Positions 1 through 64,000 of a DNA stretch of 64,000 nucleotides are shown one piece after another. Source of the stretch: Acetobacteraceae bacterium (lineage in GTDB: Bacteria > Pseudomonadota > Alphaproteobacteria > Acetobacterales > Acetobacteraceae); contig CANJLW010000001.1 of the NCBI GenBank assembly GCA_947475245.1, positions 100,025 to 164,024 of the forward strand. Direction: 5' to 3'. A program made the translations under genes and the position numbers. Numbering within the stretch: position 1 is the stretch's first letter; each line of letters starts with the position of its first letter. The notes under the pieces were generated by a model. That model did not search any database. It was not told the DNA's origin and was given only the letters and a program-made list of their open reading frames with translations.

Positions 1-1114
1 AGCGGTCGTTCGTGCAATCCAGGCCGATTTTGAAGCCGTTGGGATAACCCGCATCCGCCAGAAGCTGCTTCGCCTTCGCGATATCGGGCTTGGCGCGGAC
101 ATCCAGCGTGGCGTCATAGCCATTGACGCCGGGGCCCCAGAGCATGGCGGTCGGACGCCCAAGCCCAAGCATGACGCGAGAGGCAATCAGCGGCACATCG
201 ATCGCCAGATTGAACGCTTCGCGGACGCGCTTGTCGCGCAGCGGATTTGCGCCCTTCACGTCGGAACTCGGCAATTCGTCCCGAGACAAATTCAGGCCGA
301 AAAACATCGTGCGCAATTCGGCATTCTGAAGCAGTTGCAGGCCCGGCGTTTGACGAATGCGCGCCATGTCCTGCGGTGGAACAGCGTAGATCATATCGAC
401 CTCGCCCGACAGCAGGGCAGAGACGCGAGTGGGTGCGCTGCCGATGACGTTGAATTCGACGCGGTCGAGGTTGTGTTGCGGCGTGTCCCACCAGCCGTGG
501 TTACGTTCAACCACGGTGCGGCGATCCGGCTCTCGGCTGACCAACCTGAACGGTCCGGTGCCCATGGCGTTGCGCAACGCGAAGTTCTCCTCGGTGCCGA
601 TCGTCACCGGTTCCACCGAATTGTTCCGCTCGCACCAGGCCTTGGACATGATCAGCAGGTTGGTTTGCTCCTGCGGGAAAATCGGATCGGGCGCATGCGT
701 TTCGAATTCGACCGTCAGCGCGTCGATCCTGCGCGCCTCTTTGACCGGAGAGAGCGGCGCGCGGAGCGAAGAATTCTTGGATTGAATCCGCTGAAGGCTG
801 AACACAACGTCATCGGCGGTAAAGGGCGATCCATCCTGCCATTTGACGTCGGGGCGCAGATGGAATCGCCAGACGGTCGGGCTGGTTTGTTCCCACTTCA
901 CCGCCAACCCGGGTTCAAGTCCCAGGTCGCGGCCGCGACGCACCAGCGGCTCGTAAATATTCGCGAGGAAGGATAGTTGCACGGTTTCCTGCCGCGTCGC
1001 AGGATCCATGGCGTTGACGTCGCCATCTGCCGCCCAGCGGAAATTAGCCGCCCCGGCGGTCTGCGCGGTCAAAACGGTGCCGAGAACCATGCAAGCCAGT
1101 AATTTGTTTTTCAT
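1..1114 (-). CDS. ABC transporter substrate-binding protein, family 5 (peptide/nickel type), 3'-truncated
   Basis: Reading the minus strand from an ATG at 1114 gives an open frame of 371 codons that runs off the left edge, so the C-terminus is missing. It opens with a Sec signal peptide (KNKLLACMVLGTVLTAQTAGAA) and continues with features of family-5 solute-binding proteins (DppA/OppA type): an early 'AADGDVNAMDP' strand, 'LANIYEPLV', 'VWRFHLRPDVKWQDG', 'FTADDVVFSL' and 'MGTGPFRLV'. Family knowledge: periplasmic capture of peptides, opines or other small solutes for an ABC importer. The ligand cannot be told from sequence. The permease and ATPase genes would be expected to the left of the window. 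The nicotinamidase gene starts 95 bases away in the opposite direction, so the gap between them should hold divergent promoters. Confidence 0.9.
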   Translation of the reverse strand, partial: MKNKLLACMVLGTVLTAQTAGAANFRWAADGDVNAMDPATRQETVQLSFLANIYEPLVRRGRDLGLEPGLAVKWEQTSPTVWRFHLRPDVKWQDGSPFTADDVVFSLQRIQSKNSSLRAPLSPVKEARRIDALTVEFETHAPDPIFPQEQTNLLIMSKAWCERNNSVEPVTIGTEENFALRNAMGTGPFRLVSREPDRRTVVERNHGWWDTPQHNLDRVEFNVIGSAPTRVSALLSGEVDMIYAVPPQDMARIRQTPGLQLLQNAELRTMFFGLNLSRDELPSSDVKGANPLRDKRVREAFNLAIDVPLIASRVMLGLGRPTAMLWGPGVNGYDATLDVRAKPDIAKAKQLLADAGYPNGFKIGLDCTNDR

Positions 1115-1208
1115 GATCACTCTTTGCTATCGCTCGGCTCTACATCCATCAGATCAAGAGCCAGTGGACTTTATCGTTTGCCTATGAACCTGACCAGGGA
1201 GACAGAAG

Positions 1209-1856
1209 GTGACCTTCCTTTCCGATGCTACAATTCTGGGCCTCGTCGACGTGCAGCCGACCTTCATGCCCGGGGGGGAGTTGCCGGTCGTCGACGGCGA
1301 TTTAGTGGTCCCGGTTATTAATCGCCTGCTCCGTCACTTCGATCATGCCTTTGCCACGCAGGATTGGCATCCGCCGGGTCATTGTTCGTTCGCGAGCACC
1401 CATGTCGGATATCAACCGTTTGACACAATACAATTGCCTTACGGCCGGCAAACCCTCTGGCCCGATCATGCCCTGGCCGGCAGCGCGAATGCCGCGATCC
1501 ATCGCGATATCGATCAGGCCAAAATCCAAACCGTCGTGCGCAAGGGGTTTCGCCAAAACCTCGACAGCTATTCGGCCTTCTTCGAGAACGACCGTGTCAC
1601 CTCGACCGGCCTCGACGGGTGGCTGCGCCAGCGCGGATTTCAACATCTGGTCCTGTGCGGTCTCGCGACCGACTTCTGCGTCGGGTGGTCGGCGGAGGAC
1701 GCCGTGCGCCTGAGTTATCGCGTCACGATCGTTGAAGACGCCTGTCGCGGGATCGGCCTGCCGACTTCCGCGGAGCGCACGACGATGGACGATATGCGTG
1801 CGCATTTGAGTGCGCTTGGGGTAGAGTTCATTGACAGTGGCTCACTTCTCGTGTGA
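1209..1856 (+). CDS. pncA: Nicotinamidase (cysteine hydrolase, PncA family)
   Basis: Hydrolyses nicotinamide to nicotinate and ammonia in NAD salvage (family knowledge). The 215-residue protein is of normal length. The Asp-Lys-Cys triad is visible as D14 (in LVDVQPTF), K112 (VVRKGF) and C157 (GLATDFCVGWSAEDA), and the metal site as D52/H54 (QDWHPPGH) and H87 (LWPDH). The start is GTG at 1209, preceded by a purine-rich stretch (AGGGAGACAG). The gene heads a plus-strand run and is followed after 39 bases by an alcohol dehydrogenase. Related isochorismatase-fold amidases are possible, but the intact PncA-type metal and triad residues favour nicotinamidase. Confidence 0.9.
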   Translation: MTFLSDATILGLVDVQPTFMPGGELPVVDGDLVVPVINRLLRHFDHAFATQDWHPPGHCSFASTHVGYQPFDTIQLPYGRQTLWPDHALAGSANAAIHRDIDQAKIQTVVRKGFRQNLDSYSAFFENDRVTSTGLDGWLRQRGFQHLVLCGLATDFCVGWSAEDAVRLSYRVTIVEDACRGIGLPTSAERTTMDDMRAHLSALGVEFIDSGSLLV

Positions 1857-1895
1857 CCGAACGGCGAGCCCAAACGACCCGACCAGGAGAGCGCG

Positions 1896-3026
1896 ATGAA
1901 GATGAAAGCCGCGGTGCTGCACGAACAAGGCCGGCCGCGCCCCTATGTCGACAGCAAGCCCATGACGGTGGAGGAGGTCGATCTCGATCCGCCCGGCCCG
2001 GGCGAGGTGCTTTATAAGATCGTCGGCGCGGGGCTTTGCCATTCCGACCTGTCCACCATCGAAAACCTGCGACCGCGTAAGTTGCCGACCATTCCTGGGC
2101 ACGAAGCCGCCGGCATCGTGGAAGAAGTCGGCCCGGGCGTGACCGGTCTGAAACCCGGCGATCACGTCATCAGCGTCTTCGTCACCAGTTGCCACGATTG
2201 CCGCTATTGCAACGGCGGGCGTCCCAACCTTTGCCAAAGCTCCAACACATCCCGCGCCAACGGCACGCTGATTTCCGGCGCTCGGCGGCTATCGCTGAAT
2301 GGGGAGCCGATCCACCACTACAGCGGGCTTTCGGTGTTCGCCCAATATGCCGTCGTGTCGCAAAACGCGCTGATCAAAATCCCGGACGATATCCCGCTGG
2401 AAGACGCGACCATCTTCGGATGTGCCGTCGTCACCGGGGTCGGCGCGGTTCTGAACACCGCCCAGGTCCCACCGGGAGGGCAGATGGCGGTCGTCGGTCT
2501 CGGCGGCGTCGGCATGAATGCCCTGATGGGCGGGGTCGTGGCGGGCGCCGAACGCATCGTCGCGGTCGATTTGAACGCGGATAAGCTGCGTCTGGCGCGC
2601 GAATTGGGCGCCACCGACACGTTCCTGGCCGGCAACGCCGACGTGATCGAAGAAATCCGAGCGGCCACCCAGGGCGGACTGGATTATGTGATCGAAACCG
2701 CCGGTTCGATCCCCGCGATGAACCTGGCCTATGCCATCGCCGCGCGGGGCGGCATGGTCGTCAGCGCCGGGCTTCCCGCGATCAGCGCCAATTTCAGCTA
2801 CGCCCACTCCGCCATGGTCTCCGACGAAAAATCGATACGCGGCAGCTACATGGGAAGCTGCGTGCCAAAGCGCGACATCCCGCGCTTTCTGGGGCTGTAC
2901 AAGCGCGGCAAGCTGCCGGTGCATAAGCTGCGCTCGGGCTACATCGGACTCGACGAGATCAATGCCGGATTCGATCGCTTGTCCGACGGATCGGTCCTGC
3001 GTCAGATCCTGCGCCCGCACGCATGA
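1896..3026 (+). CDS. Zinc-dependent alcohol dehydrogenase (MDR superfamily)
   Basis: Medium-chain NAD(P)-dependent alcohol/aldehyde oxidoreductase of 376 residues. Catalytic zinc ligands are visible as C48 (GLCHSD), H69-E70 (PGHEAAG) and C176 (IFGCAVVTG). The structural zinc lobe is intact with C99, C102, C105 and C113. The nucleotide-binding turn is GLGGVGM. The C176 context resembles class III and NDMA/mycothiol-dependent dehydrogenases, but the cofactor partner is not determined by sequence. The ATG at 1896 lies after a GGAGAG ribosome-binding site. Its stop overlaps the next start (ATGA at 3023-3026), so translation is probably coupled to the epimerase. The substrate is unknown. Confidence 0.92.
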   Translation: MKMKAAVLHEQGRPRPYVDSKPMTVEEVDLDPPGPGEVLYKIVGAGLCHSDLSTIENLRPRKLPTIPGHEAAGIVEEVGPGVTGLKPGDHVISVFVTSCHDCRYCNGGRPNLCQSSNTSRANGTLISGARRLSLNGEPIHHYSGLSVFAQYAVVSQNALIKIPDDIPLEDATIFGCAVVTGVGAVLNTAQVPPGGQMAVVGLGGVGMNALMGGVVAGAERIVAVDLNADKLRLARELGATDTFLAGNADVIEEIRAATQGGLDYVIETAGSIPAMNLAYAIAARGGMVVSAGLPAISANFSYAHSAMVSDEKSIRGSYMGSCVPKRDIPRFLGLYKRGKLPVHKLRSGYIGLDEINAGFDRLSDGSVLRQILRPHA

Positions 3027-3949
3027 GCACCTATCTGGTCACCGGCGGCGCGGGTTTCATCGGATCGCATCTGTGCGACGCGTTGCTGGCCGGTGGCGAC
3101 TCCGTGCGGGTGCTCGACGATCTGTCGACGGGGTCGCTGAGTAACCTCGATCCGCGCGTGACGTTTATCGAGGGCGATGTCGCGGATACCGCCACACTCG
3201 CGCGCGCATTGCACGGGGCCGACGGTTGTTTTCATCTCGCGGCCATCGCGTCGGTCGAAAAGGGCATGACCGACTGGTTGGGGACCCATCGCACCAACAT
3301 CACCGGCACCATCGCCGTGTTCGACGCCATCCGCGCGACAGGGCAGCAAATCCCCGTCGTGTATGCGTCCTCGGCGGCGGTTTACGGCGATTGCCAGACT
3401 GTCCCCATTACGGAAGACGCGGACCGGAAGCCTCTGTCGGCATATGGCGCCGATAAGTACAGCTGCGAACTGCACGCCCGCGTCGCCAGCCACGTCTTCG
3501 GCATTCCCACTGTCGGCATGCGGTTTTTCAACGTCTATGGGCCGCGCCAGGACCCGCGTTCGCCATATTCCGGCGTGATCTCGATCTTTTGCGAACGGAT
3601 TGTCCGCGGCACCGGCATTCGCATTTTCGGCGACGGCGGGCAGACTCGCGATTTCGTCTACGTCGCCGATGTCGTCGCCGCCTTGCGCGCCGCGATGCAG
3701 CTTCGCCCGAACGACGCGCCCGTCTTCAATGTCTGCACGGGTATTCCGACCTCTGTCGCGGATCTGGCGCACATCATCGCCACGCTCGCCGGTAAGAACC
3801 TGAACGCCGAAAATCACCCGCCGCGCGCCGGGGAAATACGGCATTCCCTCGGCGACCCGTCTCATCTGCGGGCTGTGCTTGGCACCAAGGACCCGGTGCC
3901 TCTGCGGGACGGTCTGGCGACCGTACTGGCCTGGTTGTCGAACGGCTGA
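3023..3949 (+). CDS. NAD-dependent sugar epimerase/dehydratase (extended SDR)
   Basis: A 308-residue extended short-chain dehydrogenase of the UDP-glucose 4-epimerase type. The Rossmann motif TGGAGFIGSH is at residues 7-16, the catalytic pair is Y141/K145 (AYGADKY) with Ser in YASSAAVYG, and the downstream RFFNVYGPRQ is typical of nucleotide-sugar epimerases. Family role: interconversion of nucleotide-activated sugars in the cytoplasm for surface glycans. It overlaps the alcohol dehydrogenase stop by four bases and is followed after 9 bases by a YdcF-like envelope gene, so it likely belongs to a polysaccharide operon. The exact sugar (glucose, glucuronate, GlcNAc) cannot be assigned. Confidence 0.88.
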   Translation: MSTYLVTGGAGFIGSHLCDALLAGGDSVRVLDDLSTGSLSNLDPRVTFIEGDVADTATLARALHGADGCFHLAAIASVEKGMTDWLGTHRTNITGTIAVFDAIRATGQQIPVVYASSAAVYGDCQTVPITEDADRKPLSAYGADKYSCELHARVASHVFGIPTVGMRFFNVYGPRQDPRSPYSGVISIFCERIVRGTGIRIFGDGGQTRDFVYVADVVAALRAAMQLRPNDAPVFNVCTGIPTSVADLAHIIATLAGKNLNAENHPPRAGEIRHSLGDPSHLRAVLGTKDPVPLRDGLATVLAWLSNG

Positions 3950-3958
3950 TCCGGCACG

Positions 3959-4693
3959 ATGAAAACCCTGTTTCTGGCGTTCGTCATGCCGCCCGGCGGC
4001 ATGATCACACTGACCGTCATCGGTCTGTTGTTGCTGCGTCGGAAGCCGGTGCTGGGGCGGCGTTTGATCTGGTCAGCGGTCGTCCTGTTGTTGCTTCAGG
4101 GCATGCCGGTTGTCTCCGATCTTCTCATGCTTGGCCTGGAGCGTAATTTGCCGACCCAGCCGTCGGCCTCCGCGCCGCCGCGTGCGATCGTCGTACTGGG
4201 GGCAGAGGTCGCACGCATGGATGGGGAGACCCCTAGCGCGCGGGTAGGACCCTTGACGCTGGAGCGTTTGCGCACCGCGGCGGAGTTGCAGCGCAAGACC
4301 GGTCTACCCGTCCTTGTCACCGGCGGGGTCACGCAGCCCGACGGCGTGGCGGTCGGCATGCTGATGGCGCGCAGCCTGACCGACGACTTCCTGGTTCCCG
4401 TGCGCTGGTCGGAACTCAAGTCCCGCGATACCTGGGAGAATGCGACGTTCAGCCGGGATATTCTGCGCGGGGAGGGGATCGACTCGGTCTATGTCGTGAC
4501 GCACGGATGGCACATGCGACGGGCCCTGGTGGCCTTTGCCACCACGGGGCTGACCGTGACCGCCGCGCCGACCCCGTTGGGCAAACTCTCCTTCCCGATC
4601 GTCAGCGATTTCATCCCGCGTATCACCGCCTGGGAAAACACGTATTTCGCGCTTCATGAATGGATTGGGTGTGTTTGGTACGCGCTGCGCTGA
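3959..4693 (+). CDS. YdcF/ElyC/SanA family membrane protein (DUF218)
   Basis: A 244-residue protein with two N-terminal hydrophobic segments (about residues 13-27 and 36-54) followed by a DUF218 domain: AIVVLGAEV, LERLRTAAELQ, VLVTGG, SRDTWENATFS and VVTHGWHMRRA. Proteins of this family sit in the inner membrane with the domain outside and are linked to envelope carbon/undecaprenyl-phosphate metabolism (ElyC) or vancomycin permeability (SanA). The biochemical activity is not established for most members. The 3' end overlaps the next gene by 38 bases. The neighbourhood (epimerase, FemAB/GNAT proteins, glycosyltransferase) fits a role in surface polymer synthesis. Confidence 0.85.
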   Translation: MKTLFLAFVMPPGGMITLTVIGLLLLRRKPVLGRRLIWSAVVLLLLQGMPVVSDLLMLGLERNLPTQPSASAPPRAIVVLGAEVARMDGETPSARVGPLTLERLRTAAELQRKTGLPVLVTGGVTQPDGVAVGMLMARSLTDDFLVPVRWSELKSRDTWENATFSRDILRGEGIDSVYVVTHGWHMRRALVAFATTGLTVTAAPTPLGKLSFPIVSDFIPRITAWENTYFALHEWIGCVWYALR

Positions 4694-5792
4694 CGCGGGC
4701 TTAACCGTCGCTGTCTGCCGAGCGACAGCCGACCTGCCGCCCGATGCGATCGGCTTGATGGATGGCGCGGGCACACTGTTCGGCAGTCTGCCGTGGTGGG
4801 AGGTTTCGGCGCGCTATGCGTTGCCGCCCGGTGTCGAGCCGGCTTTTGTGCTGGTTTCGCGATCCAACCGTGTATTGGCCGTGTTTCCGCTGCGCATCGC
4901 CGGTGCAGCCGACAGCTTCACCACACCCTATTCATGCCTCTACGCGCCGGCGTTGGCGGCGGATGTGTCGGATGCGGACAAACTGGCCGTCTTTGCCGCA
5001 TTCGGTCGGTATTGCCGCCGATGGGGCGTCGTCCGCCTGGATGCGATGGATCGAGACTGGCCGGAATGGCCGTGGTTTCATCGCGGAATCGCCGCCGCTG
5101 GGCTTGTCGTTCGGCCGTTCGATCACTTCGGCAATTGGTATGCTCGCGTCGCCGGACTGAACTGGGTCGGCTATCTCGCCACCCGACCCGGCGCGCTGCG
5201 GGAAACCGTCCGCCGCAGGCTAAAGCGGGCGGAGGCGATGCCCGACGCGCGCTTCACCCTCTACGCTCATGCAGACACGATCGAAGCCGGTATCGCCGCC
5301 TTTGAAGCCGTCTATGCCCGCAGTTGGAAAGAGCCGGAACCCTTCCCCGACTTCAACGCCGCGCTGATCCGCGCCGCTTCCGCCGCCGGCTGGGCAAGGC
5401 TTGGCGTCTGGCAGATCGCGGATCAGCCGGTGGCGGTGCAATTCTGGGTTGTACTCGCCGGGCAGGCGACCGTGCTGAAACTAGCGCACGACGAAGCGTT
5501 CAAGGCGCATTCGCCGGGAACCGTGCTGACCGCGATGATGCTGCGTTGGTTGCTGACGCACGAGGATATCACGGAGATCGATTTCGGCCGCGGCGACGAT
5601 CCGTACAAGCAGGGATGGACAGGTCACCGCCGCCAGCGGATCGGCGTCCTACTGATCAATCCGATCCGTCTGACGGGCGCAATCGCGCTGGCCCGCCATT
5701 CATTCGGACGGCTCGCGCGCCGATTAGGCCTTGGCAGAGGCCTTGCGACGGCGGCGCAGCCCGGCGAGACCGGCCAGGCCCGCGCCCAATAG
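4656..5792 (+). CDS. FemAB/GNAT-like acyltransferase (BioF2-like domain), PEP-CTERM neighbourhood
   Basis: A 378-residue protein with the acetyltransferase-6/FemAB-type fold. The core is about residues 150-330, with LRETVRRRLKRAE, a central VAVQFWVVLAGQATVLK and the characteristic late IDFGRGDDPYKQGW segment. Related proteins occur beside PEP-CTERM/exosortase and exopolysaccharide loci and in cellulose-linked CelD families. Their acyl or amino-acyl acceptors are mostly unknown. The ATG at 4656 lies inside the upstream YdcF gene; a GTG at 4671 is an alternative. The last 23 codons are antisense to the C-terminal sorting signal of the PEP-CTERM gene (overlap 5724-5792) and encode a low-complexity tail. 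Confidence 0.8.
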   Translation: MNGLGVFGTRCADAGLTVAVCRATADLPPDAIGLMDGAGTLFGSLPWWEVSARYALPPGVEPAFVLVSRSNRVLAVFPLRIAGAADSFTTPYSCLYAPALAADVSDADKLAVFAAFGRYCRRWGVVRLDAMDRDWPEWPWFHRGIAAAGLVVRPFDHFGNWYARVAGLNWVGYLATRPGALRETVRRRLKRAEAMPDARFTLYAHADTIEAGIAAFEAVYARSWKEPEPFPDFNAALIRAASAAGWARLGVWQIADQPVAVQFWVVLAGQATVLKLAHDEAFKAHSPGTVLTAMMLRWLLTHEDITEIDFGRGDDPYKQGWTGHRRQRIGVLLINPIRLTGAIALARHSFGRLARRLGLGRGLATAAQPGETGQARAQ

Positions 5793-8390
5793 CGCGATGG
5801 AGGTCGGTTCGGGGATGTTCAGCGCGGTCAGCGAATAGGTGAAGGTGTTGCCGAGTCCGCCGAGCGCCGAGAATTCGTCAGTGTAGAACGTCAGGTTCGT
5901 GCTCAGCAGGCCCTTGGTGGAACCGCTGTTGACGATGATCGGCACAAGGATTTGGCCACCGGCGCTGACGACGGTGTTGTTGGCCAGCGACACGCTGAAG
6001 TTCGACGCATTGCCGCCCCAGATAGAGAAGCGTTCAAGCGTCAGGTTCGTCAGAGCCGCCGCGCCCGGGTCGGTGGTGGTGTTCTGCAGCGCGAGATAGA
6101 CGGTTTGCGAGACGTTCGCCGAAACACTGCCGAACGCGATGGTGGATGTCGCCGTGCCCGTCGCCCCGCCCGAAACCGCTGTCGCGGTATTGGTGACGGA
6201 GTTGACACTGCTTTTATAGGTCGGCCCGACGCCCTGGGCGCTGACGGTCGCTGTGATCGTCTGCGCGGCGTTATTACCCGCCGTGCTTCCGTCCAAAAAG
6301 CTGATCGTCGCCGTGACCGTCGCCGATGCTCGGCTGACCGGCGTGTAGGTGAAGCCGAGGGTGGAGGAGTTGCCGTCGGCCAGGCTGACGCTGGTCGGGT
6401 TGGAAACGCTCGCGGTAAAGGCCGTGCCCAGCGCGGTGGCGATCGTGCCGCGCAGATTGCTGATCGTGCCGGCGCCGGACAGGTTGCCGTCGCCGATGTT
6501 GCTGATCGAAATCGTGCCGGTCCCGGACGTGCCGAGGCGGACGTAGCTGGGGCTGACGCTGGTGACGCTGTTGACCGCGGCCACACCGGTGCCGAGCAGG
6601 GTGGTTGTGGCGGTATTGGCGGCGTTGGTCGCGTTGCCGTTGGCGAAGGTCGATGTGACCGTTGTCGATGCCGCGCCGCGCGTTGTCGGTGTGAACACGT
6701 AGCTATAAGCGCTTGACGACGTATCCGTCAGGCTGAGCGCCGTGCCGGTGCCGGAGAAGCCGCCGGCACCGGATGTGCCAAGCGTGCCGCGCAGGTTGGT
6801 GACGGTGCCGAGACCGGACAGGTTGCCGTCACCGGAGTTCGTAACCGTGACGGTCGTGTTGGCCGACTGCGTGACCAGCACATAACCCGCGCTGGCGGTC
6901 GCGGTGATGCCGAGAACAGGCGCGACGCCGGTGCCGATCAGGGTGGTTGTGGCGGTGTTCGCGGCGTTGGTCGCGTTGCCGTTGGCGAAGGTGGAGGTGA
7001 CCGCCAGCGACGCCGCGCCGCGCGCGGTCGGCGTGAACACGTAGTTATAGGTGCTCGACGATGTATCGGTCAGGCTCAGCGCCGTGCCGGTGCCCGCGAA
7101 ACCGCTGGCGCCGGACGTGCCGAGCGTGCCGCGCAGGTTACTGATGGTGCCGAGACCGGACTTGTTGCCGTCGCCGGAGTTGGTGACGGTGACCGTCGTA
7201 TTGGCCGATCCCGTGACATAGACGAAGCCGGCGCTCGCGGTCGCGGTGATGCCCAGAACGGGGGCGACGCCGGTGCCGTTCAACGCGGTCGTGATCGATC
7301 CCGCCTGGTTCGCGCCGCTGGCCCCGTTGCCGTTATTAAAGGTGGTGACGATGTTCGTGCTGGCCGCGCCGCGACCCGTCGGGGTGAAGGCATAGGTGTA
7401 CGCGGTGGTCGACGTGTCGCCGATGCTGATCGTGCCGCCGGTGCCGACGAAGGCGGAGCTTCCCGAGCTGCCGGCGGTGCCGCGCAGATTACTGATCGTG
7501 CCCAGGCCGGACAGATTGCCGTTACCCGAGTTGCTGATGGTGACCGTGACGTTGGCGGTATTGCCGACCAGCACATTGCCGACGCTGCCGGTCGATGCCG
7601 TGGCATTGGCCGTGCCGGTATTCGTGACGGTGTTGTTGGCGACAGGCGCGACGCCGGTGCCGGTAAGAGTCGTCGTCAGCGTGGTCGCCGCGTTGGTGGA
7701 GGCAAGGCCGTTGGCGAAGTTGGCGACCACGGTCGCGGTGACGACACCGGTCGCGGTCGGCGCGAACACGTAGTTGACGGTCTGGGAGGACGTATCGGCG
7801 ACGCTGATCGTGGCACCCGTGCCGGTGAACAACCCGCTGCTGCTGCTGCCGATCGTGCCGCGCAGGTTGCTGACGGTGCCGAGGGTCGACAGGTTGCCGT
7901 TGCCGGAGTTGCTGATGGTCGCGGCGACATTCTGTGACGCGCCGACCAGCGTATAGCCGATATTCTTACCGCTGAGACTCGCGACAGGCGCGACGCCTTG
8001 ACCCTTCAGGGTCAGGGTCTGCGTGACACCGCCCGTGCCGGCGTCGATAACCGTTACCGTCTTGGTGGCGGAGCTGGATGTGTTGACCGCGGTGTAGGTG
8101 TAGGTTCCGGTCAGCGATGTCGCCGAGTTCGTCGTGATCTTCCCGGTCGTCTGGCCGGCACCGGTGAAGCCCGAGGAAGCGACCGAACTGAAGCTCAGCG
8201 TCGTGTTGTTGCCGTTGGTGACGGTCGCGATGTCCGTGAACCCGGCACTGGCACCGGTACCGCCGACACCCACGAGATCATAGATATTCAGCGTATTGGT
8301 CGTCAGCGTCATGGTCGCGGCAGAGGCGTCCTCCCCATGGAAGGCGAGGAGGGCGAACAGCGACGTCGCGGAGACGAGGGAGGACTTCAC
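5724..8390 (-). CDS. PEP-CTERM sorting-domain protein with tandem anchor-type repeats
   Basis: An 888-residue exported protein. It has an N-terminal signal peptide (start GTG, residues 1-25). Five Ser/Thr/Gly/Asn-rich repeats follow, each carrying 'NLRGT' near residues 175, 301, 418, 532 and 645 (period 113-126), and a diverged C-terminal beta domain. The protein ends in a canonical PEP-CTERM signal: IPEPTSIALLGAG, hydrophobic stretch, RRRRK (residues 859-883). The repeats resemble choice-of-anchor D/ASPM-SPD-2-Hydin-type beta sandwiches (DTSS..Y.F.PT.RG). Family knowledge: PEP-CTERM proteins are recognised by an exosortase and end up in the outer envelope or extracellular matrix, often glycosylated. 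No exosortase is in this window. The 3' end overlaps the convergent FemAB-like gene. Confidence 0.88.
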   Translation of the reverse strand: MKSSLVSATSLFALLAFHGEDASAATMTLTTNTLNIYDLVGVGGTGASAGFTDIATVTNGNNTTLSFSSVASSGFTGAGQTTGKITTNSATSLTGTYTYTAVNTSSSATKTVTVIDAGTGGVTQTLTLKGQGVAPVASLSGKNIGYTLVGASQNVAATISNSGNGNLSTLGTVSNLRGTIGSSSSGLFTGTGATISVADTSSQTVNYVFAPTATGVVTATVVANFANGLASTNAATTLTTTLTGTGVAPVANNTVTNTGTANATASTGSVGNVLVGNTANVTVTISNSGNGNLSGLGTISNLRGTAGSSGSSAFVGTGGTISIGDTSTTAYTYAFTPTGRGAASTNIVTTFNNGNGASGANQAGSITTALNGTGVAPVLGITATASAGFVYVTGSANTTVTVTNSGDGNKSGLGTISNLRGTLGTSGASGFAGTGTALSLTDTSSSTYNYVFTPTARGAASLAVTSTFANGNATNAANTATTTLIGTGVAPVLGITATASAGYVLVTQSANTTVTVTNSGDGNLSGLGTVTNLRGTLGTSGAGGFSGTGTALSLTDTSSSAYSYVFTPTTRGAASTTVTSTFANGNATNAANTATTTLLGTGVAAVNSVTSVSPSYVRLGTSGTGTISISNIGDGNLSGAGTISNLRGTIATALGTAFTASVSNPTSVSLADGNSSTLGFTYTPVSRASATVTATISFLDGSTAGNNAAQTITATVSAQGVGPTYKSSVNSVTNTATAVSGGATGTATSTIAFGSVSANVSQTVYLALQNTTTDPGAAALTNLTLERFSIWGGNASNFSVSLANNTVVSAGGQILVPIIVNSGSTKGLLSTNLTFYTDEFSALGGLGNTFTYSLTALNIPEPTSIALLGAGLAGLAGLRRRRKASAKA
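6582..7259 (-). repeat. Two nearly identical 339-base repeats within the PEP-CTERM gene
   Basis: Residues 378-490 and 491-603 of the PEP-CTERM protein (DNA about 7259-6921 and 6920-6582) match almost throughout. Both share APVLGITATASAG, NTTVTVTNSGDGN, NLRGTLGTSGA, GTALSLTDTSSS and FANGNATNAANTATTTL. The other repeats (around residues 140-250, 251-377 and 604-715) are clearly more diverged. This indicates a recent in-frame tandem duplication. Boundaries are approximate because each repeat runs seamlessly into the next. Confidence 0.85.
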
Positions 8391-8589
8391 GCTTCGTACC
8401 TATCTAACTTGTTGCCATGGTGCCGTACCATTAGGCGAAACGCAACTATTTTTTTACACAAACCGGTCGGAGCCGCTGCGCGCGATACCGACAACCCGAC
8501 AATCATAACAGCACAAACCATGCCATGGGAGAAAGACCAAAAGATTCACGGGGTTTCGGGTGCCATTGCGGCCTCCGCCTACCGAAGTG
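8391..8589. promoter_or_regulatory. Intergenic region upstream of the PEP-CTERM gene
   Basis: 199 bases between the PEP-CTERM start and the end of the second FemAB/GNAT gene. On the minus strand it carries an A/T-rich patch (TGTGTAAAAAAATAG) about 55-70 bases before the GTG start, the most promoter-like stretch in this otherwise GC-rich region. No convincing -24/-12 (sigma-54) or -35/-10 pair could be fixed by eye. The ribosome-binding site is weak (TAGGTACGAAGC before GTG). Confidence 0.3.
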
Positions 8590-9642
8590 TCAAATTCGCC
8601 GACGCCAGAGATCCAGCAAGGACCGGAGTCCGACGACGGATACCCGCGGTCCGGCTTCGATCCAGTGCAGATCCGTCGCGCCGTCCGACAGGACTCGCTT
8701 ATAGCGATCGTCTCCGGCCAGGAAATCGTAGCAATCGACTCCGTCTTTCAACAGGTAATCCATCGCAAGCCGGTGACTGGTCATCCCCGGCTTGCGGCGC
8801 GACTCCGGCCCCGGGTAGGCAAAGCCGCTTTGATAGGCCAGCGACCGGCCGCGAAAGCGGAAGTTGTAAAGAATGCCGACAAGAACGGGGCCGGCGGCGA
8901 CGCGGAACAGATCGATCTCCCCACGCTTCATGCCGCGATCGATCAAGGCGTGGTGAAATCGTCCAAAAAATGGCTCCGCAAAGCACCCCGGCGCGCCGCG
9001 CGCCTGCCATGTAGCCTGATGCAACGGCACCATCGACTCCAGAAACGCGTGCGCCTGTTCAACCGTGGCGGCCCGCTCGATCGACAACGTGCCCGACTCG
9101 GCATAGGCGCGATCGGACCGTCTGATCTGCTGACGGGTGTTGGCGCCGAGATGCGCCAGGATATCGTCGCCCGCCGCACGGATCGCGGCCAGATCGGCAT
9201 AGGGCGCTCGGCGCGACTGTTCCACCCGGACGACGCCGAACGCGGCCTGTGCCGCAGCCAGAGTCGAGTCGTCGATGCCGCTCATGACCGTCGGTCGGCG
9301 CAGGGACGCCAGACAGGCGCGGGTCAGCGTCGCTTCCCGTCCGGCCACCGTCAGCAAACCGTTGTACTCTATATAGGGACGATCGAGAGACGGCTGGCCT
9401 GCCTCGCCCAGATACAGAATCTGCCCCATCCGGCTGCGACGGCGATTGAACAGCCCGAGGGCAACGGCCCGCCCATCTTCGCGCGCCTCGACCAACACGG
9501 GATCGGTGAAGCGTTCCTCCGCCAGGCACCCCATCCACGTCCAACTTTGGAAGAACGACGGTTCGGCGCGGGTTTCCAACTCCCGCCAGCGCCGCCCCAA
9601 CGCCGCGAAGTCGGTCACCCCGGAGACGACGATCTGGGTCAC
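8590..9642 (-). CDS. FemAB/GNAT-like acyltransferase (BioF2/CelD-like)
   Basis: About 350 residues, of the same broad class as the gene at 4656. It shows an N-terminal FFQSWTWMGCL, the mid-protein THx-like LGANTRQQIRRSDRAY, a FRFRGRSLAYQSGF beta hairpin and a C-terminal YDFLAGDDRYKR, all typical of acetyltransferase-6/CelD-type proteins of polysaccharide loci. The preferred start is GTG at 9642, because it forms a 4-base GTGA overlap with the stop of the upstream glycosyltransferase; a GTG at 9666 is possible. Likely co-transcribed with the glycosyltransferase. The acyl donor and acceptor are unknown. Confidence 0.82.
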   Translation of the reverse strand: MTQIVVSGVTDFAALGRRWRELETRAEPSFFQSWTWMGCLAEERFTDPVLVEAREDGRAVALGLFNRRRSRMGQILYLGEAGQPSLDRPYIEYNGLLTVAGREATLTRACLASLRRPTVMSGIDDSTLAAAQAAFGVVRVEQSRRAPYADLAAIRAAGDDILAHLGANTRQQIRRSDRAYAESGTLSIERAATVEQAHAFLESMVPLHQATWQARGAPGCFAEPFFGRFHHALIDRGMKRGEIDLFRVAAGPVLVGILYNFRFRGRSLAYQSGFAYPGPESRRKPGMTSHRLAMDYLLKDGVDCYDFLAGDDRYKRVLSDGATDLHWIEAGPRVSVVGLRSLLDLWRRRI

Positions 9643-10712
9643 GCGGGGAGCGACGCTCCGCTCCACAACGCATGCCAGGCAGCGAACATCTTGGCCTGAT
9701 CGAAATCACGCCGAGCCTTGGCGAGGTTGGCGGTGCCGATGCGGTGGCGGAGCGTGGGATCGTCGAGCAGGCTCGTCAGGGAACGGGTCAGCGCCGAGTC
9801 GTCCTTGGGGCCCACAAAGGGGGCGTTTTCCTCACTGAGCATCGCGCGGACATCGCCGACATCGGTTGTCGCGACGGCAAGGCTGCTGGCCATCGCCTCG
9901 ATGACCGAAAGCGGCATCTGCTCTGTGTCCGATGACAGCGCGAACAGGTCGAAGTCGCGATACAGAGCCGGGATGTCGTCGCGATGCCCGGAGAACAGCA
10001 CCCGATCGGCGACCCCCAGAGTCCGTGCCAGGTCTTCCAGCCCCGGTCGTTCCGCGCCGTCGCCCACGATCGTCAGGCGAACCGGGCGATCGATGGCGGC
10101 GAAGGCGCGCAGCAGGCGCGGCAGGTTCTTCTCCGCCCGCAGGGCCGCGATGGTGCCGATGACCGGCGGATTGCCGGGCACGCGGTCCGGCATGGCGAAG
10201 CGGTCGAGGTCGATGCCGTTGGGGACATACCGCACCCGCTTCGGCGACAGCTTCCAGATGTCGGACGCGATCCGCACCAACGTGCGAGAGGGCAGCACGA
10301 CAAGGCTGCCGGCCAACGCCAGGCGGCGCATCCAGACGCGGCGGGGAATTTGCGTCTCCCGCTCCTCCGGCCCGAAGCCGTCGACGACATGGATGTGGCG
10401 GCAGACCGGCAGCAGGTTGGCCAGCGCGAATTCGATGGAACCCCAGTTGCCGGTGACCAGAACATCGGGCTTCCAGGTTTTCAGCAAGGCGCGGAAACGC
10501 AGCGCGTTCGACAGCATCGCGCCCTTTGGCGCCGCGACGGTCGGAAAGGTTACATTCAGGTCGGGGCGCAGGCGCGTTCGGCAGGAAAGATCGCCGTCGA
10601 GGGAGACGACGATATGGCGGAACTCCGGGCCGAAATGGTTGGCCAGGGCGGCGAAGCGCACCTGCGCGCCGCCGATGGCGAAGGTGGGAAAGACATGGAC
10701 AACCAGTTTCAC
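9639..10712 (-). CDS. Glycosyltransferase family 4 protein (GT-B fold)
   Basis: Transfers a sugar from a nucleotide donor to an acceptor in surface glycan assembly (family knowledge). It shows the N-terminal acceptor domain start VVHVFPTFAIGGAQ, the hinge VRYVPNGIDLDRF, the donor-domain GTIAALRAEKNLPRLL, the VGDG turn, and the retaining-GT4 signature in the TEQMPLSVIEAMA segment. The start is uncertain. A GTG at 10712 places the Rossmann strand at the N-terminus as usual for the family; a TTG at 10763 would add 17 residues and abut the divergent beta-helix gene. The stop overlaps the next gene's GTG by four bases. The sugar is not predictable. Confidence 0.88.
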   Translation of the reverse strand: MKLVVHVFPTFAIGGAQVRFAALANHFGPEFRHIVVSLDGDLSCRTRLRPDLNVTFPTVAAPKGAMLSNALRFRALLKTWKPDVLVTGNWGSIEFALANLLPVCRHIHVVDGFGPEERETQIPRRVWMRRLALAGSLVVLPSRTLVRIASDIWKLSPKRVRYVPNGIDLDRFAMPDRVPGNPPVIGTIAALRAEKNLPRLLRAFAAIDRPVRLTIVGDGAERPGLEDLARTLGVADRVLFSGHRDDIPALYRDFDLFALSSDTEQMPLSVIEAMASSLAVATTDVGDVRAMLSEENAPFVGPKDDSALTRSLTSLLDDPTLRHRIGTANLAKARRDFDQAKMFAAWHALWSGASLPA

Positions 10713-10762
10713 CGTGCTTCGCGCCTTGACTGCGGACAGGATTTTTGACGAATGCTTGTTCA

Positions 10763-11770
10763 ATGACCCATGCCTGCTCCGCCAGCCTATGGCATAGCGC
10801 AGTCTCTTTCAGCGCCGCAACGCTCGCGCGTTTCGCGATCGCGCTGTGGGCATGCTGTTTCGCGCCGGCGGCGATGGGCAAAATGATCGAAGTCGGGCCG
10901 CAAAGGTTCCTGCGCATACCCAGCCAGGCGGCCGTGGTGGCGCAACCCGGCGACACGGTTGTGATCGATCGCGGCACGTACGCCGATTGCGCGGTCTGGC
11001 GCACATCGAACCTGGTCATCGAGGCGCGGGAGCCTGGTGTCACGCTGACCGGCAAGACCTGCGAGGATCGGGGGATCTTCATCATCCACGGGCACAACGT
11101 GACGGTGCGCGGGATCACCTTCGCCGACGCGCGCGTGAAGTGGCGCAACGGCGCGGGGATCCGCGCCTTCGGCAATCACCTGACGGTGGAGGACAGCCGG
11201 TTTCTGCGGAACGAGAACGGTATCCTGGTCGGTGGCAGCGCGGACAGCGTCGTTGTGGTCAGCAACAGCGAATTCATCGGCAATGGCTCCTGCGAGGGCC
11301 TCTGCGCGCACGGGCTGTACGCGGGTGCGCCGATACGGCTGTTACGTGTCACCGGATGTCGGTTCTTCGATACGCGGATCGCGCATCACATCAAGTCACG
11401 GGCACGGAACACGATTATCGAGGACACGCGGATCGAGGACGGCGCGGACGGCACCGCCAGTTATTTGATCGAACTGCCGAACGGCGGTAACGGACTGATC
11501 ATGAACAACATATTGCAGAAGGGGCGGCGCAGCGACAATCGCGCGGTGGCGATCTCGATTGGGGTGGAGGGCGTGACCAACCCCACCGATACGTTGATCC
11601 TGCGCGATAACGGCTTCGTCAGCGATCTGACGGAGCCGACGCTGTTCGTGCGCAACAGTTCGACGGCCGCCGTTCAACTCATCGGCAACCGCTTCACCGG
11701 CAATATCGTGCCGCTCGGCCGCCCCGCGACCGCCGATACACCACCGGCGGCCGCCAGACCGGCTCAGTAG
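10763..11770 (+). CDS. Secreted right-handed parallel beta-helix protein
   Basis: About 335 residues, with a hydrophobic N-terminal signal (ARFAIALWACCFAPAA) and then successive short beta-coil repeats typical of pectate-lyase-like beta-helices: NVTVRGITF, NHLTVEDSRF, VVVVSNSEFIGN, LLRVTGCRFFDT and NTIIEDTRI. Such proteins bind or cleave extracellular polysaccharides; catalytic residues cannot be assigned by eye. The ATG at 10763 is preferred over an in-frame TTG at 10745. The gene diverges from the glycosyltransferase, leaving at most about 50 bases between starts, and its stop overlaps the convergent dehydrogenase gene by seven bases. It probably acts on, or protects, the polymer made by the neighbouring genes (inference). 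Confidence 0.82.
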   Translation: MTHACSASLWHSAVSFSAATLARFAIALWACCFAPAAMGKMIEVGPQRFLRIPSQAAVVAQPGDTVVIDRGTYADCAVWRTSNLVIEAREPGVTLTGKTCEDRGIFIIHGHNVTVRGITFADARVKWRNGAGIRAFGNHLTVEDSRFLRNENGILVGGSADSVVVVSNSEFIGNGSCEGLCAHGLYAGAPIRLLRVTGCRFFDTRIAHHIKSRARNTIIEDTRIEDGADGTASYLIELPNGGNGLIMNNILQKGRRSDNRAVAISIGVEGVTNPTDTLILRDNGFVSDLTEPTLFVRNSSTAAVQLIGNRFTGNIVPLGRPATADTPPAAARPAQ

Positions 11771-12774
11771 CTGTCGGACGGGATCACGTTTTGCGGCCTG
11801 GGGCCGAGCAGGGCGGCGCGCATCGTTTCGGCGGATTTGGAGCGGATGTCGTCCCAGGCCTGCGGCGTATAGAACGCGGAGTGCGGGGTGATGATCAGCC
11901 GCCCGATGGTCCAGGGTTCTTTCGCGCGATAGGCGCGCATCAGTTCCGGGACGGGTTCCACGGGCGGTTCGACCGGTACGACGTCGATGCCGACGCCGGA
12001 CAGGTGGCCGGACTTCAGCGCGTCGGCCAAGGCGTCGATGTCGACGATCGGTCCGCGCGCGGTGTTGATCACCACGCCGCCCTTGGGCAGCAGCGCCAAC
12101 TCACGCGCGCCGATCAGGTTGCGGGTTTCCGGTGTCAGCGGCACGTGGATCGACAATGTGTCAGTCTGCGCCAGCAGCGCATCGAGCGTCGGGGCGCGTT
12201 CGATCCCCAGGCCAAGTTCGACGCCGTTCGGCAGGTTGGGATCGAAGAACACGACCCGGAAGCCGAACGCCTTGGCGCGCAGCGCGACGGCGGTGGCGAT
12301 GCGGCCCATGCCGACGATGCCGAACGTCTGAACGCCGGAGCGCTTCAGAAGCGGGTCGTTGATATAGCGCCAGGGCGCGGGAGGATCGGCGCGCTGCGCC
12401 TCCAGATGCAGCAACAATCCGCGGCGCAAGGCCAAAGCGAGCGACATCGCGTGATCGGCGACTTCGGTCGTGCCATAATCCGGCACATTCAGGATCATGA
12501 TCTGGCGAGCGGCGGCGGCGACGCGGTCCAGATTGTCGTAGCCGACACCCATGCGGCAGATCGCGCGCAGCTTGGGGAAGCGTTCCAGGTCCTTGGCGGT
12601 CACCTTGAAGCGCAGGATCATCAATCCTTCGGCCGCGGCGCAGTCCTCATCCGACAGGTCGGCCAGAGAGTTCGACGATTGCGGCACGATCAGCCGCACG
12701 TCCGGACCGTAGATGCGTCGTTCAACACTGTCGTCGGGGTAGTTGTTCTCGGAATACAGGACGGTGACGGTCAT
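11764..12774 (-). CDS. D-2-hydroxyacid dehydrogenase (CtBP/phosphoglycerate dehydrogenase-like)
   Basis: A 336-residue NAD-dependent D-isomer-specific 2-hydroxyacid dehydrogenase. The NAD-binding motif is GIVGMGRIATAVA, followed by an acidic residue after VVFFDP. The catalytic Arg is in NTARGPIVD and the catalytic His in ITPHSAFYT, with Glu between them (DVVPVEPP). NVPDYGTTEVADHAM resembles C-terminal-binding-protein-like bacterial enzymes. Family role: reversible oxidation of D-2-hydroxyacids to 2-ketoacids. It lies downstream of the M24 protein and an LLM oxidoreductase on the same strand, suggesting a catabolic operon whose substrate is not evident. Confidence 0.88.
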   Translation of the reverse strand: MTVTVLYSENNYPDDSVERRIYGPDVRLIVPQSSNSLADLSDEDCAAAEGLMILRFKVTAKDLERFPKLRAICRMGVGYDNLDRVAAAARQIMILNVPDYGTTEVADHAMSLALALRRGLLLHLEAQRADPPAPWRYINDPLLKRSGVQTFGIVGMGRIATAVALRAKAFGFRVVFFDPNLPNGVELGLGIERAPTLDALLAQTDTLSIHVPLTPETRNLIGARELALLPKGGVVINTARGPIVDIDALADALKSGHLSGVGIDVVPVEPPVEPVPELMRAYRAKEPWTIGRLIITPHSAFYTPQAWDDIRSKSAETMRAALLGPRPQNVIPSDSY

Positions 12775-12865
12775 GGGCGCGGTTTCCTCATGGGCCGGAT
12801 CGGATCGTTTGGCGTCCGCCGGCGGGTGGTCGTGGGTACTCCCGGGGCGAAGGCGCTGTCCAGTG

Positions 12866-14026
12866 TCAGGTGGGCACCACGATCAGATCGAGCGGGTAGC
12901 GTGACAGCAATTCCGCCCCGGTGTCGGTGATCAGGACGTTGTCGATAATGCGCGCGCCCAGGCGTTCTTCCGGCACGAACACCGGCGGTTCGACCGACAC
13001 GACCATTCCCGTGCGCAGGATATCGCGGCTGCCGCCGTACATGTTCAGCGGTTCCCCCCAAGCGGGCGCGACTCCGGCACCGATGGAATAGCCGGTGGTG
13101 TGGATGCGGTAGCGATCCATCCCGGCCTGGGCGATCACGCGTTTTGCCGCTTCGTGCGGGACGATCGCCGGAACGCCGTCGCGCATTTCGCCGAGACAGG
13201 CATCGAAGGCGGCGCGCGCGATATCGTACAGATCGCGGACGCGAGAGGAGGGCGGGCCGAGATTGAACTGCCGTCCGATCGTCTTGGTGTAGCGCTTGAA
13301 CGCGGCCCCGAATTCGACATTCCCGGGATCGCCGATGCGCATGCGCCGTTGCGTCGGCGCGCCATGGGAGAACCCGCAGCGTTCTCCGGTAACGAGGTTC
13401 ATCACGCTGGCGGGCAGGGAGCTGCCCGATGACAGCAGGGAATGATAGACGTCGGCGGCGATTTCCAGCTCGCTGCGGCCTTCGGCGACGGCACCGATGC
13501 AGGCTTCCATGGCCCGATCGGCGATGCGCGCGGATTCACGCACCAGCGCAATCTCCGCCGGTGATTTCACCTGCTTAAGATCGGCGATCAGGTTCGACGG
13601 TTCGGCGACCAGGGAGTCGCCGAGCATGGTGCGCAGGCGGGTGTAGTGGTGGGGGTGGAGGTAGTATGGCGGGGTTTCCAGCCCGATCCGGGTTCCCGGC
13701 AGACCGAGGCGACGAATAAGGCGATCGAAAGCCTCCAACGGGTTTTCCGGTTCGGCGCCGCCCCAACCGATGGTTTCGTCGGCGAGGGTGTCCTCCACGA
13801 ATTCGCACCGCTCTGACTCACGCGTGAACATGATCAGTGGCGCGGCATGGGCGGAAACCAGTAGGCATTGAAAGGCCTGATAGCTTTTGGTTTCCGCGCC
13901 GATCAGCCAGTGCATCGACATCGGGTGAATGACCAGCAGCCAGTCAAGCTCGGCGGTGCCGATCGCCTGCCGGGTTCTGCGGACCCGATCGGCGAACTCA
14001 TGCTCCGAGAAATCGTGTCGCGACAT
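12866..14026 (-). CDS. M24 family (creatinase/Xaa-Pro peptidase fold) protein with altered metal site
   Basis: A 386-residue two-domain protein with a creatinase N-terminal domain (about 1-150) and a pita-bread C-terminal domain (about 155-386). Some family positions are kept: H221 (GFSHGAP), H309 (IHTTGYSIG) and E346 (VSVEPPVF). The usual metal ligands are not: the first Asp is E238 (NVEFGA), the second Asp is K248 (YTKTIGR), and the final Glu is I361 (ARIIDNVL). This pattern suits metal-independent C-N hydrolases such as creatinase or ectoine-hydrolase relatives better than a true aminopeptidase. The ATG overlaps the upstream LLM stop by one base (TGATG at 14028-14024). Confidence 0.85.
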   Translation of the reverse strand: MSRHDFSEHEFADRVRRTRQAIGTAELDWLLVIHPMSMHWLIGAETKSYQAFQCLLVSAHAAPLIMFTRESERCEFVEDTLADETIGWGGAEPENPLEAFDRLIRRLGLPGTRIGLETPPYYLHPHHYTRLRTMLGDSLVAEPSNLIADLKQVKSPAEIALVRESARIADRAMEACIGAVAEGRSELEIAADVYHSLLSSGSSLPASVMNLVTGERCGFSHGAPTQRRMRIGDPGNVEFGAAFKRYTKTIGRQFNLGPPSSRVRDLYDIARAAFDACLGEMRDGVPAIVPHEAAKRVIAQAGMDRYRIHTTGYSIGAGVAPAWGEPLNMYGGSRDILRTGMVVSVEPPVFVPEERLGARIIDNVLITDTGAELLSRYPLDLIVVPT

Positions 14027-15087
14027 CAGTCCGCGAACCGGGGCATGACTTTCTCGCCGATCAACTCGATCGAGCGCAGAACCTGGTCGTGCGTCGTGCG
14101 GCCGATCTGGAACATGAAGATCATCTGATCCAGCCCGGCTTTGGCCCAGCGTTCCACCTGACGGCAAACGGAATCGGCATTGCCGCCGATCGCCATGCCG
14201 GAATCGATCATGTCGTCGTCGCTGTAAGCGGCCATGCGCGCCTTGATCGCGGCGACGCCTTCCGAGGAACCGAAGCGGACCTTGTTCAGCTCCGCATCGT
14301 TGTCGCCATAATAGAAGCGTGCCGCGGCGCAGCCGATTTTCTTGCCCGCAGCGTCGTCGTCGTGCACGCAACCGACGGCGAAGGCACCGACCTGGTTGTT
14401 GATGAAGCGGCCGACCGGGTTGGCGGTGCGGATCGCGGCGCGGTAGGCGTCGACATGCGGCTTGACCTGTTCGGGCGTGTAGCGCGTGACGCCCAGCACG
14501 CCGACCCCGGCGGCACCGGCGCGTTCGAAGGTTTCCAGATTCGACGCAGCATACCACAGCGGCGGATGCGGGCGCTGCACGACGCGCGGCACGACCTGAC
14601 GCGCGGGCAGGTCGAAGTGCTTGCCTTTGTATCCCGGGAAGTGCTCCTGCTCCATCATCTGCACCACGGCTTCGAGCGCTTCGCGCCCGACTTCGCGCGC
14701 GTGGTCGGGATCGGAGTTGAACCCCAGGCCTTCGACAACATAGGGGGCCGTGCCGCGGCCGGCGCCGAATTCACACCGCCCGTTGGACAGCACATCGAGC
14801 GTGGCGACCCGTTCGGCGATCATGAACGGGTTGTGGCAGGGCATCAGGATGACGGCGAAGCCCAGGCGAATGACCTTGGTGCGTTGCGACAGCGCGGCCA
14901 ACACCATTTCGGGCGCTGGGCAGTGGCCGATTTCGGCGAAGAAGTGTTGCTCGGTGATCCAGAAATGGCTGAACCCGGCGTTTTCCGCCGCGACCGCATG
15001 TTCGAGGTTCTGCCAGTAGGTGATGCGCTCGCTCATGTCGTCCCAGGGCTTGGATACCTGGACCTGGGTCAGCAATCCGAATTTCAT
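14026..15087 (-). CDS. LLM-class flavin-dependent oxidoreductase
   Basis: A 353-residue bacterial-luciferase-like TIM-barrel monooxygenase. The N-terminus MKFGLLTQ, the FSHFWITEQHFF segment, VILMPCHNPFMIAERVATLDVLSNGRCEFGAGRG and the late AKAGLDQMIFM segment match the family. It uses reduced FMN supplied by a separate reductase (family knowledge); no reductase is nearby. It is the first gene of a minus-strand set with the M24 protein (one-base overlap) and D-2-hydroxyacid dehydrogenase. The LysR gene diverges from it. The substrate is unknown. Confidence 0.9.
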   Translation of the reverse strand: MKFGLLTQVQVSKPWDDMSERITYWQNLEHAVAAENAGFSHFWITEQHFFAEIGHCPAPEMVLAALSQRTKVIRLGFAVILMPCHNPFMIAERVATLDVLSNGRCEFGAGRGTAPYVVEGLGFNSDPDHAREVGREALEAVVQMMEQEHFPGYKGKHFDLPARQVVPRVVQRPHPPLWYAASNLETFERAGAAGVGVLGVTRYTPEQVKPHVDAYRAAIRTANPVGRFINNQVGAFAVGCVHDDDAAGKKIGCAAARFYYGDNDAELNKVRFGSSEGVAAIKARMAAYSDDDMIDSGMAIGGNADSVCRQVERWAKAGLDQMIFMFQIGRTTHDQVLRSIELIGEKVMPRFAD

Positions 15088-15192
15088 GGTGTCAATCTCC
15101 GCCGATCCGTCACGCTATGTCTTCGTTCGACTTGCGTCCAAGGCATAACGTGCATAGGGGATATTACCGAATCGTCAGATCGCGGAGGCGGC
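15088..15192. promoter_or_regulatory. Divergent promoter region between LLM oxidoreductase and LysR genes
   Basis: 105 bases separate the start of the LLM gene from the GTG of the LysR regulator. LysR-type regulators usually bind such intergenic regions and control the divergent gene. A locally A/T-richer stretch around 15143-15176 is the likely binding/promoter zone. I could not assign an unambiguous T-N11-A operator. Confidence 0.45.
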
Positions 15193-16092
15193 GTGGATAT
15201 CCGGGCACTGCGCTATTTTCAGACGGTGGCGGAGTGCGGCAGCTACAGCCGCGGCGCGGAAATGTTGCGGATTTCGCAGCCTGCGGTCAGTCGGCGGATC
15301 GCCAATCTGGAACAGGATTTGGGCGTCGCGCTTTTTCACCGTCACGGGCATGGGGTGAACCTGACGGAGGCCGGGCAGGCGCTGTTGGCGCGCAGCCAGG
15401 AAGTGTTGCGCACGCTGGAACAAGCGCGCGCCGAAATTCGGTCCACGCGGTTCGGGCCGTCGGGGGTGATTACCTTCGCGGTGCCGCCCGCGGCGGCCTG
15501 GTTTCTTGTGCCGCCCTTGGTGCGCCGCTTCGGAGTGACCCACCCGAACGTCTTCCTGCGCGTCGTCGGCGGGTTTTCCAGCCATATTCACGAATGGCTG
15601 GTGCGCGGACAGGCCGACATCGCCTGCCTGCACGATCCTCTGCCGCAAAAGGGTTTTGAGATCACGCCGTTGATGGAAGAAGAGGTCTTTCTCGTCGGCA
15701 AGGCCGGCACCGCCCCGTTCCGCGGTACAACGATCGGGATCGCGGACCTGGCGGAAGTGCCGCTGCTGCTGCCGAGCAGACCGAATGCGTCGCGAAGGCT
15801 GCTGGATGGATGGGCAGCGCGGACAGGTGTGACGTTGAACATCCGGGCGGAGGTGGACGATCATACCATCATCCGGGCGCTGATCCGCGACGGCATTGGG
15901 TTCAGCCTGCTCACTCGCGGCGCATTCGACGCCGATCTGGGCGCCGCCGCCGTGCAGGCCTGGCGGTTTGAGCCGCGAGCCTATTGGCCGCTGGCGGCAA
16001 TCCGGGCGGCGGACCGGGCGCGCACGCCAATTCTGGAGGCGTTTCACACCGCCTTATGTGAGGTTGCGCGCGAGGTGCGGAGCGGCGGTTAG
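15193..16092 (+). CDS. LysR-family transcriptional regulator
   Basis: A 299-residue regulator with an N-terminal winged helix-turn-helix (residues 1-60: DIRALRYFQTVAECGSYSRGA, then LRISQPAVSRRIANLE) and a C-terminal periplasmic-binding-like effector domain (about 90-295). The start is GTG at 15193 with GGAGG at 15184-15188. The open frame continues far upstream, but that part is antisense to the LLM gene. It is placed to control the divergent LLM / M24 / D-2-hydroxyacid dehydrogenase genes, with the effector presumably a pathway intermediate. The stop overlaps the convergent kinase gene by four bases. Confidence 0.9.
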   Translation: MDIRALRYFQTVAECGSYSRGAEMLRISQPAVSRRIANLEQDLGVALFHRHGHGVNLTEAGQALLARSQEVLRTLEQARAEIRSTRFGPSGVITFAVPPAAAWFLVPPLVRRFGVTHPNVFLRVVGGFSSHIHEWLVRGQADIACLHDPLPQKGFEITPLMEEEVFLVGKAGTAPFRGTTIGIADLAEVPLLLPSRPNASRRLLDGWAARTGVTLNIRAEVDDHTIIRALIRDGIGFSLLTRGAFDADLGAAAVQAWRFEPRAYWPLAAIRAADRARTPILEAFHTALCEVAREVRSGG

Positions 16093-17138
16093 ACGGTCCA
16101 GGTCTCCGCGCCTTCCGAGGTCAGGTGCACGCCGGTCGCGACGGCTCCGGCACTGTTCAACGCGCGGATCACGCTGATGCGCCGGTGCGGCGGCACGATG
16201 AACATCATGAAGCCGCCGCCGCCGGCACCGGACACCTTGCCGCCGATTGCGCCGTTGGCGGTCGCGCATTCGAACAGGCTTTCGATCAGGCCGGTGCTGA
16301 TGCCCGCCGCGGTCTGCTTCTTCGCCTCCCAGGAGCGGTTGAGGATGCGGGCCATACGGGTGATCTCTCCACGCAGCAGCGCATCTTTCATCTCGATGGC
16401 GTCGTGCTTCATCTGATGCAGGTTGTCGATGGCGTTCGCGGCGGGCCCCGAGGTCGGGCCGCTCATGCGGCGTTGTTGTTCGGCGATGATTTCGTCGGAT
16501 CGGCGGGAAACGCCGGTGAAGCAGATTACCATCGAGGTTTCTAGTTCGTTGAGGATGGACTGGCGTACGCGCAGCGGGTTCACGATCACGCGATCGTTGG
16601 CGTGAAATTCGATGAAGTTGGTGCCGCCGAAGGTCGCGGCGTACTGATCCTGTTTCCCACCCGCGAGGTTCAGGTCGATCCGTTCGATCTCGAACGCCGT
16701 ATGGGCAACGTCGTAGGGACCAAGCGGTGCCGACAGACGGGTGGTGAAGGCCTCTACAAGGGCGACGACGAGGGCAGAAGACGATCCGAGGCCGGAGCCG
16801 GGCGGCGCGTCGACATACGAAGTAAGGCGCATGGGAAACAGCCGGCCGCCATTGTACTGCGTGATCATGCGACGCGTGACCCCGGCGTGCAGACCGAGGC
16901 GCGCCTCGTCCAACGCCGCGAGGTCGGCGGGGAAGCTTTCTTCCACGTCCAGATCGGGGGCGACGAAATGGACGCGCCCATCATCGGACGGTTCGATGAA
17001 CGCGTAGGCATAGCGGTCGATCGTGGTGTTCAGAACGGCTCCGCCGAACTGGTCGCAGTACGGGCTGAGATCGGTGCCGCCGCCGGCAAGGCCGAGGCGA
17101 AGGGGAACGCGGGCACGAACCGTGACGGAGCCAGTCAA
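16089..17138 (-). CDS. hddA: GHMP-family sugar kinase, D-glycero-D-manno-heptose 7-phosphate kinase type
   Basis: A 349-residue GHMP kinase: motif 1 at residues 12-23 (PLRLGLAGGGTD), the phosphate-binding motif at 112-122 (PPGSGLGSSSA) and motif 3 SGAGGGGFMMF near the C-terminus. The AGGGTDLSPYCDQFGGAVLNT opening and LAGGKQDQYAATFGG are typical of heptose kinases (HddA), which phosphorylate D-glycero-D-manno-heptose 7-phosphate at C1. The assignment is strengthened by the gene transcribed just before it, an HddC-GmhB fusion (22-base gap). Related fucose kinases are the main alternative. Confidence 0.82.
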   Translation of the reverse strand: MTGSVTVRARVPLRLGLAGGGTDLSPYCDQFGGAVLNTTIDRYAYAFIEPSDDGRVHFVAPDLDVEESFPADLAALDEARLGLHAGVTRRMITQYNGGRLFPMRLTSYVDAPPGSGLGSSSALVVALVEAFTTRLSAPLGPYDVAHTAFEIERIDLNLAGGKQDQYAATFGGTNFIEFHANDRVIVNPLRVRQSILNELETSMVICFTGVSRRSDEIIAEQQRRMSGPTSGPAANAIDNLHQMKHDAIEMKDALLRGEITRMARILNRSWEAKKQTAAGISTGLIESLFECATANGAIGGKVSGAGGGGFMMFIVPPHRRISVIRALNSAGAVATGVHLTSEGAETWTV

Positions 17139-17160
17139 AGCGGCAATCTCCTGGGTGGGA

Positions 17161-18402
17161 TCAGGCGACCTTATCCAGGATAGGACGCGCGAATTCCAGC
17201 AGATTGCCGCCCTGGAACAAATGCGCCGGCACGCCGGCGGCCGCGGCGGCCTGAAGGTCGGTCGGCTGGTCGCCGATCATATCGCAGCGCGCGGGATCGA
17301 GTTCCCACGCCTTGATCAAATCGTGCAGCATCCCCGGTGCCGGTTTGCGCCAGTCGCTGGCCTGTCGGTAGGCCGGCACGGTGCCGTCCGGATGGAAGGG
17401 GCAGTAGCGGAGGTCGTCAATTGTGCCGCCGTGACGGCGCGCCTCGTCGCCGATCCAATTGAGCAGGGCGCGCACGTCGTCCTCGGTATAGAAACCGCGG
17501 GCAACACCGGATTGATTGGTGACGATGAAGACATGCCGACCCAGGCGCGTCGCCAGGCGGATCGTGTCCAGTGCCCCGTCGACCCATTCGAACCGATCGC
17601 GTGTGCCGACATAGCCGTGATCGATATTGATCACGCCGTCGCGGTCCAGGAACAGCGCCTGGCGGTGAAGCAGCGCGGGGATTTCGTGCTGCGCGCGGGC
17701 AAAGTCCTCGGGCACGCCGATGTCGCGGAAATACCCGTCGCAGACGGTGCCGCGCAGCCTGCCGCGTTCGGCCAGTTTCGGCATGACGTCGCGTTCCAGC
17801 GAGCACGCCGGTTCCAGTGCATCGATCAGTCCCCGGTTGAACAGGTAGATCCCGGCATTGATCGTGCCCGCTGAACCGGCCGGCGGGCGTTCGTGGAAGG
17901 CGGTGACACGATCGCCGTCCAGGCGGACCACACCGAAGCGCGATGCGTCTTCCAGCCGGCGCAGCACCATGCGTCCGACAACGTCGGCATCGTCGGCGCA
18001 GGCCGACGCAAGCAAGTTGGCGATGTTTCCGTCGAGCAGGGAGTCGCCGTTGCACAGCAGGAAGCGCTCATCCAGCCTGTCGCGCGCGTGATAGACGGCG
18101 CCGCCGGTGCCGGCCCGAAACGGTTCTTCCGACAGGCTGACGGTACAGTGCTTCGGCAGGCTCGCCTGAATCGTGGTGGCGGCGGTTTCGATCTCGGCCG
18201 ACAAATGGCCGGTCAGCAGCAGGAAGTCGGTGACCCCGAAGCGGACGTATTCGCGCATTAGCCAGCTCAGGAACGGTCGGTCGCCACAGGGCAGGATCGG
18301 TTTCGGGGTTGCCGCGGTCAGCGCGCCGAGACGCGTGCCGAGGCCGCCGACCAGGATGGCGCATTGTCTGACTGTCGCGGAACTGGAAGGGGCGGCATGC
18401 AT
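17161..18402 (-). CDS. Fusion of heptose-1-phosphate nucleotidyltransferase (HddC-like) and heptose-bisphosphate phosphatase (GmhB-like)
   Basis: A 413-residue two-domain protein. Residues 12-235 form a nucleotidyltransferase (ILVGGLGTRL, PKPILPCG, NGDSLLDG, NAGIYLF). Residues 248-413 form a HAD-IIIA phosphatase: nucleophile/acid pair D253/D255 in LDRDGVIN, TNQSG at 295-299, K353 in RKPAPGM and the acidic GDQPTD at 377-382. The two activities would remove the 7-phosphate and load heptose-1-phosphate onto GTP, completing GDP-heptose synthesis with HddA. The isomerase GmhA is not in the window. The phosphatase zinc loop is degenerate: C334 and H337 remain, but the usual CxC before RKP is SDW here. 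Confidence 0.85.
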   Translation of the reverse strand: MHAAPSSSATVRQCAILVGGLGTRLGALTAATPKPILPCGDRPFLSWLMREYVRFGVTDFLLLTGHLSAEIETAATTIQASLPKHCTVSLSEEPFRAGTGGAVYHARDRLDERFLLCNGDSLLDGNIANLLASACADDADVVGRMVLRRLEDASRFGVVRLDGDRVTAFHERPPAGSAGTINAGIYLFNRGLIDALEPACSLERDVMPKLAERGRLRGTVCDGYFRDIGVPEDFARAQHEIPALLHRQALFLDRDGVINIDHGYVGTRDRFEWVDGALDTIRLATRLGRHVFIVTNQSGVARGFYTEDDVRALLNWIGDEARRHGGTIDDLRYCPFHPDGTVPAYRQASDWRKPAPGMLHDLIKAWELDPARCDMIGDQPTDLQAAAAAGVPAHLFQGGNLLEFARPILDKVA

Positions 18403-18434
18403 CGTCGGGTCGGTCCAATCTCGGGTCGTCGTTG

Positions 18435-19736
18435 TCAGGTCACATCCAGCGCCGGTTCGCGGCTGGCCCGCAGTTTATCGACCCGACGGCCGTCCATTTC
18501 CAGGACCTCGAAGCGCCAACCGCCGAACACGATCCGATCGCCCACCCGCGGCACGCGGCGCAGCAGCGCCAGCAGCAGACCGCCCAGGGTGTGATAATTG
18601 CCTTCCGCCGGCAGGTCCGGCAGGTCGAGTCTGGCCTTGACCTCATCGACCGGCATCATGCCGTCCATCAGCAGGATTGCTTCCCCGGCTTCGTTCAGTT
18701 CGGCCGGTTCGGCATCCGTGCCCGTGGGATCGCCGACAATGGCTTCCAGCACATCGGCCGCGGTCACCACGCCTTCGAAACTGCCATACTCGTCCATCAC
18801 CAACGCGAGACCATTCGGGTCGGATTTCAGACGTTCCAACGCATCCAGAGCGGTGACGGTATCGGGCATGACGATGGGCTGGCGAAGGGCGGCGCCGACG
18901 GAGAGTTCGCCGCCGCCGAGAATGCGATCCAGCAGGTCTTTCGCCTGCACCAGACCGACGACGTTGTCGATCGATCCTTCACACACGATGAAGCGGGAGT
19001 GCGGCGCGGCCTTGAGCGCCGCGGCGATCTTCTTCGGCGAGTCCGTGCGGTCGATCCAGGCGAGGTCGGTGCGTGGCGTCATGATCGCGCGCACCGGCTT
19101 GTCGGCGAGGCGCAGCAGACGTTCGATCATGTCGCGCTCTTCGGTTTCCAACACGCCTGCCTGGGCACCCTCGGCGAGCAGGGCCTTGAGTTCTTCCTCG
19201 GTCACCGTGTGCTGTGGCGCGCGATGCAGGCCGAACAGGCGCAGGATAACGCCGGACGACTTTCCGAGGAGCCAGACGGCGGGAGCGGTGATGCGGGCGA
19301 GGATCACGACCGGGCGCGCGACCCAGGCCGCGACGGCCTCGGGCCGGCGCAGGGCGAGGTGCTTGGGCACGAGTTCGCCAAGGACGAGCGTCAGATAGGT
19401 GGTGATCACCACGACGATCGTCAGAGCGAGGGTTTCGGCCGCCGATCCGATCGCGGGAATGGTTTCCAGCCAGGCTTGCAGGTGAGACGCGATGCGCGCG
19501 CCGCCGAACACGCCGGTCAGAACGCTGACCAGTGTGATGCCGACCTGGACGGTGGGAAGGAAACGCTGCGGGTCTTCCGACAGGATGCGCGCGGTCGCGG
19601 CACCCGCGACGCCCTTACGCTCCAGCACGGCGAGGCGGGCGCGACGAGCGGAAACGAGCGCGAGTTCGCTCATGGAGAACATGCCGTTGAGCAGGATCAA
19701 CACAAGGATGAAGAATGCTTCGATGCCGATGCCCAT
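18435..19736 (-). CDS. CNNM/CorC-type membrane protein (DUF21 + CBS pair + CorC_HlyC)
   Basis: About 433 residues, often annotated as hemolysin-family protein. The N-terminal DUF21 domain has four hydrophobic segments (FFILVLILLNGMFSMSELAL; VGITLVSVLTGVFGG; LTIVVVITTYLTLVLGELVPK; PAVWLLGKSSGVILRLFG). It is followed by a CBS-domain pair (RAIMTPRTDL and FEGVVTAADVLEAIVG) and a C-terminal CorC_HlyC domain (GNYHTLGGLLLALL). Family knowledge: implicated in magnesium/cobalt efflux. The ATG at 19736 is chosen because it begins just before the first membrane segment; a GTG at 19787 would add 17 residues. It lies 32 bases upstream of the heptose fusion gene on the same strand. Confidence 0.9.
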   Translation of the reverse strand: MGIGIEAFFILVLILLNGMFSMSELALVSARRARLAVLERKGVAGAATARILSEDPQRFLPTVQVGITLVSVLTGVFGGARIASHLQAWLETIPAIGSAAETLALTIVVVITTYLTLVLGELVPKHLALRRPEAVAAWVARPVVILARITAPAVWLLGKSSGVILRLFGLHRAPQHTVTEEELKALLAEGAQAGVLETEERDMIERLLRLADKPVRAIMTPRTDLAWIDRTDSPKKIAAALKAAPHSRFIVCEGSIDNVVGLVQAKDLLDRILGGGELSVGAALRQPIVMPDTVTALDALERLKSDPNGLALVMDEYGSFEGVVTAADVLEAIVGDPTGTDAEPAELNEAGEAILLMDGMMPVDEVKARLDLPDLPAEGNYHTLGGLLLALLRRVPRVGDRIVFGGWRFEVLEMDGRRVDKLRASREPALDVT

Positions 19737-19859
19737 GATGGTGGCGATGTGTCCGATAGGGGTGAATGGCCGCGGAAGATGTAGCACTTCGACGTTCGGC
19801 GGGCGATGACGCGATTGTGGCCGAGGTCGTTATCGCCGACCTTTCAGCTTTCGGTCGAA

Positions 19860-19969
19860 GTGGATTGCGCTGTGTTTCGAGACATACAATCGTATTAAGA
19901 GAAATATCTTGTTTTTTGTTCTTGATTCATTGATTGTTAACCAATCGAGGACAAGGAGAGGAGCGGGTC
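19860..19969 (+). promoter_or_regulatory. A/T-rich leader with a dyad upstream of a small coiled-coil gene
   Basis: An A/T-rich tract from about 19880 to 19945 stands out against the GC-rich surroundings and precedes the small gene starting at 19970. It contains a dyad at 19932-19946, GATTG-ttaac-CAATC, which could be an operator or small hairpin, followed by a strong ribosome-binding site (AAGGAGAGGAG at 19953-19963). The -35 and -10 elements cannot be fixed with confidence. Confidence 0.35.
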
Positions 19970-20308
19970 GTGACCCAAACCATCAGCGCGGACATCATCC
20001 CATTTCCAGCCCGACCGGTGCGGGAAGCCCAGGCACCGGCGATCACCGCCCAGGACCGGCTGGCCGTGGCATTGGCCAACCTCGATCAGGCGATGGCCGA
20101 ACAACGCGTCGCGATGGCGGCGTGGCGCGGCGCGCTCGACGAACTGAAAGCCTCCGCGCGTTCCCTCGGCGACGGCTTGCAGCGCTACCGCGGCACCCTC
20201 AACACCCTGGGCGCCGACGTCGCCGCCCTGCGCGAAGAATCCGTGAAGCTCGGCGAATGGGCCGACGGCGTTGTGGCGCGGGAGAAATCCGGCCGTCATC
20301 CGCTGTAG
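19970..20308 (+). CDS. Small conserved-looking protein with coiled-coil tendency, unknown function
   Basis: 112 residues from GTG 19970, with a strong AAGGAG ribosome-binding site 11 bases upstream. No signal peptide or membrane segment. Residues 28-100 are a charged, alanine-rich heptad-like stretch (ALANLDQAMAEQRVAMAA, LDELKASARSLGDGLQRY, ADVAALREESVKLGEWADG) expected to be helical and coiled-coil-forming. I do not recognise the family. The upstream A/T-rich promoter-like region and good ribosome-binding site argue that it is a real gene rather than a chance frame. It is followed by the monooxygenase gene after 123 bases. Confidence 0.7.
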   Translation: MTQTISADIIPFPARPVREAQAPAITAQDRLAVALANLDQAMAEQRVAMAAWRGALDELKASARSLGDGLQRYRGTLNTLGADVAALREESVKLGEWADGVVAREKSGRHPL

Positions 20309-20431
20309 CAGACGACCCGACGCGTTCCCGACAGGCCGAAAGGTTGCTGTATGCGCGTCTGAGTGGCAAACCTGCGGCCTGTTTTGGCGGCTTCGCCGAA
20401 CATGACAAATTAAGGCGGGAGCGACGGGTCG

Positions 20432-22069
20432 ATGGCCACCTCTGACACCACACAGGCACAATCCGATTCGGCGGCAGGTGACTTTGACGCCATTATCGTC
20501 GGCGCCGGTATTTCCGGGCTTTACCAGCTCTATCGGCTGCGGGAACTGGGGATGCGCGTGCTGGTGCTGGAAGCCGGCACCGGCGTCGGGGGAACCTGGT
20601 ACTGGAACCGTTATCCCGGCGCGCGCTTCGATTCCGAAAGCTATTCCTACGCTTATTCATTCTCGCCGGAATTGCTGGCGGAGTGGAACTGGACGGAACA
20701 TTTCGCGCCCCAGCCCGAAACGCTGCGCTATCTCAACCATGTCGCCGATCGGTTCGATTTGCGTACCGATATCCGCTTCAACAGCCGCGTCGCGGCAGCC
20801 CATTATCAGGAAGCGTCGCGTGGCTGGGACCTGACGCTGGAAGACGGCAGCCGGTTTCAGTGCCGGTTTCTGATCACCGCGATCGGGGTACTGTCCGCGC
20901 CGACCATGCCGCGCATCGACGGGGTCGATACATTCAAGGGTCAGTCGTTCCACACCGCCCGCTGGCCGCACGAGCCTGTCGATTTCACCGGCAAGCGCGT
21001 CGCGGTCATCGGCACCGGCGCGACCGGTGTGCAGACCATTCAGGAAGTCGCAAAAACCGCCGGCCACCTGACCGTGTTTCAGCGCACCCCGAATTGGTGC
21101 ACACCGCTGCACAACAGCAAGATCAGCCCGGAAGAGATGGAAACCATCCGCGCCGGCTATCCGGAAATGTTCAAGCGGTGCCAGGAAACCTTCGCCTGCT
21201 TCCTGCACACGCCCGATCCGCGCGCCACGTTCGAGGTCACACCGGAAGAACGGGAAGCGTTCTTTGAGCATCTGTATGCCTCCCCAGGCTTCGGCATCTG
21301 GCAAGGCAATTTCAAGGATATCCTGGTCAACCGAGAGGCGAACGCCGCGATCAGCGACTTCGTCGCGCGGAAGATTCGCCAACGCGTCAATGATCCGAAG
21401 GTCGCTGAAATGCTGATCCCCAGGGATCACGGCTTCGGGACGCGTCGCGTGCCGATGGAGACGCGCTACTACGAAGTCTACAACCAGCCGAACGTTCAAC
21501 TGGTCGACGTCAAGGCAACCCCGATCGAGCGCATCACGCCCGAAGGCATCAAAACCAGCGACGCTGAATTCGGGTTCGATATCATCATCTATGCGACAGG
21601 CTTCGACGCGATTACCGGCGCGTTCGACCGTATCGACATCCGCGGCGAAAACGGCCTGCCGCTGAAAGAGAAGTGGAAAGGCGGGCCGCGCACCTATCTG
21701 GGCGTGATGGTCGAAGACTTCCCCAACATGATGATGCTGATGGGGCCGCATACCGCGCTGGGCAACCTGCCGCGCAGCATCGAATACAATGTCGAATGGG
21801 TCACCGGCGTCATCCGCCACGCCCGCGATCACGACCTTACCCGGGTCGCCGCGACGGCGGACGGTGTCGCGTCCTGGACGGCGCATGTCCACTCGCTGGG
21901 GGTTGGGCTGCTGTCCAACGAAATCAACTCCTGGATGACCGGCATCAACTCCAACGTCGACGGAAAGCAGACCCGCATCATCGCCCGCTACAGCGGCAGC
22001 GCCCCGGCCTATCGGGCGCGCTGCGACGAGGTCTCGGCGAACGGTTATCGGGAACTGGCGTTGGCCTGA
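20432..22069 (+). CDS. Baeyer-Villiger flavin monooxygenase (cyclohexanone monooxygenase-like)
   Basis: A 545-residue class B flavoprotein monooxygenase. It has an FAD-binding GAGISG at residues 24-29, then GTWYWNRYPGARFD as in cyclohexanone-monooxygenase relatives. The Baeyer-Villiger fingerprint FKGQSFHTARW is at 168-178 and the NADPH-binding GTGATG at about 194-199. Family reaction: NADPH- and O2-dependent insertion of oxygen next to a ketone, giving an ester or lactone. Eighty-two bases downstream on the same strand is an MBL-fold hydrolase that could open a lactone product (inference). The ketone substrate is not predictable. Confidence 0.93.
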   Translation: MATSDTTQAQSDSAAGDFDAIIVGAGISGLYQLYRLRELGMRVLVLEAGTGVGGTWYWNRYPGARFDSESYSYAYSFSPELLAEWNWTEHFAPQPETLRYLNHVADRFDLRTDIRFNSRVAAAHYQEASRGWDLTLEDGSRFQCRFLITAIGVLSAPTMPRIDGVDTFKGQSFHTARWPHEPVDFTGKRVAVIGTGATGVQTIQEVAKTAGHLTVFQRTPNWCTPLHNSKISPEEMETIRAGYPEMFKRCQETFACFLHTPDPRATFEVTPEEREAFFEHLYASPGFGIWQGNFKDILVNREANAAISDFVARKIRQRVNDPKVAEMLIPRDHGFGTRRVPMETRYYEVYNQPNVQLVDVKATPIERITPEGIKTSDAEFGFDIIIYATGFDAITGAFDRIDIRGENGLPLKEKWKGGPRTYLGVMVEDFPNMMMLMGPHTALGNLPRSIEYNVEWVTGVIRHARDHDLTRVAATADGVASWTAHVHSLGVGLLSNEINSWMTGINSNVDGKQTRIIARYSGSAPAYRARCDEVSANGYRELALA

Positions 22070-22151
22070 TCCGCCGACGCGACGACCGCGCTTTCGATCC
22101 GCGGCGCGGTCGTTCCGGGGTGCGGATCACTTTTATCAGGGGAAAACGAAC

Positions 22152-23027
22152 ATGCGACAAATCAGGATCGGCGATATCACCATCGACGCGGTGATCGAGC
22201 GCGAGGGGCCGTGGCGGCGCCCGCAGGATTTCTTCCCGTCCTATGACGAGGCGATTTGGAAACGGAACCTGCCGTTGATGGAACCGGAAGTGTTCGACGT
22301 CGAACGCGGACTGATGAACATCACCTATCAGACCTTCGTCGTGCGGACGCCCAGGCACACCATTCTGGTCGATACCTGCACCGGTGAGGACAAAGGCCAT
22401 CCCGCGCCGTTCGACTTCCCTGGCAAGGAACGCTGGCGGAAAGAGCTGTTCGCCCTCGGCGTCAGCTACGACAAGGTGGATTATGTGTTTTGCACCCATT
22501 TGCACATCGACCACACCGGCTGGAACACGACGCTGCGTGACGGCCGCTGGGTGCCGACCTTCCCGAATGCCAAATACGTCTTCCACAAGAAAGAATACGC
22601 GGCGTGGGAGCAGAAGCATAACGAAGGGGCGAACCCGCCCGGAACGGTTTTCCGCGACAACTGCCTGCCCATCGTCGAAGCCGGCCAGGCGCTGTTGGTC
22701 GACGACGACTATGCGTTGGACGATACCGTCACGCTGACGCCGACGCCGGGGCACTCACCCTGCCATTGCTGCGTGAACATCTTCTCCAAGGGCCAGCGCG
22801 CGGTGGTAACCGGCGACATGATGCACCATGCGATCCAGTGCCGCGAACTCGACTGGTCGCCCGGTGTCGATTGGGACCCCAAGCAGGCCGCCGCGTCGCG
22901 CCGCAGCTTCCTGTCCTCGGTCGCGAACACCGACACGCTACTGCTGCCGATCCATTTCCCGGCCCCGACGGTCGGTCTGGTCACCACGGACGGTGATCGG
23001 TTCAACTACCGCTTCAAGCGGGACTAA
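22152..23027 (+). CDS. Metallo-beta-lactamase-fold hydrolase (lactonase-like)
   Basis: A 291-residue MBL-fold enzyme. The zinc motif HxHxDH is at residues 116-121 (THLHIDHTGW), followed by the expected His in TPGHSPCHC, Asp in VTGDMMHH and a late His in LLPIHFP. Length and layout resemble N-acyl-homoserine lactonase/quorum-quenching and other lactone-hydrolysing members. Position right after the Baeyer-Villiger monooxygenase suggests hydrolysis of its lactone or ester product. A perfect hairpin follows 11 bases after the stop. Other MBL hydrolase activities cannot be excluded. Confidence 0.88.
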   Translation: MRQIRIGDITIDAVIEREGPWRRPQDFFPSYDEAIWKRNLPLMEPEVFDVERGLMNITYQTFVVRTPRHTILVDTCTGEDKGHPAPFDFPGKERWRKELFALGVSYDKVDYVFCTHLHIDHTGWNTTLRDGRWVPTFPNAKYVFHKKEYAAWEQKHNEGANPPGTVFRDNCLPIVEAGQALLVDDDYALDDTVTLTPTPGHSPCHCCVNIFSKGQRAVVTGDMMHHAIQCRELDWSPGVDWDPKQAAASRRSFLSSVANTDTLLLPIHFPAPTVGLVTTDGDRFNYRFKRD

Positions 23028-23038
23028 CCCTTGACAGG

Positions 23039-23071
23039 CACCCGCATGCGCCTCGGCGGCGCATGCGGGTG
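23039..23071. terminator. Perfect 14-bp hairpin between convergent genes
   Basis: Arms 23039-23052 (CACCCGCATGCGCC) and 23058-23071 (GGCGCATGCGGGTG) pair perfectly around a 5-base loop (TCGGC), followed on the plus strand by TTTGGTTAT. It lies 12 bases after the MBL hydrolase stop and 9 bases from the stop of the convergent PEP-mutase-fold gene, so it probably acts as a bidirectional terminator. Confidence 0.75.
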
Positions 23072-23079
23072 TTTGGTTA

Positions 23080-23943
23080 TCAGGTCGGAAGAATGAACTG
23101 CTTCGCCGCGGCATCGTAATCGCCGTAGCCGAGCGTTGCGCGCAGTTCGGCTGGAGGGAGGGCGCTTGGGGCTTCCGCGCCGCCGGCAACCAAGGCCGCC
23201 AGCCCCGCCTTCATGCCCGCTGCCGCCGGAGACAACATGCCCGTCGGATAGGTCCCGATCTTGAAGCCGAGTTCGGCGGCCTGCACCTGGTTCGGAGTCG
23301 CGCGCGGCGCCCCCGGCGACAGAACGGCGAAGTTCGGCTTGCCCTTGGACACCGAGATTGTGCGACGAATTTCGTCGTCGTCCGCCGGTGAATCCAGGAA
23401 CAGAATGTCCGCGCCTTCCTCGATATACATCTCGATCCGCGCGATGGCCTCGTCGATACCCTGGGTCGGGCGGCAATCCGTGCGCGCCAGGATCAGGATG
23501 CCCGATTCCTTGGCCGCTTCCACCGCGGCGCGAATTTTCATGCGGGCCTCTTCGCGGGGCAGGCACGGCTTTCCGGCCGCCGTCAGCGCCCGCGGCGTAA
23601 TCTTATCCTCGATCAGGATCGCCGCCGCGCCTGCTCGGCCATAGGCCCGCACGGTGCGCTGAACGTTCATCGCGTTGCCATAGCCATGGTCGCCGTCGGC
23701 AAGCACCAGCGTATCGGGGGCCGCGCCACGCACCATGTTGAAGGAGTCGAACATCTCGCCGAAAGAAACGAGGTCGAGGTCGGGTCCGCCCAGCCGGCTG
23801 GCCGCCACGCAGGAGCCCGACAGGAACGCGGTCTTGAAGCCGGCGGCGGCGGCGAGCTTCGCACTTAGCCCGTCCCAAACGGCGGGCATCAAAATCAGTC
23901 CGGGTTCCTTTAACAGGGCACGCATACGGTCGGGGGCATTCAT
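23080..23943 (-). CDS. Isocitrate lyase/PEP mutase-superfamily carboxylyase-like enzyme
   Basis: A 287-residue TIM-barrel protein of the PEP mutase/isocitrate lyase superfamily: LMPAVWDGLSAKLAAAAGF, the acidic metal-binding LADGDHGYGN, AILIEDK, LARTDCRP and ADILFLDSPAD. It lacks the KKCGH loop of true (methyl)isocitrate lyases; the equivalent loop reads EDKITPRALT. Oxaloacetate decarboxylase-like or carboxyphosphonoenolpyruvate-mutase-like activity is therefore more likely than isocitrate cleavage. The ATG at 23943 has an AAGGAG ribosome-binding site, so a longer frame reaching 24003 is not used. It follows an enoyl-CoA hydratase on the same strand after 84 bases. Confidence 0.85.
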   Translation of the reverse strand: MNAPDRMRALLKEPGLILMPAVWDGLSAKLAAAAGFKTAFLSGSCVAASRLGGPDLDLVSFGEMFDSFNMVRGAAPDTLVLADGDHGYGNAMNVQRTVRAYGRAGAAAILIEDKITPRALTAAGKPCLPREEARMKIRAAVEAAKESGILILARTDCRPTQGIDEAIARIEMYIEEGADILFLDSPADDDEIRRTISVSKGKPNFAVLSPGAPRATPNQVQAAELGFKIGTYPTGMLSPAAAGMKAGLAALVAGGAEAPSALPPAELRATLGYGDYDAAAKQFILPT

Positions 23944-24027
23944 GGACGTCTCCTTCGTTTCGACAATCGGACGCCCAGAATACGACCCTTCCGCAAAACG
24001 CACAAAAACGCGGCGCGGCGGTCGCCG

Positions 24028-24753
24028 CTATTTTGGGAACCGGCCCATCATCACCGACACATCGCGCGCCATTTCCAACCCCTGGTCCGGCGACATCGAT
24101 ATCGCGCGTTGGAAGGTCCGTTTGGTCTGAGTCAGGAACTCCTGGTTCCAACCGGCGAGCTTCTCGGCGATCGCCATGGCTTCGTCGATAAGACGATCGT
24201 CCGGGACAACGCGATTGACCATGCCAAGCTCGTATGCGCGCTGCGGCAGCATGTTCTCACACAATGTAAGCAGTTCAAAGGCGACTTTCCGTCCCATCAG
24301 GTGCACGGCCTGCGCGGTAACGGTCGTCGCCGTCAGGCCGGCCTTAAGTTCGGGATAGCCGAAGCGGGCGCTTTCCGCGGCGACGACCAGGTCGCTGCCG
24401 AAGGTCAAACCCGCTCCCGCGCCCAGCACGTAGCCGTGGACGGCGGCGATGATGGGCTTGTCGACGCGGCCAAACAGCTTGGTCAGCGCGATGTTGGTAT
24501 CGCCGTGCTTGATCAGGTTGCGCCGGTTCTCGGCGGTCAACGGCCTGGGGACGGACGTATCCGCCCCGGCGCAAAAGGCTCGGCCGGCGCCACGCAGGAT
24601 GATCGCCGAGACGGAGTCGTCGTTCTGGGCATCCAGCAGGGCATCGGTCAGCGCGTGCACCAGATCTGCGTTCAAGGCGTTCAACTTCGCCGGACGGTTC
24701 AGCGTCAGCAGCCGCACCGCGCCGCGATTTTCAATTAACAGAACATCATCCAT
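24028..24753 (-). CDS. Enoyl-CoA hydratase/isomerase family protein
   Basis: A 241-residue crotonase-fold enzyme. It has LTLNRPAKLNALNADL, the oxyanion-hole segment SAIILRGAGRAFCAGAD and the second hole region AAVHGYVLGAGAGLTFGSDLVVAA. The usual catalytic Glu positions are replaced (GAGAGLTFGSD, KAGLTATT), so isomerase or hydrolase activity is as possible as hydration. It acts on acyl-CoA thioesters in the cytoplasm (family knowledge). It lies between an LLM oxidoreductase and a PEP-mutase-fold enzyme on the same strand, in a catabolic neighbourhood. Confidence 0.88.
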   Translation of the reverse strand: MDDVLLIENRGAVRLLTLNRPAKLNALNADLVHALTDALLDAQNDDSVSAIILRGAGRAFCAGADTSVPRPLTAENRRNLIKHGDTNIALTKLFGRVDKPIIAAVHGYVLGAGAGLTFGSDLVVAAESARFGYPELKAGLTATTVTAQAVHLMGRKVAFELLTLCENMLPQRAYELGMVNRVVPDDRLIDEAMAIAEKLAGWNQEFLTQTKRTFQRAISMSPDQGLEMARDVSVMMGRFPK

Positions 24754-24812
24754 CGTACGTTTCCCTCATCCCAATGCCACACCTCAGCGTGACCTTGCGA
24801 CGGAGGTCAAGG

Positions 24813-24837
24813 CCCGAACAGGCATCGCCTGTTCGGG
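24813..24837 (-). terminator. 11-bp perfect hairpin between LLM and enoyl-CoA hydratase genes
   Basis: CCCGAACAGGC (24813-24823) and GCCTGTTCGGG (24827-24837) pair perfectly with a 3-base loop, 15 bases past the stop of the LLM gene. There is no U-run on the transcribed strand, so it may be a pause/processing hairpin or weak terminator. Confidence 0.5.
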
Positions 24838-24851
24838 ACGCTCGAACGCGG

Positions 24852-26087
24852 TCAGGACGCGGCGCGCGCCTTGTCGAAATCAGGCACGTTGCTCGCCGAA
24901 GCGCTGAGCATCGACGATTTCGTGACTGCAAGCGCGGCGGCGGCGGCCTCGTTCTCGTTGATCTTCGTCATCACGGCTTCGCGGGCGCGGTTGAAATACT
25001 CGCGGTTGGTGGCGACGAACTCCCGCGATTTGCGCAGGCCGGCCAGATAGCCGTTGATTTCCGGCACCACATAGCGTGCGACCATGTCCCAGCTTCGCAT
25101 CGTGTTTTCCGGATTGGCCCAATCGTGCACGAAGCCGACCACGGTGCCGAAGCCGCCGCTGATGTCGATGACCGACTTGATCCGCTCGATCAGATCGTCG
25201 GGCGTGCCGATCGTCGCGGCGGCACCGTCGGAAAAGGCCGTGCGATCGACGGCTTCGTCCGGAGTTTTGAACGGCTTCGCGCCGGGGCGTTGCAGCGTGG
25301 CGGTGATATATTCGTTATGGTGACGCATCAGACCCTCGCGCGCCTCGGCACGGGCCTTTTCGCGGGTTTCCGCGATATGCCAGCTCAGCAGCACCCGCCA
25401 GTTTGCGCGATCGACGACCTGTCCATGTTTCGCGGCGGCGGCTTCGGCGAAGCCCCATTGGGTCGGCAGGGCGTTCAACCCTTCGTTGGACAAGGACCCG
25501 ATGGAGATGATGCCGATGCCGTGCTTGCCGGCCAGCGTCATGCCCGACGGGCTGATCTGCGACGCGACGGCGAAGGGCATCTCTTCCTGCAACGGCAGCA
25601 ACTGCAGCGCGGCGTCGTTCATCTGGAACCAGTCGCTTTTCGCGGTGACGCGCTCTCCCTTGAACAAGCGGCGGATGATGCCGATCGCTTCGTCCTGGCG
25701 ATCGCGCAGCACCATCGGATCGACCCCCAGCGTGTGGGCGTCCGATGCCAGCGCGCCCGGGCCGGAGCCAAAGATCGCCCGTCCGCCGGTCATGTAATCG
25801 AGCTGCACCATGCGCTGCGCGACGTTGAACGGATGATGGTAGGGCAGCGAAACGACGCCGGTCGCCAGCTTGATGCGCTTGGTGCGCTCACCGGCCGCGG
25901 CCAGGAACATCTCCGGCGACGCGATCATTTCCCAACCGCTGGAGTGATGCTCCCCGCACCAGAATTCGTCGTAACCGAGACGATCCAGATGTTCCGTCAG
26001 ATCGAGGTCGCGGCGGAATTGCAGCATTGGGTGTTCGCCGATGGGATGGTGCGGCGCGAGAAAGGCACCAAAGCGCAGACGAGGCAT
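24852..26087 (-). CDS. LLM-class flavin-dependent oxidoreductase (luciferase-like)
   Basis: A 411-residue luciferase-like monooxygenase: MPRLRFGAFLAPHHP, DRLGYDEFWCGEHHSSGWE, LATGVVSLPYHHPFNVAQRMVQLDYMTGGR and the DDLIERIKSVIDISGGFG segment. It is longer than the family member at 14026 and closer to limonene/alkane-type luciferase-like monooxygenases in layout. Requires FMNH2 from a separate reductase, none of which is seen nearby. It lies in the minus-strand series SDR, GH43-like, LLM, enoyl-CoA hydratase, PEP-mutase-fold. Its substrate is unknown. Confidence 0.9.
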   Translation of the reverse strand: MPRLRFGAFLAPHHPIGEHPMLQFRRDLDLTEHLDRLGYDEFWCGEHHSSGWEMIASPEMFLAAAGERTKRIKLATGVVSLPYHHPFNVAQRMVQLDYMTGGRAIFGSGPGALASDAHTLGVDPMVLRDRQDEAIGIIRRLFKGERVTAKSDWFQMNDAALQLLPLQEEMPFAVASQISPSGMTLAGKHGIGIISIGSLSNEGLNALPTQWGFAEAAAAKHGQVVDRANWRVLLSWHIAETREKARAEAREGLMRHHNEYITATLQRPGAKPFKTPDEAVDRTAFSDGAAATIGTPDDLIERIKSVIDISGGFGTVVGFVHDWANPENTMRSWDMVARYVVPEINGYLAGLRKSREFVATNREYFNRAREAVMTKINENEAAAAALAVTKSSMLSASASNVPDFDKARAAS

Positions 26088-26169
26088 GGTCTACTCCTGA
26101 AAAAAGGGCCGAGACCGTCATTGGCCTCGGTTGGGCGCACAGTCGGCGGCGCCGATGGGTCGGACGATG

Positions 26170-26198
26170 TGCCTTGCTCCGGAGATCGAGGCAAGGCA
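26170..26198 (-). terminator. 8-bp stem-loop after the GH43-like gene
   Basis: TGCCTTGC (26170-26177) pairs with GCAAGGCA (26191-26198) around a 13-base loop, seven bases beyond the stop of the GH43-like gene. No U-tract follows, so termination is only a suggestion. Confidence 0.4.
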
Positions 26199-26205
26199 AG
26201 CGGCG

Positions 26206-27210
26206 TCAGCCTGGCTCCGGCAGCGTGGCGGGATCGATCTCCGCGATGGCGATCCCGCTCTCGCCGGCAACGGCGTAAAGCAGAAACACGCGTCCATCTT
26301 CCTCGAAAATGGCGGGGTCGCGTAGTTGGTTGACCTGACCATAGGCTGTGCTGCGAACCGACGGCACGCATGGTGCCGCGGCACCCTCCCAGTCCCGTTC
26401 CGGCCGTAACACTGTGCCCAACGGACGGTCGCGCCATTCCCGCCAGTCGCCGGAGAGATCGATCAGGCTCAGCAGAATGCTTTCGGGCGCGTCGCCGACC
26501 TGAGTCCAGAACACCCAGAGACGATCGCCGCGCTTCAGCAGCGCCGCGTGACGCATGTTCGGGTTGAACAGGGTGGGGCCGACCTCGAAATCGTGTCGAC
26601 CGTCAACGGACCGGTAAAGCGTCCCCGGCATCGCGAGGCCGTAGGTCACGCCGTCATGCGCGAAGACCCGCAGGTAGGATCGACCGAGAATCTCGGGGTG
26701 CGCTTTGAAGTTCAGACCGTCGGGCGAAGTCGCGACCCGCGTGACCTGGGTGCCGACATCTTCCAGGCCGTGGAAATACATGACGATCCGACGGTTGGCC
26801 GAATCGACGTGGACGTCGGGCGAGGCAATGTGCGGCGTGGAGATTTCCGACAGGATGTCGTGCGACAGGCGCATGCTGGCGGCACGTGCCTCGAACAGCG
26901 CGCGTTGCTCCTCCGTCACCTTCGGCGGCGCGGTCAGAAAACCGGAGTCGCGCAAATGCAGACTGCCCGGCGCATGGATGGTCCAGGGGACGGTCAGGCA
27001 ATCGGCATAGGCCAGCCGGATGTAGCTACCCTTGTGGTCGGCGAAATACAGATAATACCGCCCCAACGGCTGCTCGATCCACGCGGGCACCCGGATCAGC
27101 GACGGTCCCTGAATATTGACGCCGATGCTGGGATGCGCGTCGGGCCCGACGATCGACCGATCGAGCAGGCGCGTCACACGCACGCCGGATTGGCTCCGAT
27201 CGTCGGGCAT
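26206..27210 (-). CDS. GH43-like five-bladed beta-propeller protein, substrate unknown
   Basis: A 334-residue protein without a signal peptide. It shows recurring strand patterns of glycoside-hydrolase-43-type propellers: GPSLIRVPAWI, GRYYLYFADHKGSYIRLAYAD, IASPDVHVDSANRRIVMYFHG, VTRVATSPDGLNF and RDPAIFEEDGRVFLLYAVAGESGIAIAEI. The pattern 'YLYFADHKG..IRLAYAD' and 'SPDV..D...RRIVMYFHG' is shared with annotated GH43-like proteins. Catalytic acids are not confidently assigned. The start ATG at 27210 is eight bases after the SDR stop, so the two are co-transcribed. A cytoplasmic beta-propeller next to an SDR suggests processing of a small glycoside or sugar acid (inference). Confidence 0.7.
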   Translation of the reverse strand: MPDDRSQSGVRVTRLLDRSIVGPDAHPSIGVNIQGPSLIRVPAWIEQPLGRYYLYFADHKGSYIRLAYADCLTVPWTIHAPGSLHLRDSGFLTAPPKVTEEQRALFEARAASMRLSHDILSEISTPHIASPDVHVDSANRRIVMYFHGLEDVGTQVTRVATSPDGLNFKAHPEILGRSYLRVFAHDGVTYGLAMPGTLYRSVDGRHDFEVGPTLFNPNMRHAALLKRGDRLWVFWTQVGDAPESILLSLIDLSGDWREWRDRPLGTVLRPERDWEGAAAPCVPSVRSTAYGQVNQLRDPAIFEEDGRVFLLYAVAGESGIAIAEIDPATLPEPG

Positions 27211-27218
27211 CGGCGCGG

Positions 27219-27950
27219 CTACAGCGTCGAACCGCCGTCGATCGCGACTTCCGCGCCGGTGACGTACCCGCTTTCGTCGGACAGCAGATACAGTACCAAC
27301 TGCGCGATCTCATCGGCCGTGCCCATGCGCTTCATCGGCACCAGCTTCAGGCGTTCGGCATTCTGTTCGGCGGAACGCACGCTGAGCATTTCTGTGTCGA
27401 TCGGGCCGGGGTGAACCGAGTTGACGCGGATACGCCGGGGCGCGAGGTCGACGGCGGCAGCCTTGGTCATGCCGCGCAGCGCCCATTTGGTCGCGCTGTA
27501 GGCGATGGCGCCCGGCGATCCGCGCAGGCCGGCGGTGGAGGAAATGTTGACGATCGAGCCGCCGCCGGATTTTTCCATCAGCGGCACAACGGCTTTCATG
27601 CCGAGAAACGGCCCAAGCTGGTTGACCCGCATATGCCGGTCGAACAGGGCCGCATCGGTTTCCATCAGCGTGCGCGGTTGGTAGATGCCCGCGTTGTTGA
27701 CCAACCCGTGCAATCCGCCAAGGGCCTGAGCGGCGCGCAGGGCGGCATCCCAATCGGTCTCGCTGGTGACATCGTGGTGGACGTAGGCGGCATTCTGCCC
27801 GAGTTCGGCGGCGAGTTGCCGGCCTTGGTCGTCCAGCACGTCGCCGATCACGACCCGCGCGCCCTCGGCGACGAACAAGCGAGCTTCCGCGGCGCCCTGG
27901 CCGCGGGCACCGCCGCTGATCAGGATGATTTTGCCTTCAAGACGTCCCAT
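27219..27950 (-). CDS. Short-chain dehydrogenase/reductase (classical SDR)
   Basis: A 243-residue classical SDR: the cofactor motif GGARGQG near residue 13, NNAG at about 87-90, catalytic Ser in NISSTAG and the YSATK pair, and the C-terminal GAEVAIDGGST. An acidic residue after the second strand (VVIGDV) favours NAD(H) over NADP(H). The ATG at 27950 is chosen for its AGGAAA ribosome-binding site. It is followed after eight bases by the GH43-like gene and preceded by a lipoprotein gene 23 bases upstream. A steroid-, terpene- or sugar-alcohol oxidation role is possible. Confidence 0.9.
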   Translation of the reverse strand: MGRLEGKIILISGGARGQGAAEARLFVAEGARVVIGDVLDDQGRQLAAELGQNAAYVHHDVTSETDWDAALRAAQALGGLHGLVNNAGIYQPRTLMETDAALFDRHMRVNQLGPFLGMKAVVPLMEKSGGGSIVNISSTAGLRGSPGAIAYSATKWALRGMTKAAAVDLAPRRIRVNSVHPGPIDTEMLSVRSAEQNAERLKLVPMKRMGTADEIAQLVLYLLSDESGYVTGAEVAIDGGSTL

Positions 27951-27973
27951 TTTTGTTTCCTCGTGGCTTTGGT

Positions 27974-28351
27974 TCAGAGGTCTTTTCTGAACAGAGTGAA
28001 ATGCAGCCCGCAAACCCCGTTCGTCACGTCGCCTTCGAGCTTCGCGCCGTCGCGCCGCCCCTGCAGGGTGATCCCCGGTGCGCCGCCTTGAATTGTGCCA
28101 TCGGGCAATATGGAGCCGTCAAGGTAGGTGCGGTGGTCCCAGCGATACTGGAATCGGCTTTCCAGCACCGAGAGCGTGAGCAATCCCGGACGCGGGCAGT
28201 TCTTGCTGTCGGCCTGGTAGCGCGTGCTGGTGCCGCGATACAGGCCGTCGACCGGCTCGGGCGGGGGCGCCGGCGGGCGTGGCGGGGCGGGGGCGGCGCA
28301 GGCGGCGATCGTCAGGCATGCCGCGAGCCCGACGGAACGAAAAAGGATCAT
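27974..28351 (-). CDS. Small putative lipoprotein, unknown function
   Basis: 125 residues. The N-terminus MILFRSVGLAACLTIAACAAP contains a lipobox (TIAAC), so lipid modification at C18 and envelope localisation are expected. A proline-rich linker (residues 21-34) leads into a small beta-rich domain with GLYRGTSTRY, RFQYRWDHRTYLDGSILPDG and GITLQGRRDGAKLEGDV, ending CGLHFTLFRKDL. Similar small lipoproteins are common and uncharacterised in Acetobacteraceae-like genomes. I do not assign a function. It lies 23 bases upstream of the SDR gene and may share its transcript. Confidence 0.75.
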   Translation of the reverse strand: MILFRSVGLAACLTIAACAAPAPPRPPAPPPEPVDGLYRGTSTRYQADSKNCPRPGLLTLSVLESRFQYRWDHRTYLDGSILPDGTIQGGAPGITLQGRRDGAKLEGDVTNGVCGLHFTLFRKDL

Positions 28352-28524
28352 GCTGGCCCGTTCGGCTGGAGTACCGGCTCTCTCTTGATCGCCCGGGGCG
28401 ATTAACGCAACCGTGTCGCGCGAATCAACTTCTTGCCCTGAAACGCGTCTGTGACCACTATACCTTGGATGGGCGGCTCAGTGAACGAGTCGACCGTTTA
28501 CCCAGAATGTGGAGCCCACGCGGC

Positions 28525-29574
28525 ATGGACGGCACGACGCACGCGGCTGACGAACATCCGGTTCGCTTTGACCTGATGACTGAGAACCCCGTCTACAAGC
28601 CGTTCCGCTATCCCTGGGCGTACGAGGCCTGGCTGACCCAGCAGCGCGTTCACTGGCTGCCGGAGGAAGTTCCGCTCGCCGACGATGTCAAGGATTGGCA
28701 CCGCAATCTCAAGGACGGCGAGCGCAACCTGCTGTCCCAGATCTTCCGCTTTTTCACCCAGGCCGACGTCGAGGTGAACAATTGCTACATGAAGATGTAC
28801 GCGCGGGTGTTCAAACCGACCGAGGTGCTGATGATGCTCTCGGCGTTTTCGAACATCGAAACCGTTCACATCGCCGCTTACAGCCACCTGCTCGATACCA
28901 TCGGAATGCCCGAAATCGAGTATCAGGCGTTCCTTAAATACAAGGAAATGAAAGACAAATACGACTTCATGCAGGGCTTCTCGGTCGACTCGAAGTTCGA
29001 GATCGCCAAGACGCTGGCCGCGTTCGGCGCCTTTACCGAAGGGCTGCAACTGTTCGCGTCCTTCGCCATCCTGCTGAATTTCCCGCGCTTCGGCAAAATG
29101 AAGGGCATGGGGCAGATCGTCACCTGGTCGGTCCGCGACGAGTCGCTGCATTGTCAGTCGATCATCAAGCTGTTCCGCACGTTTGTGCAGGAAAATCCGG
29201 AAATTTGGACCGAGGACCTGCGTCGCGAAATCTATTTGACCTGCGCCACGATCGTCACGCACGAGGACGCGTTCATCGATCTCGCCTTCGAGCAGGGCGC
29301 CGTCGAAGGGCTGACGGCGGAGGAGGTCAAATCCTATATCCGCTTCATCGCCGATCGCCGCCTGATCGAACTGGGCCTGAACAAGCTTTACCATATCGAG
29401 AAAAATCCGCTGCCCTGGCTGGATGAAATGCTGAACGCCGTGGAACACGCGAATTTCTTCGAAAACCGTTCCACCGAATACAGCAAGGCATCCACCGTCG
29501 GCACCTGGGACGATGCGTTCGACGATCCGGCGCCGGTCTACCAAGGCGAAGTGGCCGCGGTGGCCCCCGCCTGA
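28525..29574 (+). CDS. nrdB: Ribonucleoside-diphosphate reductase class Ia, beta subunit
   Basis: Supplies the tyrosyl radical for deoxyribonucleotide synthesis. Iron ligands and radical tyrosine are recognisable with class Ia spacing: the Asp of TQADVEVNN, E112 and H115 (IETVH), Y119 (AAYSH), Glu in TEGLQ, and Glu/His in RDESLH. The start is not settled. ATG 28525 gives 349 residues; ATG 28576 (MTENPVYKPF) matches the usual family start more closely but has no ribosome-binding site; ATG 28507 is also in frame. The open frame extends further upstream but does not look coding there. The alpha subunit is not in the window. Confidence 0.95.
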   Translation: MDGTTHAADEHPVRFDLMTENPVYKPFRYPWAYEAWLTQQRVHWLPEEVPLADDVKDWHRNLKDGERNLLSQIFRFFTQADVEVNNCYMKMYARVFKPTEVLMMLSAFSNIETVHIAAYSHLLDTIGMPEIEYQAFLKYKEMKDKYDFMQGFSVDSKFEIAKTLAAFGAFTEGLQLFASFAILLNFPRFGKMKGMGQIVTWSVRDESLHCQSIIKLFRTFVQENPEIWTEDLRREIYLTCATIVTHEDAFIDLAFEQGAVEGLTAEEVKSYIRFIADRRLIELGLNKLYHIEKNPLPWLDEMLNAVEHANFFENRSTEYSKASTVGTWDDAFDDPAPVYQGEVAAVAPA

Positions 29575-29781
29575 GCAAACGCTGTGGCGTCCGCGCGCCG
29601 TCCGCCCCACCGTTGCGGCATCCAAATTTGTGCCGAATCCTCGGGGCATGACGGTTTCAGTGGTCGGACCGTCCGACGATGTGTATTTTGTTCGCGAGAT
29701 CGTATATGTGAGACTATCCCTGCGGCGCGTGGTGCGCCGTTTGGCATGTGCAAAGATTGATACACCACGATAGGGGCGGCC
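29575..29781 (+). promoter_or_regulatory. 207-base intergenic region with a GC-rich dyad before a small unknown gene
   Basis: Between nrdB and the small gene at 29782. It contains an A/T-richer stretch (about 29680-29720) and a dyad CGGCGC-gtggt-GCGCCG at 29723-29739, about 43 bases before the GTG. The dyad may be an operator or the leader hairpin of the small gene. No rho-independent terminator for nrdB is evident. Confidence 0.3.
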
Positions 29782-30057
29782 GTGAGCCACACTGAAGACG
29801 ATATTGTCCGCGATGCCGGTTCAGGCGCGACTCCGCGCTACAGCCGACGTCTGTCCGACAAAATTCTGATCGCGTTCCATCATGCCTGCGATCAGGGCGA
29901 TTTTGAGGTTGCGGAACAGTTGCTGCACATTCTGGAGATGATGCTGACCCGCCGCCCGCTGACCCCTGACGGCACGCGCCGCCGGAACATGGAAAGCCTT
30001 GTCGCCGCGCACGAACGGCTTTGGCATCTGCGCCACCCGAATTCCGAGGAAATGTAA
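29782..30057 (+). CDS. Small conserved-type alphaproteobacterial protein, unknown function
   Basis: 91 residues from GTG 29782. No signal or membrane segment. The middle (residues 21-52: SRRLSDKILIAFHHACDQ, then GDFEVAEQLLHILE) reads as paired amphipathic helices resembling a single TPR-like hairpin, followed by LTRRPLTPDGTRRRNMESLVAAHERLW. Balanced composition and a defined intergenic promoter region argue for a real gene. I cannot name a family. It ends in a region of strong hairpins shared with the convergent methyltransferase gene. Confidence 0.7.
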   Translation: MSHTEDDIVRDAGSGATPRYSRRLSDKILIAFHHACDQGDFEVAEQLLHILEMMLTRRPLTPDGTRRRNMESLVAAHERLWHLRHPNSEEM

Positions 30058-30072
30058 GAACGATCCCGCGCG

Positions 30073-30128
30073 CCAGGCAAATCTCGTCAAATCGGCGCTC
30101 GCGACGAAACCCGCGAGATTATGCCTGG
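30073..30128. terminator. Overlapping alternative hairpins between convergent gene ends
   Basis: CCAGGCAAATCTCG (30073-30086) can pair with CGAGATTATGCCTGG (30114-30128), with one bulged base and a 27-base loop. An alternative stem CTCGCG (30098-30103) / CGCGAG (30112-30117) uses part of the same right arm, so the two are mutually exclusive. The right arm covers the stop codon of the methyltransferase gene. It is probably a bidirectional transcript-end structure. Confidence 0.5.
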
Positions 30129-30868
30129 GGGCGTAACGCAAGCTCGGCACCATGACGCAGGATCGCCTCGGTTTCCGGTGTAAAAGCTGAACCGGCCCCG
30201 TGCAGCGTCAGCCCGGCGGCCAGCAGCATCGGGCTTCGTCCCCGCCGAATACCCTGCAATACAACCAACTTGGCGGGACGACCGGCCCGCGGCCACAGGG
30301 GAAACAACGTCGCCACGGGGCAATCGGCATCGGCCATCGCGCCGATCCAGGCCGGGGAGGATGCAGCGGGCAGGATAAGCGTCAGGCTCCCCCTGTGACG
30401 CAGCCGGCCCGACAGGGCCTTTACCCAAATCTCCGGCAATCCCGGTTCGGCCCGTTTGGCGCGATCGCGCATGGGATCGCGCGACCGAGTGCCGGACGCG
30501 TGATGATACGGCGGATTGGCGCAGGCGTGGTCGAAGCCGTCATCGATCGGTGCCGCGGCCAGGTCGGCGGCGATGAATTCCAGCCGGTGTGGCGCGTTGT
30601 CGGCGGCGTTCATGGCGGCGATCGCGGTCAGCGCCGGATCGATGTCTACGCCGACTCCGACGATGCCCGGCACGCGGGCGGACAGGCAGAGCAGCGCGGC
30701 CCCGCAACCCGTTCCGGCCTCCAGAATCCGCTCTCCCGCGCGGGCGGGAACCGCCGCCGCCAGAATCACCGGCTCGATGCCGCTGCGAAAGCCGGTGGCC
30801 GGCTGCGCATAGCGAACCCGCCCGCCGATCAGGTGGCCATGGGTTAAGTCCGGTAGGATAGAGGTCAT
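30119..30868 (-). CDS. TrmN6-like SAM-dependent methyltransferase (tRNA1Val adenine-N6 type)
   Basis: A 249-residue class I methyltransferase with SAM-binding LEAGTGCG at residues 49-56, the acidic VDIDP after strand 2 and the NPPY motif at 118-121 that marks N6-adenine methylation. The N-terminal GHLIGGRVRYAQPATGFRSGIEPVILAAAVPA is typical of TrmN6/YfiC relatives, which modify A37 of tRNA1(Val) in E. coli. Its ATG overlaps the stop of the upstream DUF2007 gene by four bases. The specific RNA target in this organism is inferred from family only. Confidence 0.87.
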   Translation of the reverse strand: MTSILPDLTHGHLIGGRVRYAQPATGFRSGIEPVILAAAVPARAGERILEAGTGCGAALLCLSARVPGIVGVGVDIDPALTAIAAMNAADNAPHRLEFIAADLAAAPIDDGFDHACANPPYHHASGTRSRDPMRDRAKRAEPGLPEIWVKALSGRLRHRGSLTLILPAASSPAWIGAMADADCPVATLFPLWPRAGRPAKLVVLQGIRRGRSPMLLAAGLTLHGAGSAFTPETEAILRHGAELALRPQA

Positions 30869-31071
30869 ATTTCCGGCGCGTTCCGCAGGATTTCGGCTGC
30901 CATCGCGTATTCGTCATTCGCAACCATGATGCGTCGCGGAATAACCCCTATGCTTCCCTCCACGATGCTGGCATGGGTGTCGAATACGAACGCCTCGATC
31001 CCGCTGTCTTCGAGCAATGCCAGCAGAAATGACAGCCGAACCGGGTCGTTTGTGGTAGCTACAACGCGCAT
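30865..31071 (-). CDS. DUF2007 domain small protein
   Basis: 68 residues. The pattern MRVVATTNDPVRLSFLLALLEDSGI, EAFVFDTHAS and PRRIMVANDEYAMAAEIL is the DUF2007 (putative signal-transducing, ACT-like) family, for which no biochemical function is established. It overlaps the methyltransferase start by four bases and diverges from the polyprenyl synthase gene across a 116-base intergenic region. This gene pair opposite a polyprenyl synthase is a common alphaproteobacterial arrangement (recalled). Confidence 0.85.
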   Translation of the reverse strand: MRVVATTNDPVRLSFLLALLEDSGIEAFVFDTHASIVEGSIGVIPRRIMVANDEYAMAAEILRNAPEI

Positions 31072-31187
31072 CTTTCGTCGCCTTCAACGTCGATCGATTG
31101 GCGCGGCTCTCTCCGGGGCCGCTTGACCCGTTTTCCGCCGCACCGATATGGTGCCCCGCTATTGCATAGACCTGTTCGGAGACTCTG

Positions 31188-32246
31188 TTGGGCGGCGTCG
31201 TCACTTCACTCGCAGCGGCCACGATGTCCAGCCCGGAAGTTCCGGCACGATCGGACGAAGACGCGCTCACCACGCTGATGCAGCTTGTCGCCGAGGATCT
31301 GCGCGCCTGCAACACGACCATCGTGGCGCGCATGGACAGCCCCGTGGTGCTGATCCCGCAACTCGCGGCCCATATCGTCGCCGCCGGCGGCAAGCGTCTC
31401 CGCCCCCTCCTGACCCTCGCCGCCGCTCGGCTATGTGGATATCCGGGAACGTCGGGCGGCGCGCGCCATGTGGAACTGGCCGCCTGTGTGGAGTTTATCC
31501 ATACCGCGACACTGCTGCATGACGATGTCGTGGACGAAAGCCAGTTGCGCCGTGGATTGGCCTCCGCCAACGCGGTGTTCGGCAACAAGGCGTCGGTGCT
31601 GGTCGGCGATTTCCTGTTCGCGCGCGCTTTTCAACTGATGGTCGGCGACGGGTCGCTGCGGGTTTTGGAGATTCTGTCGCGCGCCGCCGCCACGATCGCG
31701 GAAGGCGAAGTCCTGCAACTGGCGACGCAGAACGACCTGTCGACCTCCGAAGACCGCTATCTGGACGTCATTCGCGGCAAGACCGCGGCGCTGTTCGCGG
31801 CGGCGTGTCAGGTGGGCGCGGTCATCGCCGAACGCCCGTCGCGGGAGGAAACCGCGCTGGCGGACTACGGGATGAATCTGGGCATCGCGTTCCAGCTTGT
31901 CGACGACGCGTTGGACTATTCCGCCGATCAGGCGACCCTGGGCAAGACGGTCGGCGACGATTTCCGCGAAGGCAAGCTGACTCTGCCGGTGATCGCCGCC
32001 TATCAGGCCGGCGACGCGACCGACCGCGCGTTCTGGCAACGCACCATCGAGGCGTCGGAGCAGACTGACGCGGATTTGGAGCATGCCTTGGCGTTGATGA
32101 CAGGATGCAATGCGATCCAGACCACGCTCGCCCGCGCGGCCGAATTCGCCGCGGCGGCGAAAGTCGCCCTGACGGTCTTCCCCGATAGCCCATTTCGGCA
32201 GTCTCTGTTGGATGTCGCCGATTACACGGTCTACCGACCGCGCTGA
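31188..32246 (+). CDS. ispB: Polyprenyl (octaprenyl/decaprenyl-type) diphosphate synthase
   Basis: A trans-prenyl transferase of 352 residues making the long side chain of ubiquinone. The first Asp-rich motif DDVVD is at 112-116 (HDDVVDESQLRRG) and the second DDALD at 239-243. GGKRLRPLLTL and the small residues before the first motif suit a long-chain product. The start TTG at 31188 is preceded by GGAG with good spacing; ATG 31224 lacks a ribosome-binding site but is possible. The gene is convergent with the HAD protein, with 20 bases between stops. Confidence 0.9.
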   Translation: MGGVVTSLAAATMSSPEVPARSDEDALTTLMQLVAEDLRACNTTIVARMDSPVVLIPQLAAHIVAAGGKRLRPLLTLAAARLCGYPGTSGGARHVELAACVEFIHTATLLHDDVVDESQLRRGLASANAVFGNKASVLVGDFLFARAFQLMVGDGSLRVLEILSRAAATIAEGEVLQLATQNDLSTSEDRYLDVIRGKTAALFAAACQVGAVIAERPSREETALADYGMNLGIAFQLVDDALDYSADQATLGKTVGDDFREGKLTLPVIAAYQAGDATDRAFWQRTIEASEQTDADLEHALALMTGCNAIQTTLARAAEFAAAAKVALTVFPDSPFRQSLLDVADYTVYRPR

Positions 32247-32266
32247 TCGCGGTCGTGCCAGGGCGT

Positions 32267-34276
32267 TCAGCCCATGCGCAACAGGCTCAGGATCTTTCGC
32301 AGCCGGTGATCGAAATCGGCGAAGCACATATCAGGCAGCGGCCAGGGCAGGGCGGCCCGGACCGCGCCCGCGCGCCATGGGGATCGGCCAATACGACGCA
32401 GCGCGGCCTTAGGGCGCAGTAGCAGTTCCTGTAGCGGCAGCGGATTGACCGGCGGGACCAAATGGCCGCCGTCATACCCATGGATGAATGGCACGGCGTT
32501 GAACAAGGCGAATTGCGCGCGTGTCGGGCGCGTCAGCAGCCCGACCAGATCGTGCAGGGCCGACGCGGCATCGATGGTCGTCGGCCATGCGCCATCGAGC
32601 AGGGCGTCGAGACGGTCGAATTCGGCGAGAATGCCGGTTTCGATGTCCGCCATGGCGGCGCGTCGTACACCAGCGCTCGGTTCGGCCTCCATTGCGAAGA
32701 CCGGTTCGATTCGGCCTGACCGCGCGCTGTAACCGCTCACCGGTGCATGGGGGGCCGACAGAAACAGCTCCAACAGCACATAGCCGTCACGCACGATGTC
32801 GGCGACGGGCTGGGGGGTGTCGAAGCCGAACAAATAGGATGCCGTGTTATCCAGGTTCAGGACAGGCGATAATGCGTCACCCCACAAGCCGAGATAACAG
32901 CCGACGACGTCGTTCGGCCGCAGGCCCGCCAATCGGGTCAGTGCGATCTGCGTAGACCCGCGCCAGCCGACGTCGACGATCATCCGCCGAGCATTTCCGT
33001 CGAAGCCTTCCTGGCGCAGGTAGGACTGGGCGCTTGTCCGGATCTGGCGCAGGCGGTCGTCGATCGGTGCCCCGCCTTCGGTCAGCAGCCGTAGAAGCGG
33101 CGCAAAGCCGTCCGCGCCGTTCAGGCGGAGCGCGGGGTCGATGCCTAACCCCCGGCAGAGCGCTGCCGTTGTCTCGGCGTCGATACCCAGGGGAGACAGG
33201 GCCTGCGCCAACGGGCGGTCGAGCAGGCTCTCGCCGATGGCACTGGCAAGCCGGACAGGATCGGTCGCCATGTCGGGAAGGGTCGTCGCCTGACGGGAAA
33301 CATGGAGGTAGCTGAGCGTGATCGGCTCCCGGCTTCGCGCGATCAGCCGGCGAGCGATCGCCAACGGTATGTGGCCGTCGCGAGACAGGAAGTGAATGTG
33401 GCTTATGCCGCGATTACGCGCTTCCTGCAGCACGAACAGGGTAAAGCCGATCATCAGAGCCGTGGCATAGGGGAACAGCGACGCCGGATCGGGTGGTGTC
33501 ACGCGGCGCGCGCTGTGCAGCGTGCGCACGATTGGATGCAGCCTGGCTGTCGCCTCGGATTCCCGCGATAAGTGCCGGCGCGGCAGATGCACGGTCGCGA
33601 TGCCGAGTTCTTGCGCCCGCGCGACGTCGGAGATTGGGTTGTCGCCGATATGAGCAACCTCGTCGGGACGAAGTTCGAGCCGTTCCAGCACCGCGGCGAA
33701 CAGGCGGCCGGATGCCTTGTTGCGTTGCCAATCGGCGGAGGTGATTGCCTGAGGGGCCGTGCCGAAGCCGTGCCGGGTCAGCAGCCAGGCGAGGTCCGGG
33801 CCGGACAACGTGGTGTCGGACAGAAAGATCAATCGCTGCCTGGACGGATCCAACGCGGCCAAAGCCGACCGAATCGCCGGCACCGGCTCCGTAACGGCGA
33901 GTTCGGTCGCGCGTTCGCACAGTCGCGCTTGTTCGGGATCGTCGATCAGCCGTCGTTCGGCCATCCAGCCGTAGATGTCGGCAAGCCGGACCTCGTCCAA
34001 CCCATTCGCTTCCGCCGTTCGGCGTAGCACCGCTTCCCCATGCAGGCGTGCCTGTCGAAAGGTTTCGGGGGCGCAGCGCGACAGGCCCGCTCGTTCCGCG
34101 CGGATGCCGATCAGCAGCGCCACATCCTCCGGCCGAACAAGCCGGCGGGTCAGCGCTGTATCGAATACGTCGCAGGTGATGACCGGAAAGCGGGTGAGCG
34201 CATCGGCGAGTGAGAGGCCGCGTGTTTGGGTCAGCGCCGCGATCCCGACAAGGTGCCGGTCGCGGCGGCGATCCAT
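32267..34276 (-). CDS. Large HAD-superfamily protein (COG5610-like), polysaccharide-associated
   Basis: 669 residues. The N-terminal HAD domain (about residues 30-225) has nucleophile motif CDVFDT (D36), IFLSDTTLSG as motif II and HIGDNPISDV as the acidic motif. A long second half with LFPYATALMIGFTLFVLQEA, HIHFLSRDGHIPLAI, MIVDVGWRGSTQIAL and VVGCYLGLWGD resembles a second, degenerate HAD/glycan-related module. Comparable proteins occur in capsule and LPS gene sets, but the reaction is unproved. ATG 34276 is chosen. It overlaps the upstream hydroxylase gene by 46 bases, and the frame extends upstream only antisense-like. Probably translationally coupled to the hydroxylase. Confidence 0.8.
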   Translation of the reverse strand: MDRRRDRHLVGIAALTQTRGLSLADALTRFPVITCDVFDTALTRRLVRPEDVALLIGIRAERAGLSRCAPETFRQARLHGEAVLRRTAEANGLDEVRLADIYGWMAERRLIDDPEQARLCERATELAVTEPVPAIRSALAALDPSRQRLIFLSDTTLSGPDLAWLLTRHGFGTAPQAITSADWQRNKASGRLFAAVLERLELRPDEVAHIGDNPISDVARAQELGIATVHLPRRHLSRESEATARLHPIVRTLHSARRVTPPDPASLFPYATALMIGFTLFVLQEARNRGISHIHFLSRDGHIPLAIARRLIARSREPITLSYLHVSRQATTLPDMATDPVRLASAIGESLLDRPLAQALSPLGIDAETTAALCRGLGIDPALRLNGADGFAPLLRLLTEGGAPIDDRLRQIRTSAQSYLRQEGFDGNARRMIVDVGWRGSTQIALTRLAGLRPNDVVGCYLGLWGDALSPVLNLDNTASYLFGFDTPQPVADIVRDGYVLLELFLSAPHAPVSGYSARSGRIEPVFAMEAEPSAGVRRAAMADIETGILAEFDRLDALLDGAWPTTIDAASALHDLVGLLTRPTRAQFALFNAVPFIHGYDGGHLVPPVNPLPLQELLLRPKAALRRIGRSPWRAGAVRAALPWPLPDMCFADFDHRLRKILSLLRMG

Positions 34277-35298
34277 CGTTTGACGAAATCGGGCGTCACA
34301 GCCCAAAACGGTTCGAGGTAAGCGGCGCGCAGTGTCGGGTGCGGCTGTCCGGAAGTGCCGCCCAGGCCGAAGGTCAGCGTTTCGCGTTCGCGCGGGACAT
34401 AGAGCGTGCCGAAGGCCCAATCCCAGAGTGCGAAATTGCCGCCCATGTTGCGGTCCCAATGCTGTGGTTGGGTGCTGTGATGGATCTGGTGCTGCGCCGG
34501 GCTGATGAAGATGTGTTCCAGCACGCTGCCCCAGGAAATCCAGATATGGCAGTGGTGCAACTGCCCGCCGACGAAGCCGTAGAACGCCGCCATCAGGTTC
34601 ATTCCCAGGATCGTCGTGAAGCTCACGTCGCCGGCCCAGAAATACAAAGCCGGTGCCATGACGAATGCCCCGGTCAGCGCCTTGAACGGTCCGGTCAGCA
34701 TGACCTCCACCGGATGCACACGAACGTTGGCGAAGACTTGCAGTGTTTCCGCGGAATGGTGGACCTTGTGGAAGGCCCACATCCAACCGATCCGGTGCGA
34801 TGCGAGGTGAAACAGGAAGTAGCCGAAATCCTCCGCCAGAGCGAACAGGATGGTGAACAGCACGATCGCCATCGTGGTCCATTCATGGGACTGGGGCGCG
34901 GGGCCGAATGTCGCGGTCATCGCCGACAGCAGCAGCGTGGTGAACCAGACCGTGTTCAGCCGCCAGGTGAAATTGGTCACCGGCGTGACGAAATGATTGG
35001 CCAGGATCAGCTTGCAATCGACCCAGGTGGATTGGTGCATGAACTGCGAGCGGGGAAAGCAATACCGCCCAAACGCCGCCAGGTACTGCCCGGGCTTGCG
35101 ATCGCGGATCATGAAAACGATGCCGGCGATGATCAGCGCGGCAACCAGTTCGGGCCAGTAGGATCGCGTGCGCAGCCCGGTGAAGGGACCGCTGAGCAGA
35201 TCGATGACCGAACCGCAGAACCATTCGAGGCCCGGGACCCGACCAATCGGGCTTTCGTGCACCGAAGCTTTGAGTTGGGCGATCGCGTCAAGGATCAT
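34231..35298 (-). CDS. Sterol desaturase/fatty-acid hydroxylase superfamily membrane enzyme
   Basis: A 355-residue integral membrane di-iron protein. The histidine clusters are complete: HX3H at 164/168 (FHLASH), HX2HH at 177-181 (HKVHH) and HX2HH at 270-274 (HQIHH), plus H249/H251 (LHHCH). Hydrophobic segments lie around 48-63, 115-132, 143-165 and 205-240. Family role: O2-dependent C-H hydroxylation or desaturation of lipids (hopanoids, ornithine lipids, carotenoids or sphingolipids). It precedes the large HAD gene, which it overlaps by 46 bases. The lipid substrate is unknown. Confidence 0.88.
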   Translation of the reverse strand: MILDAIAQLKASVHESPIGRVPGLEWFCGSVIDLLSGPFTGLRTRSYWPELVAALIIAGIVFMIRDRKPGQYLAAFGRYCFPRSQFMHQSTWVDCKLILANHFVTPVTNFTWRLNTVWFTTLLLSAMTATFGPAPQSHEWTTMAIVLFTILFALAEDFGYFLFHLASHRIGWMWAFHKVHHSAETLQVFANVRVHPVEVMLTGPFKALTGAFVMAPALYFWAGDVSFTTILGMNLMAAFYGFVGGQLHHCHIWISWGSVLEHIFISPAQHQIHHSTQPQHWDRNMGGNFALWDWAFGTLYVPRERETLTFGLGGTSGQPHPTLRAAYLEPFWAVTPDFVKRWIAAATGTLSGSRR

Positions 35299-35365
35299 CG
35301 GGACGCCTTATAGCCATGCGGAAAACGTGCAACAAGCGGTGTTCGGGCGTTAACGGATTGGTGAC

Positions 35366-36163
35366 ATGGCGTATCGCTTTTACGGCCAGCATGGCGAGGA
35401 CTACCTGCTGTGGCACTTCTTCGATTTCCGGCGGAACGGCTTCTTTCTGGATATCGGCGCCCACGACGGCGTATCGCTGAGCAATACGAAATCCTTTGAG
35501 GAGCAGGGCTGGACCGGCATCTGTGTCGAGCCCGTGCCGTCGGTGTACGCCGCCTGTCGAACCGTTCGGCAACGCGTGGTGCAGGCGGCCTGCGTTGCCG
35601 GTGAGGAGCGACAGGTCGAACTGCGCACGGATCGGACCGGTCTGTGGGCGGGGATTGCGACGGATGAGGCGATGGCGACCCAATCCTATGCCGATCGGCA
35701 GAGTGGGGAACCGGATTTTGAAACCATCGTCGTGCCGGCGATGCGCGCCGCCGAACTGCTTAGCCCGACGGACCCCGCGATCGACTTTGTCACGGTCGAT
35801 GTTGAAGGCACCGAAATCGCCGTGCTGCAAGGTCTGGACCTGACGCGCAATCGACCGCGTCTGCTGTTGATCGAGGCGCTGACGGATCAGGCCTTGTCGG
35901 AACTGGACGCGTTCATGGCGTTGTTCGGTTATCAGCGCGCCCGAACGGTCGTCTGCAACCACGCCTATGTGTTGACGGAGCGGGATGCGCGGACCCTGCG
36001 CGGCATCACGATCGATTGTCATCTGACCGTGCCGGACCTGCCTGGCTACGGCCCCGCCGATCTGGCGACCCATGCCTGGAGCGCGCCGACAACCCATACA
36101 AAGCTGGGCTTTGTCGCCGGCAAGCTGAAACAGCGTTACCGGCGACTGGTCTGGGGTGTCTGA
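35366..36163 (+). CDS. FkbM-family methyltransferase
   Basis: A 265-residue SAM-dependent O-methyltransferase-like protein: YGQHGEDYLLWHFF, the SAM loop FLDIGAHDGV, the acidic GICVEPVP after strand 2, and DFVTVDVEGTEIAVLQG, which together define the FkbM domain. Members methylate sugars in surface glycans, rhizobial lipid A/LPS or natural products. It diverges from the sterol-desaturase gene (67 bases) and converges on the class III aminotransferase (3 bases between stops). Target unknown. Confidence 0.88.
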   Translation: MAYRFYGQHGEDYLLWHFFDFRRNGFFLDIGAHDGVSLSNTKSFEEQGWTGICVEPVPSVYAACRTVRQRVVQAACVAGEERQVELRTDRTGLWAGIATDEAMATQSYADRQSGEPDFETIVVPAMRAAELLSPTDPAIDFVTVDVEGTEIAVLQGLDLTRNRPRLLLIEALTDQALSELDAFMALFGYQRARTVVCNHAYVLTERDARTLRGITIDCHLTVPDLPGYGPADLATHAWSAPTTHTKLGFVAGKLKQRYRRLVWGV

Positions 36164-36166
36164 CGC

Positions 36167-37576
36167 TTAACGAACGACGGCTATCTGCTCCCGGCGGATC
36201 TGGACGGTCAGCGCGTCCAAAGCCTTGGCAACGCGGTTCAGCATTTCGTCGATTTCCTCCGTGGAGATAATCAACGGCGGGCTGAAGCACAGCGTATCGT
36301 TCACCGATGCTCGTCCGATCACGCCGAACTCTTCCCCCAGTTTGGTCATGCGGGGGCCGATCTTGGCGGCGGGGCTGAAATTGGCGCGTGTTTCCTTGTC
36401 GGCCACCAATTCGACGCCCGCAATCAGGCCGGTGCCGCGCACTTCGCCGACCAGAGGATGATCGGCGAAACGGCGGCGCAGTTCGGCTTGCAAATGGGCA
36501 CCGACGGTCTTGACGTGGTTACCGATGTCCATCTCGTCGTAGATTTTCAGCGTTTCGATCGCCACCGCGGCGGGGACGGGATGGCCGGAATAGGTGAAGC
36601 CGTGCCCGAACGTGCCGATTTCGCTGCTGCCGGTCGCCAGTGCCTGGAAGACGAAGTCACTGACCATGACGGCGCTGATCGGCAGGTACGACGCGGACAG
36701 CGCCTTGGCGCAGACCAGGATATCGGGTTCGATGTCGAGCGTCTGGCTGCCCCAGTAGTTGCCGGTGCGGTGGAAGCCGCAAATGACCTCGTCGACAACC
36801 AGCAGAACGTCGTATTTGCGCAACACCGCCTGGATTTTGGGGAAGTAGCCCTTGGGCGGTACGATGACGCCGCCGGCGCCCATGATGGGTTCTGCCCACA
36901 TCGCCGCGACCGTGTCCGGGCCTTCGGCAAGGATCAGCTTTTCCAATTCGTCCGCGCAGCGGGTCGCGAACGCGTCCTCGGTCTCTCCCGGAAGCGCGCC
37001 GTGATAGAAGTGCGGTGTCATCGTATGCACGAAGCCCGGCAGCGGCACGTCGAAGGCGCGATGGTTGGCCGGCAGGCCCGTCAGCGAGGCGGAGCCGATG
37101 GTGATGCCGTGGTAGCCCTTGATGCGCCCGATCAGCTTTTTCTTCTTGGTCCGACCCAGGGCGTTGTTCAGGAACCACACCATCTTGATCGCGGAGTCAT
37201 TCGCCTCGGACCCCGAATTCGCGAAGAACACCTTGCCCATCGGCACCGGCGCGCGTGCCAGCAGCATTTCCGCGAGGTCGATCATCGGTTCGTGCGATTT
37301 CGCGGTGAACGCGTGGTAGAATGGCAGCTTGCGCATCTGCGTCATCGCTGCCTGCACCAGGCGTTCATTGTCGAAGCCGAGGGAGGCGCACCACAGCCCG
37401 GCAACGGACTCGATGTATTCCTTGCCGGAGTCATCCCATACCCGCACGCCCTTGCCGTGGGAGATGACCACGGGGCCGATCTCTTGATGGGCTTTCAGAT
37501 CGGTGTACGGGTGCAGCACGCTGGCGATGTCGCGCGCGGCGGCCGAGTTCGCTCCGAAAGGCGGGGGTGGCACCAT
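36167..37576 (-). CDS. Class III (omega) aminotransferase
   Basis: A 469-residue PLP-dependent fold-type I aminotransferase of the omega-amino acid:pyruvate/aspartate aminotransferase family. It has VFFANSGSEANDSAIKM (PLP phosphate region), YHGITIGSASLTG, the acidic EPIMGAGGVIVPP, LLVVDEVICGFHRTG and the PLP lysine in ILVCAKALSASY. Likely donors/acceptors are omega-amines or beta-alanine/GABA with pyruvate. It lies 92 bases downstream of gltD on the same strand, but may be an independent unit. The exact amine is unknown. Confidence 0.9.
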   Translation of the reverse strand: MVPPPPFGANSAAARDIASVLHPYTDLKAHQEIGPVVISHGKGVRVWDDSGKEYIESVAGLWCASLGFDNERLVQAAMTQMRKLPFYHAFTAKSHEPMIDLAEMLLARAPVPMGKVFFANSGSEANDSAIKMVWFLNNALGRTKKKKLIGRIKGYHGITIGSASLTGLPANHRAFDVPLPGFVHTMTPHFYHGALPGETEDAFATRCADELEKLILAEGPDTVAAMWAEPIMGAGGVIVPPKGYFPKIQAVLRKYDVLLVVDEVICGFHRTGNYWGSQTLDIEPDILVCAKALSASYLPISAVMVSDFVFQALATGSSEIGTFGHGFTYSGHPVPAAVAIETLKIYDEMDIGNHVKTVGAHLQAELRRRFADHPLVGEVRGTGLIAGVELVADKETRANFSPAAKIGPRMTKLGEEFGVIGRASVNDTLCFSPPLIISTEEIDEMLNRVAKALDALTVQIRREQIAVVR

Positions 37577-37668
37577 GGCTAGGCCTCCTGCAAAGGTTAG
37601 CCGTTACCATAGCCGCTGAATGCGGTGCGGCGTAACCCCCGTCCGATCGAGGCGCGGTGTTTCCTGCC

Positions 37669-39117
37669 TCAGCGGGGCAGGGTGGTCGAACCCATCAGGA
37701 ATTTATCCATGGCATGGGCACATTGGCGACCTTCGCGAATGGCCCAGACCACCAGGGACTGGCCGCGCCGCATGTCGCCCGCCGAGAACAGCCCGTCGCG
37801 GGAGGTGCGGTAGTCCACCATATTGGCCGCCACATTGCCGCGCGCATCCAGTTCGACGCCGGCCTGTTCGAGCAGCGCCCCGCGGCGTGGCCCCAGAAAG
37901 CCCATCGCCAGGAGCACCAGATCGGCCTTGAGCGTGAAGCCGCTGTCGGCGACTTCGCGCATCTGCATGCGACCGCCTTCGGTGACCCATTCGACGCGGA
38001 CGCAGTCCAACGCTTCGACCTTGCCGTCCGCGCCGGTGGCGTTTTTCGTCAGGACCGACCAATCCCGTTCGCAGCCTTCTTCGTGGGCGTGGGAGGAGCG
38101 CAGCTTGGTCGGCCAATCCGGCCATACCATCGCCTTGTTCTCTTTCACCGGCGGCTTCGGCATGATCTCGATCTGGGTAATCGACGCCGCGCCCTGACGG
38201 GCCGACGTGCCGATGCAGTCAGAGCCGGTGTCGCCGCCGCCGATGACCACGACATGCTTGCCCTTCGCGGAGATCGTGCCGCCGGGCGCGGCCTGTGTTT
38301 CGACGTCGCCCGCGTTGCGCTTGTTCTGCTGCGACAGGAAATCCATGGCGTAGTGGATGCCGTCGAGCGCGCGGTTCGGCACGGCGAGGTCGCGCGGCCA
38401 TTCGGCACCGCCGGTCAGGGCGACCGCGTCATACTCCGCAAGCAATTGATCCACCGAGACGGTCACGCCGACTTCGACACCTGTTGTGAAGGTGACGCCT
38501 TCGGCTTCCATCTGCGCGACGCGGCGATCGATCAGATGTTTTTCCATCTTGAAGTCGGGAATGCCATAGCGCAGCAGCCCGCCGATCCGGTCGTTCTTTT
38601 CCAACAGGGTGACAGCATGTCCGGCGCGCGCCAGTTGCTGCGCGCACGCCATGCCGGCGGGGCCGGAACCGACCACGGCGACCCGCTTGCCGGTCTTGAC
38701 GGCGGCGACCTGCGGCTTGATCCAACCTTCGTCCCACCCGCGATCGACGATGGCGCATTCGATCGTCTTGATGGTCACGGGGTTGTCGTCGATGTTCAGG
38801 GTGCACGACGCCTCGCACGGGGCGGGGCAGATGCGACCGGTGAATTCCGGGAAGTTATTGGTGGAATGCAGCACGATCAGCGCGTTCAGCCACTGATCCC
38901 GATAGACCAGATTGTTCCAGTCCGGGATCATGTTGTTGACCGGGCAGCCGTTGTGACAGAACGGGATACCGCAATCCATGCAGCGCGCCGCCTGGCCGTT
39001 CAGTTCGGCGTCCGGCAGCGGTTTGATGAATTCCTTGAAGTTCTTCAGTCGCGCCGCAGGCTTTTCATAGCCCCGGTCATGCCGGTCGATCTCCAGAAAT
39101 CCGGTCGGCTTACCCAT
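37669..39117 (-). CDS. gltD: Glutamate synthase (NADPH) small subunit
   Basis: A 482-residue flavoprotein subunit that passes electrons from NADPH to the large subunit in the GOGAT reaction. The N-terminal Cys-rich clusters for Fe-S centres are visible ([14 protein letters not shown] and CPAPCEASC), followed by the FAD-binding [15 protein letters not shown] and the NADPH-binding [13 protein letters not shown]. Length is normal. It lies directly downstream of gltB (92-base gap containing a GC-rich hairpin). Confidence 0.95.
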
Positions 39118-39158
39118 GGTCGTCTCCGCGATCTTGTCCGCTCCCGAACCGGAAGCGA

Positions 39159-39177
39159 CGCCGCGCGCTGCGCGGCG
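39159..39177 (-). repeat. Short perfect hairpin between gltB and gltD
   Basis: CGCCGCGC (39159-39166) pairs with GCGCGGCG (39170-39177) around a 3-base loop in the 92-base gap between gltB and gltD. It may stabilise or attenuate the operon mRNA. No U-tract follows. Confidence 0.4.
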
Positions 39178-39209
39178 AATGATGGTGTGGCAACGGGTGT
39201 CGGCGTGGC

Positions 39210-43835
<4,626 letters not shown>

Positions 43836-43976
43836 CGACAGTCTCTTTTCATGGCGTAACAAACCGGCGGACCGGGCAAGAACTCTTTCTGCCCGTCCGC
43901 TCGGCAAATGGCAACATTCCTGCCGCAGTGCAGCGTAAGCGAAGCTCGCGGCTCTCGGCAAGCCGGATAAACGCGA

Positions 43977-44777
43977 TCAGGACGGCGGCGGGATATACCA
44001 GGACGGCAGCCGCTTTTCCGCGAAAGCCGCCGTCCCCTCCAATCCCTCCGCCCCCGCTCGGCGTACCGCGCCTTCCAGCGACAATGTCCCGACCTGCCCC
44101 TCATTCAGCAGCAGATTATTCGCCAGCAGGAAACTGCGCTTGGTATCCGCCATCGCGCCGGGGCCGCTGCGGTAGATCGCGTCGACGATCGTCGCAAGCT
44201 TCGCCTCGATCGCCGATTCTTCCAAGACCTCGTGCACCAGCCCGATACGCTGGGCTTCCATCGCGTCGAAGGTCTCGCCGGTTAACGCATAGCGGCGCGT
44301 GTGACGCAGACCGATGGCGTTGACCATGTGGGTGGAAATCGGAGTCGGCGCGACGCCGACCCGGACCTCCGTAATGCCGAAGCGCGCGTCCGGCGTCGCC
44401 AGTGCGACATCGACGCAGCAGACGATGCCGCAGCCGCCGCCGAAACAGGCGCCGCGGATCAGTGCGATGGTCGGCTTGGGGAATTCGTTCAGGCGCTGCA
44501 TCGCCCGCGTGGTCATCAGCGAGGCATGGTGGTTGGCGTCAAACGCGCCCCGCCCCAGACCGTTCAGCCATTTGATATCCGCGCCGGCCTGGAAATTCCG
44601 CCCCGCGCCGCGAATGACCAGACAGCGGGCTTGCGGATCGGCCGCGACCTGTTCCAGGCCGAGGATCAACGCCTCCAGCATATCCAGATTATAGGCATTG
44701 TGCACCGCCGGGCGGTTCAAGGTGGCAGTGGCCACGCCGCGCGCATCAATCTCGAGCCGGACGATATCGGTGTCCAA
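43977..44777 (-). CDS. Enoyl-CoA hydratase/isomerase family protein
   Basis: About 266 residues, crotonase fold: TLNRPAVHNAYNLDML, the oxyanion-hole region CLVIRGAGRNFQAGADI, the central ALIRGACFGGGCGIVCCVDVALA, then FGITEVRVGVAPTPIS with the hydratase-type Glu in TEVRVG. The start is uncertain: a TTG at 44777 with GAGGGG upstream fits the domain start; the longer frame to 44915 would overlap the ABC permease gene. It lies 70 bases downstream of the permease and may be the last gene of the phosphatase/ABC operon, though functionally unrelated to it. Confidence 0.85.
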   Translation of the reverse strand: MDTDIVRLEIDARGVATATLNRPAVHNAYNLDMLEALILGLEQVAADPQARCLVIRGAGRNFQAGADIKWLNGLGRGAFDANHHASLMTTRAMQRLNEFPKPTIALIRGACFGGGCGIVCCVDVALATPDARFGITEVRVGVAPTPISTHMVNAIGLRHTRRYALTGETFDAMEAQRIGLVHEVLEESAIEAKLATIVDAIYRSGPGAMADTKRSFLLANNLLLNEGQVGTLSLEGAVRRAGAEGLEGTAAFAEKRLPSWYIPPPS

Positions 44778-44847
44778 AACGTCGTTCCCCTCTTTCTCAA
44801 CCGCCGGAGTTTCGCATGCCGAGCGAGGATGGGTCCATAGCGCGCGG

Positions 44848-46062
44848 TCAGGCAGAGCCGCGCAGCCCGGCGGAAGGCGAAGCGCGCCAGGCGAGCAGGG
44901 CCGGCGCGATTGCAAGCACGCTGCCGATCAACGCCATTGTCGCGACCAGGACGCAGTCCTCGGCATCGACGCCGGTGGCCAGTGCCAGGCCGGTGTGCGC
45001 TTCCACGATGGTGCCGACGATGCCCGCGCCGATCCAACCCAACAGCAATCCGCTCAGACAGCCAACGGCCATCAGAACCGCGCCGCCGCACCAGGCGACC
45101 AGCAGGATATAGGCGCGAGAGGCACCGAGAGCGCGGAGCAAGGCGTGTCGGCGGCTCCGCAAGCCGGTCAAAGTGACCAGCAGCAAGACGATGGCGACGA
45201 AGACCAGCAGGTTATTCAACGCCGCGACCACCACCATGACATCGCGTGCGTCGCCGAGGGCGCGATAGGCGGAAACCAGCACTTCCGCCGGGAAAAAGGC
45301 CATGGTCTCCCCGGTGCGGAACTGCGCGCGCAAGGCATAGGCGTCGGCGACCGATCGGGGCTTCACGACGATGGCGGGAACGGCCGGTGGCGGATCGGCA
45401 TCGAAGGGAGGACCGATCGCGCCGTCGTCGCCCGCGTGCCCGTTGCCCAGGCCATGGGTTTCCCACACGCTTTCAATCGGCGCGACGATCGCGCGATCCC
45501 AGGGGGAGCCGAGCGGAGGCATGCGTCCGACGATTGTGTAATGGGTGTTTTCGTGCGGATGCGACGCCGCTCCGTGGCCGAGGGGCGCGTGAGACGGGGT
45601 GATCTGGTCGCCGAGACGCAGGGGCACGCTTGCGCCGATCACGACCTCGTCCTCGCGTTCGAACATGCGGCCCTGGGATGGGCGCAAGCGTCCCCAGCGC
45701 GTGGCAAAGGCCGCGGTGGTGCCGACGATCGGCAAGCCGTCGGTCTGATCGCCGAACGCAAGCGGGGCTACGGCCAGGACTCTGGGGTCGGATTGCAGCC
45801 TCGCCAGGGTCGAGCCGCGCAGAAGCGGCAGCGCTTCCGGTTGCAGGAAGACGGTCGTCAGCATCAGTTGTGTCTGGCTGCCGGGCGGGCCGATCAGCAG
45901 ATCGAAATCGTCGGCCGCGCGTGCGGAGGCGAAACGCAGGGCGCGCTCCTGCGCGGCGACGACAATGCCGATGGCGACAGCCAGTCCGATCAGCGCGATC
46001 GCGGCCACGGCGGTCCAGCGCATCGCGCGCAGATCGGCCAGGACCATGGCAAAGGGGTTCAC
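44848..46062 (-). CDS. ABC transporter permease, FtsX/MacB type, with a His-rich extracytoplasmic segment
   Basis: 404 residues. It has a first membrane segment at about 17-37, a large extracytoplasmic domain of roughly 240 residues, and three C-terminal membrane segments (about 276-300, 316-345 and 367-392), the layout of FtsX/MacB mechanotransmission-type permeases. The extracytoplasmic domain contains seven histidines at 158, 163, 168, 170, 174, 203 and 209, an unusual density that suggests metal binding. The ATG overlaps the ATPase stop (46062-46059). Together they form a type VII ABC unit. The small exported CPFC protein and alkaline phosphatase lie upstream in the same operon. The substrate is unknown; a zinc or metal role is proposed. 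Confidence 0.87.
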   Translation of the reverse strand: MNPFAMVLADLRAMRWTAVAAIALIGLAVAIGIVVAAQERALRFASARAADDFDLLIGPPGSQTQLMLTTVFLQPEALPLLRGSTLARLQSDPRVLAVAPLAFGDQTDGLPIVGTTAAFATRWGRLRPSQGRMFEREDEVVIGASVPLRLGDQITPSHAPLGHGAASHPHENTHYTIVGRMPPLGSPWDRAIVAPIESVWETHGLGNGHAGDDGAIGPPFDADPPPAVPAIVVKPRSVADAYALRAQFRTGETMAFFPAEVLVSAYRALGDARDVMVVVAALNNLLVFVAIVLLLVTLTGLRSRRHALLRALGASRAYILLVAWCGGAVLMAVGCLSGLLLGWIGAGIVGTIVEAHTGLALATGVDAEDCVLVATMALIGSVLAIAPALLAWRASPSAGLRGSA

Positions 46063-46736
46063 GACGCGATCCGTCCCGCGTTCAGCACCAGGCGGTGCTG
46101 CATGCGGTCCAGCAGTGCCTCGTCGTGGGACACCGCGATCAGGGTTGCCCCGGAACGGCGCACGGTGTCTTGCAGTAGATCGGTCACGGTCGCGGCGGTC
46201 GCGCGATCCAGGCTCGCCGTCGGTTCGTCCGCCAGGATCAGTCGCGGCCGGGCCAGCATCGCGCGGGCCAGTGCGACACGTTGTTGTTCACCCGGGGACA
46301 GCGCGCCGGCAAGTGTATCCGGTCGGGCAATGCCCATTTCCCGCAACAGGGTCAGCGCGCGGGCGCGCAGGGATCGGTCGACGGTCCAGCTGTTGAATGT
46401 CGCCGGCAAAAGGACATTCCGGACCGCGCTGAGTTCCGGGATCAGTTGAAAGTCCTGGAACACCATGCCGACGGTTTCCCGTCGCCAGCGGTCGCGCGCG
46501 CCTTCGGGCAAAGCCGCGATATCGGTCTCTCCCCAAAGCACGGCGCCGCTGTCGGGCTTCAGCAACCCGGCGAGCACATGCAGGAAGGTTGTTTTGCCGC
46601 AGCCCGACGGTCCGGCGCATCCCCAGAGCGATCCTGGTTCGGCCTGGAAGGCGTCGATTTGCAGCACCGCCATCCCGCCGAACGTCACGCGGACATCGCG
46701 CATCGCCAGAACGTCAGGCGCGGGTAAGGGTCGCAT
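46059..46736 (-). CDS. ABC transporter ATP-binding protein (LolD/MacB type)
   Basis: 225 residues with an intact cassette: Walker A GPSGCGKTT, Q-loop in VGMVFQDFQL, ABC signature LSPGEQQRVALARA, Walker B RLILADEP and the switch His in AVSHDEALLD. The closest layout is that of ATPases partnered with FtsX/MacB-type permeases. The ATG at 46736 lies inside the upstream exported-protein gene (23-base overlap) and the stop overlaps the permease start by four bases, so the three products are probably made in fixed ratio. Confidence 0.93.
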   Translation of the reverse strand: MRPLPAPDVLAMRDVRVTFGGMAVLQIDAFQAEPGSLWGCAGPSGCGKTTFLHVLAGLLKPDSGAVLWGETDIAALPEGARDRWRRETVGMVFQDFQLIPELSAVRNVLLPATFNSWTVDRSLRARALTLLREMGIARPDTLAGALSPGEQQRVALARAMLARPRLILADEPTASLDRATAATVTDLLQDTVRRSGATLIAVSHDEALLDRMQHRLVLNAGRIAS

Positions 46737-47166
46737 CGACAATCCGAAGCTGGCTGACAAATCCGTTTTCCGGATCGGTCCAGGAGCCGATTTCGAGTCG
46801 GCCCTCAACCTTCAGGCGGGTTCCGGGCGGCTGCAAGGGCGCAAGACGGCGCAGATAGACGGCCACGATATCCGTCGGCCAATCGGTGTCGCTTTGGCAG
46901 AACGGACAAAGCGCCAGCGGTTGTTCCGTCAGCACGAGAAAGCGGCTTTCCGCCTTCAACGGCGGGGCCAGATAGCCGACGATGGACACTGGCTTGTTGG
47001 CCAACCCGACAATCGCGTCGGCGAAGACCAGACCCGTGACCCCATAGCTTTTATACAGGGTCCCGAAGGCGATCCTCGCCGGTTCGGCAAAGGCCGGCGC
47101 GGAGGACAGCGCGAGGAGAAGAACCCCTCGGCGCGTGGCGGTCGCGCAATTACTTCCCGAAGCCAA
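46714..47166 (-). CDS. Small exported protein with a CPFC cysteine pair (DUF3299-like)
   Basis: 150 residues from TTG 47166, overlapping the alkaline phosphatase stop by 17 bases. Residues 1-27 form a signal peptide (RRGVLLLALSSAPAFA), leaving a compact beta-rich OB-like domain. It has VSIVGYLAPPLKAESRFLVLT, then C87-P-F-C90 followed by DTDWPTDIVAVYL, and a final GTRLKVEGRLEIGSW. The strand-CPFC arrangement resembles DUF3299-type exported proteins, some of which accompany FtsX-like ABC systems in metal-uptake loci (recalled). The cysteines may bind a metal or form a disulfide. No ATG or GTG start exists in frame, so the TTG start depends on coupling. Confidence 0.75.
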   Translation of the reverse strand: MASGSNCATATRRGVLLLALSSAPAFAEPARIAFGTLYKSYGVTGLVFADAIVGLANKPVSIVGYLAPPLKAESRFLVLTEQPLALCPFCQSDTDWPTDIVAVYLRRLAPLQPPGTRLKVEGRLEIGSWTDPENGFVSQLRIVDATLTRA

Positions 47167-48892
47167 GCGCTGTCGCGATCACGCGGAATACGCGTGTGTT
47201 GTCGATGCGGCCGCGGAAAGCCTCCGACCCCGGGCCCATGGCGGTCAGGATTACATCGTCGGCGGCGTGAACGGCCTGCGCCGCGCTTGCCGGCAGATTG
47301 CCGGTGATCCGAACGGCGCCGGGCCGGTCGCAGTTTTTCGGATTTGCGATCATGACATTTTTTTCGTTGCCGGGAATCGCGGGAACGAACTCGCCGTCGA
47401 GGTAGGGGCGATTATCGGTGCAATGGTCGGGATAGCTGCCGAACGCCAAGGCAATGCGGCGCGGCACATCGACCGAGCTTGGGTAGGGGCTGTTGCCGTC
47501 GCGCGGGAACACCGGGAACGCGGATTTGTCGTAGATGCCGAGTTTCTCGCGCGGTGTCGTCCCGGCCAGCGCATCGTCGTAGGTGCCGATGATCGAAACC
47601 GCGTGCGCATGGTCGGGCACGACGATGATGAGCGTGTCGTTCTTCTTCGCGGCAAAGGTCTTCGCGACGCGAACCGCCTCGTCCAGCATGATGGTGTCAA
47701 AGATCGCCCGCTCCGGGTCCATGGAGTGGCTGTATTTGTCGATCCGTCCGGATTCGACCATCAACACGAAGCCGTTCGGGTTTTTCGACAGCACGTTCAG
47801 GGCGGTTTGCACCTGGTCCGGCAGGTCGGGTTGATCGGGGAAGCGGTCGACGGTGCCTTTTTTCAGCACGCGGCGATCCAGCGCGCCGTCGATATTGCCG
47901 GTATTGAACAGGCCCAGGAGCTTCGTGGTTCCGGCCGCGCCGGCCGCGGCTTTCATCTCCGTCGCCGTGGAAACGAAGGTGTAGCCGGCTTCCTGGAACT
48001 TCTTCAGGTAGTCGATGTCGTCGGTGCGCTTTGTTCCGTTGACCGATTTCGGCAGGAAGTTGGGCGATCCGCCGCCCATGATCACCTCCGGCTTCACCGC
48101 ATAAAACATCCCCACAATATCATTGTAATCCGCTCGGCGGCGGGTATGCGCGACCATTCCGGCGGGGGTTGCGTCTTCGATTTCGGTGTTGGTGACTACG
48201 CCGACCGCGAGCTTGCCCTTCCGCTTGGCGAGTTCGCCGAGGGTTTCGACCTTGGGGTGATCGAGTGAGCGCGCGTTGTTGGCGCAATAGACGCCCAGCG
48301 CGTTGACGCAGGATTTGTGCCCCGTCGTGTAGGCGGACATGGAGTTCGCGCTGTCGGTGACCACGGAGTCCGTGCCGGAGGTCGAGACGAGCGCCATGTG
48401 CGGCATGTCGTCGATGGCGAGTTCGCCGCCGTAGCGGCCTTCCACCAGGCCCTTGGACATGATGCGCGCGGCGGTGCGGTGCGCGACGCTCATACCGTCG
48501 CCGACGAACAGAATGACGTTGCGCGCGACGCGGCCCTTGGGCGTGCCGAAGACTTCCCAGCGGACCTGCGCGGATTTTCCGCCGGAGGTCGCTTCGATCG
48601 TGTACTGGCCGGGCGCGGCGATGCTCGCATCCCTGATCCAGAACGCGGACTGGTTCAGCCCGTCTTCATTCCGGATGAATTTGGCCGTCGCGCCCAGGAC
48701 CTGCGCGGGCGACTTGCCGTTGACGGTCACCTTGATGTCGGCTTCGGCGGGGGCACCGGGGAACTCGACCTTGAAGTCGAATTTTGAGCCTGAGAGAATT
48801 TCCGCGCGGTTCAACGGATAAATGGTTTGTGCCTGGGCCGCGAACGCCGCGCCCATGGCGAATACCGCCGCCGCAAATCCCGATAGTCTCAT
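47150..48892 (-). CDS. phoA: Alkaline phosphatase with an N-terminal beta-sandwich domain
   Basis: A 580-residue secreted phosphomonoesterase. The signal peptide spans residues 1-22 (MRLSGFAAAVFAMGAAFAAQAQ). Residues 23-118 form an extra Ig-like domain (FDFKVEFPG, ADIKVTVNGK, GQYTIEATSGG, AQVRWEVFG). The catalytic domain follows, with metal ligand D132 (FVGDGM), nucleophile S181 in VVTDSANSMSAYTTG and distal ligands in MVESGRIDKYSHSMD and VVPDHAH. It is the first gene of a minus-strand operon with the exported CPFC protein and ABC genes, all overlapping. A candidate Pho box lies 69-86 bases upstream of the ATG. Zinc dependence is family knowledge. Confidence 0.92.
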   Translation of the reverse strand: MRLSGFAAAVFAMGAAFAAQAQTIYPLNRAEILSGSKFDFKVEFPGAPAEADIKVTVNGKSPAQVLGATAKFIRNEDGLNQSAFWIRDASIAAPGQYTIEATSGGKSAQVRWEVFGTPKGRVARNVILFVGDGMSVAHRTAARIMSKGLVEGRYGGELAIDDMPHMALVSTSGTDSVVTDSANSMSAYTTGHKSCVNALGVYCANNARSLDHPKVETLGELAKRKGKLAVGVVTNTEIEDATPAGMVAHTRRRADYNDIVGMFYAVKPEVIMGGGSPNFLPKSVNGTKRTDDIDYLKKFQEAGYTFVSTATEMKAAAGAAGTTKLLGLFNTGNIDGALDRRVLKKGTVDRFPDQPDLPDQVQTALNVLSKNPNGFVLMVESGRIDKYSHSMDPERAIFDTIMLDEAVRVAKTFAAKKNDTLIIVVPDHAHAVSIIGTYDDALAGTTPREKLGIYDKSAFPVFPRDGNSPYPSSVDVPRRIALAFGSYPDHCTDNRPYLDGEFVPAIPGNEKNVMIANPKNCDRPGAVRITGNLPASAAQAVHAADDVILTAMGPGSEAFRGRIDNTRVFRVIATALGFGK

Positions 48893-48960
48893 GACCCACA
48901 CCCTTGTTGCACCGCCGCCTCTGTCTATTCCATGAGCGGTCGGCGCGGGAGGCGAGCGGC

Positions 48961-48978
48961 GTGAAGAACGTGTGACAC
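48961..48978 (-). promoter_or_regulatory. Candidate Pho box upstream of alkaline phosphatase
   Basis: On the minus strand the sequence reads GTGTCAC-acgt-TCTTCAC: two 7-base half-sites separated by 4 bases, as in PhoB boxes (CTGTCAT-N4-CTGTCAC). The first half matches 6/7 and the second 4/7. It lies 69-86 bases before the phoA start, a sensible activator distance. Assignment is by eye only. Confidence 0.35.
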
Positions 48979-48995
48979 CTTTGGAGCGCCCCCGG

Positions 48996-50702
48996 TCAGC
49001 GCCCCGAACGGGGTTTCGGTGCCGGCTTCGGGGGGTCCTGCGCCTTGACCCAACTGTCGCGCAGCCCGACCGTGCGGTTGAAAACCGGACGTTCCGGCGT
49101 TCCGTCGGGGTCCGCCCGAAAGTAGCCCTGGCGTTCGAACTGAACGGTGTCGTCGGTTTCACGCAGCGCCGGTTCGACCAACGCGTCGGGCAGGATTTCG
49201 AGCGAGTCGGGGTTCAGGGCGTTCATGACATCGCCGTCCGCGCCCGGATCGGCGCGGTTGAACAGCGGGTTATACAGGCGAACCTCCGCCCGGACGGCAT
49301 CGGCCGCCGCCAGCCAATGCAGCGTCGCCTGCACTTTTCGGCCATCGGGCGCATTGCCCCCGCGGGAGGCCGGGTCGTAGGTGCAACGCAGTTCGGTGAC
49401 ATTGCCGGCGGAATCTTTGACGATCGATTGGCACGTGACGAAATAGCCGTAGCGCAGGCGGACTTCCTTGCCCGGAGACAGGCGGTAGAACTTCTTTGGC
49501 GGGTCCTCCATGAAGTCGTCCCGTTCGACATAAAGCTCTCGCCCGAAGGTGATCGGGCGCTTGCCGGTCTCCGGATGGTCGGGGTGGTTGGCCGCTTCCA
49601 GCGTTTCCGTCTGGCCTTCGGGATAGTTCTCGATCACCAGCTTCAGCGGTCGCAGCACGGCCATGCGTCGCGGCGCGATCGGGTTCAGCGTATCGCGGAT
49701 CGTGGCGTCGAGCATGGCGGGATCGACCACGCTGTTGGCGCGCGCGACGCCGACGCGGCGCACGAACTCCCGCAAGGCCGTCGCGGGCACGCCGCGGCGG
49801 CGAATCCCGGCGATCGTCGGCATGCGCGGGTCGTCCCAGCCCTTGACGTGGCCGTCTTGCACAAGCCGCGTCAGCACGCGCTTGGAGAGCACCATGGAAC
49901 CGATGTTCAGCCGCGCGAACTCGTACTGGCGGGGGCGGGCGGGGACGGGAAGGTGGTCGAGCAGCCAGTCGTAGAGCGGCTTGTGATCCTCGAACTCCAA
50001 CGTGCAGACGGAATGGGTGATGCCTTCGATCGCGTCGGATTGTCCGTGCGCGAAGTCGTAGGTGGGATAGATGCACCAGGCATCGCCTGTACGCGGATGA
50101 TGGGCGTGCAGGATGCGATACAGCACGGGATCGCGCAGGTTCATGTTGCCCGAGGCCATGTCGATCTTCGCGCGCAGCACGCGGGCGCCGTTGGGGAATT
50201 CCCCGGCGCGCATGCGGCGGAACAGGTCCAGGCTTTCTTCCGCCGAACGGTAGCGGAACGGGCTGTTCTGGCCAGGTTCCGTCAGCGTGCCGCGTTGGGC
50301 GCGCATTGCCTCCGGCGCGGTGTCGTCGACGTAGGCGACGCCTTGTTGGATCAGGTGTTCGGCCCATGCATAAAGCTGCTCGAAATAATCCGAGGCGAAA
50401 TAGAGGTGCTCTCCCCAGTCGAAGCCGAGCCAACGGACGTCGCGCTGGATTGAGTCGATGAACTCCTGTTCTTCCTTGACCGGGTTGGTGTCGTCGAAGC
50501 GCAGATGGCAGCGGCCGCCGAATTCGCCGGCGACGCCAAAATTCAGGCAGATCGACTTGGCATGGCCGATGTGCAGATAGCCGTTCGGCTCGGGCGGAAA
50601 ACGCGTGACCACGGATTGGGTGCGGCCCGCGTCCAGATCGCCTTGGATGATGTCGCGGATAAAGTCTCGCCCGACTTCGGCCGTACCGGTTTCGATGGTC
50701 AC
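48996..50702 (-). CDS. glnS: Glutaminyl-tRNA synthetase
   Basis: A 568-residue class I aminoacyl-tRNA synthetase. The HIGH signature is at residues 44-47 (GYLHIGHAKS), and a KMSKS-like MVLSKR is at 270-275. FPPEPNGYLHIGHAKSICLNFG, DDTNPVKEEQEFI and the two-barrel C-terminal anticodon domain (YFRADPDGTPERPVFNRTVGLRDSW) are GlnRS-specific, not GluRS. Many alphaproteobacteria instead form Gln-tRNA by the GatCAB amidotransferase route, so its presence is of phylogenetic interest. It stands alone, divergent from the Hint-domain gene. Confidence 0.95.
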   Translation of the reverse strand: MTIETGTAEVGRDFIRDIIQGDLDAGRTQSVVTRFPPEPNGYLHIGHAKSICLNFGVAGEFGGRCHLRFDDTNPVKEEQEFIDSIQRDVRWLGFDWGEHLYFASDYFEQLYAWAEHLIQQGVAYVDDTAPEAMRAQRGTLTEPGQNSPFRYRSAEESLDLFRRMRAGEFPNGARVLRAKIDMASGNMNLRDPVLYRILHAHHPRTGDAWCIYPTYDFAHGQSDAIEGITHSVCTLEFEDHKPLYDWLLDHLPVPARPRQYEFARLNIGSMVLSKRVLTRLVQDGHVKGWDDPRMPTIAGIRRRGVPATALREFVRRVGVARANSVVDPAMLDATIRDTLNPIAPRRMAVLRPLKLVIENYPEGQTETLEAANHPDHPETGKRPITFGRELYVERDDFMEDPPKKFYRLSPGKEVRLRYGYFVTCQSIVKDSAGNVTELRCTYDPASRGGNAPDGRKVQATLHWLAAADAVRAEVRLYNPLFNRADPGADGDVMNALNPDSLEILPDALVEPALRETDDTVQFERQGYFRADPDGTPERPVFNRTVGLRDSWVKAQDPPKPAPKPRSGR

Positions 50703-50955
50703 TCTTGGTCCTCGCGCGGTTGTCGAAGTTTCAGGCTACACTGTGAACGCGGATCGGTCATCCCGATATCGCTGGCCGATATCGCTGGCCGCATGATGGG
50801 GTGGTTTTGCGACGGCGGACGCGGTGTCGATTTGTAACCTCGTGTTCCCGCCCCCGTGCACTCGCCACAAAAATAGACGATCCTGCGCCGCGGGTCGGTC
50901 GATGCCACATAGGAGCGATCGATGAAAGGATTGCGGGAAGAAGGGAAGGGGGGAC
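50703..50955. promoter_or_regulatory. Divergent intergenic region between glnS and the Hint-domain gene, with a 13-base tandem repeat
   Basis: 253 bases. CGATATCGCTGGC occurs twice in tandem (50764-50776 and 50777-50789), each with the palindrome GATATC. Promoters of both genes must lie here. A purine-rich ribosome-binding site (AAGGGGGG) precedes the ATG at 50956. No clear -35/-10 pair is assigned. Confidence 0.5.
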
Positions 50956-53900
50956 ATGACGGCGACGACGCTTAGCGGCGCTTATCTCAGCACCGTCACC
51001 CTCGATGATCCCGCGACGTTCGAAACGGCGTTCGTTACCGGCACGATCGCGGCGGCAAGCGGTCCTGGTATCGCGCTGCCGGCGGGTGGCGTGGTCGATG
51101 TGCGATCGTCGGGCGCGCTGACAGGTGTATCGCAAGGGATTTTGGCAGCCGGACAGCCGGCCGGCCTGACCAACGCGGGGCGCATCATCGCGACAGGTGG
51201 TTCGGCTTCGGCCGGGATCGCGCTGCTGGCGGGCGGATCGATCACCAACCTGTCCGGCGGTCTGATCGCGGGGAACAGCGGCCTGGGCGTGACGCTCGTC
51301 GGCGCGGGAACCGTGCGGAATGCCGGCACGATTCAAGGCCAGGCGGGCGCGGTCAGGTTCTCCGCGGGGCAGAGCAATCGCCTGATCGTCGATCCCGGCG
51401 CGGTGTTCGACGGGTCGGTGGATGGCGGCAACCTGCTGACCGACACACTGGCGAGCAGCACTTTGGAACTCGCGTCGGGCGACGGGACCGTTGGCGGCAC
51501 ATTGACCGCATTGGGCGACCAGTTCGTCAATTTCGCGTCGATCGTTGTCGACGACGGGGCGCGCTGGACGCTGGCCGGGAAGAATACGGTCGCCACCGGC
51601 GCAAAATTCAGCGTGGTCGGCAGCCTGATCAATCTCGGCGAGCTGATCGCGCCCGGCGTGCTGCTGGATCAGGGCTACATTGATAATCGCGGCACGATAC
51701 AGGGCTATGTCGCGCTCGACTCCGGTGCCGGCCTGAACAACAGCGGCTCCATCACCTCCGGTGCCATCGCCGTCTACAGCAATACGCTGGGGTCGCCGAA
51801 TACCGTAACGAACTCCGGCGTCTTGGACGGCATCGCCTATTTCGGCGTGGAGTTGCGTCAGGGCGGGCTGATCGAGAACGCGGAAAGCGGCACGATTTCG
51901 GGCGGTTTCGCCGGTGTCTATACGACGCAGCCCGATACGACGGTAACGAACCGGGGGCTGATTTTCGCCCCGACCGGCGCCGATTACAGCATCGGCGTCG
52001 CGCTTGGTCAGGGGGGGATGATCACCAACCTGGCCACCGGTACCATCACCGGCGGCGTCGAAGGGATCATGGTCTACAATCAGGCCGCCACTGTGGTGAA
52101 CAGCGGCCGGGTGGACGGCACGTTTTATGTCGGTCTCTGGTTCCAGGCCGGCGGCACCGTCATCAATCACGCGAGCGGCGTCGTGCTGGGCGGTTACGCC
52201 GGGGTCTATGCCAGCAACACCCTCGCGTCGGTGATCAACCAAGGCCAGATCGCCGCGCGCACCGGGAACAGGGTCAGCGACGGGGTCGCGCTTTACGGCG
52301 GCGGGTATGTTTCCAACAGCGTGTCCGGCACCATATCCGGCGGCGATGTCGGCGTGCTCATAACCGGAGGCGCCGGAACCGTCGTCAACGCCGGATCGAT
52401 CTTCGTCACGGGCACCAGCGGTTCCGCGATCAAACTCGCATCCGGCTTCGATCATCGCGTGGTGTTCAAGCCCGGAGCCTACACCTACGGGCTGGTCGAC
52501 GGCGGCAACGCGATCGGCGGCACCCATGCCAGCACGCTGGAACTGGCGGCAGGCGGATCCGGCACCATTGCCGGTTGGGGCGGCACCTTCATCAACTTCG
52601 CGCGGTTGGAGGTCGATGCCGGCGCGATCTGGACATTGAACGGCAGCAATACGCTCGCCGAAGGCGCGACGCTGACGGTCGACGGCGCATTGTTCGACAA
52701 CGGGCGGCTGCGGGTCGCCACGCTGGCCGGTTCGGGCGGGGTGACGATCGGTAGCGCGGGGGTTTTGGAGCTCAGCGGTTCGGCGTCCTCGTCGGCCGGC
52801 ATAGTCTTTGGAAATTCGCCAGGCGGTGTGTTGCTGCTGCCGGGGGTTGGCAGCGGATTTTCCGGATCGATCGGCGGTTTCGCGGCGGGGGACCGGATCG
52901 AGTTGGCGGGTGTCTCGATCACCGAGGCGTCCATCGTCGACAGCTCATCGAGCGGTTCCTCGGGCGCTGCCGCGAGCGGCGCGGTCTCGGTGCGCGTGCG
53001 CGGCGTCAGAACGGCGACCTCCGAGGCGGTTGACTATACCCTCGCCTCGGTGGGGTTGGCCGACGGCGTTTCCGGCAGCTTTCTGATCGGGCAGGACCTG
53101 ACCAATGGGGCAGGGTTTCTGCAGGCGGTCATGGTGCCGCGAACCCTGAGTTGGACCGGATCGGTCGGCACGGAATTCGCCGATCCCGCGAACTGGAACG
53201 ACCTGACGGACGGCCACAACCCCGCGCTGAGGGGACCGAACGCCGCGGATACCGGCATCTTCCTGGCCAGCGGCGGCACCATCGAGGGGACAGGTACCGT
53301 CGGGTCGGCGCGCTTCGTGGGAAGCAAGCCCTGGGCATTGGTCAATGGCGGTTCCATCGGCGTCCAAGGTTCGGTGACGGTCGGCGGGCCCGCCGGCGGG
53401 CGGCTGTCCCTGACGTCCGGCGCGCTGCTGACCGCGGACGGATCGTTGCATGTGATGGCCGACTCCGGTCAGAACGCGACATTGATCGTCGATGGCGGCG
53501 CGACCACGCTGGCCGCGCGCGGGATCGATCTTGGCGGGGTCGGCGCTGCCTCGCTGTCCGTCGCCAATGCCGGGACGCTGGCAGTCGGCACTGACGGGAT
53601 CGTCCTGGGTTCGGACGAGCATGGGGTGACCGCGATCAGCGCGATCGGTGCCGGTGCCGCGATCGAATCGGCCGGCGCGATGGTGATCGGCGATCTCGGC
53701 TTCGGCAGCCTCTCGATCCTGTCCGGCGCGCATGTGTCCGCCAATGCCGGCGGAGCAGCCGCCGACGGCGCGACGATCGCGCGCGTCGATCACGCCGACG
53801 GATCGTCCGTCACGGTCAGCGGGGCTGGGTCCAGCTGGCAAATCGGCGGGCGGCTGGTGGTCGGCGCCGACGGTGCCGGTGGTTTGGCGATTTCCGCCGG

Positions 53901-55341
53901 CGGGTCCGTCGCGGCCGGCAGTATCGAGATCAGCCGGTCGGAACACGGCGTCGGCAATGTCTCCGTCACCGGGCAGGCCAGCCGGTTGATTGCCGACGGC
54001 ACTCTGATTGTCGGCAATGCGGCGGCCGGTGTCCTGTCGATCCAAAACGGCGCGACTGTCGGTGCCGCGGCGGTGACGCTGGGCCTGGCGGAGGATGGGA
54101 CCGGCAATCTCGATATTCAGGGCGCGGGCAGCAGCCTGCTGATCTCGGGGCGGCTGATCATCGGCGGCGCGGGCCATGCGCAATTGACGATCGGCAAGGG
54201 CGCGACCGTATCCGCGACCGATGGGTTCACCGTCGGTCTCGGCGGTGTGGTGACCCAGTTCGGCGGCGTGCTGGATCCCCCGGTCATCAGCCTGAATGCG
54301 GGCCTGATCGGCGGTATCGGCACGCTGGAAGGCGATATCGAGAATAACGGGACGATTTCCGCCGGGCGCGGTCGCTATGAACTGACCGGCAATGTGACCA
54401 CCGGGGCGGGGCAGAGCGGGACGCTCACCATCGCCGGCGGTCCGTCGCAGCTTGTGCTCGATCAGGGGGTGGACGGCGGCCAGCACGTCTTTTTCAGTTC
54501 CGCCACCGGTACCCTGACGTTGCTGCGCCCCGGCCTGTTCCAGGGGATCATTCACGGCTTTCAGTTCGGCGACACGATCGAGGCGATCGGCGCCACCGGC
54601 GGCGTATTCGACGGCGATACGCAGACGCTGACGCTGGATTCCGGCGGCGTGCTGCGGTTCGCGAGCGGCATCGCGGGCGGGACGGTGACGGTCAGCCTGA
54701 CCGGCATCGTATCGGCCACCGCGACGGCGTCCACCGACCTGACCGGCGGCTGCTTCGCCGAAGGCTCGGGCATACTAACCGAACGGGGCCGCGTGCCGAT
54801 CGAAACCTTGCGACCCGGGCAAACCGTGCGCACCGCGTCCGGGCGCAGCGCGCCCATTGTCTGGATCGGCCACCGGCGGGTCGAATGCCTGGCACATCCG
54901 AACCCGGAGGACGCATGGCCGATCCGGATCGCGCCGCATACTTTCGGGCCCGGGCTGCCGGAGCGGCCGTTGTTCCTGTCATCCGATCATGCGGTGTTCG
55001 TCGACGGCGTTCTGATCCCGATCGGCCTTCTGCTGAACGGGGACTCGATCCGCAGACAAGCGACGGACTGCCTGACCTATTGGCATCTCGCGTTGGATCG
55101 GCACGATATTGTCCTGGCGGAAGGGCTGCCGACAGAAAGCTACCTCGATACCGAGGCCCCCGACGGACTCGGGACGGGCGCTTCCCTGTTTTCCGACTTC
55201 AATGCCCGCAAATGGGAGTCCGACGGCTATGCGGCGTTGATCCTGACCGGACCGGCGTTGGAAGCCGTGCGCGCCCGACTCAGTTGCGCTGGCGCGCGCG
55301 TACTCGTTCCCGATGCGCGGTATACAGCCCACTCGCGATAA
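50956..55341 (+). CDS. Giant repeat protein with C-terminal Hint (Hint_2) domain
   Basis: 1461 residues. The first 600 or so are a beta-helical array of short repeats (e.g. VTNSGVLDGIAYFGVEL, VVNSGRVDGTFYVGLWF, VINQGQIAARTG), followed by further autotransporter-like glycine/serine-rich repeats of mostly 30-70 residues (SLSVANAGTLAVGTDGIVLG, LSIQNGATVGAAAVTLG). A Hint_2 domain begins at C1266 (GGCFAEGSGILTERG), with SSDHAVFVDGVLIPIG and LDRHDIVLAEGLPTESYLDT. There is no N-terminal signal peptide and no beta-barrel, so secretion would need a type I or other route. The 3' end overlaps the convergent transporter gene by 62 bases. Function unknown; probably a surface or extracellular protein with an autoprocessing module. 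Confidence 0.88.
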   Translation: MTATTLSGAYLSTVTLDDPATFETAFVTGTIAAASGPGIALPAGGVVDVRSSGALTGVSQGILAAGQPAGLTNAGRIIATGGSASAGIALLAGGSITNLSGGLIAGNSGLGVTLVGAGTVRNAGTIQGQAGAVRFSAGQSNRLIVDPGAVFDGSVDGGNLLTDTLASSTLELASGDGTVGGTLTALGDQFVNFASIVVDDGARWTLAGKNTVATGAKFSVVGSLINLGELIAPGVLLDQGYIDNRGTIQGYVALDSGAGLNNSGSITSGAIAVYSNTLGSPNTVTNSGVLDGIAYFGVELRQGGLIENAESGTISGGFAGVYTTQPDTTVTNRGLIFAPTGADYSIGVALGQGGMITNLATGTITGGVEGIMVYNQAATVVNSGRVDGTFYVGLWFQAGGTVINHASGVVLGGYAGVYASNTLASVINQGQIAARTGNRVSDGVALYGGGYVSNSVSGTISGGDVGVLITGGAGTVVNAGSIFVTGTSGSAIKLASGFDHRVVFKPGAYTYGLVDGGNAIGGTHASTLELAAGGSGTIAGWGGTFINFARLEVDAGAIWTLNGSNTLAEGATLTVDGALFDNGRLRVATLAGSGGVTIGSAGVLELSGSASSSAGIVFGNSPGGVLLLPGVGSGFSGSIGGFAAGDRIELAGVSITEASIVDSSSSGSSGAAASGAVSVRVRGVRTATSEAVDYTLASVGLADGVSGSFLIGQDLTNGAGFLQAVMVPRTLSWTGSVGTEFADPANWNDLTDGHNPALRGPNAADTGIFLASGGTIEGTGTVGSARFVGSKPWALVNGGSIGVQGSVTVGGPAGGRLSLTSGALLTADGSLHVMADSGQNATLIVDGGATTLAARGIDLGGVGAASLSVANAGTLAVGTDGIVLGSDEHGVTAISAIGAGAAIESAGAMVIGDLGFGSLSILSGAHVSANAGGAAADGATIARVDHADGSSVTVSGAGSSWQIGGRLVVGADGAGGLAISAGGSVAAGSIEISRSEHGVGNVSVTGQASRLIADGTLIVGNAAAGVLSIQNGATVGAAAVTLGLAEDGTGNLDIQGAGSSLLISGRLIIGGAGHAQLTIGKGATVSATDGFTVGLGGVVTQFGGVLDPPVISLNAGLIGGIGTLEGDIENNGTISAGRGRYELTGNVTTGAGQSGTLTIAGGPSQLVLDQGVDGGQHVFFSSATGTLTLLRPGLFQGIIHGFQFGDTIEAIGATGGVFDGDTQTLTLDSGGVLRFASGIAGGTVTVSLTGIVSATATASTDLTGGCFAEGSGILTERGRVPIETLRPGQTVRTASGRSAPIVWIGHRRVECLAHPNPEDAWPIRIAPHTFGPGLPERPLFLSSDHAVFVDGVLIPIGLLLNGDSIRRQATDCLTYWHLALDRHDIVLAEGLPTESYLDTEAPDGLGTGASLFSDFNARKWESDGYAALILTGPALEAVRARLSCAGARVLVPDARYTAHSR

Positions 55342-56152
55342 TGATGCTCGCGCCGACGATCGTCTGCTGGTCCGGCAGATTATCGAACACCAGATAACCG
55401 CCGATGGTGACCCAGATCAGTTGCGAATAGACGAAGGGTGCCAACAGAGACGCGGGGGCGTGTCGATGCGCCAGCACCACCATCCACTGGCCGCACGAAG
55501 CCAGAACGCCCAAAAGCACGCAGAACGCGACCTGGTTCGGGGTTGGCCACACGAGTTCAAACGGCAGCAGGATCGTCAGCACGGAAAAGCCGATGCCGGC
55601 CGACCACAGGATCGTGGTCGACGGTGCGTCGGAACTCGAAATCTTGCGGGTGATAATCAGCGCGACGGCCCAGCAGGACGAGGACGCGACACCGAACAGC
55701 GCGGCGGGCTGAAAACCCCCCGCGCCGGGGCGGACGACGATCAACATGCCGATCATGCCGGCGATGACGGCGGCCCAGCGACGTATGCCGACAACCTCTC
55801 CCAGCAACGGGATCGACAGGATCGTGATCAACAGCGGCGACAGAAAACTGATCGCCGTTGCCTGCGCCATGGTCATCTCGCGGATGCCGTACACGAACAG
55901 CACCGACGATCCGATCACGCAGAAGCCGCGCGCGATCTGCAGCTTACGGTTCTTCGGGCGCAGCGCCGACGGTGGAATGCCACGCGCCAGGCCAATCGAC
56001 ATGCCAAGGAAAATCGCATACCGAATCCATTGGATTTCGACGATCGGCAGGCTTGCGGCCAGGTATTTGGCGAGCGTATCGGCAATCGCGAACAGCACGG
56101 TGGCGCCGAGCGACAGCGCGATACCCCGAATCGGGTCTTCCGTCTGATGCAT
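55280..56152 (-). CDS. DMT-family (EamA) drug/metabolite transporter
   Basis: A 290-residue inner-membrane protein with ten predicted hydrophobic segments in two EamA repeats (e.g. GIALSLGATVLFAIADTLAKY at the start of the first half, PAALFGVASSSCWAVALIITRK starting the second, IVGASIIIASGLYTA near the end). Family members move small metabolites, amino acids or nucleosides by proton-coupled or passive mechanisms. The direction and substrate here are unknown. It converges on the Hint-protein gene (62-base overlap) and diverges from the TauD-like gene. Confidence 0.9.
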   Translation of the reverse strand: MHQTEDPIRGIALSLGATVLFAIADTLAKYLAASLPIVEIQWIRYAIFLGMSIGLARGIPPSALRPKNRKLQIARGFCVIGSSVLFVYGIREMTMAQATAISFLSPLLITILSIPLLGEVVGIRRWAAVIAGMIGMLIVVRPGAGGFQPAALFGVASSSCWAVALIITRKISSSDAPSTTILWSAGIGFSVLTILLPFELVWPTPNQVAFCVLLGVLASCGQWMVVLAHRHAPASLLAPFVYSQLIWVTIGGYLVFDNLPDQQTIVGASIIIASGLYTAHRERVRARQRN

Positions 56153-56216
56153 GGGGGCTTATACCAGGGGGATCGCAGCCGGGTCGCCCGGTTTTGACGC
56201 GGGAGGGATGAGCACG

Positions 56217-57293
56217 ATGCAACCGATCAACGCCGATGCCAAAGCGGCCTGGACCGTAGCCGATCTGACCGCCGATCCGCGCTGGATTTATACGCTTGAT
56301 GAGCGTGCCGGCCGCGACATGATCGGCGCGGTGCGCCGGGTGCGCGATATCGATCGCCCAATGCTGGATTACCGGCGCGACGAATTCGACCTCGGCTCCG
56401 CCATGCCTGTCATCCAATCCGCAATGACGGAAGTTCGTGACGGCACCGGTTTCGCGATTTTGCGCGGCATGCCGCGCGCGGACGTGACTGCCGAGGAGTT
56501 CGAGCTACTGACCTGGGCCATCGGGCTGCATACCGGCGTCGCTCGGCCGCAAGGCAAGGCGACGCAGTATCTGTCCGCCGTCCGCGATGTCGGCGTTACC
56601 TATCGCACCGGAAAGGGGCGCGGGTACTCGTCCAACGCCGATCTCGATTTCCACACCGACAGCGCCGATGCGGTGATGCTGACCTGCTACAATGTCGCGC
56701 GATCCGGCGGTATGAGCATGGTCACAAGCTCCGTCGCCGCGCACAACGCGATGGCGCGGGAACGCCCGGACCTCGCGGAACTGCTGCACCAGCCCTATTT
56801 TTTCAGCCGTCAGGCGGAGCAGGCGCCGCACGAGGCGCCTTACTATCCCAATCCGATTTTCGATCAGGCATCGGGCGTGCTGTGCAGCAAATGGAACCGC
56901 AATCGGTTGCGTTCGGCGCAGGCAATCGACGGCGTGCCGCAATTGACCGCGCTGCAGCACGAAGCGGTCGATATGCTCGACGAAATCCTGCGTCGGCCCG
57001 ACCTGATGTACTCGATGTATCTGCGGCCCGGCGACATGCAGATCCTGAACAACCACGTAACGCTGCATTCGCGGACCGAGTTCGTCGATCACGATGAGCC
57101 GGAACTGAAGCGTACGTTGTTCCGGCTGTGGCTGGCGCCGCCGCAATGGCCGACGTTGCCGGAAAGCTGGCGCCCCGCGTACGGCGCGGTGGAAGCCGAC
57201 ACCGTCCGCGGCGGCATTCTCGGCCAGGCCTATGACGAGACGCGGCGCGCCTATGAGGTTCGTCAGGCGGCCGATCTGGGTATGCGCGCCTAG
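56217..57293 (+). CDS. TauD/TfdA-family 2-oxoglutarate/Fe(II)-dependent dioxygenase
   Basis: About 358 residues with a jelly-roll iron site: HxD at 146-148 (LDFHTDSADAVML), the distal His in ILNNHVTLHSRTEF and the 2-oxoglutarate-binding Arg in KRTLFRLWL. GFAILRGMP and AVRDVGVTYRTGKGRGYSSNADL resemble the TauD-like/gamma-butyrobetaine-hydroxylase side of the superfamily. Two starts are close: ATG 56208 is too near its GGAGG, while ATG 56217 has 10-base spacing and is preferred. The substrate is unknown. It converges on the MoxR gene (stops overlap by four bases). Confidence 0.88.
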   Translation: MQPINADAKAAWTVADLTADPRWIYTLDERAGRDMIGAVRRVRDIDRPMLDYRRDEFDLGSAMPVIQSAMTEVRDGTGFAILRGMPRADVTAEEFELLTWAIGLHTGVARPQGKATQYLSAVRDVGVTYRTGKGRGYSSNADLDFHTDSADAVMLTCYNVARSGGMSMVTSSVAAHNAMARERPDLAELLHQPYFFSRQAEQAPHEAPYYPNPIFDQASGVLCSKWNRNRLRSAQAIDGVPQLTALQHEAVDMLDEILRRPDLMYSMYLRPGDMQILNNHVTLHSRTEFVDHDEPELKRTLFRLWLAPPQWPTLPESWRPAYGAVEADTVRGGILGQAYDETRRAYEVRQAADLGMRA

Positions 57294-58186
57294 CCGATAC
57301 TCGCTTCGGTCAGCAGGCGCGCGGCTTCCGCGCCGTGCACCTTGGCGATGTCGTCCTGGTATTTCAGCAGGACACCCAGGGTTTCGTCGACGTCTCCGGC
57401 GGTCAGCTCGGTTTTGTTCAGATAGGTCAGTGCCTGCGCCCAGTCGATCGTTTCGGCCACGCCGGGCAGTTTGAACAGTTCCTCGCCACGCAGCCGCTGC
57501 ACGAAGCCCACGACCTGGGCAGCCAGTTGATCCGGAACGTTCGGGGCCTTCGACGCCAGGATGGCGCGTTCGCGCGCGGCATCCGGATAGGCGACCCAGT
57601 GATACAGGCAGCGCCGACGGATGGCGTCGTGAACCTCTCGCGTGCGGTTCGACGTCAGCACAACAACGGGCTTGGTCGCGGCCCGGATCGTGCCCAGCTC
57701 CGGCACGGTAATCTGAAAATCGGCCAGCAGTTCCAGCAGAAACGCTTCGAACGGTTCGTCCGCCCGGTCGAGTTCGTCGATCAGCAGCACGGCCGGGGGC
57801 AGATCGGGATCGATGGCCGACAGCAGCGGGCGGGCCTGCAAGAATGCGCGGGTATAGATGTCGGACGACAATTCGGTGCGATCCGTGCGCCCCGTCGCCT
57901 CCGCCATGCGGATCGCCATCAACTGACGAGCATGATCCCATTCGTAGGCGGCGGCGGAGAGGTCCATGCCGTCGTAGCATTGCAGTCGCACCAGGCGGCG
58001 CCCGAGGCCGGCGGCGAGGACCTTGGCGATCTCGGTTTTGCCGGTTCCGGGTTCCCCTTCGAGGAACAGCGGGCGTCCCATGGCGAGCGACAGGTGAACG
58101 GTCGTCGCCAGTTCTCGATCCGCGATGTAGCCCTGATCGGCCAACAGGCGGACGGTGTCGGACACGGTGGCGGGAAGTGCGTGCAT
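57290..58186 (-). CDS. MoxR-type AAA+ ATPase (CoxD-like)
   Basis: 298 residues with Walker A GEPGTGKTE at 44-52, Walker B LLIDELDRAD, sensor I VVLTSNRTREV and the MoxR-typical TELSSDIYTRAF loop. MoxR/CoxD ATPases, usually with a VWA partner (CoxE), act as chaperones maturing metalloenzymes such as Mo-hydroxylases. The start overlaps the CoxG-like stop by one base (TGATG at 58188-58184), so the two are coupled. The VWA partner is not in the window. Confidence 0.9.
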   Translation of the reverse strand: MHALPATVSDTVRLLADQGYIADRELATTVHLSLAMGRPLFLEGEPGTGKTEIAKVLAAGLGRRLVRLQCYDGMDLSAAAYEWDHARQLMAIRMAEATGRTDRTELSSDIYTRAFLQARPLLSAIDPDLPPAVLLIDELDRADEPFEAFLLELLADFQITVPELGTIRAATKPVVVLTSNRTREVHDAIRRRCLYHWVAYPDAARERAILASKAPNVPDQLAAQVVGFVQRLRGEELFKLPGVAETIDWAQALTYLNKTELTAGDVDETLGVLLKYQDDIAKVHGAEAARLLTEASIG

Positions 58187-58869
58187 CAGCGCATGCTTAA
58201 AAGAGTCAGCAGGATCACGAAGCCGAAGGCCCCGCTGCCCAGCCAGAACGCCAGGGGAAGGCCGAAGACCTCTCGCGGGATCAGCGCGACCCAATCGATC
58301 GACGACGGCGGCGCGATGGGTGCCGGGGGGGCATCCTGCACCGGGGACAGCAGCGCCGCGGGAGCCTGCGGCGTGTGATGCGCGACGGGTGTCGGCGTCG
58401 GCGCGACCGGTTCCGGCGGGGCGGGCACCATGGCAGTTACATGGGCGGAAAACCGGTCGAAAAACGCATCGGCCATCTGCTTGGCGGTCGCGTCGATCAG
58501 ACGCGCGCCAAGCTGGGCGAGTTTGCCGCCGACCTGGGCGTTGACCTCGTAGGACAGCAGCGTGCCCGCGCCGTCGTCGATCAGCGCGACTTTCGCGCCG
58601 CCCTTGGCAAAGCCGGCAACGCCGCCCTGACCCTCTCCGCTGATCGTGTAGCCGTTGGGCGCGTCGATGTCGGAAAGCTGCACCGCGCCGGCGAACTTCG
58701 CCGAGATCGGTCCCAGCTTGATGGAAGCCGTGGCTTTCATCTGCGAGTCGGAGAGCTTGTCGAGCGAGGTGCAGCCGGGAATGCTGGTTTTCAAAATCTC
58801 GGGGTCGTTCAAAGCGTCCCACACGACCTGCCGCGGCGCCGCGATGCGCCGCTCGCCTTTCATATCCAT
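58186..58869 (-). CDS. CoxG-like SRPBCC protein with C-terminal membrane anchor
   Basis: About 227 residues. The N-terminal SRPBCC/CoxG domain (about 1-150) shows GERRIAAPRQVVWDALNDPEIL, TSIPGCTSLDKLSD, GEGQGGVAGFAKGGAKVALIDDG and EVNAQVGGKLAQLGARLI. A proline/alanine-rich linker and a C-terminal membrane segment (LAFWLGSGAFGFVILLTLL) follow. CoxG proteins help anchor or mature aerobic CO dehydrogenase and related Mo-hydroxylases, and are also found as membrane-targeted adaptors elsewhere. The ATG at 58869 is preferred over a longer frame to 58926. Co-transcribed with the MoxR ATPase. Confidence 0.85.
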   Translation of the reverse strand: MDMKGERRIAAPRQVVWDALNDPEILKTSIPGCTSLDKLSDSQMKATASIKLGPISAKFAGAVQLSDIDAPNGYTISGEGQGGVAGFAKGGAKVALIDDGAGTLLSYEVNAQVGGKLAQLGARLIDATAKQMADAFFDRFSAHVTAMVPAPPEPVAPTPTPVAHHTPQAPAALLSPVQDAPPAPIAPPSSIDWVALIPREVFGLPLAFWLGSGAFGFVILLTLLSMR

Positions 58870-59003
58870 TCGTCCATGCCCTTGCTGCGCGGGGCGGACG
58901 TTACCGGTGGGGGGCGAGGCATGCAACCAAGCGCCTTCGCGGCGTCTGTTGTTTCCCGCCGCGTTCGGCTATCCGATGGGCAACAGACTGTGGAGCTTTC
59001 GCC

Positions 59004-59927
59004 ATGACCTATCTTGTTGCCTCCGACCTGCCGACCGCCCCCGCCGGAGAGCGCTTCCGCGCCCTGCTGTCTCGCCCCGGCATCCTGCAAATGCCCGGCG
59101 CGCATAACGGACAGGCCGGATTGCAGGCCAAGGCTGCCGGGTTCGACGCGCTGTACCTGTCAGGCGCGGCGATGACCGCGTCGATGGGCATCCCCGACCT
59201 GGGCATGATAACGGTCGACGAAGTCTGCTTCTTCATCCGTCAGATCGCCCGCTCTACCGGCCTGCCGCTGCTTGCCGATGGCGATACCGGATACGGCGAA
59301 GCCCTGAACGTCATGCATATGGTGCGCAGCTTCGAGGACGCGGGCGCGGCGGCGGTCCATATCGAGGATCAGCTGCTGCCGAAGAAATGCGGCCATCTGA
59401 ATGACAAGAAGCTGGCCGATCCGCACGACATGGCCGCAAAAATCGCCGCCGCCCGCAAGGCGCGACGCCATCTGTTCATCATCGCGCGCACCGATGCCGC
59501 GGCCAGCGAGGGTATCGACGGATCGGTCGGGCGCGCCAAGCTGTTCCTGGAAGCCGGCGCCGACGCCATCTTCCCCGAAGCCCTCACCACCGCCGACATG
59601 TTCAAGGAAGTCGCCGCTCGGCTGCCCGGCGTGCCGCTGCTCGCCAATATGACGGAGTTCGGTCGGACACCGTTCTTCACCGCGAGTGAGTTTGAGGCCA
59701 TGGGCTATAAGATGGTGATCTGGCCGGTCAGCAGCCTGCGCATCGCCAACAAGGCGCAGTCGGAACTGTACGCCGCGATCAAGCGCGACGGCGGCACGCA
59801 GAACATGGTCGATCGGATGCAAACCCGCGCCGAACTTTATGCCACGATTGGCTATCACGATTACGAAGCGCTGGATGCCTCGATCATCACCACGATCATC
59901 CCGCAGGCCATGCCGCAGACGCGCTGA
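59004..59927 (+). CDS. prpB: Methylisocitrate lyase-type enzyme (isocitrate lyase/PEP mutase superfamily)
   Basis: 307 residues. The diagnostic KKCGH loop is intact at 127-131 (LPKKCGHLNDKKL). The DGDTGYGEALNVMHMV metal site, VHIEDQ and IIARTDA are also present, as expected for 2-methylisocitrate lyase, which cleaves methylisocitrate to pyruvate and succinate in propionate catabolism. The PrpB assignment is by loop and length; 2,3-dimethylmalate lyase or related lyases remain possible. No prpC or prpD is nearby. Adjacent to a DUF192 gene after 31 bases. Confidence 0.85.
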   Translation: MTYLVASDLPTAPAGERFRALLSRPGILQMPGAHNGQAGLQAKAAGFDALYLSGAAMTASMGIPDLGMITVDEVCFFIRQIARSTGLPLLADGDTGYGEALNVMHMVRSFEDAGAAAVHIEDQLLPKKCGHLNDKKLADPHDMAAKIAAARKARRHLFIIARTDAAASEGIDGSVGRAKLFLEAGADAIFPEALTTADMFKEVAARLPGVPLLANMTEFGRTPFFTASEFEAMGYKMVIWPVSSLRIANKAQSELYAAIKRDGGTQNMVDRMQTRAELYATIGYHDYEALDASIITTIIPQAMPQTR

Positions 59928-59958
59928 AACGCACGCGCCCCACGGAGAACGCAGCGAG

Positions 59959-60438
59959 ATGAAACGTCGCCTTTTGCTTCTCGGCCTGATCGCCTTTTCC
60001 TGGGGCGCGCATGCCCAGTCGACCGAACCGACCGGTCCGCAGCCCGAACTGCCGAAGGAAAAACTGATCATTGTCACGCGCGACAACCGGACCTTGGCCT
60101 TTCAGGTGGAAATGGCGCTGACGCCGGAACAGCAGCAGGTCGGGGAGATGTTCCGCACATCCGTGCCGGAGGATGGCGGCATGCTGTTCGATTGGGGACA
60201 GCCGCAAATCTCTCGCATGTGGATGAAGAACACCCTGGTGTCGCTCGACATGGTGTTCATCAACCAGGACGGAACGATTCGCAGCATCGCGGAAAACACG
60301 GTGCCGCGGAGTCTCGCCACGGTGGACAGCCGAGGCCCCGTGCGCGCGACGCTGGAACTGGCGGGCGGAACCACGGCGAAGCTGAACATCCGCGTCGGCG
60401 ACACAGTTCGACAGCGTATTTTCGGGAATGCGCCATAG
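59959..60438 (+). CDS. DUF192 exported protein
   Basis: 159 residues. A signal peptide spans 1-19 (RRLLLLGLIAFSWGAHA). The mature part shows the DUF192 pattern: FQVEMALTPEQQQVGEMFR, GGMLFDWG, ISRMWMKNTLVSLDMVFI, IAENTVPRS and RATLELAGGT. Small DUF192 proteins are exported beta-rich proteins of unknown function, common in alphaproteobacteria and often next to tRNA-Pro/NDUFS4 (recalled). The ATG at 59959 is chosen over upstream in-frame starts, which lie in the preceding gene. Confidence 0.88.
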   Translation: MKRRLLLLGLIAFSWGAHAQSTEPTGPQPELPKEKLIIVTRDNRTLAFQVEMALTPEQQQVGEMFRTSVPEDGGMLFDWGQPQISRMWMKNTLVSLDMVFINQDGTIRSIAENTVPRSLATVDSRGPVRATLELAGGTTAKLNIRVGDTVRQRIFGNAP

Positions 60439-60482
60439 CGCTTGCGCCGAACGCCGCGCACACATAGTTTCGCGACGGTTGG

Positions 60483-60559
60483 CGGGGCGTGGCGCAGCCT
60501 GGTAGCGCGCCTGTTTTGGGTACAGGAGGTCGTGGGTTCGAGTCCCGCCGCCCCGACCA
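60483..60559 (+). tRNA. tRNA-Pro (anticodon TGG)
   Basis: 77 bases folding as a cloverleaf. The acceptor stem CGGGGCG (60483-60489) pairs with CGCCCCG (60549-60555), followed by discriminator A and encoded CCA (60557-60559). The anticodon stem CCTGT/ACAGG encloses TTTGGGT with anticodon TGG, and the T-arm is GTGGG-TTCGAGT-CCCGC. It reads CCA proline codons (and others by wobble) and lies between DUF192 and the complex I subunit genes. Confidence 0.95.
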
Positions 60560-60582
60560 TTTTTTTGACGGAGAGAGTTTCC

Positions 60583-60888
60583 ATGCGGGCCCGCATCTTC
60601 CAGACGCCGAAAAACGCCATGCAGTCTGGCAGGGCCAAGACCGGTGACTGGATCCTGGAATTCGTCTCCGCCGCCGCGCGTCGCCCCGATGCCCTGATGG
60701 GTTGGTCCGGTGGCGCCGATACCCAATCGCAGGTCAAGCTCACATTCGCCTCCCGCGAGGAAGCCTTGGCCTACGCCGATGCGAACGGTCTGACCTATGA
60801 CGTCGAAATCGCGCCGGAGCGTCGGGTCAAGCCGCGCGCCTATGCCGATAACTTCCACTTCTCGCGGACCGAGAACTGGACGCATTGA
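60583..60888 (+). CDS. Complex I accessory subunit, NDUFS4-like (ETC complex I subunit region)
   Basis: 101 residues, 24 bases after tRNA-Pro, with GGAGAGAG ribosome-binding site. The pattern ARIFQTPKNAMQSGRAKTGDWILEF, PLMGWSGG-like DALMGWSGGADT, VKLTFASREEALAYA and PERRVKPRAYADNF is the conserved domain of mitochondrial NDUFS4 and its alphaproteobacterial homologues. It binds at the NADH-dehydrogenase module (N-module/Q-module interface) of complex I. The open frame continues through the tRNA upstream and that part is not coding. Confidence 0.92.
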   Translation: MRARIFQTPKNAMQSGRAKTGDWILEFVSAAARRPDALMGWSGGADTQSQVKLTFASREEALAYADANGLTYDVEIAPERRVKPRAYADNFHFSRTENWTH

Positions 60889-60909
60889 TCCGCGACCGGC
60901 CACCGGCCA

Positions 60910-61869
60910 ATGGCGGTTTATACCGAAGTTTCCGACGATAGCCTCGCGGCGTTCCTCACGGATTACGATATCGGCACGACGGTCGCGTTCCGCGGCATTG
61001 CCGAGGGCGTGGAAAACTCCAACTACTCGCTGCGCACGACGGCGGGCGATTTTATCCTGACGCTGTACGAAAAGCGCGTCGATCCAACCGAATTGCCTTG
61101 GTTCCTGGGATTGATGGAGCATCTGGCGCAGCGGAAAATCGTCTGCCCGCAACCCGTGCGCGCCCGTGACGGACAGGCCTTGCGCCAACTCAGCGGGCGT
61201 TACGCGGCGATCACGACGTTTCTGCCGGGTGTTTGGCCACGCCGCGTGCGTCAGGATCATTGCGGGCCGGTCGGCACCGCCCTGGCCGAACTCCACCTCG
61301 CCGGACGCGACTATGCGCCCATTCGCCCCAACGCGCTCGGCCCGCACGGTTGGCTGCCGCTGTTGGAACGCGCGCGCGACCGCGCCGATGAGGTGCAACC
61401 CGGCCTGGCGCTGATGCTGGATCGCGCATTGACCGACATCCTCGCCGCCTGGCCCAAAGACCTGCCGGTCGGACACATCCATGCCGACCTGTTTCCCGAC
61501 AATGTCTTCTTCCTCGATACCCACCTGTCGGGCCTGATCGACTTCTATTTTGCCGCCACCGATACGCTCGCCTACGACATCGCCGTCTGTCTGAACGCCT
61601 GGTGCTTCGAAGCCGATTTCGCTTTCAATGTCACAAAGGCGCGCGCTCTCCTGGCCGCATATCAAGCCGTGCGGCCGCTGTCCCAGGCGGAGCGTTCGGC
61701 CCTGCCCGTGCTCTGCCAGGGGGCCGCGATCCGCTTTTTGCTGACGCGCCTGTTCGACTGGCTGCATACGCCGCCCGGCGCATTGGTCACGCGCAAAGAC
61801 CCGTTGGAATATCTGCGCCGCCTGCGCTTTCATCTGTCCGCCAAGGACGAGCACGCCTATGGCCTCTGA
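60910..61869 (+). CDS. thrB: Homoserine kinase (APH-type, ThrB2)
   Basis: A 319-residue enzyme phosphorylating homoserine for threonine synthesis. It belongs to the aminoglycoside-phosphotransferase-like ThrB class usual in alphaproteobacteria. It has EGVENSNYSLRT, the ILTLYEKR lysine strand, the catalytic GHIHADLFPDNVFF loop and the metal-binding LIDFYFAATD. It overlaps the rnhA start by 11 bases, a conserved pairing in the class (recalled). Confidence 0.93.
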   Translation: MAVYTEVSDDSLAAFLTDYDIGTTVAFRGIAEGVENSNYSLRTTAGDFILTLYEKRVDPTELPWFLGLMEHLAQRKIVCPQPVRARDGQALRQLSGRYAAITTFLPGVWPRRVRQDHCGPVGTALAELHLAGRDYAPIRPNALGPHGWLPLLERARDRADEVQPGLALMLDRALTDILAAWPKDLPVGHIHADLFPDNVFFLDTHLSGLIDFYFAATDTLAYDIAVCLNAWCFEADFAFNVTKARALLAAYQAVRPLSQAERSALPVLCQGAAIRFLLTRLFDWLHTPPGALVTRKDPLEYLRRLRFHLSAKDEHAYGL

Positions 61870-62350
61870 CGACGTCACAGTCACCCCGCGCCCGCCGGGC
61901 ACGGAGGTCGTGCAAATCTGGACCGATGGTGGATGCAGGCCGAACCCCGGACCGGGCGGCTGGGCCGCGATCCTGGTGTTTCGCGACGTCGAAAAGGAAC
62001 TTTCGGGCTTTGAGGCCGAAACCACGAACAATCGGATGGAGCTGACTGCGGCGGCGGAGGCTTTGGCCGCGCTGAAGCGGCCCTGTTGGATCACGCTGCA
62101 CACCGACAGCGAATACCTGAAAAACGGTATTACGCGTTGGCATCAAGGTTGGGTGCGGAAGAACTGGCGCAGTTCGACCGGCGATCCCGTGAAAAACATG
62201 GATCTGTGGAAACGCATCCTGGCCGAATCCGCGCGCCATCAGATCGAATGGAAATGGGTGCGAAGCCACGTCGGAATCGCGCTGAACGAGCGCGCCGACA
62301 AGTTGGCCACAAAGGCGAGAGAAGACGGGCTGGCGAAAGCGCGCGGGTAA
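61859..62350 (+). CDS. rnhA: Ribonuclease HI
   Basis: 163 residues, degrading RNA in RNA-DNA hybrids. The acidic active site is complete: D23 (WTDGGC), E61 (RMELTA), D83 (HTDSEY) and D147 (NERADK), with H137 (VRSHVG) as the expected histidine. WVRKNWRSSTGDPVKNMDLW is the basic protrusion. It starts within the 3' end of thrB. Confidence 0.95.
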   Translation: MASDDVTVTPRPPGTEVVQIWTDGGCRPNPGPGGWAAILVFRDVEKELSGFEAETTNNRMELTAAAEALAALKRPCWITLHTDSEYLKNGITRWHQGWVRKNWRSSTGDPVKNMDLWKRILAESARHQIEWKWVRSHVGIALNERADKLATKAREDGLAKARG

Positions 62351-62356
62351 AGCCGC

Positions 62357-63118
62357 TTATGGCTTCGCTTCCTCCATCCCGTGGCTTTTGAATTCCGCCT
62401 TGGCCTGCTCTCCCTGGAACAACGACAGAAGCTGGTTCGCGGCATCGGGCGCGCGTGCCGCGGTGCCGATGGCGCCTGAGTAGATCGTATAGTTCTGCAC
62501 CTCGGCGGGCAACGGACCGACCAGCGTGGCCCCCTTCACAGCCAGAATCTCACTGATTTGCTGCATCCCGACCGTGGCCTTGCCGTCGACCAGGCGTTCG
62601 GCGACCAGCCCGCCGCGTACCAGCACCGCCTTGGGAGCGATGGTGTCGGCGATGCCCAGACGTTGAAACAGGCCGGCGAGGTAAATCCCGCTCGAACCGC
62701 CTGACGCCGGATCGATGTAGGCGACCGACGGCGCGTCGATCAGCATTTTTCGGAACGCGTCCACACTTGAAATATCCGGCACCGCTTCGCCGGTCTTGAT
62801 GCCGACGCCGATACCGACACGCACCAGATCGACGATCGATGTCGGAACGACTTTGCCCTTCGCGGCGAGATCGCGAAGCCCCGATGGCGTCAGCACGACC
62901 AGGTCGAACGCTTCACCATCCGCGATACGACGCGCAACGCCGCCCGCGGTATCGTTGGCCAGAACGACCTTGTGCCCGGTCTGCTTTTCGAACACCGGGA
63001 TCATGCCCAACGCCACCGGCTTGAAAGCTCCGGTGGTCAGCATGGATACTTCAGCCGCCGAACAGGGCGCGATCGCCGCCAATGCGAGGAACGCCAGAAA
63101 TGCCGAGCGAATGCTCAT
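62357..63118 (-). CDS. ModA-like extracytoplasmic substrate-binding protein
   Basis: 253 residues with a signal peptide (IRSAFLAFLALAAIAPCSAAE) and a type-II binding-protein fold: VSMLTTGAFKPVALGMIPVFEKQTGH, VLANDTAGGVARRI, FDLVVLTPSGL and IDPASGGSSGIYLAGLFQRLGI. The layout matches molybdate-type/extracellular binding proteins (SBP_bac_11), but the tetrahedral-oxyanion residues cannot be confirmed by eye. No permease or ATPase is adjacent, so it may work with distant components or as a sensor. It diverges from the small Gly/Ala-rich gene across 83 bases. Confidence 0.8.
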   Translation of the reverse strand: MSIRSAFLAFLALAAIAPCSAAEVSMLTTGAFKPVALGMIPVFEKQTGHKVVLANDTAGGVARRIADGEAFDLVVLTPSGLRDLAAKGKVVPTSIVDLVRVGIGVGIKTGEAVPDISSVDAFRKMLIDAPSVAYIDPASGGSSGIYLAGLFQRLGIADTIAPKAVLVRGGLVAERLVDGKATVGMQQISEILAVKGATLVGPLPAEVQNYTIYSGAIGTAARAPDAANQLLSLFQGEQAKAEFKSHGMEEAKP

Positions 63119-63201
63119 GCTTCACCATTATTTGTGTTTCGGTACGTCGTGGCCCTATGCTTTAGCAGAAAACGAAACATGGCAGCGATAGGACGGAAAC
63201 G

Positions 63202-63525
63202 ATGGTTCGGAAAATTGTCTTCGCGACCGTAATCGGTTTGGGCTTGGCCGGTGCCGGTCAGGCCAATGCCGCGGGAGCAGCGACCCAGGTCGCGGCCGGT
63301 GGAATCGTCGGCGGCCTGGTGGGCGCAGTCTATAATTCCGGGTTCAGCGCCACGGCGGCATCGGTCACGTCGGCGGTGACCGGCACGGTTTCCAGCGTGG
63401 TCGGCATCATTCCCGCGACCGCGACGGGCATTGCCGGCACGATCGCCTCCACCAGCACCCCCGTACTTGCCGGTGTCGTCATCGGCGGATCGGCGGCTTA
63501 CCTGATGTATCGATCCGCCCGATAG
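63202..63525 (+). CDS. Small Gly/Ala-rich exported or membrane protein, unknown function
   Basis: 107 residues. A signal sequence (KIVFATVIGLGLAGAGQANAAG, shared with its Ala/Gly-rich continuation) is followed by glycine-zipper-like segments (GGIVGGLVGAVYNSG, ITATGIAGTI-type repeats) and a C-terminal hydrophobic PVLAGVVIGGSAAYLMY ending SAR. Such glycine-zipper proteins associate with membranes. No family is assigned. The start ATG at 63202 is supported by upstream GGACGGAAAC. It converges on lexA. Confidence 0.65.
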   Translation: MVRKIVFATVIGLGLAGAGQANAAGAATQVAAGGIVGGLVGAVYNSGFSATAASVTSAVTGTVSSVVGIIPATATGIAGTIASTSTPVLAGVVIGGSAAYLMYRSAR

Positions 63526-63538
63526 ATTCGCCCGCCGA

Positions 63539-63549
63539 GGGGGGGGGGG
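63539..63549. repeat. G11 homopolymer between convergent genes
   Basis: Eleven consecutive G at 63539-63549 in the 36-base gap between the small Gly/Ala-rich gene and lexA. Such tracts are slippage-prone and also difficult to sequence accurately. Confidence 0.9.
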
Positions 63550-63561
63550 AGCCGAGCGGCG

Positions 63562-64000
63562 TCAGTACTGCCGCAGCAGGGCAACCAGCTTGCCCTGCAC
63601 CTTGACCTTTTCGGCCGGGAAGATGCGGGTTTCGTGACGAACGTTGCAGGGTTCCAGCGCGATTGAATTGCCGCGTCGGCGCAGACGCTTCAACGTGACC
63701 TCCGTCCCCTCGATCAATGCGACAACGATCTGACCATTCTCGGCGGTCTCGCTGCGTCGAATGATGACCGTGTCGCCGTCCAGGATGCCGGCTTCGACCA
63801 TCGAGTCACCGGCGACTTCCAGACCGAAATGTTCCCCACTGCCGATCATCGCCAGCGGGACTTCGATATGCGCGGGGGTATCGTTCAGCGCTTCGATCGG
63901 CAAACCGGCGGCAATTTTTCCATACAGCGGCAATTGGATCGCGCCCGCGTTGTCGGCGGTGCGAACACCCTGCAAGCGCGCGGAGAAATCGCCGCGAATC
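63562..64000 (-). CDS. lexA: LexA repressor, 5'-truncated by the window edge
   Basis: The SOS-response repressor, here from inside the protein to its stop. Visible are the linker [24 protein letters not shown], the autocleavage bond in KIAAGLP (Ala-Gly), the nucleophilic Ser in [10 protein letters not shown] and the general-base Lys in VTLKRLRR, ending VALLRQY. The N-terminal winged helix lies beyond 64000. Activated RecA triggers cleavage and derepression of SOS genes (family knowledge). Confidence 0.95.

Follow-up and report, generated by a model that had tools for sequence, protein, structure and literature searches.

On the minus strand of the window, which is the whole 64,000-nucleotide stretch of an Acetobacteraceae genome analysed here (contig CANJLW010000001.1), the gene of an exported alkaline phosphatase, phoA, is followed by genes for a small exported protein with a Cys-Pro-Phe-Cys (CPFC) motif, an ABC ATPase, and an FtsX/MacB-type permease, and this series of four genes is a conserved unit. 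With a probability of roughly 0.6, the operon would pair a zinc-requiring secreted phosphatase with a machine of the Zrg kind, dedicated to handling zinc in the periplasm and supplying PhoA, which includes the version in which the machine merely keeps zinc available during PhoA synthesis. By sequence comparison, the permease and the CPFC protein share broad families with components of the Zur-regulated Zrg/PA4063-4066 systems; the flow of zinc, the contact with PhoA, and the mechanism are inferred.

The earlier note on this DNA had placed four overlapping open reading frames at the coordinates of Table 1, and the ORF list confirms the positions, the strand, and the serial overlaps of 17 (phoA/CPFC gene), 23 (CPFC gene/ATPase), and 4 bases (ATPase/permease). 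Its count of seven His within permease residues 158-209 also agrees with the sequence (158, 163, 168, 170, 174, 203, and 209), as do Cys87 and Cys90 of the exported protein. The CPFC gene starts with TTG, the first listed start following a stop, and the gene upstream of the operon was identified by eye as glnS.

Table 1. Features of the phoA operon in window coordinates.
Feature	Position	Strand	Basis
phoA, exported alkaline phosphatase, 580 aa	47150..48892	-	Pfam PF00245, 1.5e-78
Exported 150-aa CPFC protein (Cys87-Pro-Phe-Cys90)	46714..47166	-	ORF, OB-fold model, remote DUF3299 relative
ABC ATPase, 225 aa	46059..46736	-	Pfam ABC_tran, 9.7e-30
FtsX/MacB-type permease, 404 aa	44848..46062	-	Pfam MacB_PCD, 1.6e-8, and FtsX, 9.5e-7
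His-rich stretch of permease, residues 158-209, seven His	45436..45591	-	Coordinates derived from ORF
103-bp glnS-phoA gap, presumed promoter (if any)	48893..48995	-	

The phosphatase reaches 265 bits against a cut-off of 24.4 for the Pfam family PF00245 (Alk_phosphatase), its signal peptide was read by eye as MRLSGFAAAVFAMGAAFAAQA, and solved PhoA structures were found among its relatives. The motifs VGDG, TDSANS, ESGRIDKYSH, and PDHAH are all found in the sequence, which also contains cysteines, and we take the ligand roles of the metal motifs to be those of E. coli PhoA. The catalytic domain and the metal motifs are thus common to the family and the window protein, which differs by a possible N-terminal Ig-like domain (I-set, 0.0043, below the Pfam cut-off) and by the operon coupling to an ABC module. 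PhoA as a zinc enzyme has been contrasted with the iron enzyme PhoX (PMC5454538).

The four-gene order recurs well beyond close relatives: it is found in Alphaproteobacteria, a further proteobacterial class, and Deinococcota, where it is kept in Deinococcus radiodurans (strain R1 included), Thermus thermophilus, and Allomeiothermus silvanus; Rhizobium tropici CIAT 899 also appears to have the operon. This distant conservation rules out a purely local acquisition, despite the lack of a CPFC match in congeneric genomes (0/32). Strong CPFC homologues were examined at 88 loci, with phoA present at 78 and missing at 10; all four genes are carried by 76 loci, window included, which form the base of the column and promoter counts below. 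An E-x4-D-x3-H pattern occurs in PhoA at 75 of these 76 loci, and their PhoA proteins fall into two best-hit classes (46 and 30). On a quick permease tree with three groups, the PhoA labels need 3 changes compared with the minimum possible of 2, which weakly suggests that the PhoA type has been swapped within the module. Beside weak CPFC matches, no PhoA was found in 9 of the 14 fetched loci. The module adjoins phoA in only 4 of 14 PhoA-bearing alphaproteobacterial genomes (sample of 162), with one CPFC gene apparently decayed, and was not found beside phoA in the other 10, so that most alphaproteobacterial PhoA appear to do without it.

The ATPase is nearest to FtsE/LolD-type models, and the permease has a large extracytoplasmic domain between TM1 and TM2. 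The pair shares MacB_PCD and FtsX domains and an FtsE/LolD-like ATPase with the MacB/LolCDE/FtsEX mechanotransmission family, but the window proteins stay under the NCBIfam cut-offs for LolCE, LolD, FtsE, and MacB. An identity as LolCDE was rejected on scores of 19.1 against a cut-off of 362 (TIGR02212) and 148 against 308 (TIGR02211), and one as MacAB-TolC because the ATPase is a separate gene and no MacA adaptor lies among the direct neighbours. Three of the seven His singled out by the earlier note proved to be conserved: the columns of His158, His170, and His203 are invariant in the phoA-linked permeases (76/76, window included), and are present in 7/7 further named records and in 15/15 permeases beside DUF3299-type genes, whereas the triad is found in 0/15 other FtsX-family permeases. 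The mean His content of the segment over the 76 four-gene loci is 11.4%, compared to 1.15% elsewhere in the permease. Since the CPFC motif (76/76) and the His columns (76/76) are kept together with this enrichment, the feature of the operon is beyond chance. The middle His of the triad lies in a loop rich in alignment gaps; only 56/76 loci fitted an ad hoc spaced pattern. An AlphaFold2 model of the permease from four sequences (pLDDT 49) was usable for the helices only and not for the extracytoplasmic domain, its quality being too low to tell whether the His triad comes together in space; the permease had a single weak match in the PDB.

Within 300 bp upstream of phoA in the window, neither a Zur-like palindrome (best, 3 mismatches of 10) nor a Pho box (best, 9 of 14) was found. 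Across the four-gene loci, a Pho box of at least 12/14 is present at the phoA promoter in 20/76 versus 4/2051 control windows, and a Zur-like palindrome with at most 1 mismatch in 6/76 versus 2/2051; both occur together at two loci (L177 and L199), and neither is seen at 52/76 loci, one of them the window's. Four genomes have a perfect palindrome at phoA; of its 7 other copies in these genomes, 5 adjoin zinc-type genes, namely ZnuA/FUR-family genes (znuA/zur), a ZinT gene, cobW-type genes (twice), and ZnuA plus ZinT-domain genes, with a role in zinc presumed by us for the cobW-type genes. A palindrome of the same class precedes genes of the ZnuABC, ZinT, and AztABCD kind in some genomes (AztD named by eye), but these systems belong to another transporter class and use other binding proteins than the module. 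The Zur site of Vibrio zrg has a palindrome identical to the phoA-linked one (PMC9817125).

The Vibrio Zrg parallel drawn in the earlier note is correct: zrgE encodes a DUF3299 protein, zrgB the permease, and zrgC the ATPase, under Zur regulation (PMC9817125). Zrg is reported to aid growth in low zinc (PMC9817125, PMC9820375), and the resemblance of ZrgB to MacB has been discussed (PMC9820375). ZrgABCDE and PA4063-PA4066 likewise have a separate ATPase and a MacB/FtsX-type permease in one operon with an exported OB-fold protein of DUF3299 type; the three His columns are common to window-type permeases and those beside DUF3299-type genes, and the zinc-starvation palindrome is shared with some relatives of the window operon. 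In contrast, ZrgA (DUF2796) was not recognised by Pfam in the four operon proteins or the downstream gene, the upstream gene being glnS, and phoA stands first instead. Moreover, the OB protein of the window has CPFC where DUF3299 has C-x-H, phosphate-starvation sites occur in relatives of the window operon, and a Zur-type site is missing before the operon itself and rare among the 76 loci. A Zrg-like importer to the cytoplasm might simply share a promoter with phoA, with bulk PhoA draining zinc and PhoA itself unserved. We regard this as rather unlikely: the reported benefit of Zrg in low zinc and the Zur-like sites in relatives speak for it, whereas no solute-binding protein was recognised in the operon by Pfam or NCBIfam, and a remote CPFC family without the Cys pair and without ABC genes adjoins PhoA in 5/5 loci (L082 and L204-L207). 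Import is further disfavoured by the architecture of MacB/FtsX-type permeases, with four TM helices and, to our knowledge, no known import path.

The CPFC protein carries a Tat-like twin-Arg signal (ATRRGVLLLAL) and matches no Pfam or NCBIfam family above cut-off; no Pfam match to DUF3299 (PF11736) was obtained for it, and only 1/24 family members gave a sub-threshold one (E 0.034). The CPFC-bearing intermediates L080 and L084, however, score above the Pfam DUF3299 cut-off, and profile comparison by hhalign links CPFC and DUF3299 moderately (52.7%, E 1.4e-4). A Foldseek search of the PDB with the OB-fold model ranked 4hsp (PA4066, DUF3299) first at E 4e-4, by a small margin over the next OB folds (6e-4). 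VIA-align (Z 9.3) tied it with generic OB folds, so the fold alone is no proof of DUF3299 kinship, and a PDB sequence search with a four-sequence CPFC profile found no match. Collectively, the CPFC protein and DUF3299 (ZrgE/PA4066) are remote relatives, with common ancestry and an OB fold at the superfamily level, in keeping with the family proposed earlier. The first Cys is kept in 49/49 CPFC, intermediate, and DUF3299 proteins, while the partner position switches between Cys and His; both Cys are missing in the phoA-adjacent A5 proteins. The CxxC-like motif at 76/76 loci, the cysteines of PhoA, and the direct coupling to PhoA could instead indicate a metal-independent machine for folding, disulfide formation, or release of PhoA, with CPFC as a thiol redox site and ABC-driven release or secretion. 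This is improbable, because one Cys plus a His at the motif of the aligned DUF3299 proteins (20/20) fits metal binding better than thiol exchange, and the Zur-like sites would be left without explanation.

A 2024 study assigned PA4064-4065 a role in exporting a pyochelin-cobalt complex and described PA4066 as having no evident zinc binding (PMC11481552). Together with the MacB resemblance, these P. aeruginosa phenotypes favour an exporter of a metal or metal chelate, which is quite improbable for the window operon: no gene for an adaptor, an outer-membrane channel, or a metallophore was recognised directly beside it, and phoA would be unexplained. Mere proximity of phoA to a Lol/MacB-type transporter with no functional tie, for which the weak TIGR02212 (lolCE) similarity speaks, is very improbable given the neighbourhood counts, a module kept in two phyla with two PhoA classes, and the absence of the His triad in the 15 other FtsX-family permeases.

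The zinc/phosphatase idea of the earlier note is largely upheld by gene order, His columns, DUF3299 kinship, and Zur-like palindromes in relatives; its alternative, export of a phosphate-linked substrate, found no support. Points against a zinc supply are the site-free window promoter and the 52/76 loci like it, the 10/88 CPFC loci without phoA, and the lack of PhoA at 9/14 weak-CPFC loci. Further points are the report on PA4064-4065 and PA4066 (PMC11481552), the 4/14 alphaproteobacterial PhoA genomes, the A5 proteins without Cys, the poor permease model, and the 56/76 fit of the spaced pattern.

Under the zinc-supply reading, phosphate starvation would cause PhoA to be made in bulk and would thereby create a periplasmic need for zinc. 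Scarce Zn2+ may then be captured in the periplasm at the permease His site and by the two Cys of the OB-fold protein, and cytoplasmic ATP hydrolysis could drive a conformational change of the extracytoplasmic domain, by MacB/FtsX-type mechanotransmission, that passes zinc to apo-PhoA. PhoA would fill the slot held in the Zrg operon by the zinc-binding ZrgA. A bolder and more doubtful proposal is an ATP-powered metal-insertion machine, in which zinc captured by the extracytoplasmic His residues and by the CPFC protein exported via Tat would be moved into apo-PhoA by the FtsX-type pair; joint control by Zur and PhoB in some species would keep phosphate scavenging going when zinc and phosphate are both limiting. 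By extension, Zrg/PA4063-4066 would deliver zinc within the periplasm instead of importing it or pumping metallophores. Metal insertion would then occur in the periplasm, where ATP is absent, driven by cytoplasmic ATP.

A phoA-ABC-DUF3299 operon was not described in open-access titles and the starts of abstracts, and a mention deep in a Pho-regulon or other paper is possible. We know of no dedicated metal-supply machine for PhoA described before. The role of the Zrg/PA4063-4066 ABC system is disputed between zinc uptake and cobalt-pyochelin export (PMC11481552, PMC9820375); as the module is here bolted to a known zinc enzyme, the question becomes an enzyme assay, that is, the zinc content of PhoA without the ABC genes. 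D. radiodurans R1, and apparently also R. tropici CIAT 899, is a genetically workable host of the operon. If the zinc-supply reading is true, the module would, as far as is known, be without precedent as a source of metal dedicated to PhoA, and it would bear on zinc-phosphorus co-limitation.

The open reading frames of the window operon confirm the arrangement of four genes proposed in the earlier note, including the successive overlaps of 17, 23, and 4 bases. The products are a PhoA of family PF00245, an exported 150-aa protein with the motif Cys87-Pro-Phe-Cys90 (the CPFC protein), an ABC ATPase, and a permease with MacB_PCD and FtsX domains (Pfam); no Pfam or NCBIfam model scores above its cut-off for the CPFC protein. 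The phoA start lies about 100 bp past glnS, and its promoter region contains neither a Zur-like palindrome of the form GTTATNNNATAAC (3 mismatches) nor a Pho box (9/14). Beyond glnS, a long repeat-rich frame has a C-terminal end that resembles a Hint domain by eye.

Coordinates of features in the window and in relatives' loci (L numbers)
Feature	Location	Coordinates	Strand	Assigned by
phoA	window	48892-47150	minus	Pfam
CPFC gene	window	47166-46714	minus	
ABC ATPase gene	window	46736-46059	minus	
Permease gene	window	46062-44848	minus	Pfam
Enoyl-CoA-hydratase-type gene, flank	window			Pfam
glnS, other flank	window			by eye
Repeat-rich ORF, 1461 aa	window	50956-55341	plus	by eye
CPHC-variant locus	L066	7474-10249		
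Solitary CPFC gene locus	L163	4570-6252		by eye (HupE/UreJ-type neighbours)
Fusion gene locus	L211	1528-3012		by eye (AztD-like), Pfam (ZinT)

The CPFC protein or the permease, and never phoA, served as query in collecting the relatives' loci, and a later CPFC profile was derived mostly from phoA-linked members. Of 103 loci examined, sampled unevenly with the bulk from two families, 88 have a strong CPFC homologue (score at least 90), and phoA is present in 78 of these. All four genes were detected in 76 loci, the usual order being phoA > CPFC > ATPase > permease; the ATPase gene of L063 sits on the opposite strand. The CPFC stop falls 500-599 bp past the phoA stop in 57 of the 76 four-gene loci, and their PhoA proteins divide into two best-hit classes (46/76 and 30/76). 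The usual order also occurs in named records of Bosea lathyri, Palleronia marisminoris, Shinella zoogloeoides, Azospirillum sp. B510, Paracoccus methylovorus, and P. pantotrophus, and, in another phylum, in D. radiodurans MP1, T. thermophilus, and A. silvanus. In the unannotated record of R. tropici CIAT 899, the phoA, CPFC, and permease frames follow this order with a gap that fits the ATPase, and in Deinococcus aetherius (pDAETH-1, L225) phoA comes before the gene for a CPYC relative, and neither an ATPase nor a permease directly adjoins. The strong CPFC loci without phoA are L060, L061, L062, L064, L065, L066, L067, L154, L163, and L164, L060 and L064 being contigs of less than 5 kb. In L066, a CPHC variant, found also in L065 and L067, is divergent from genes for a ZnuA-type zinc-binding protein and a NicO transporter, ABC genes and phoA being absent, and the CPFC gene of L163 adjoins what by eye appear to be HupE/UreJ-type metal transport genes.

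Within a set of 59 genomes, the only CPFC match is in the window's own genome, and all 32 congeners lack one. Matches were found in 15/385 genomes of the class, 14/398 of the phylum, 31/295 and 42/199 of two families, and 7/274 of another class, in overlapping samples with weak matches counted in. PF00245 occurs in 14 of 162 alphaproteobacterial genomes, and the module lies beside phoA in four of these (G000, G048, G074, and G181), the other ten being absent among the CPFC matches listed for the class sample; PhoA in general is therefore not dependent on the ABC/CPFC module. In G048, the CPFC gene has apparently decayed, while the phoA, ATPase, and permease frames were found, with one stop within the permease match. 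In both G048 and G181 (L029 and L059), pstS adjoins the operon in convergent orientation.

Fourteen loci with weak matches to the CPFC profile were also fetched (L078-L084, L165, and L203-L208; one further match, in G979, was left out). Five of them (L082 and L204-L207) carry a gene without the Cys pair that adjoins PhoA in the absence of ABC genes, PhoA being found by search at four and by eye at L207, where it runs off the contig. By hhalign, these five are linked to the CPFC family at 99.0% (E 8e-18). The remaining nine have no adjoining PhoA, and at L080, L084, and L208 the weak-match gene adjoins an ATPase and permease of the operon's kind.

The CPFC motif is present in 76/76 four-gene loci, and a Tat-like signal (RR or RK followed by a hydrophobic run) in 72/76; the same twin-Arg rule recognizes 20/65 PhoA signal regions. 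The AlphaFold2 model of the CPFC protein (pLDDT 73) has as its top match among 350,542 PDB chains PA4066 (4hsp; E 4e-4), a member of the DUF3299 family, closely followed by other OB folds (E 6e-4), and VIA-align gives Z 9.3 across 112 residues with generic OB folds tied. The match between the CPFC and DUF3299 profiles is moderate (52.7%, E 1.4e-4), and the intermediates in L080 and L084 carry CPFC and exceed the DUF3299 cut-off. A joint alignment of 24 CPFC-family, 5 intermediate, and 20 DUF3299 sequences shows the first Cys in every one, whereas DUF3299 lacks the second Cys and has a His (20/20) at a position that is mostly Phe in the CPFC family. Judged from these sequences, a pair that is Cys/His in one family and Cys/Cys in the other would resemble a metal site more than a thiol switch.

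In the extracytoplasmic domain of the permease, the columns of His158, His170, and His203 are His in 76/76 phoA-linked permeases, 7/7 further named permeases, and 15/15 permeases beside DUF3299-type genes, the alignment of the middle column being permissive because it falls in a gappy loop. An ad hoc spaced His pattern fits 56 of the 76. Among 20 permeases from one search, five closer ones have all three columns (two already counted within the 15 DUF3299-linked), and none is present in 15 weak FtsX-family relatives, which are presumably LolC/E- or MacB-type. Further insertions rich in His occur in many phoA-linked permeases, the segment holding up to 20 His.

In the 300 bp preceding phoA at the 76 loci, a Pho box of at least 12/14 was found in 20, compared to 4 of 2051 control windows taken within those loci, and the palindrome GTTATNNNATAAC, one mismatch being allowed, in 6, compared to 2 of 2051. 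The Fisher values (8e-27 and 5e-8, respectively) overstate the case because related species are counted and most control windows are coding. Shuffled sequences predict 0.1 Pho boxes and 0.23 palindromes per set of 82 promoters, for which 20 and 7 were observed. Pho boxes lie at -31 to -86 and palindromes at -92 to -142 relative to phoA; L177 and L199 have both, and 52 of the 76 loci have neither.

PMC9817125 quotes a Zur site of Vibrio zrg that includes this palindrome. Four genomes (G669, G1397, G1006, and G1356) carry the palindrome without mismatch at phoA and hold 5, 1, 3, and 2 perfect copies in all, in that order. Apart from the phoA site, G669 has copies at zinT, at a znuA/FUR-family gene pair, at a cobW-type gene, and at an rnhB-side site; G1006 has one at a cobW-type gene and one on the rnhB side; and G1356 has one at a gene for a ZinT-domain protein adjoining ZnuA. 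G1397 has no other copy, and a reversed control pattern also occurs there once. In two genomes whose phoA site has one mismatch, two perfect copies each occur elsewhere, at zinT and a lysE-like gene in G1494 (reversed control pattern three times) and at znuA and an rnhB-side site in G951. In three genomes (L133, L213, and L216), a perfect copy near position 1501 adjoins an rnhB-like gene (by eye) and the gene for an unassigned membrane protein; the rnhB-side palindrome could be a Zur target that has gone unrecognised, or else some other type of conserved site. In L211, an AztD-like zinc chaperone domain is fused to a ZinT domain in a gene adjoining a His-rich ZnuA, downstream of a Zur-like palindrome.

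The Vibrio Zrg system (ZrgABCDE) and its Pseudomonas aeruginosa counterpart PA4063-4066 are under Zur control. PMC9820375 assigns zinc uptake to Zrg, whereas PMC11481552 describes PA4064-4065 as a MacB-type system that exports a pyochelin-cobalt complex; in PMC8561739, PA4063 is a periplasmic zinc protein of low affinity. The term 'alkaline phosphatase' is absent from the main text of PMC9817125, PMC11481552, PMC8561739, and PMC9820375. In the phoA operon, by comparison, the place of ZrgA is taken by the zinc enzyme PhoA. The simplest account is that the operon is a zinc-supply module for PhoA, in which zinc would move to the enzyme by an inferred route and ATP may drive its insertion. Such a module would be used under phosphate shortage and would be able to work under zinc shortage.
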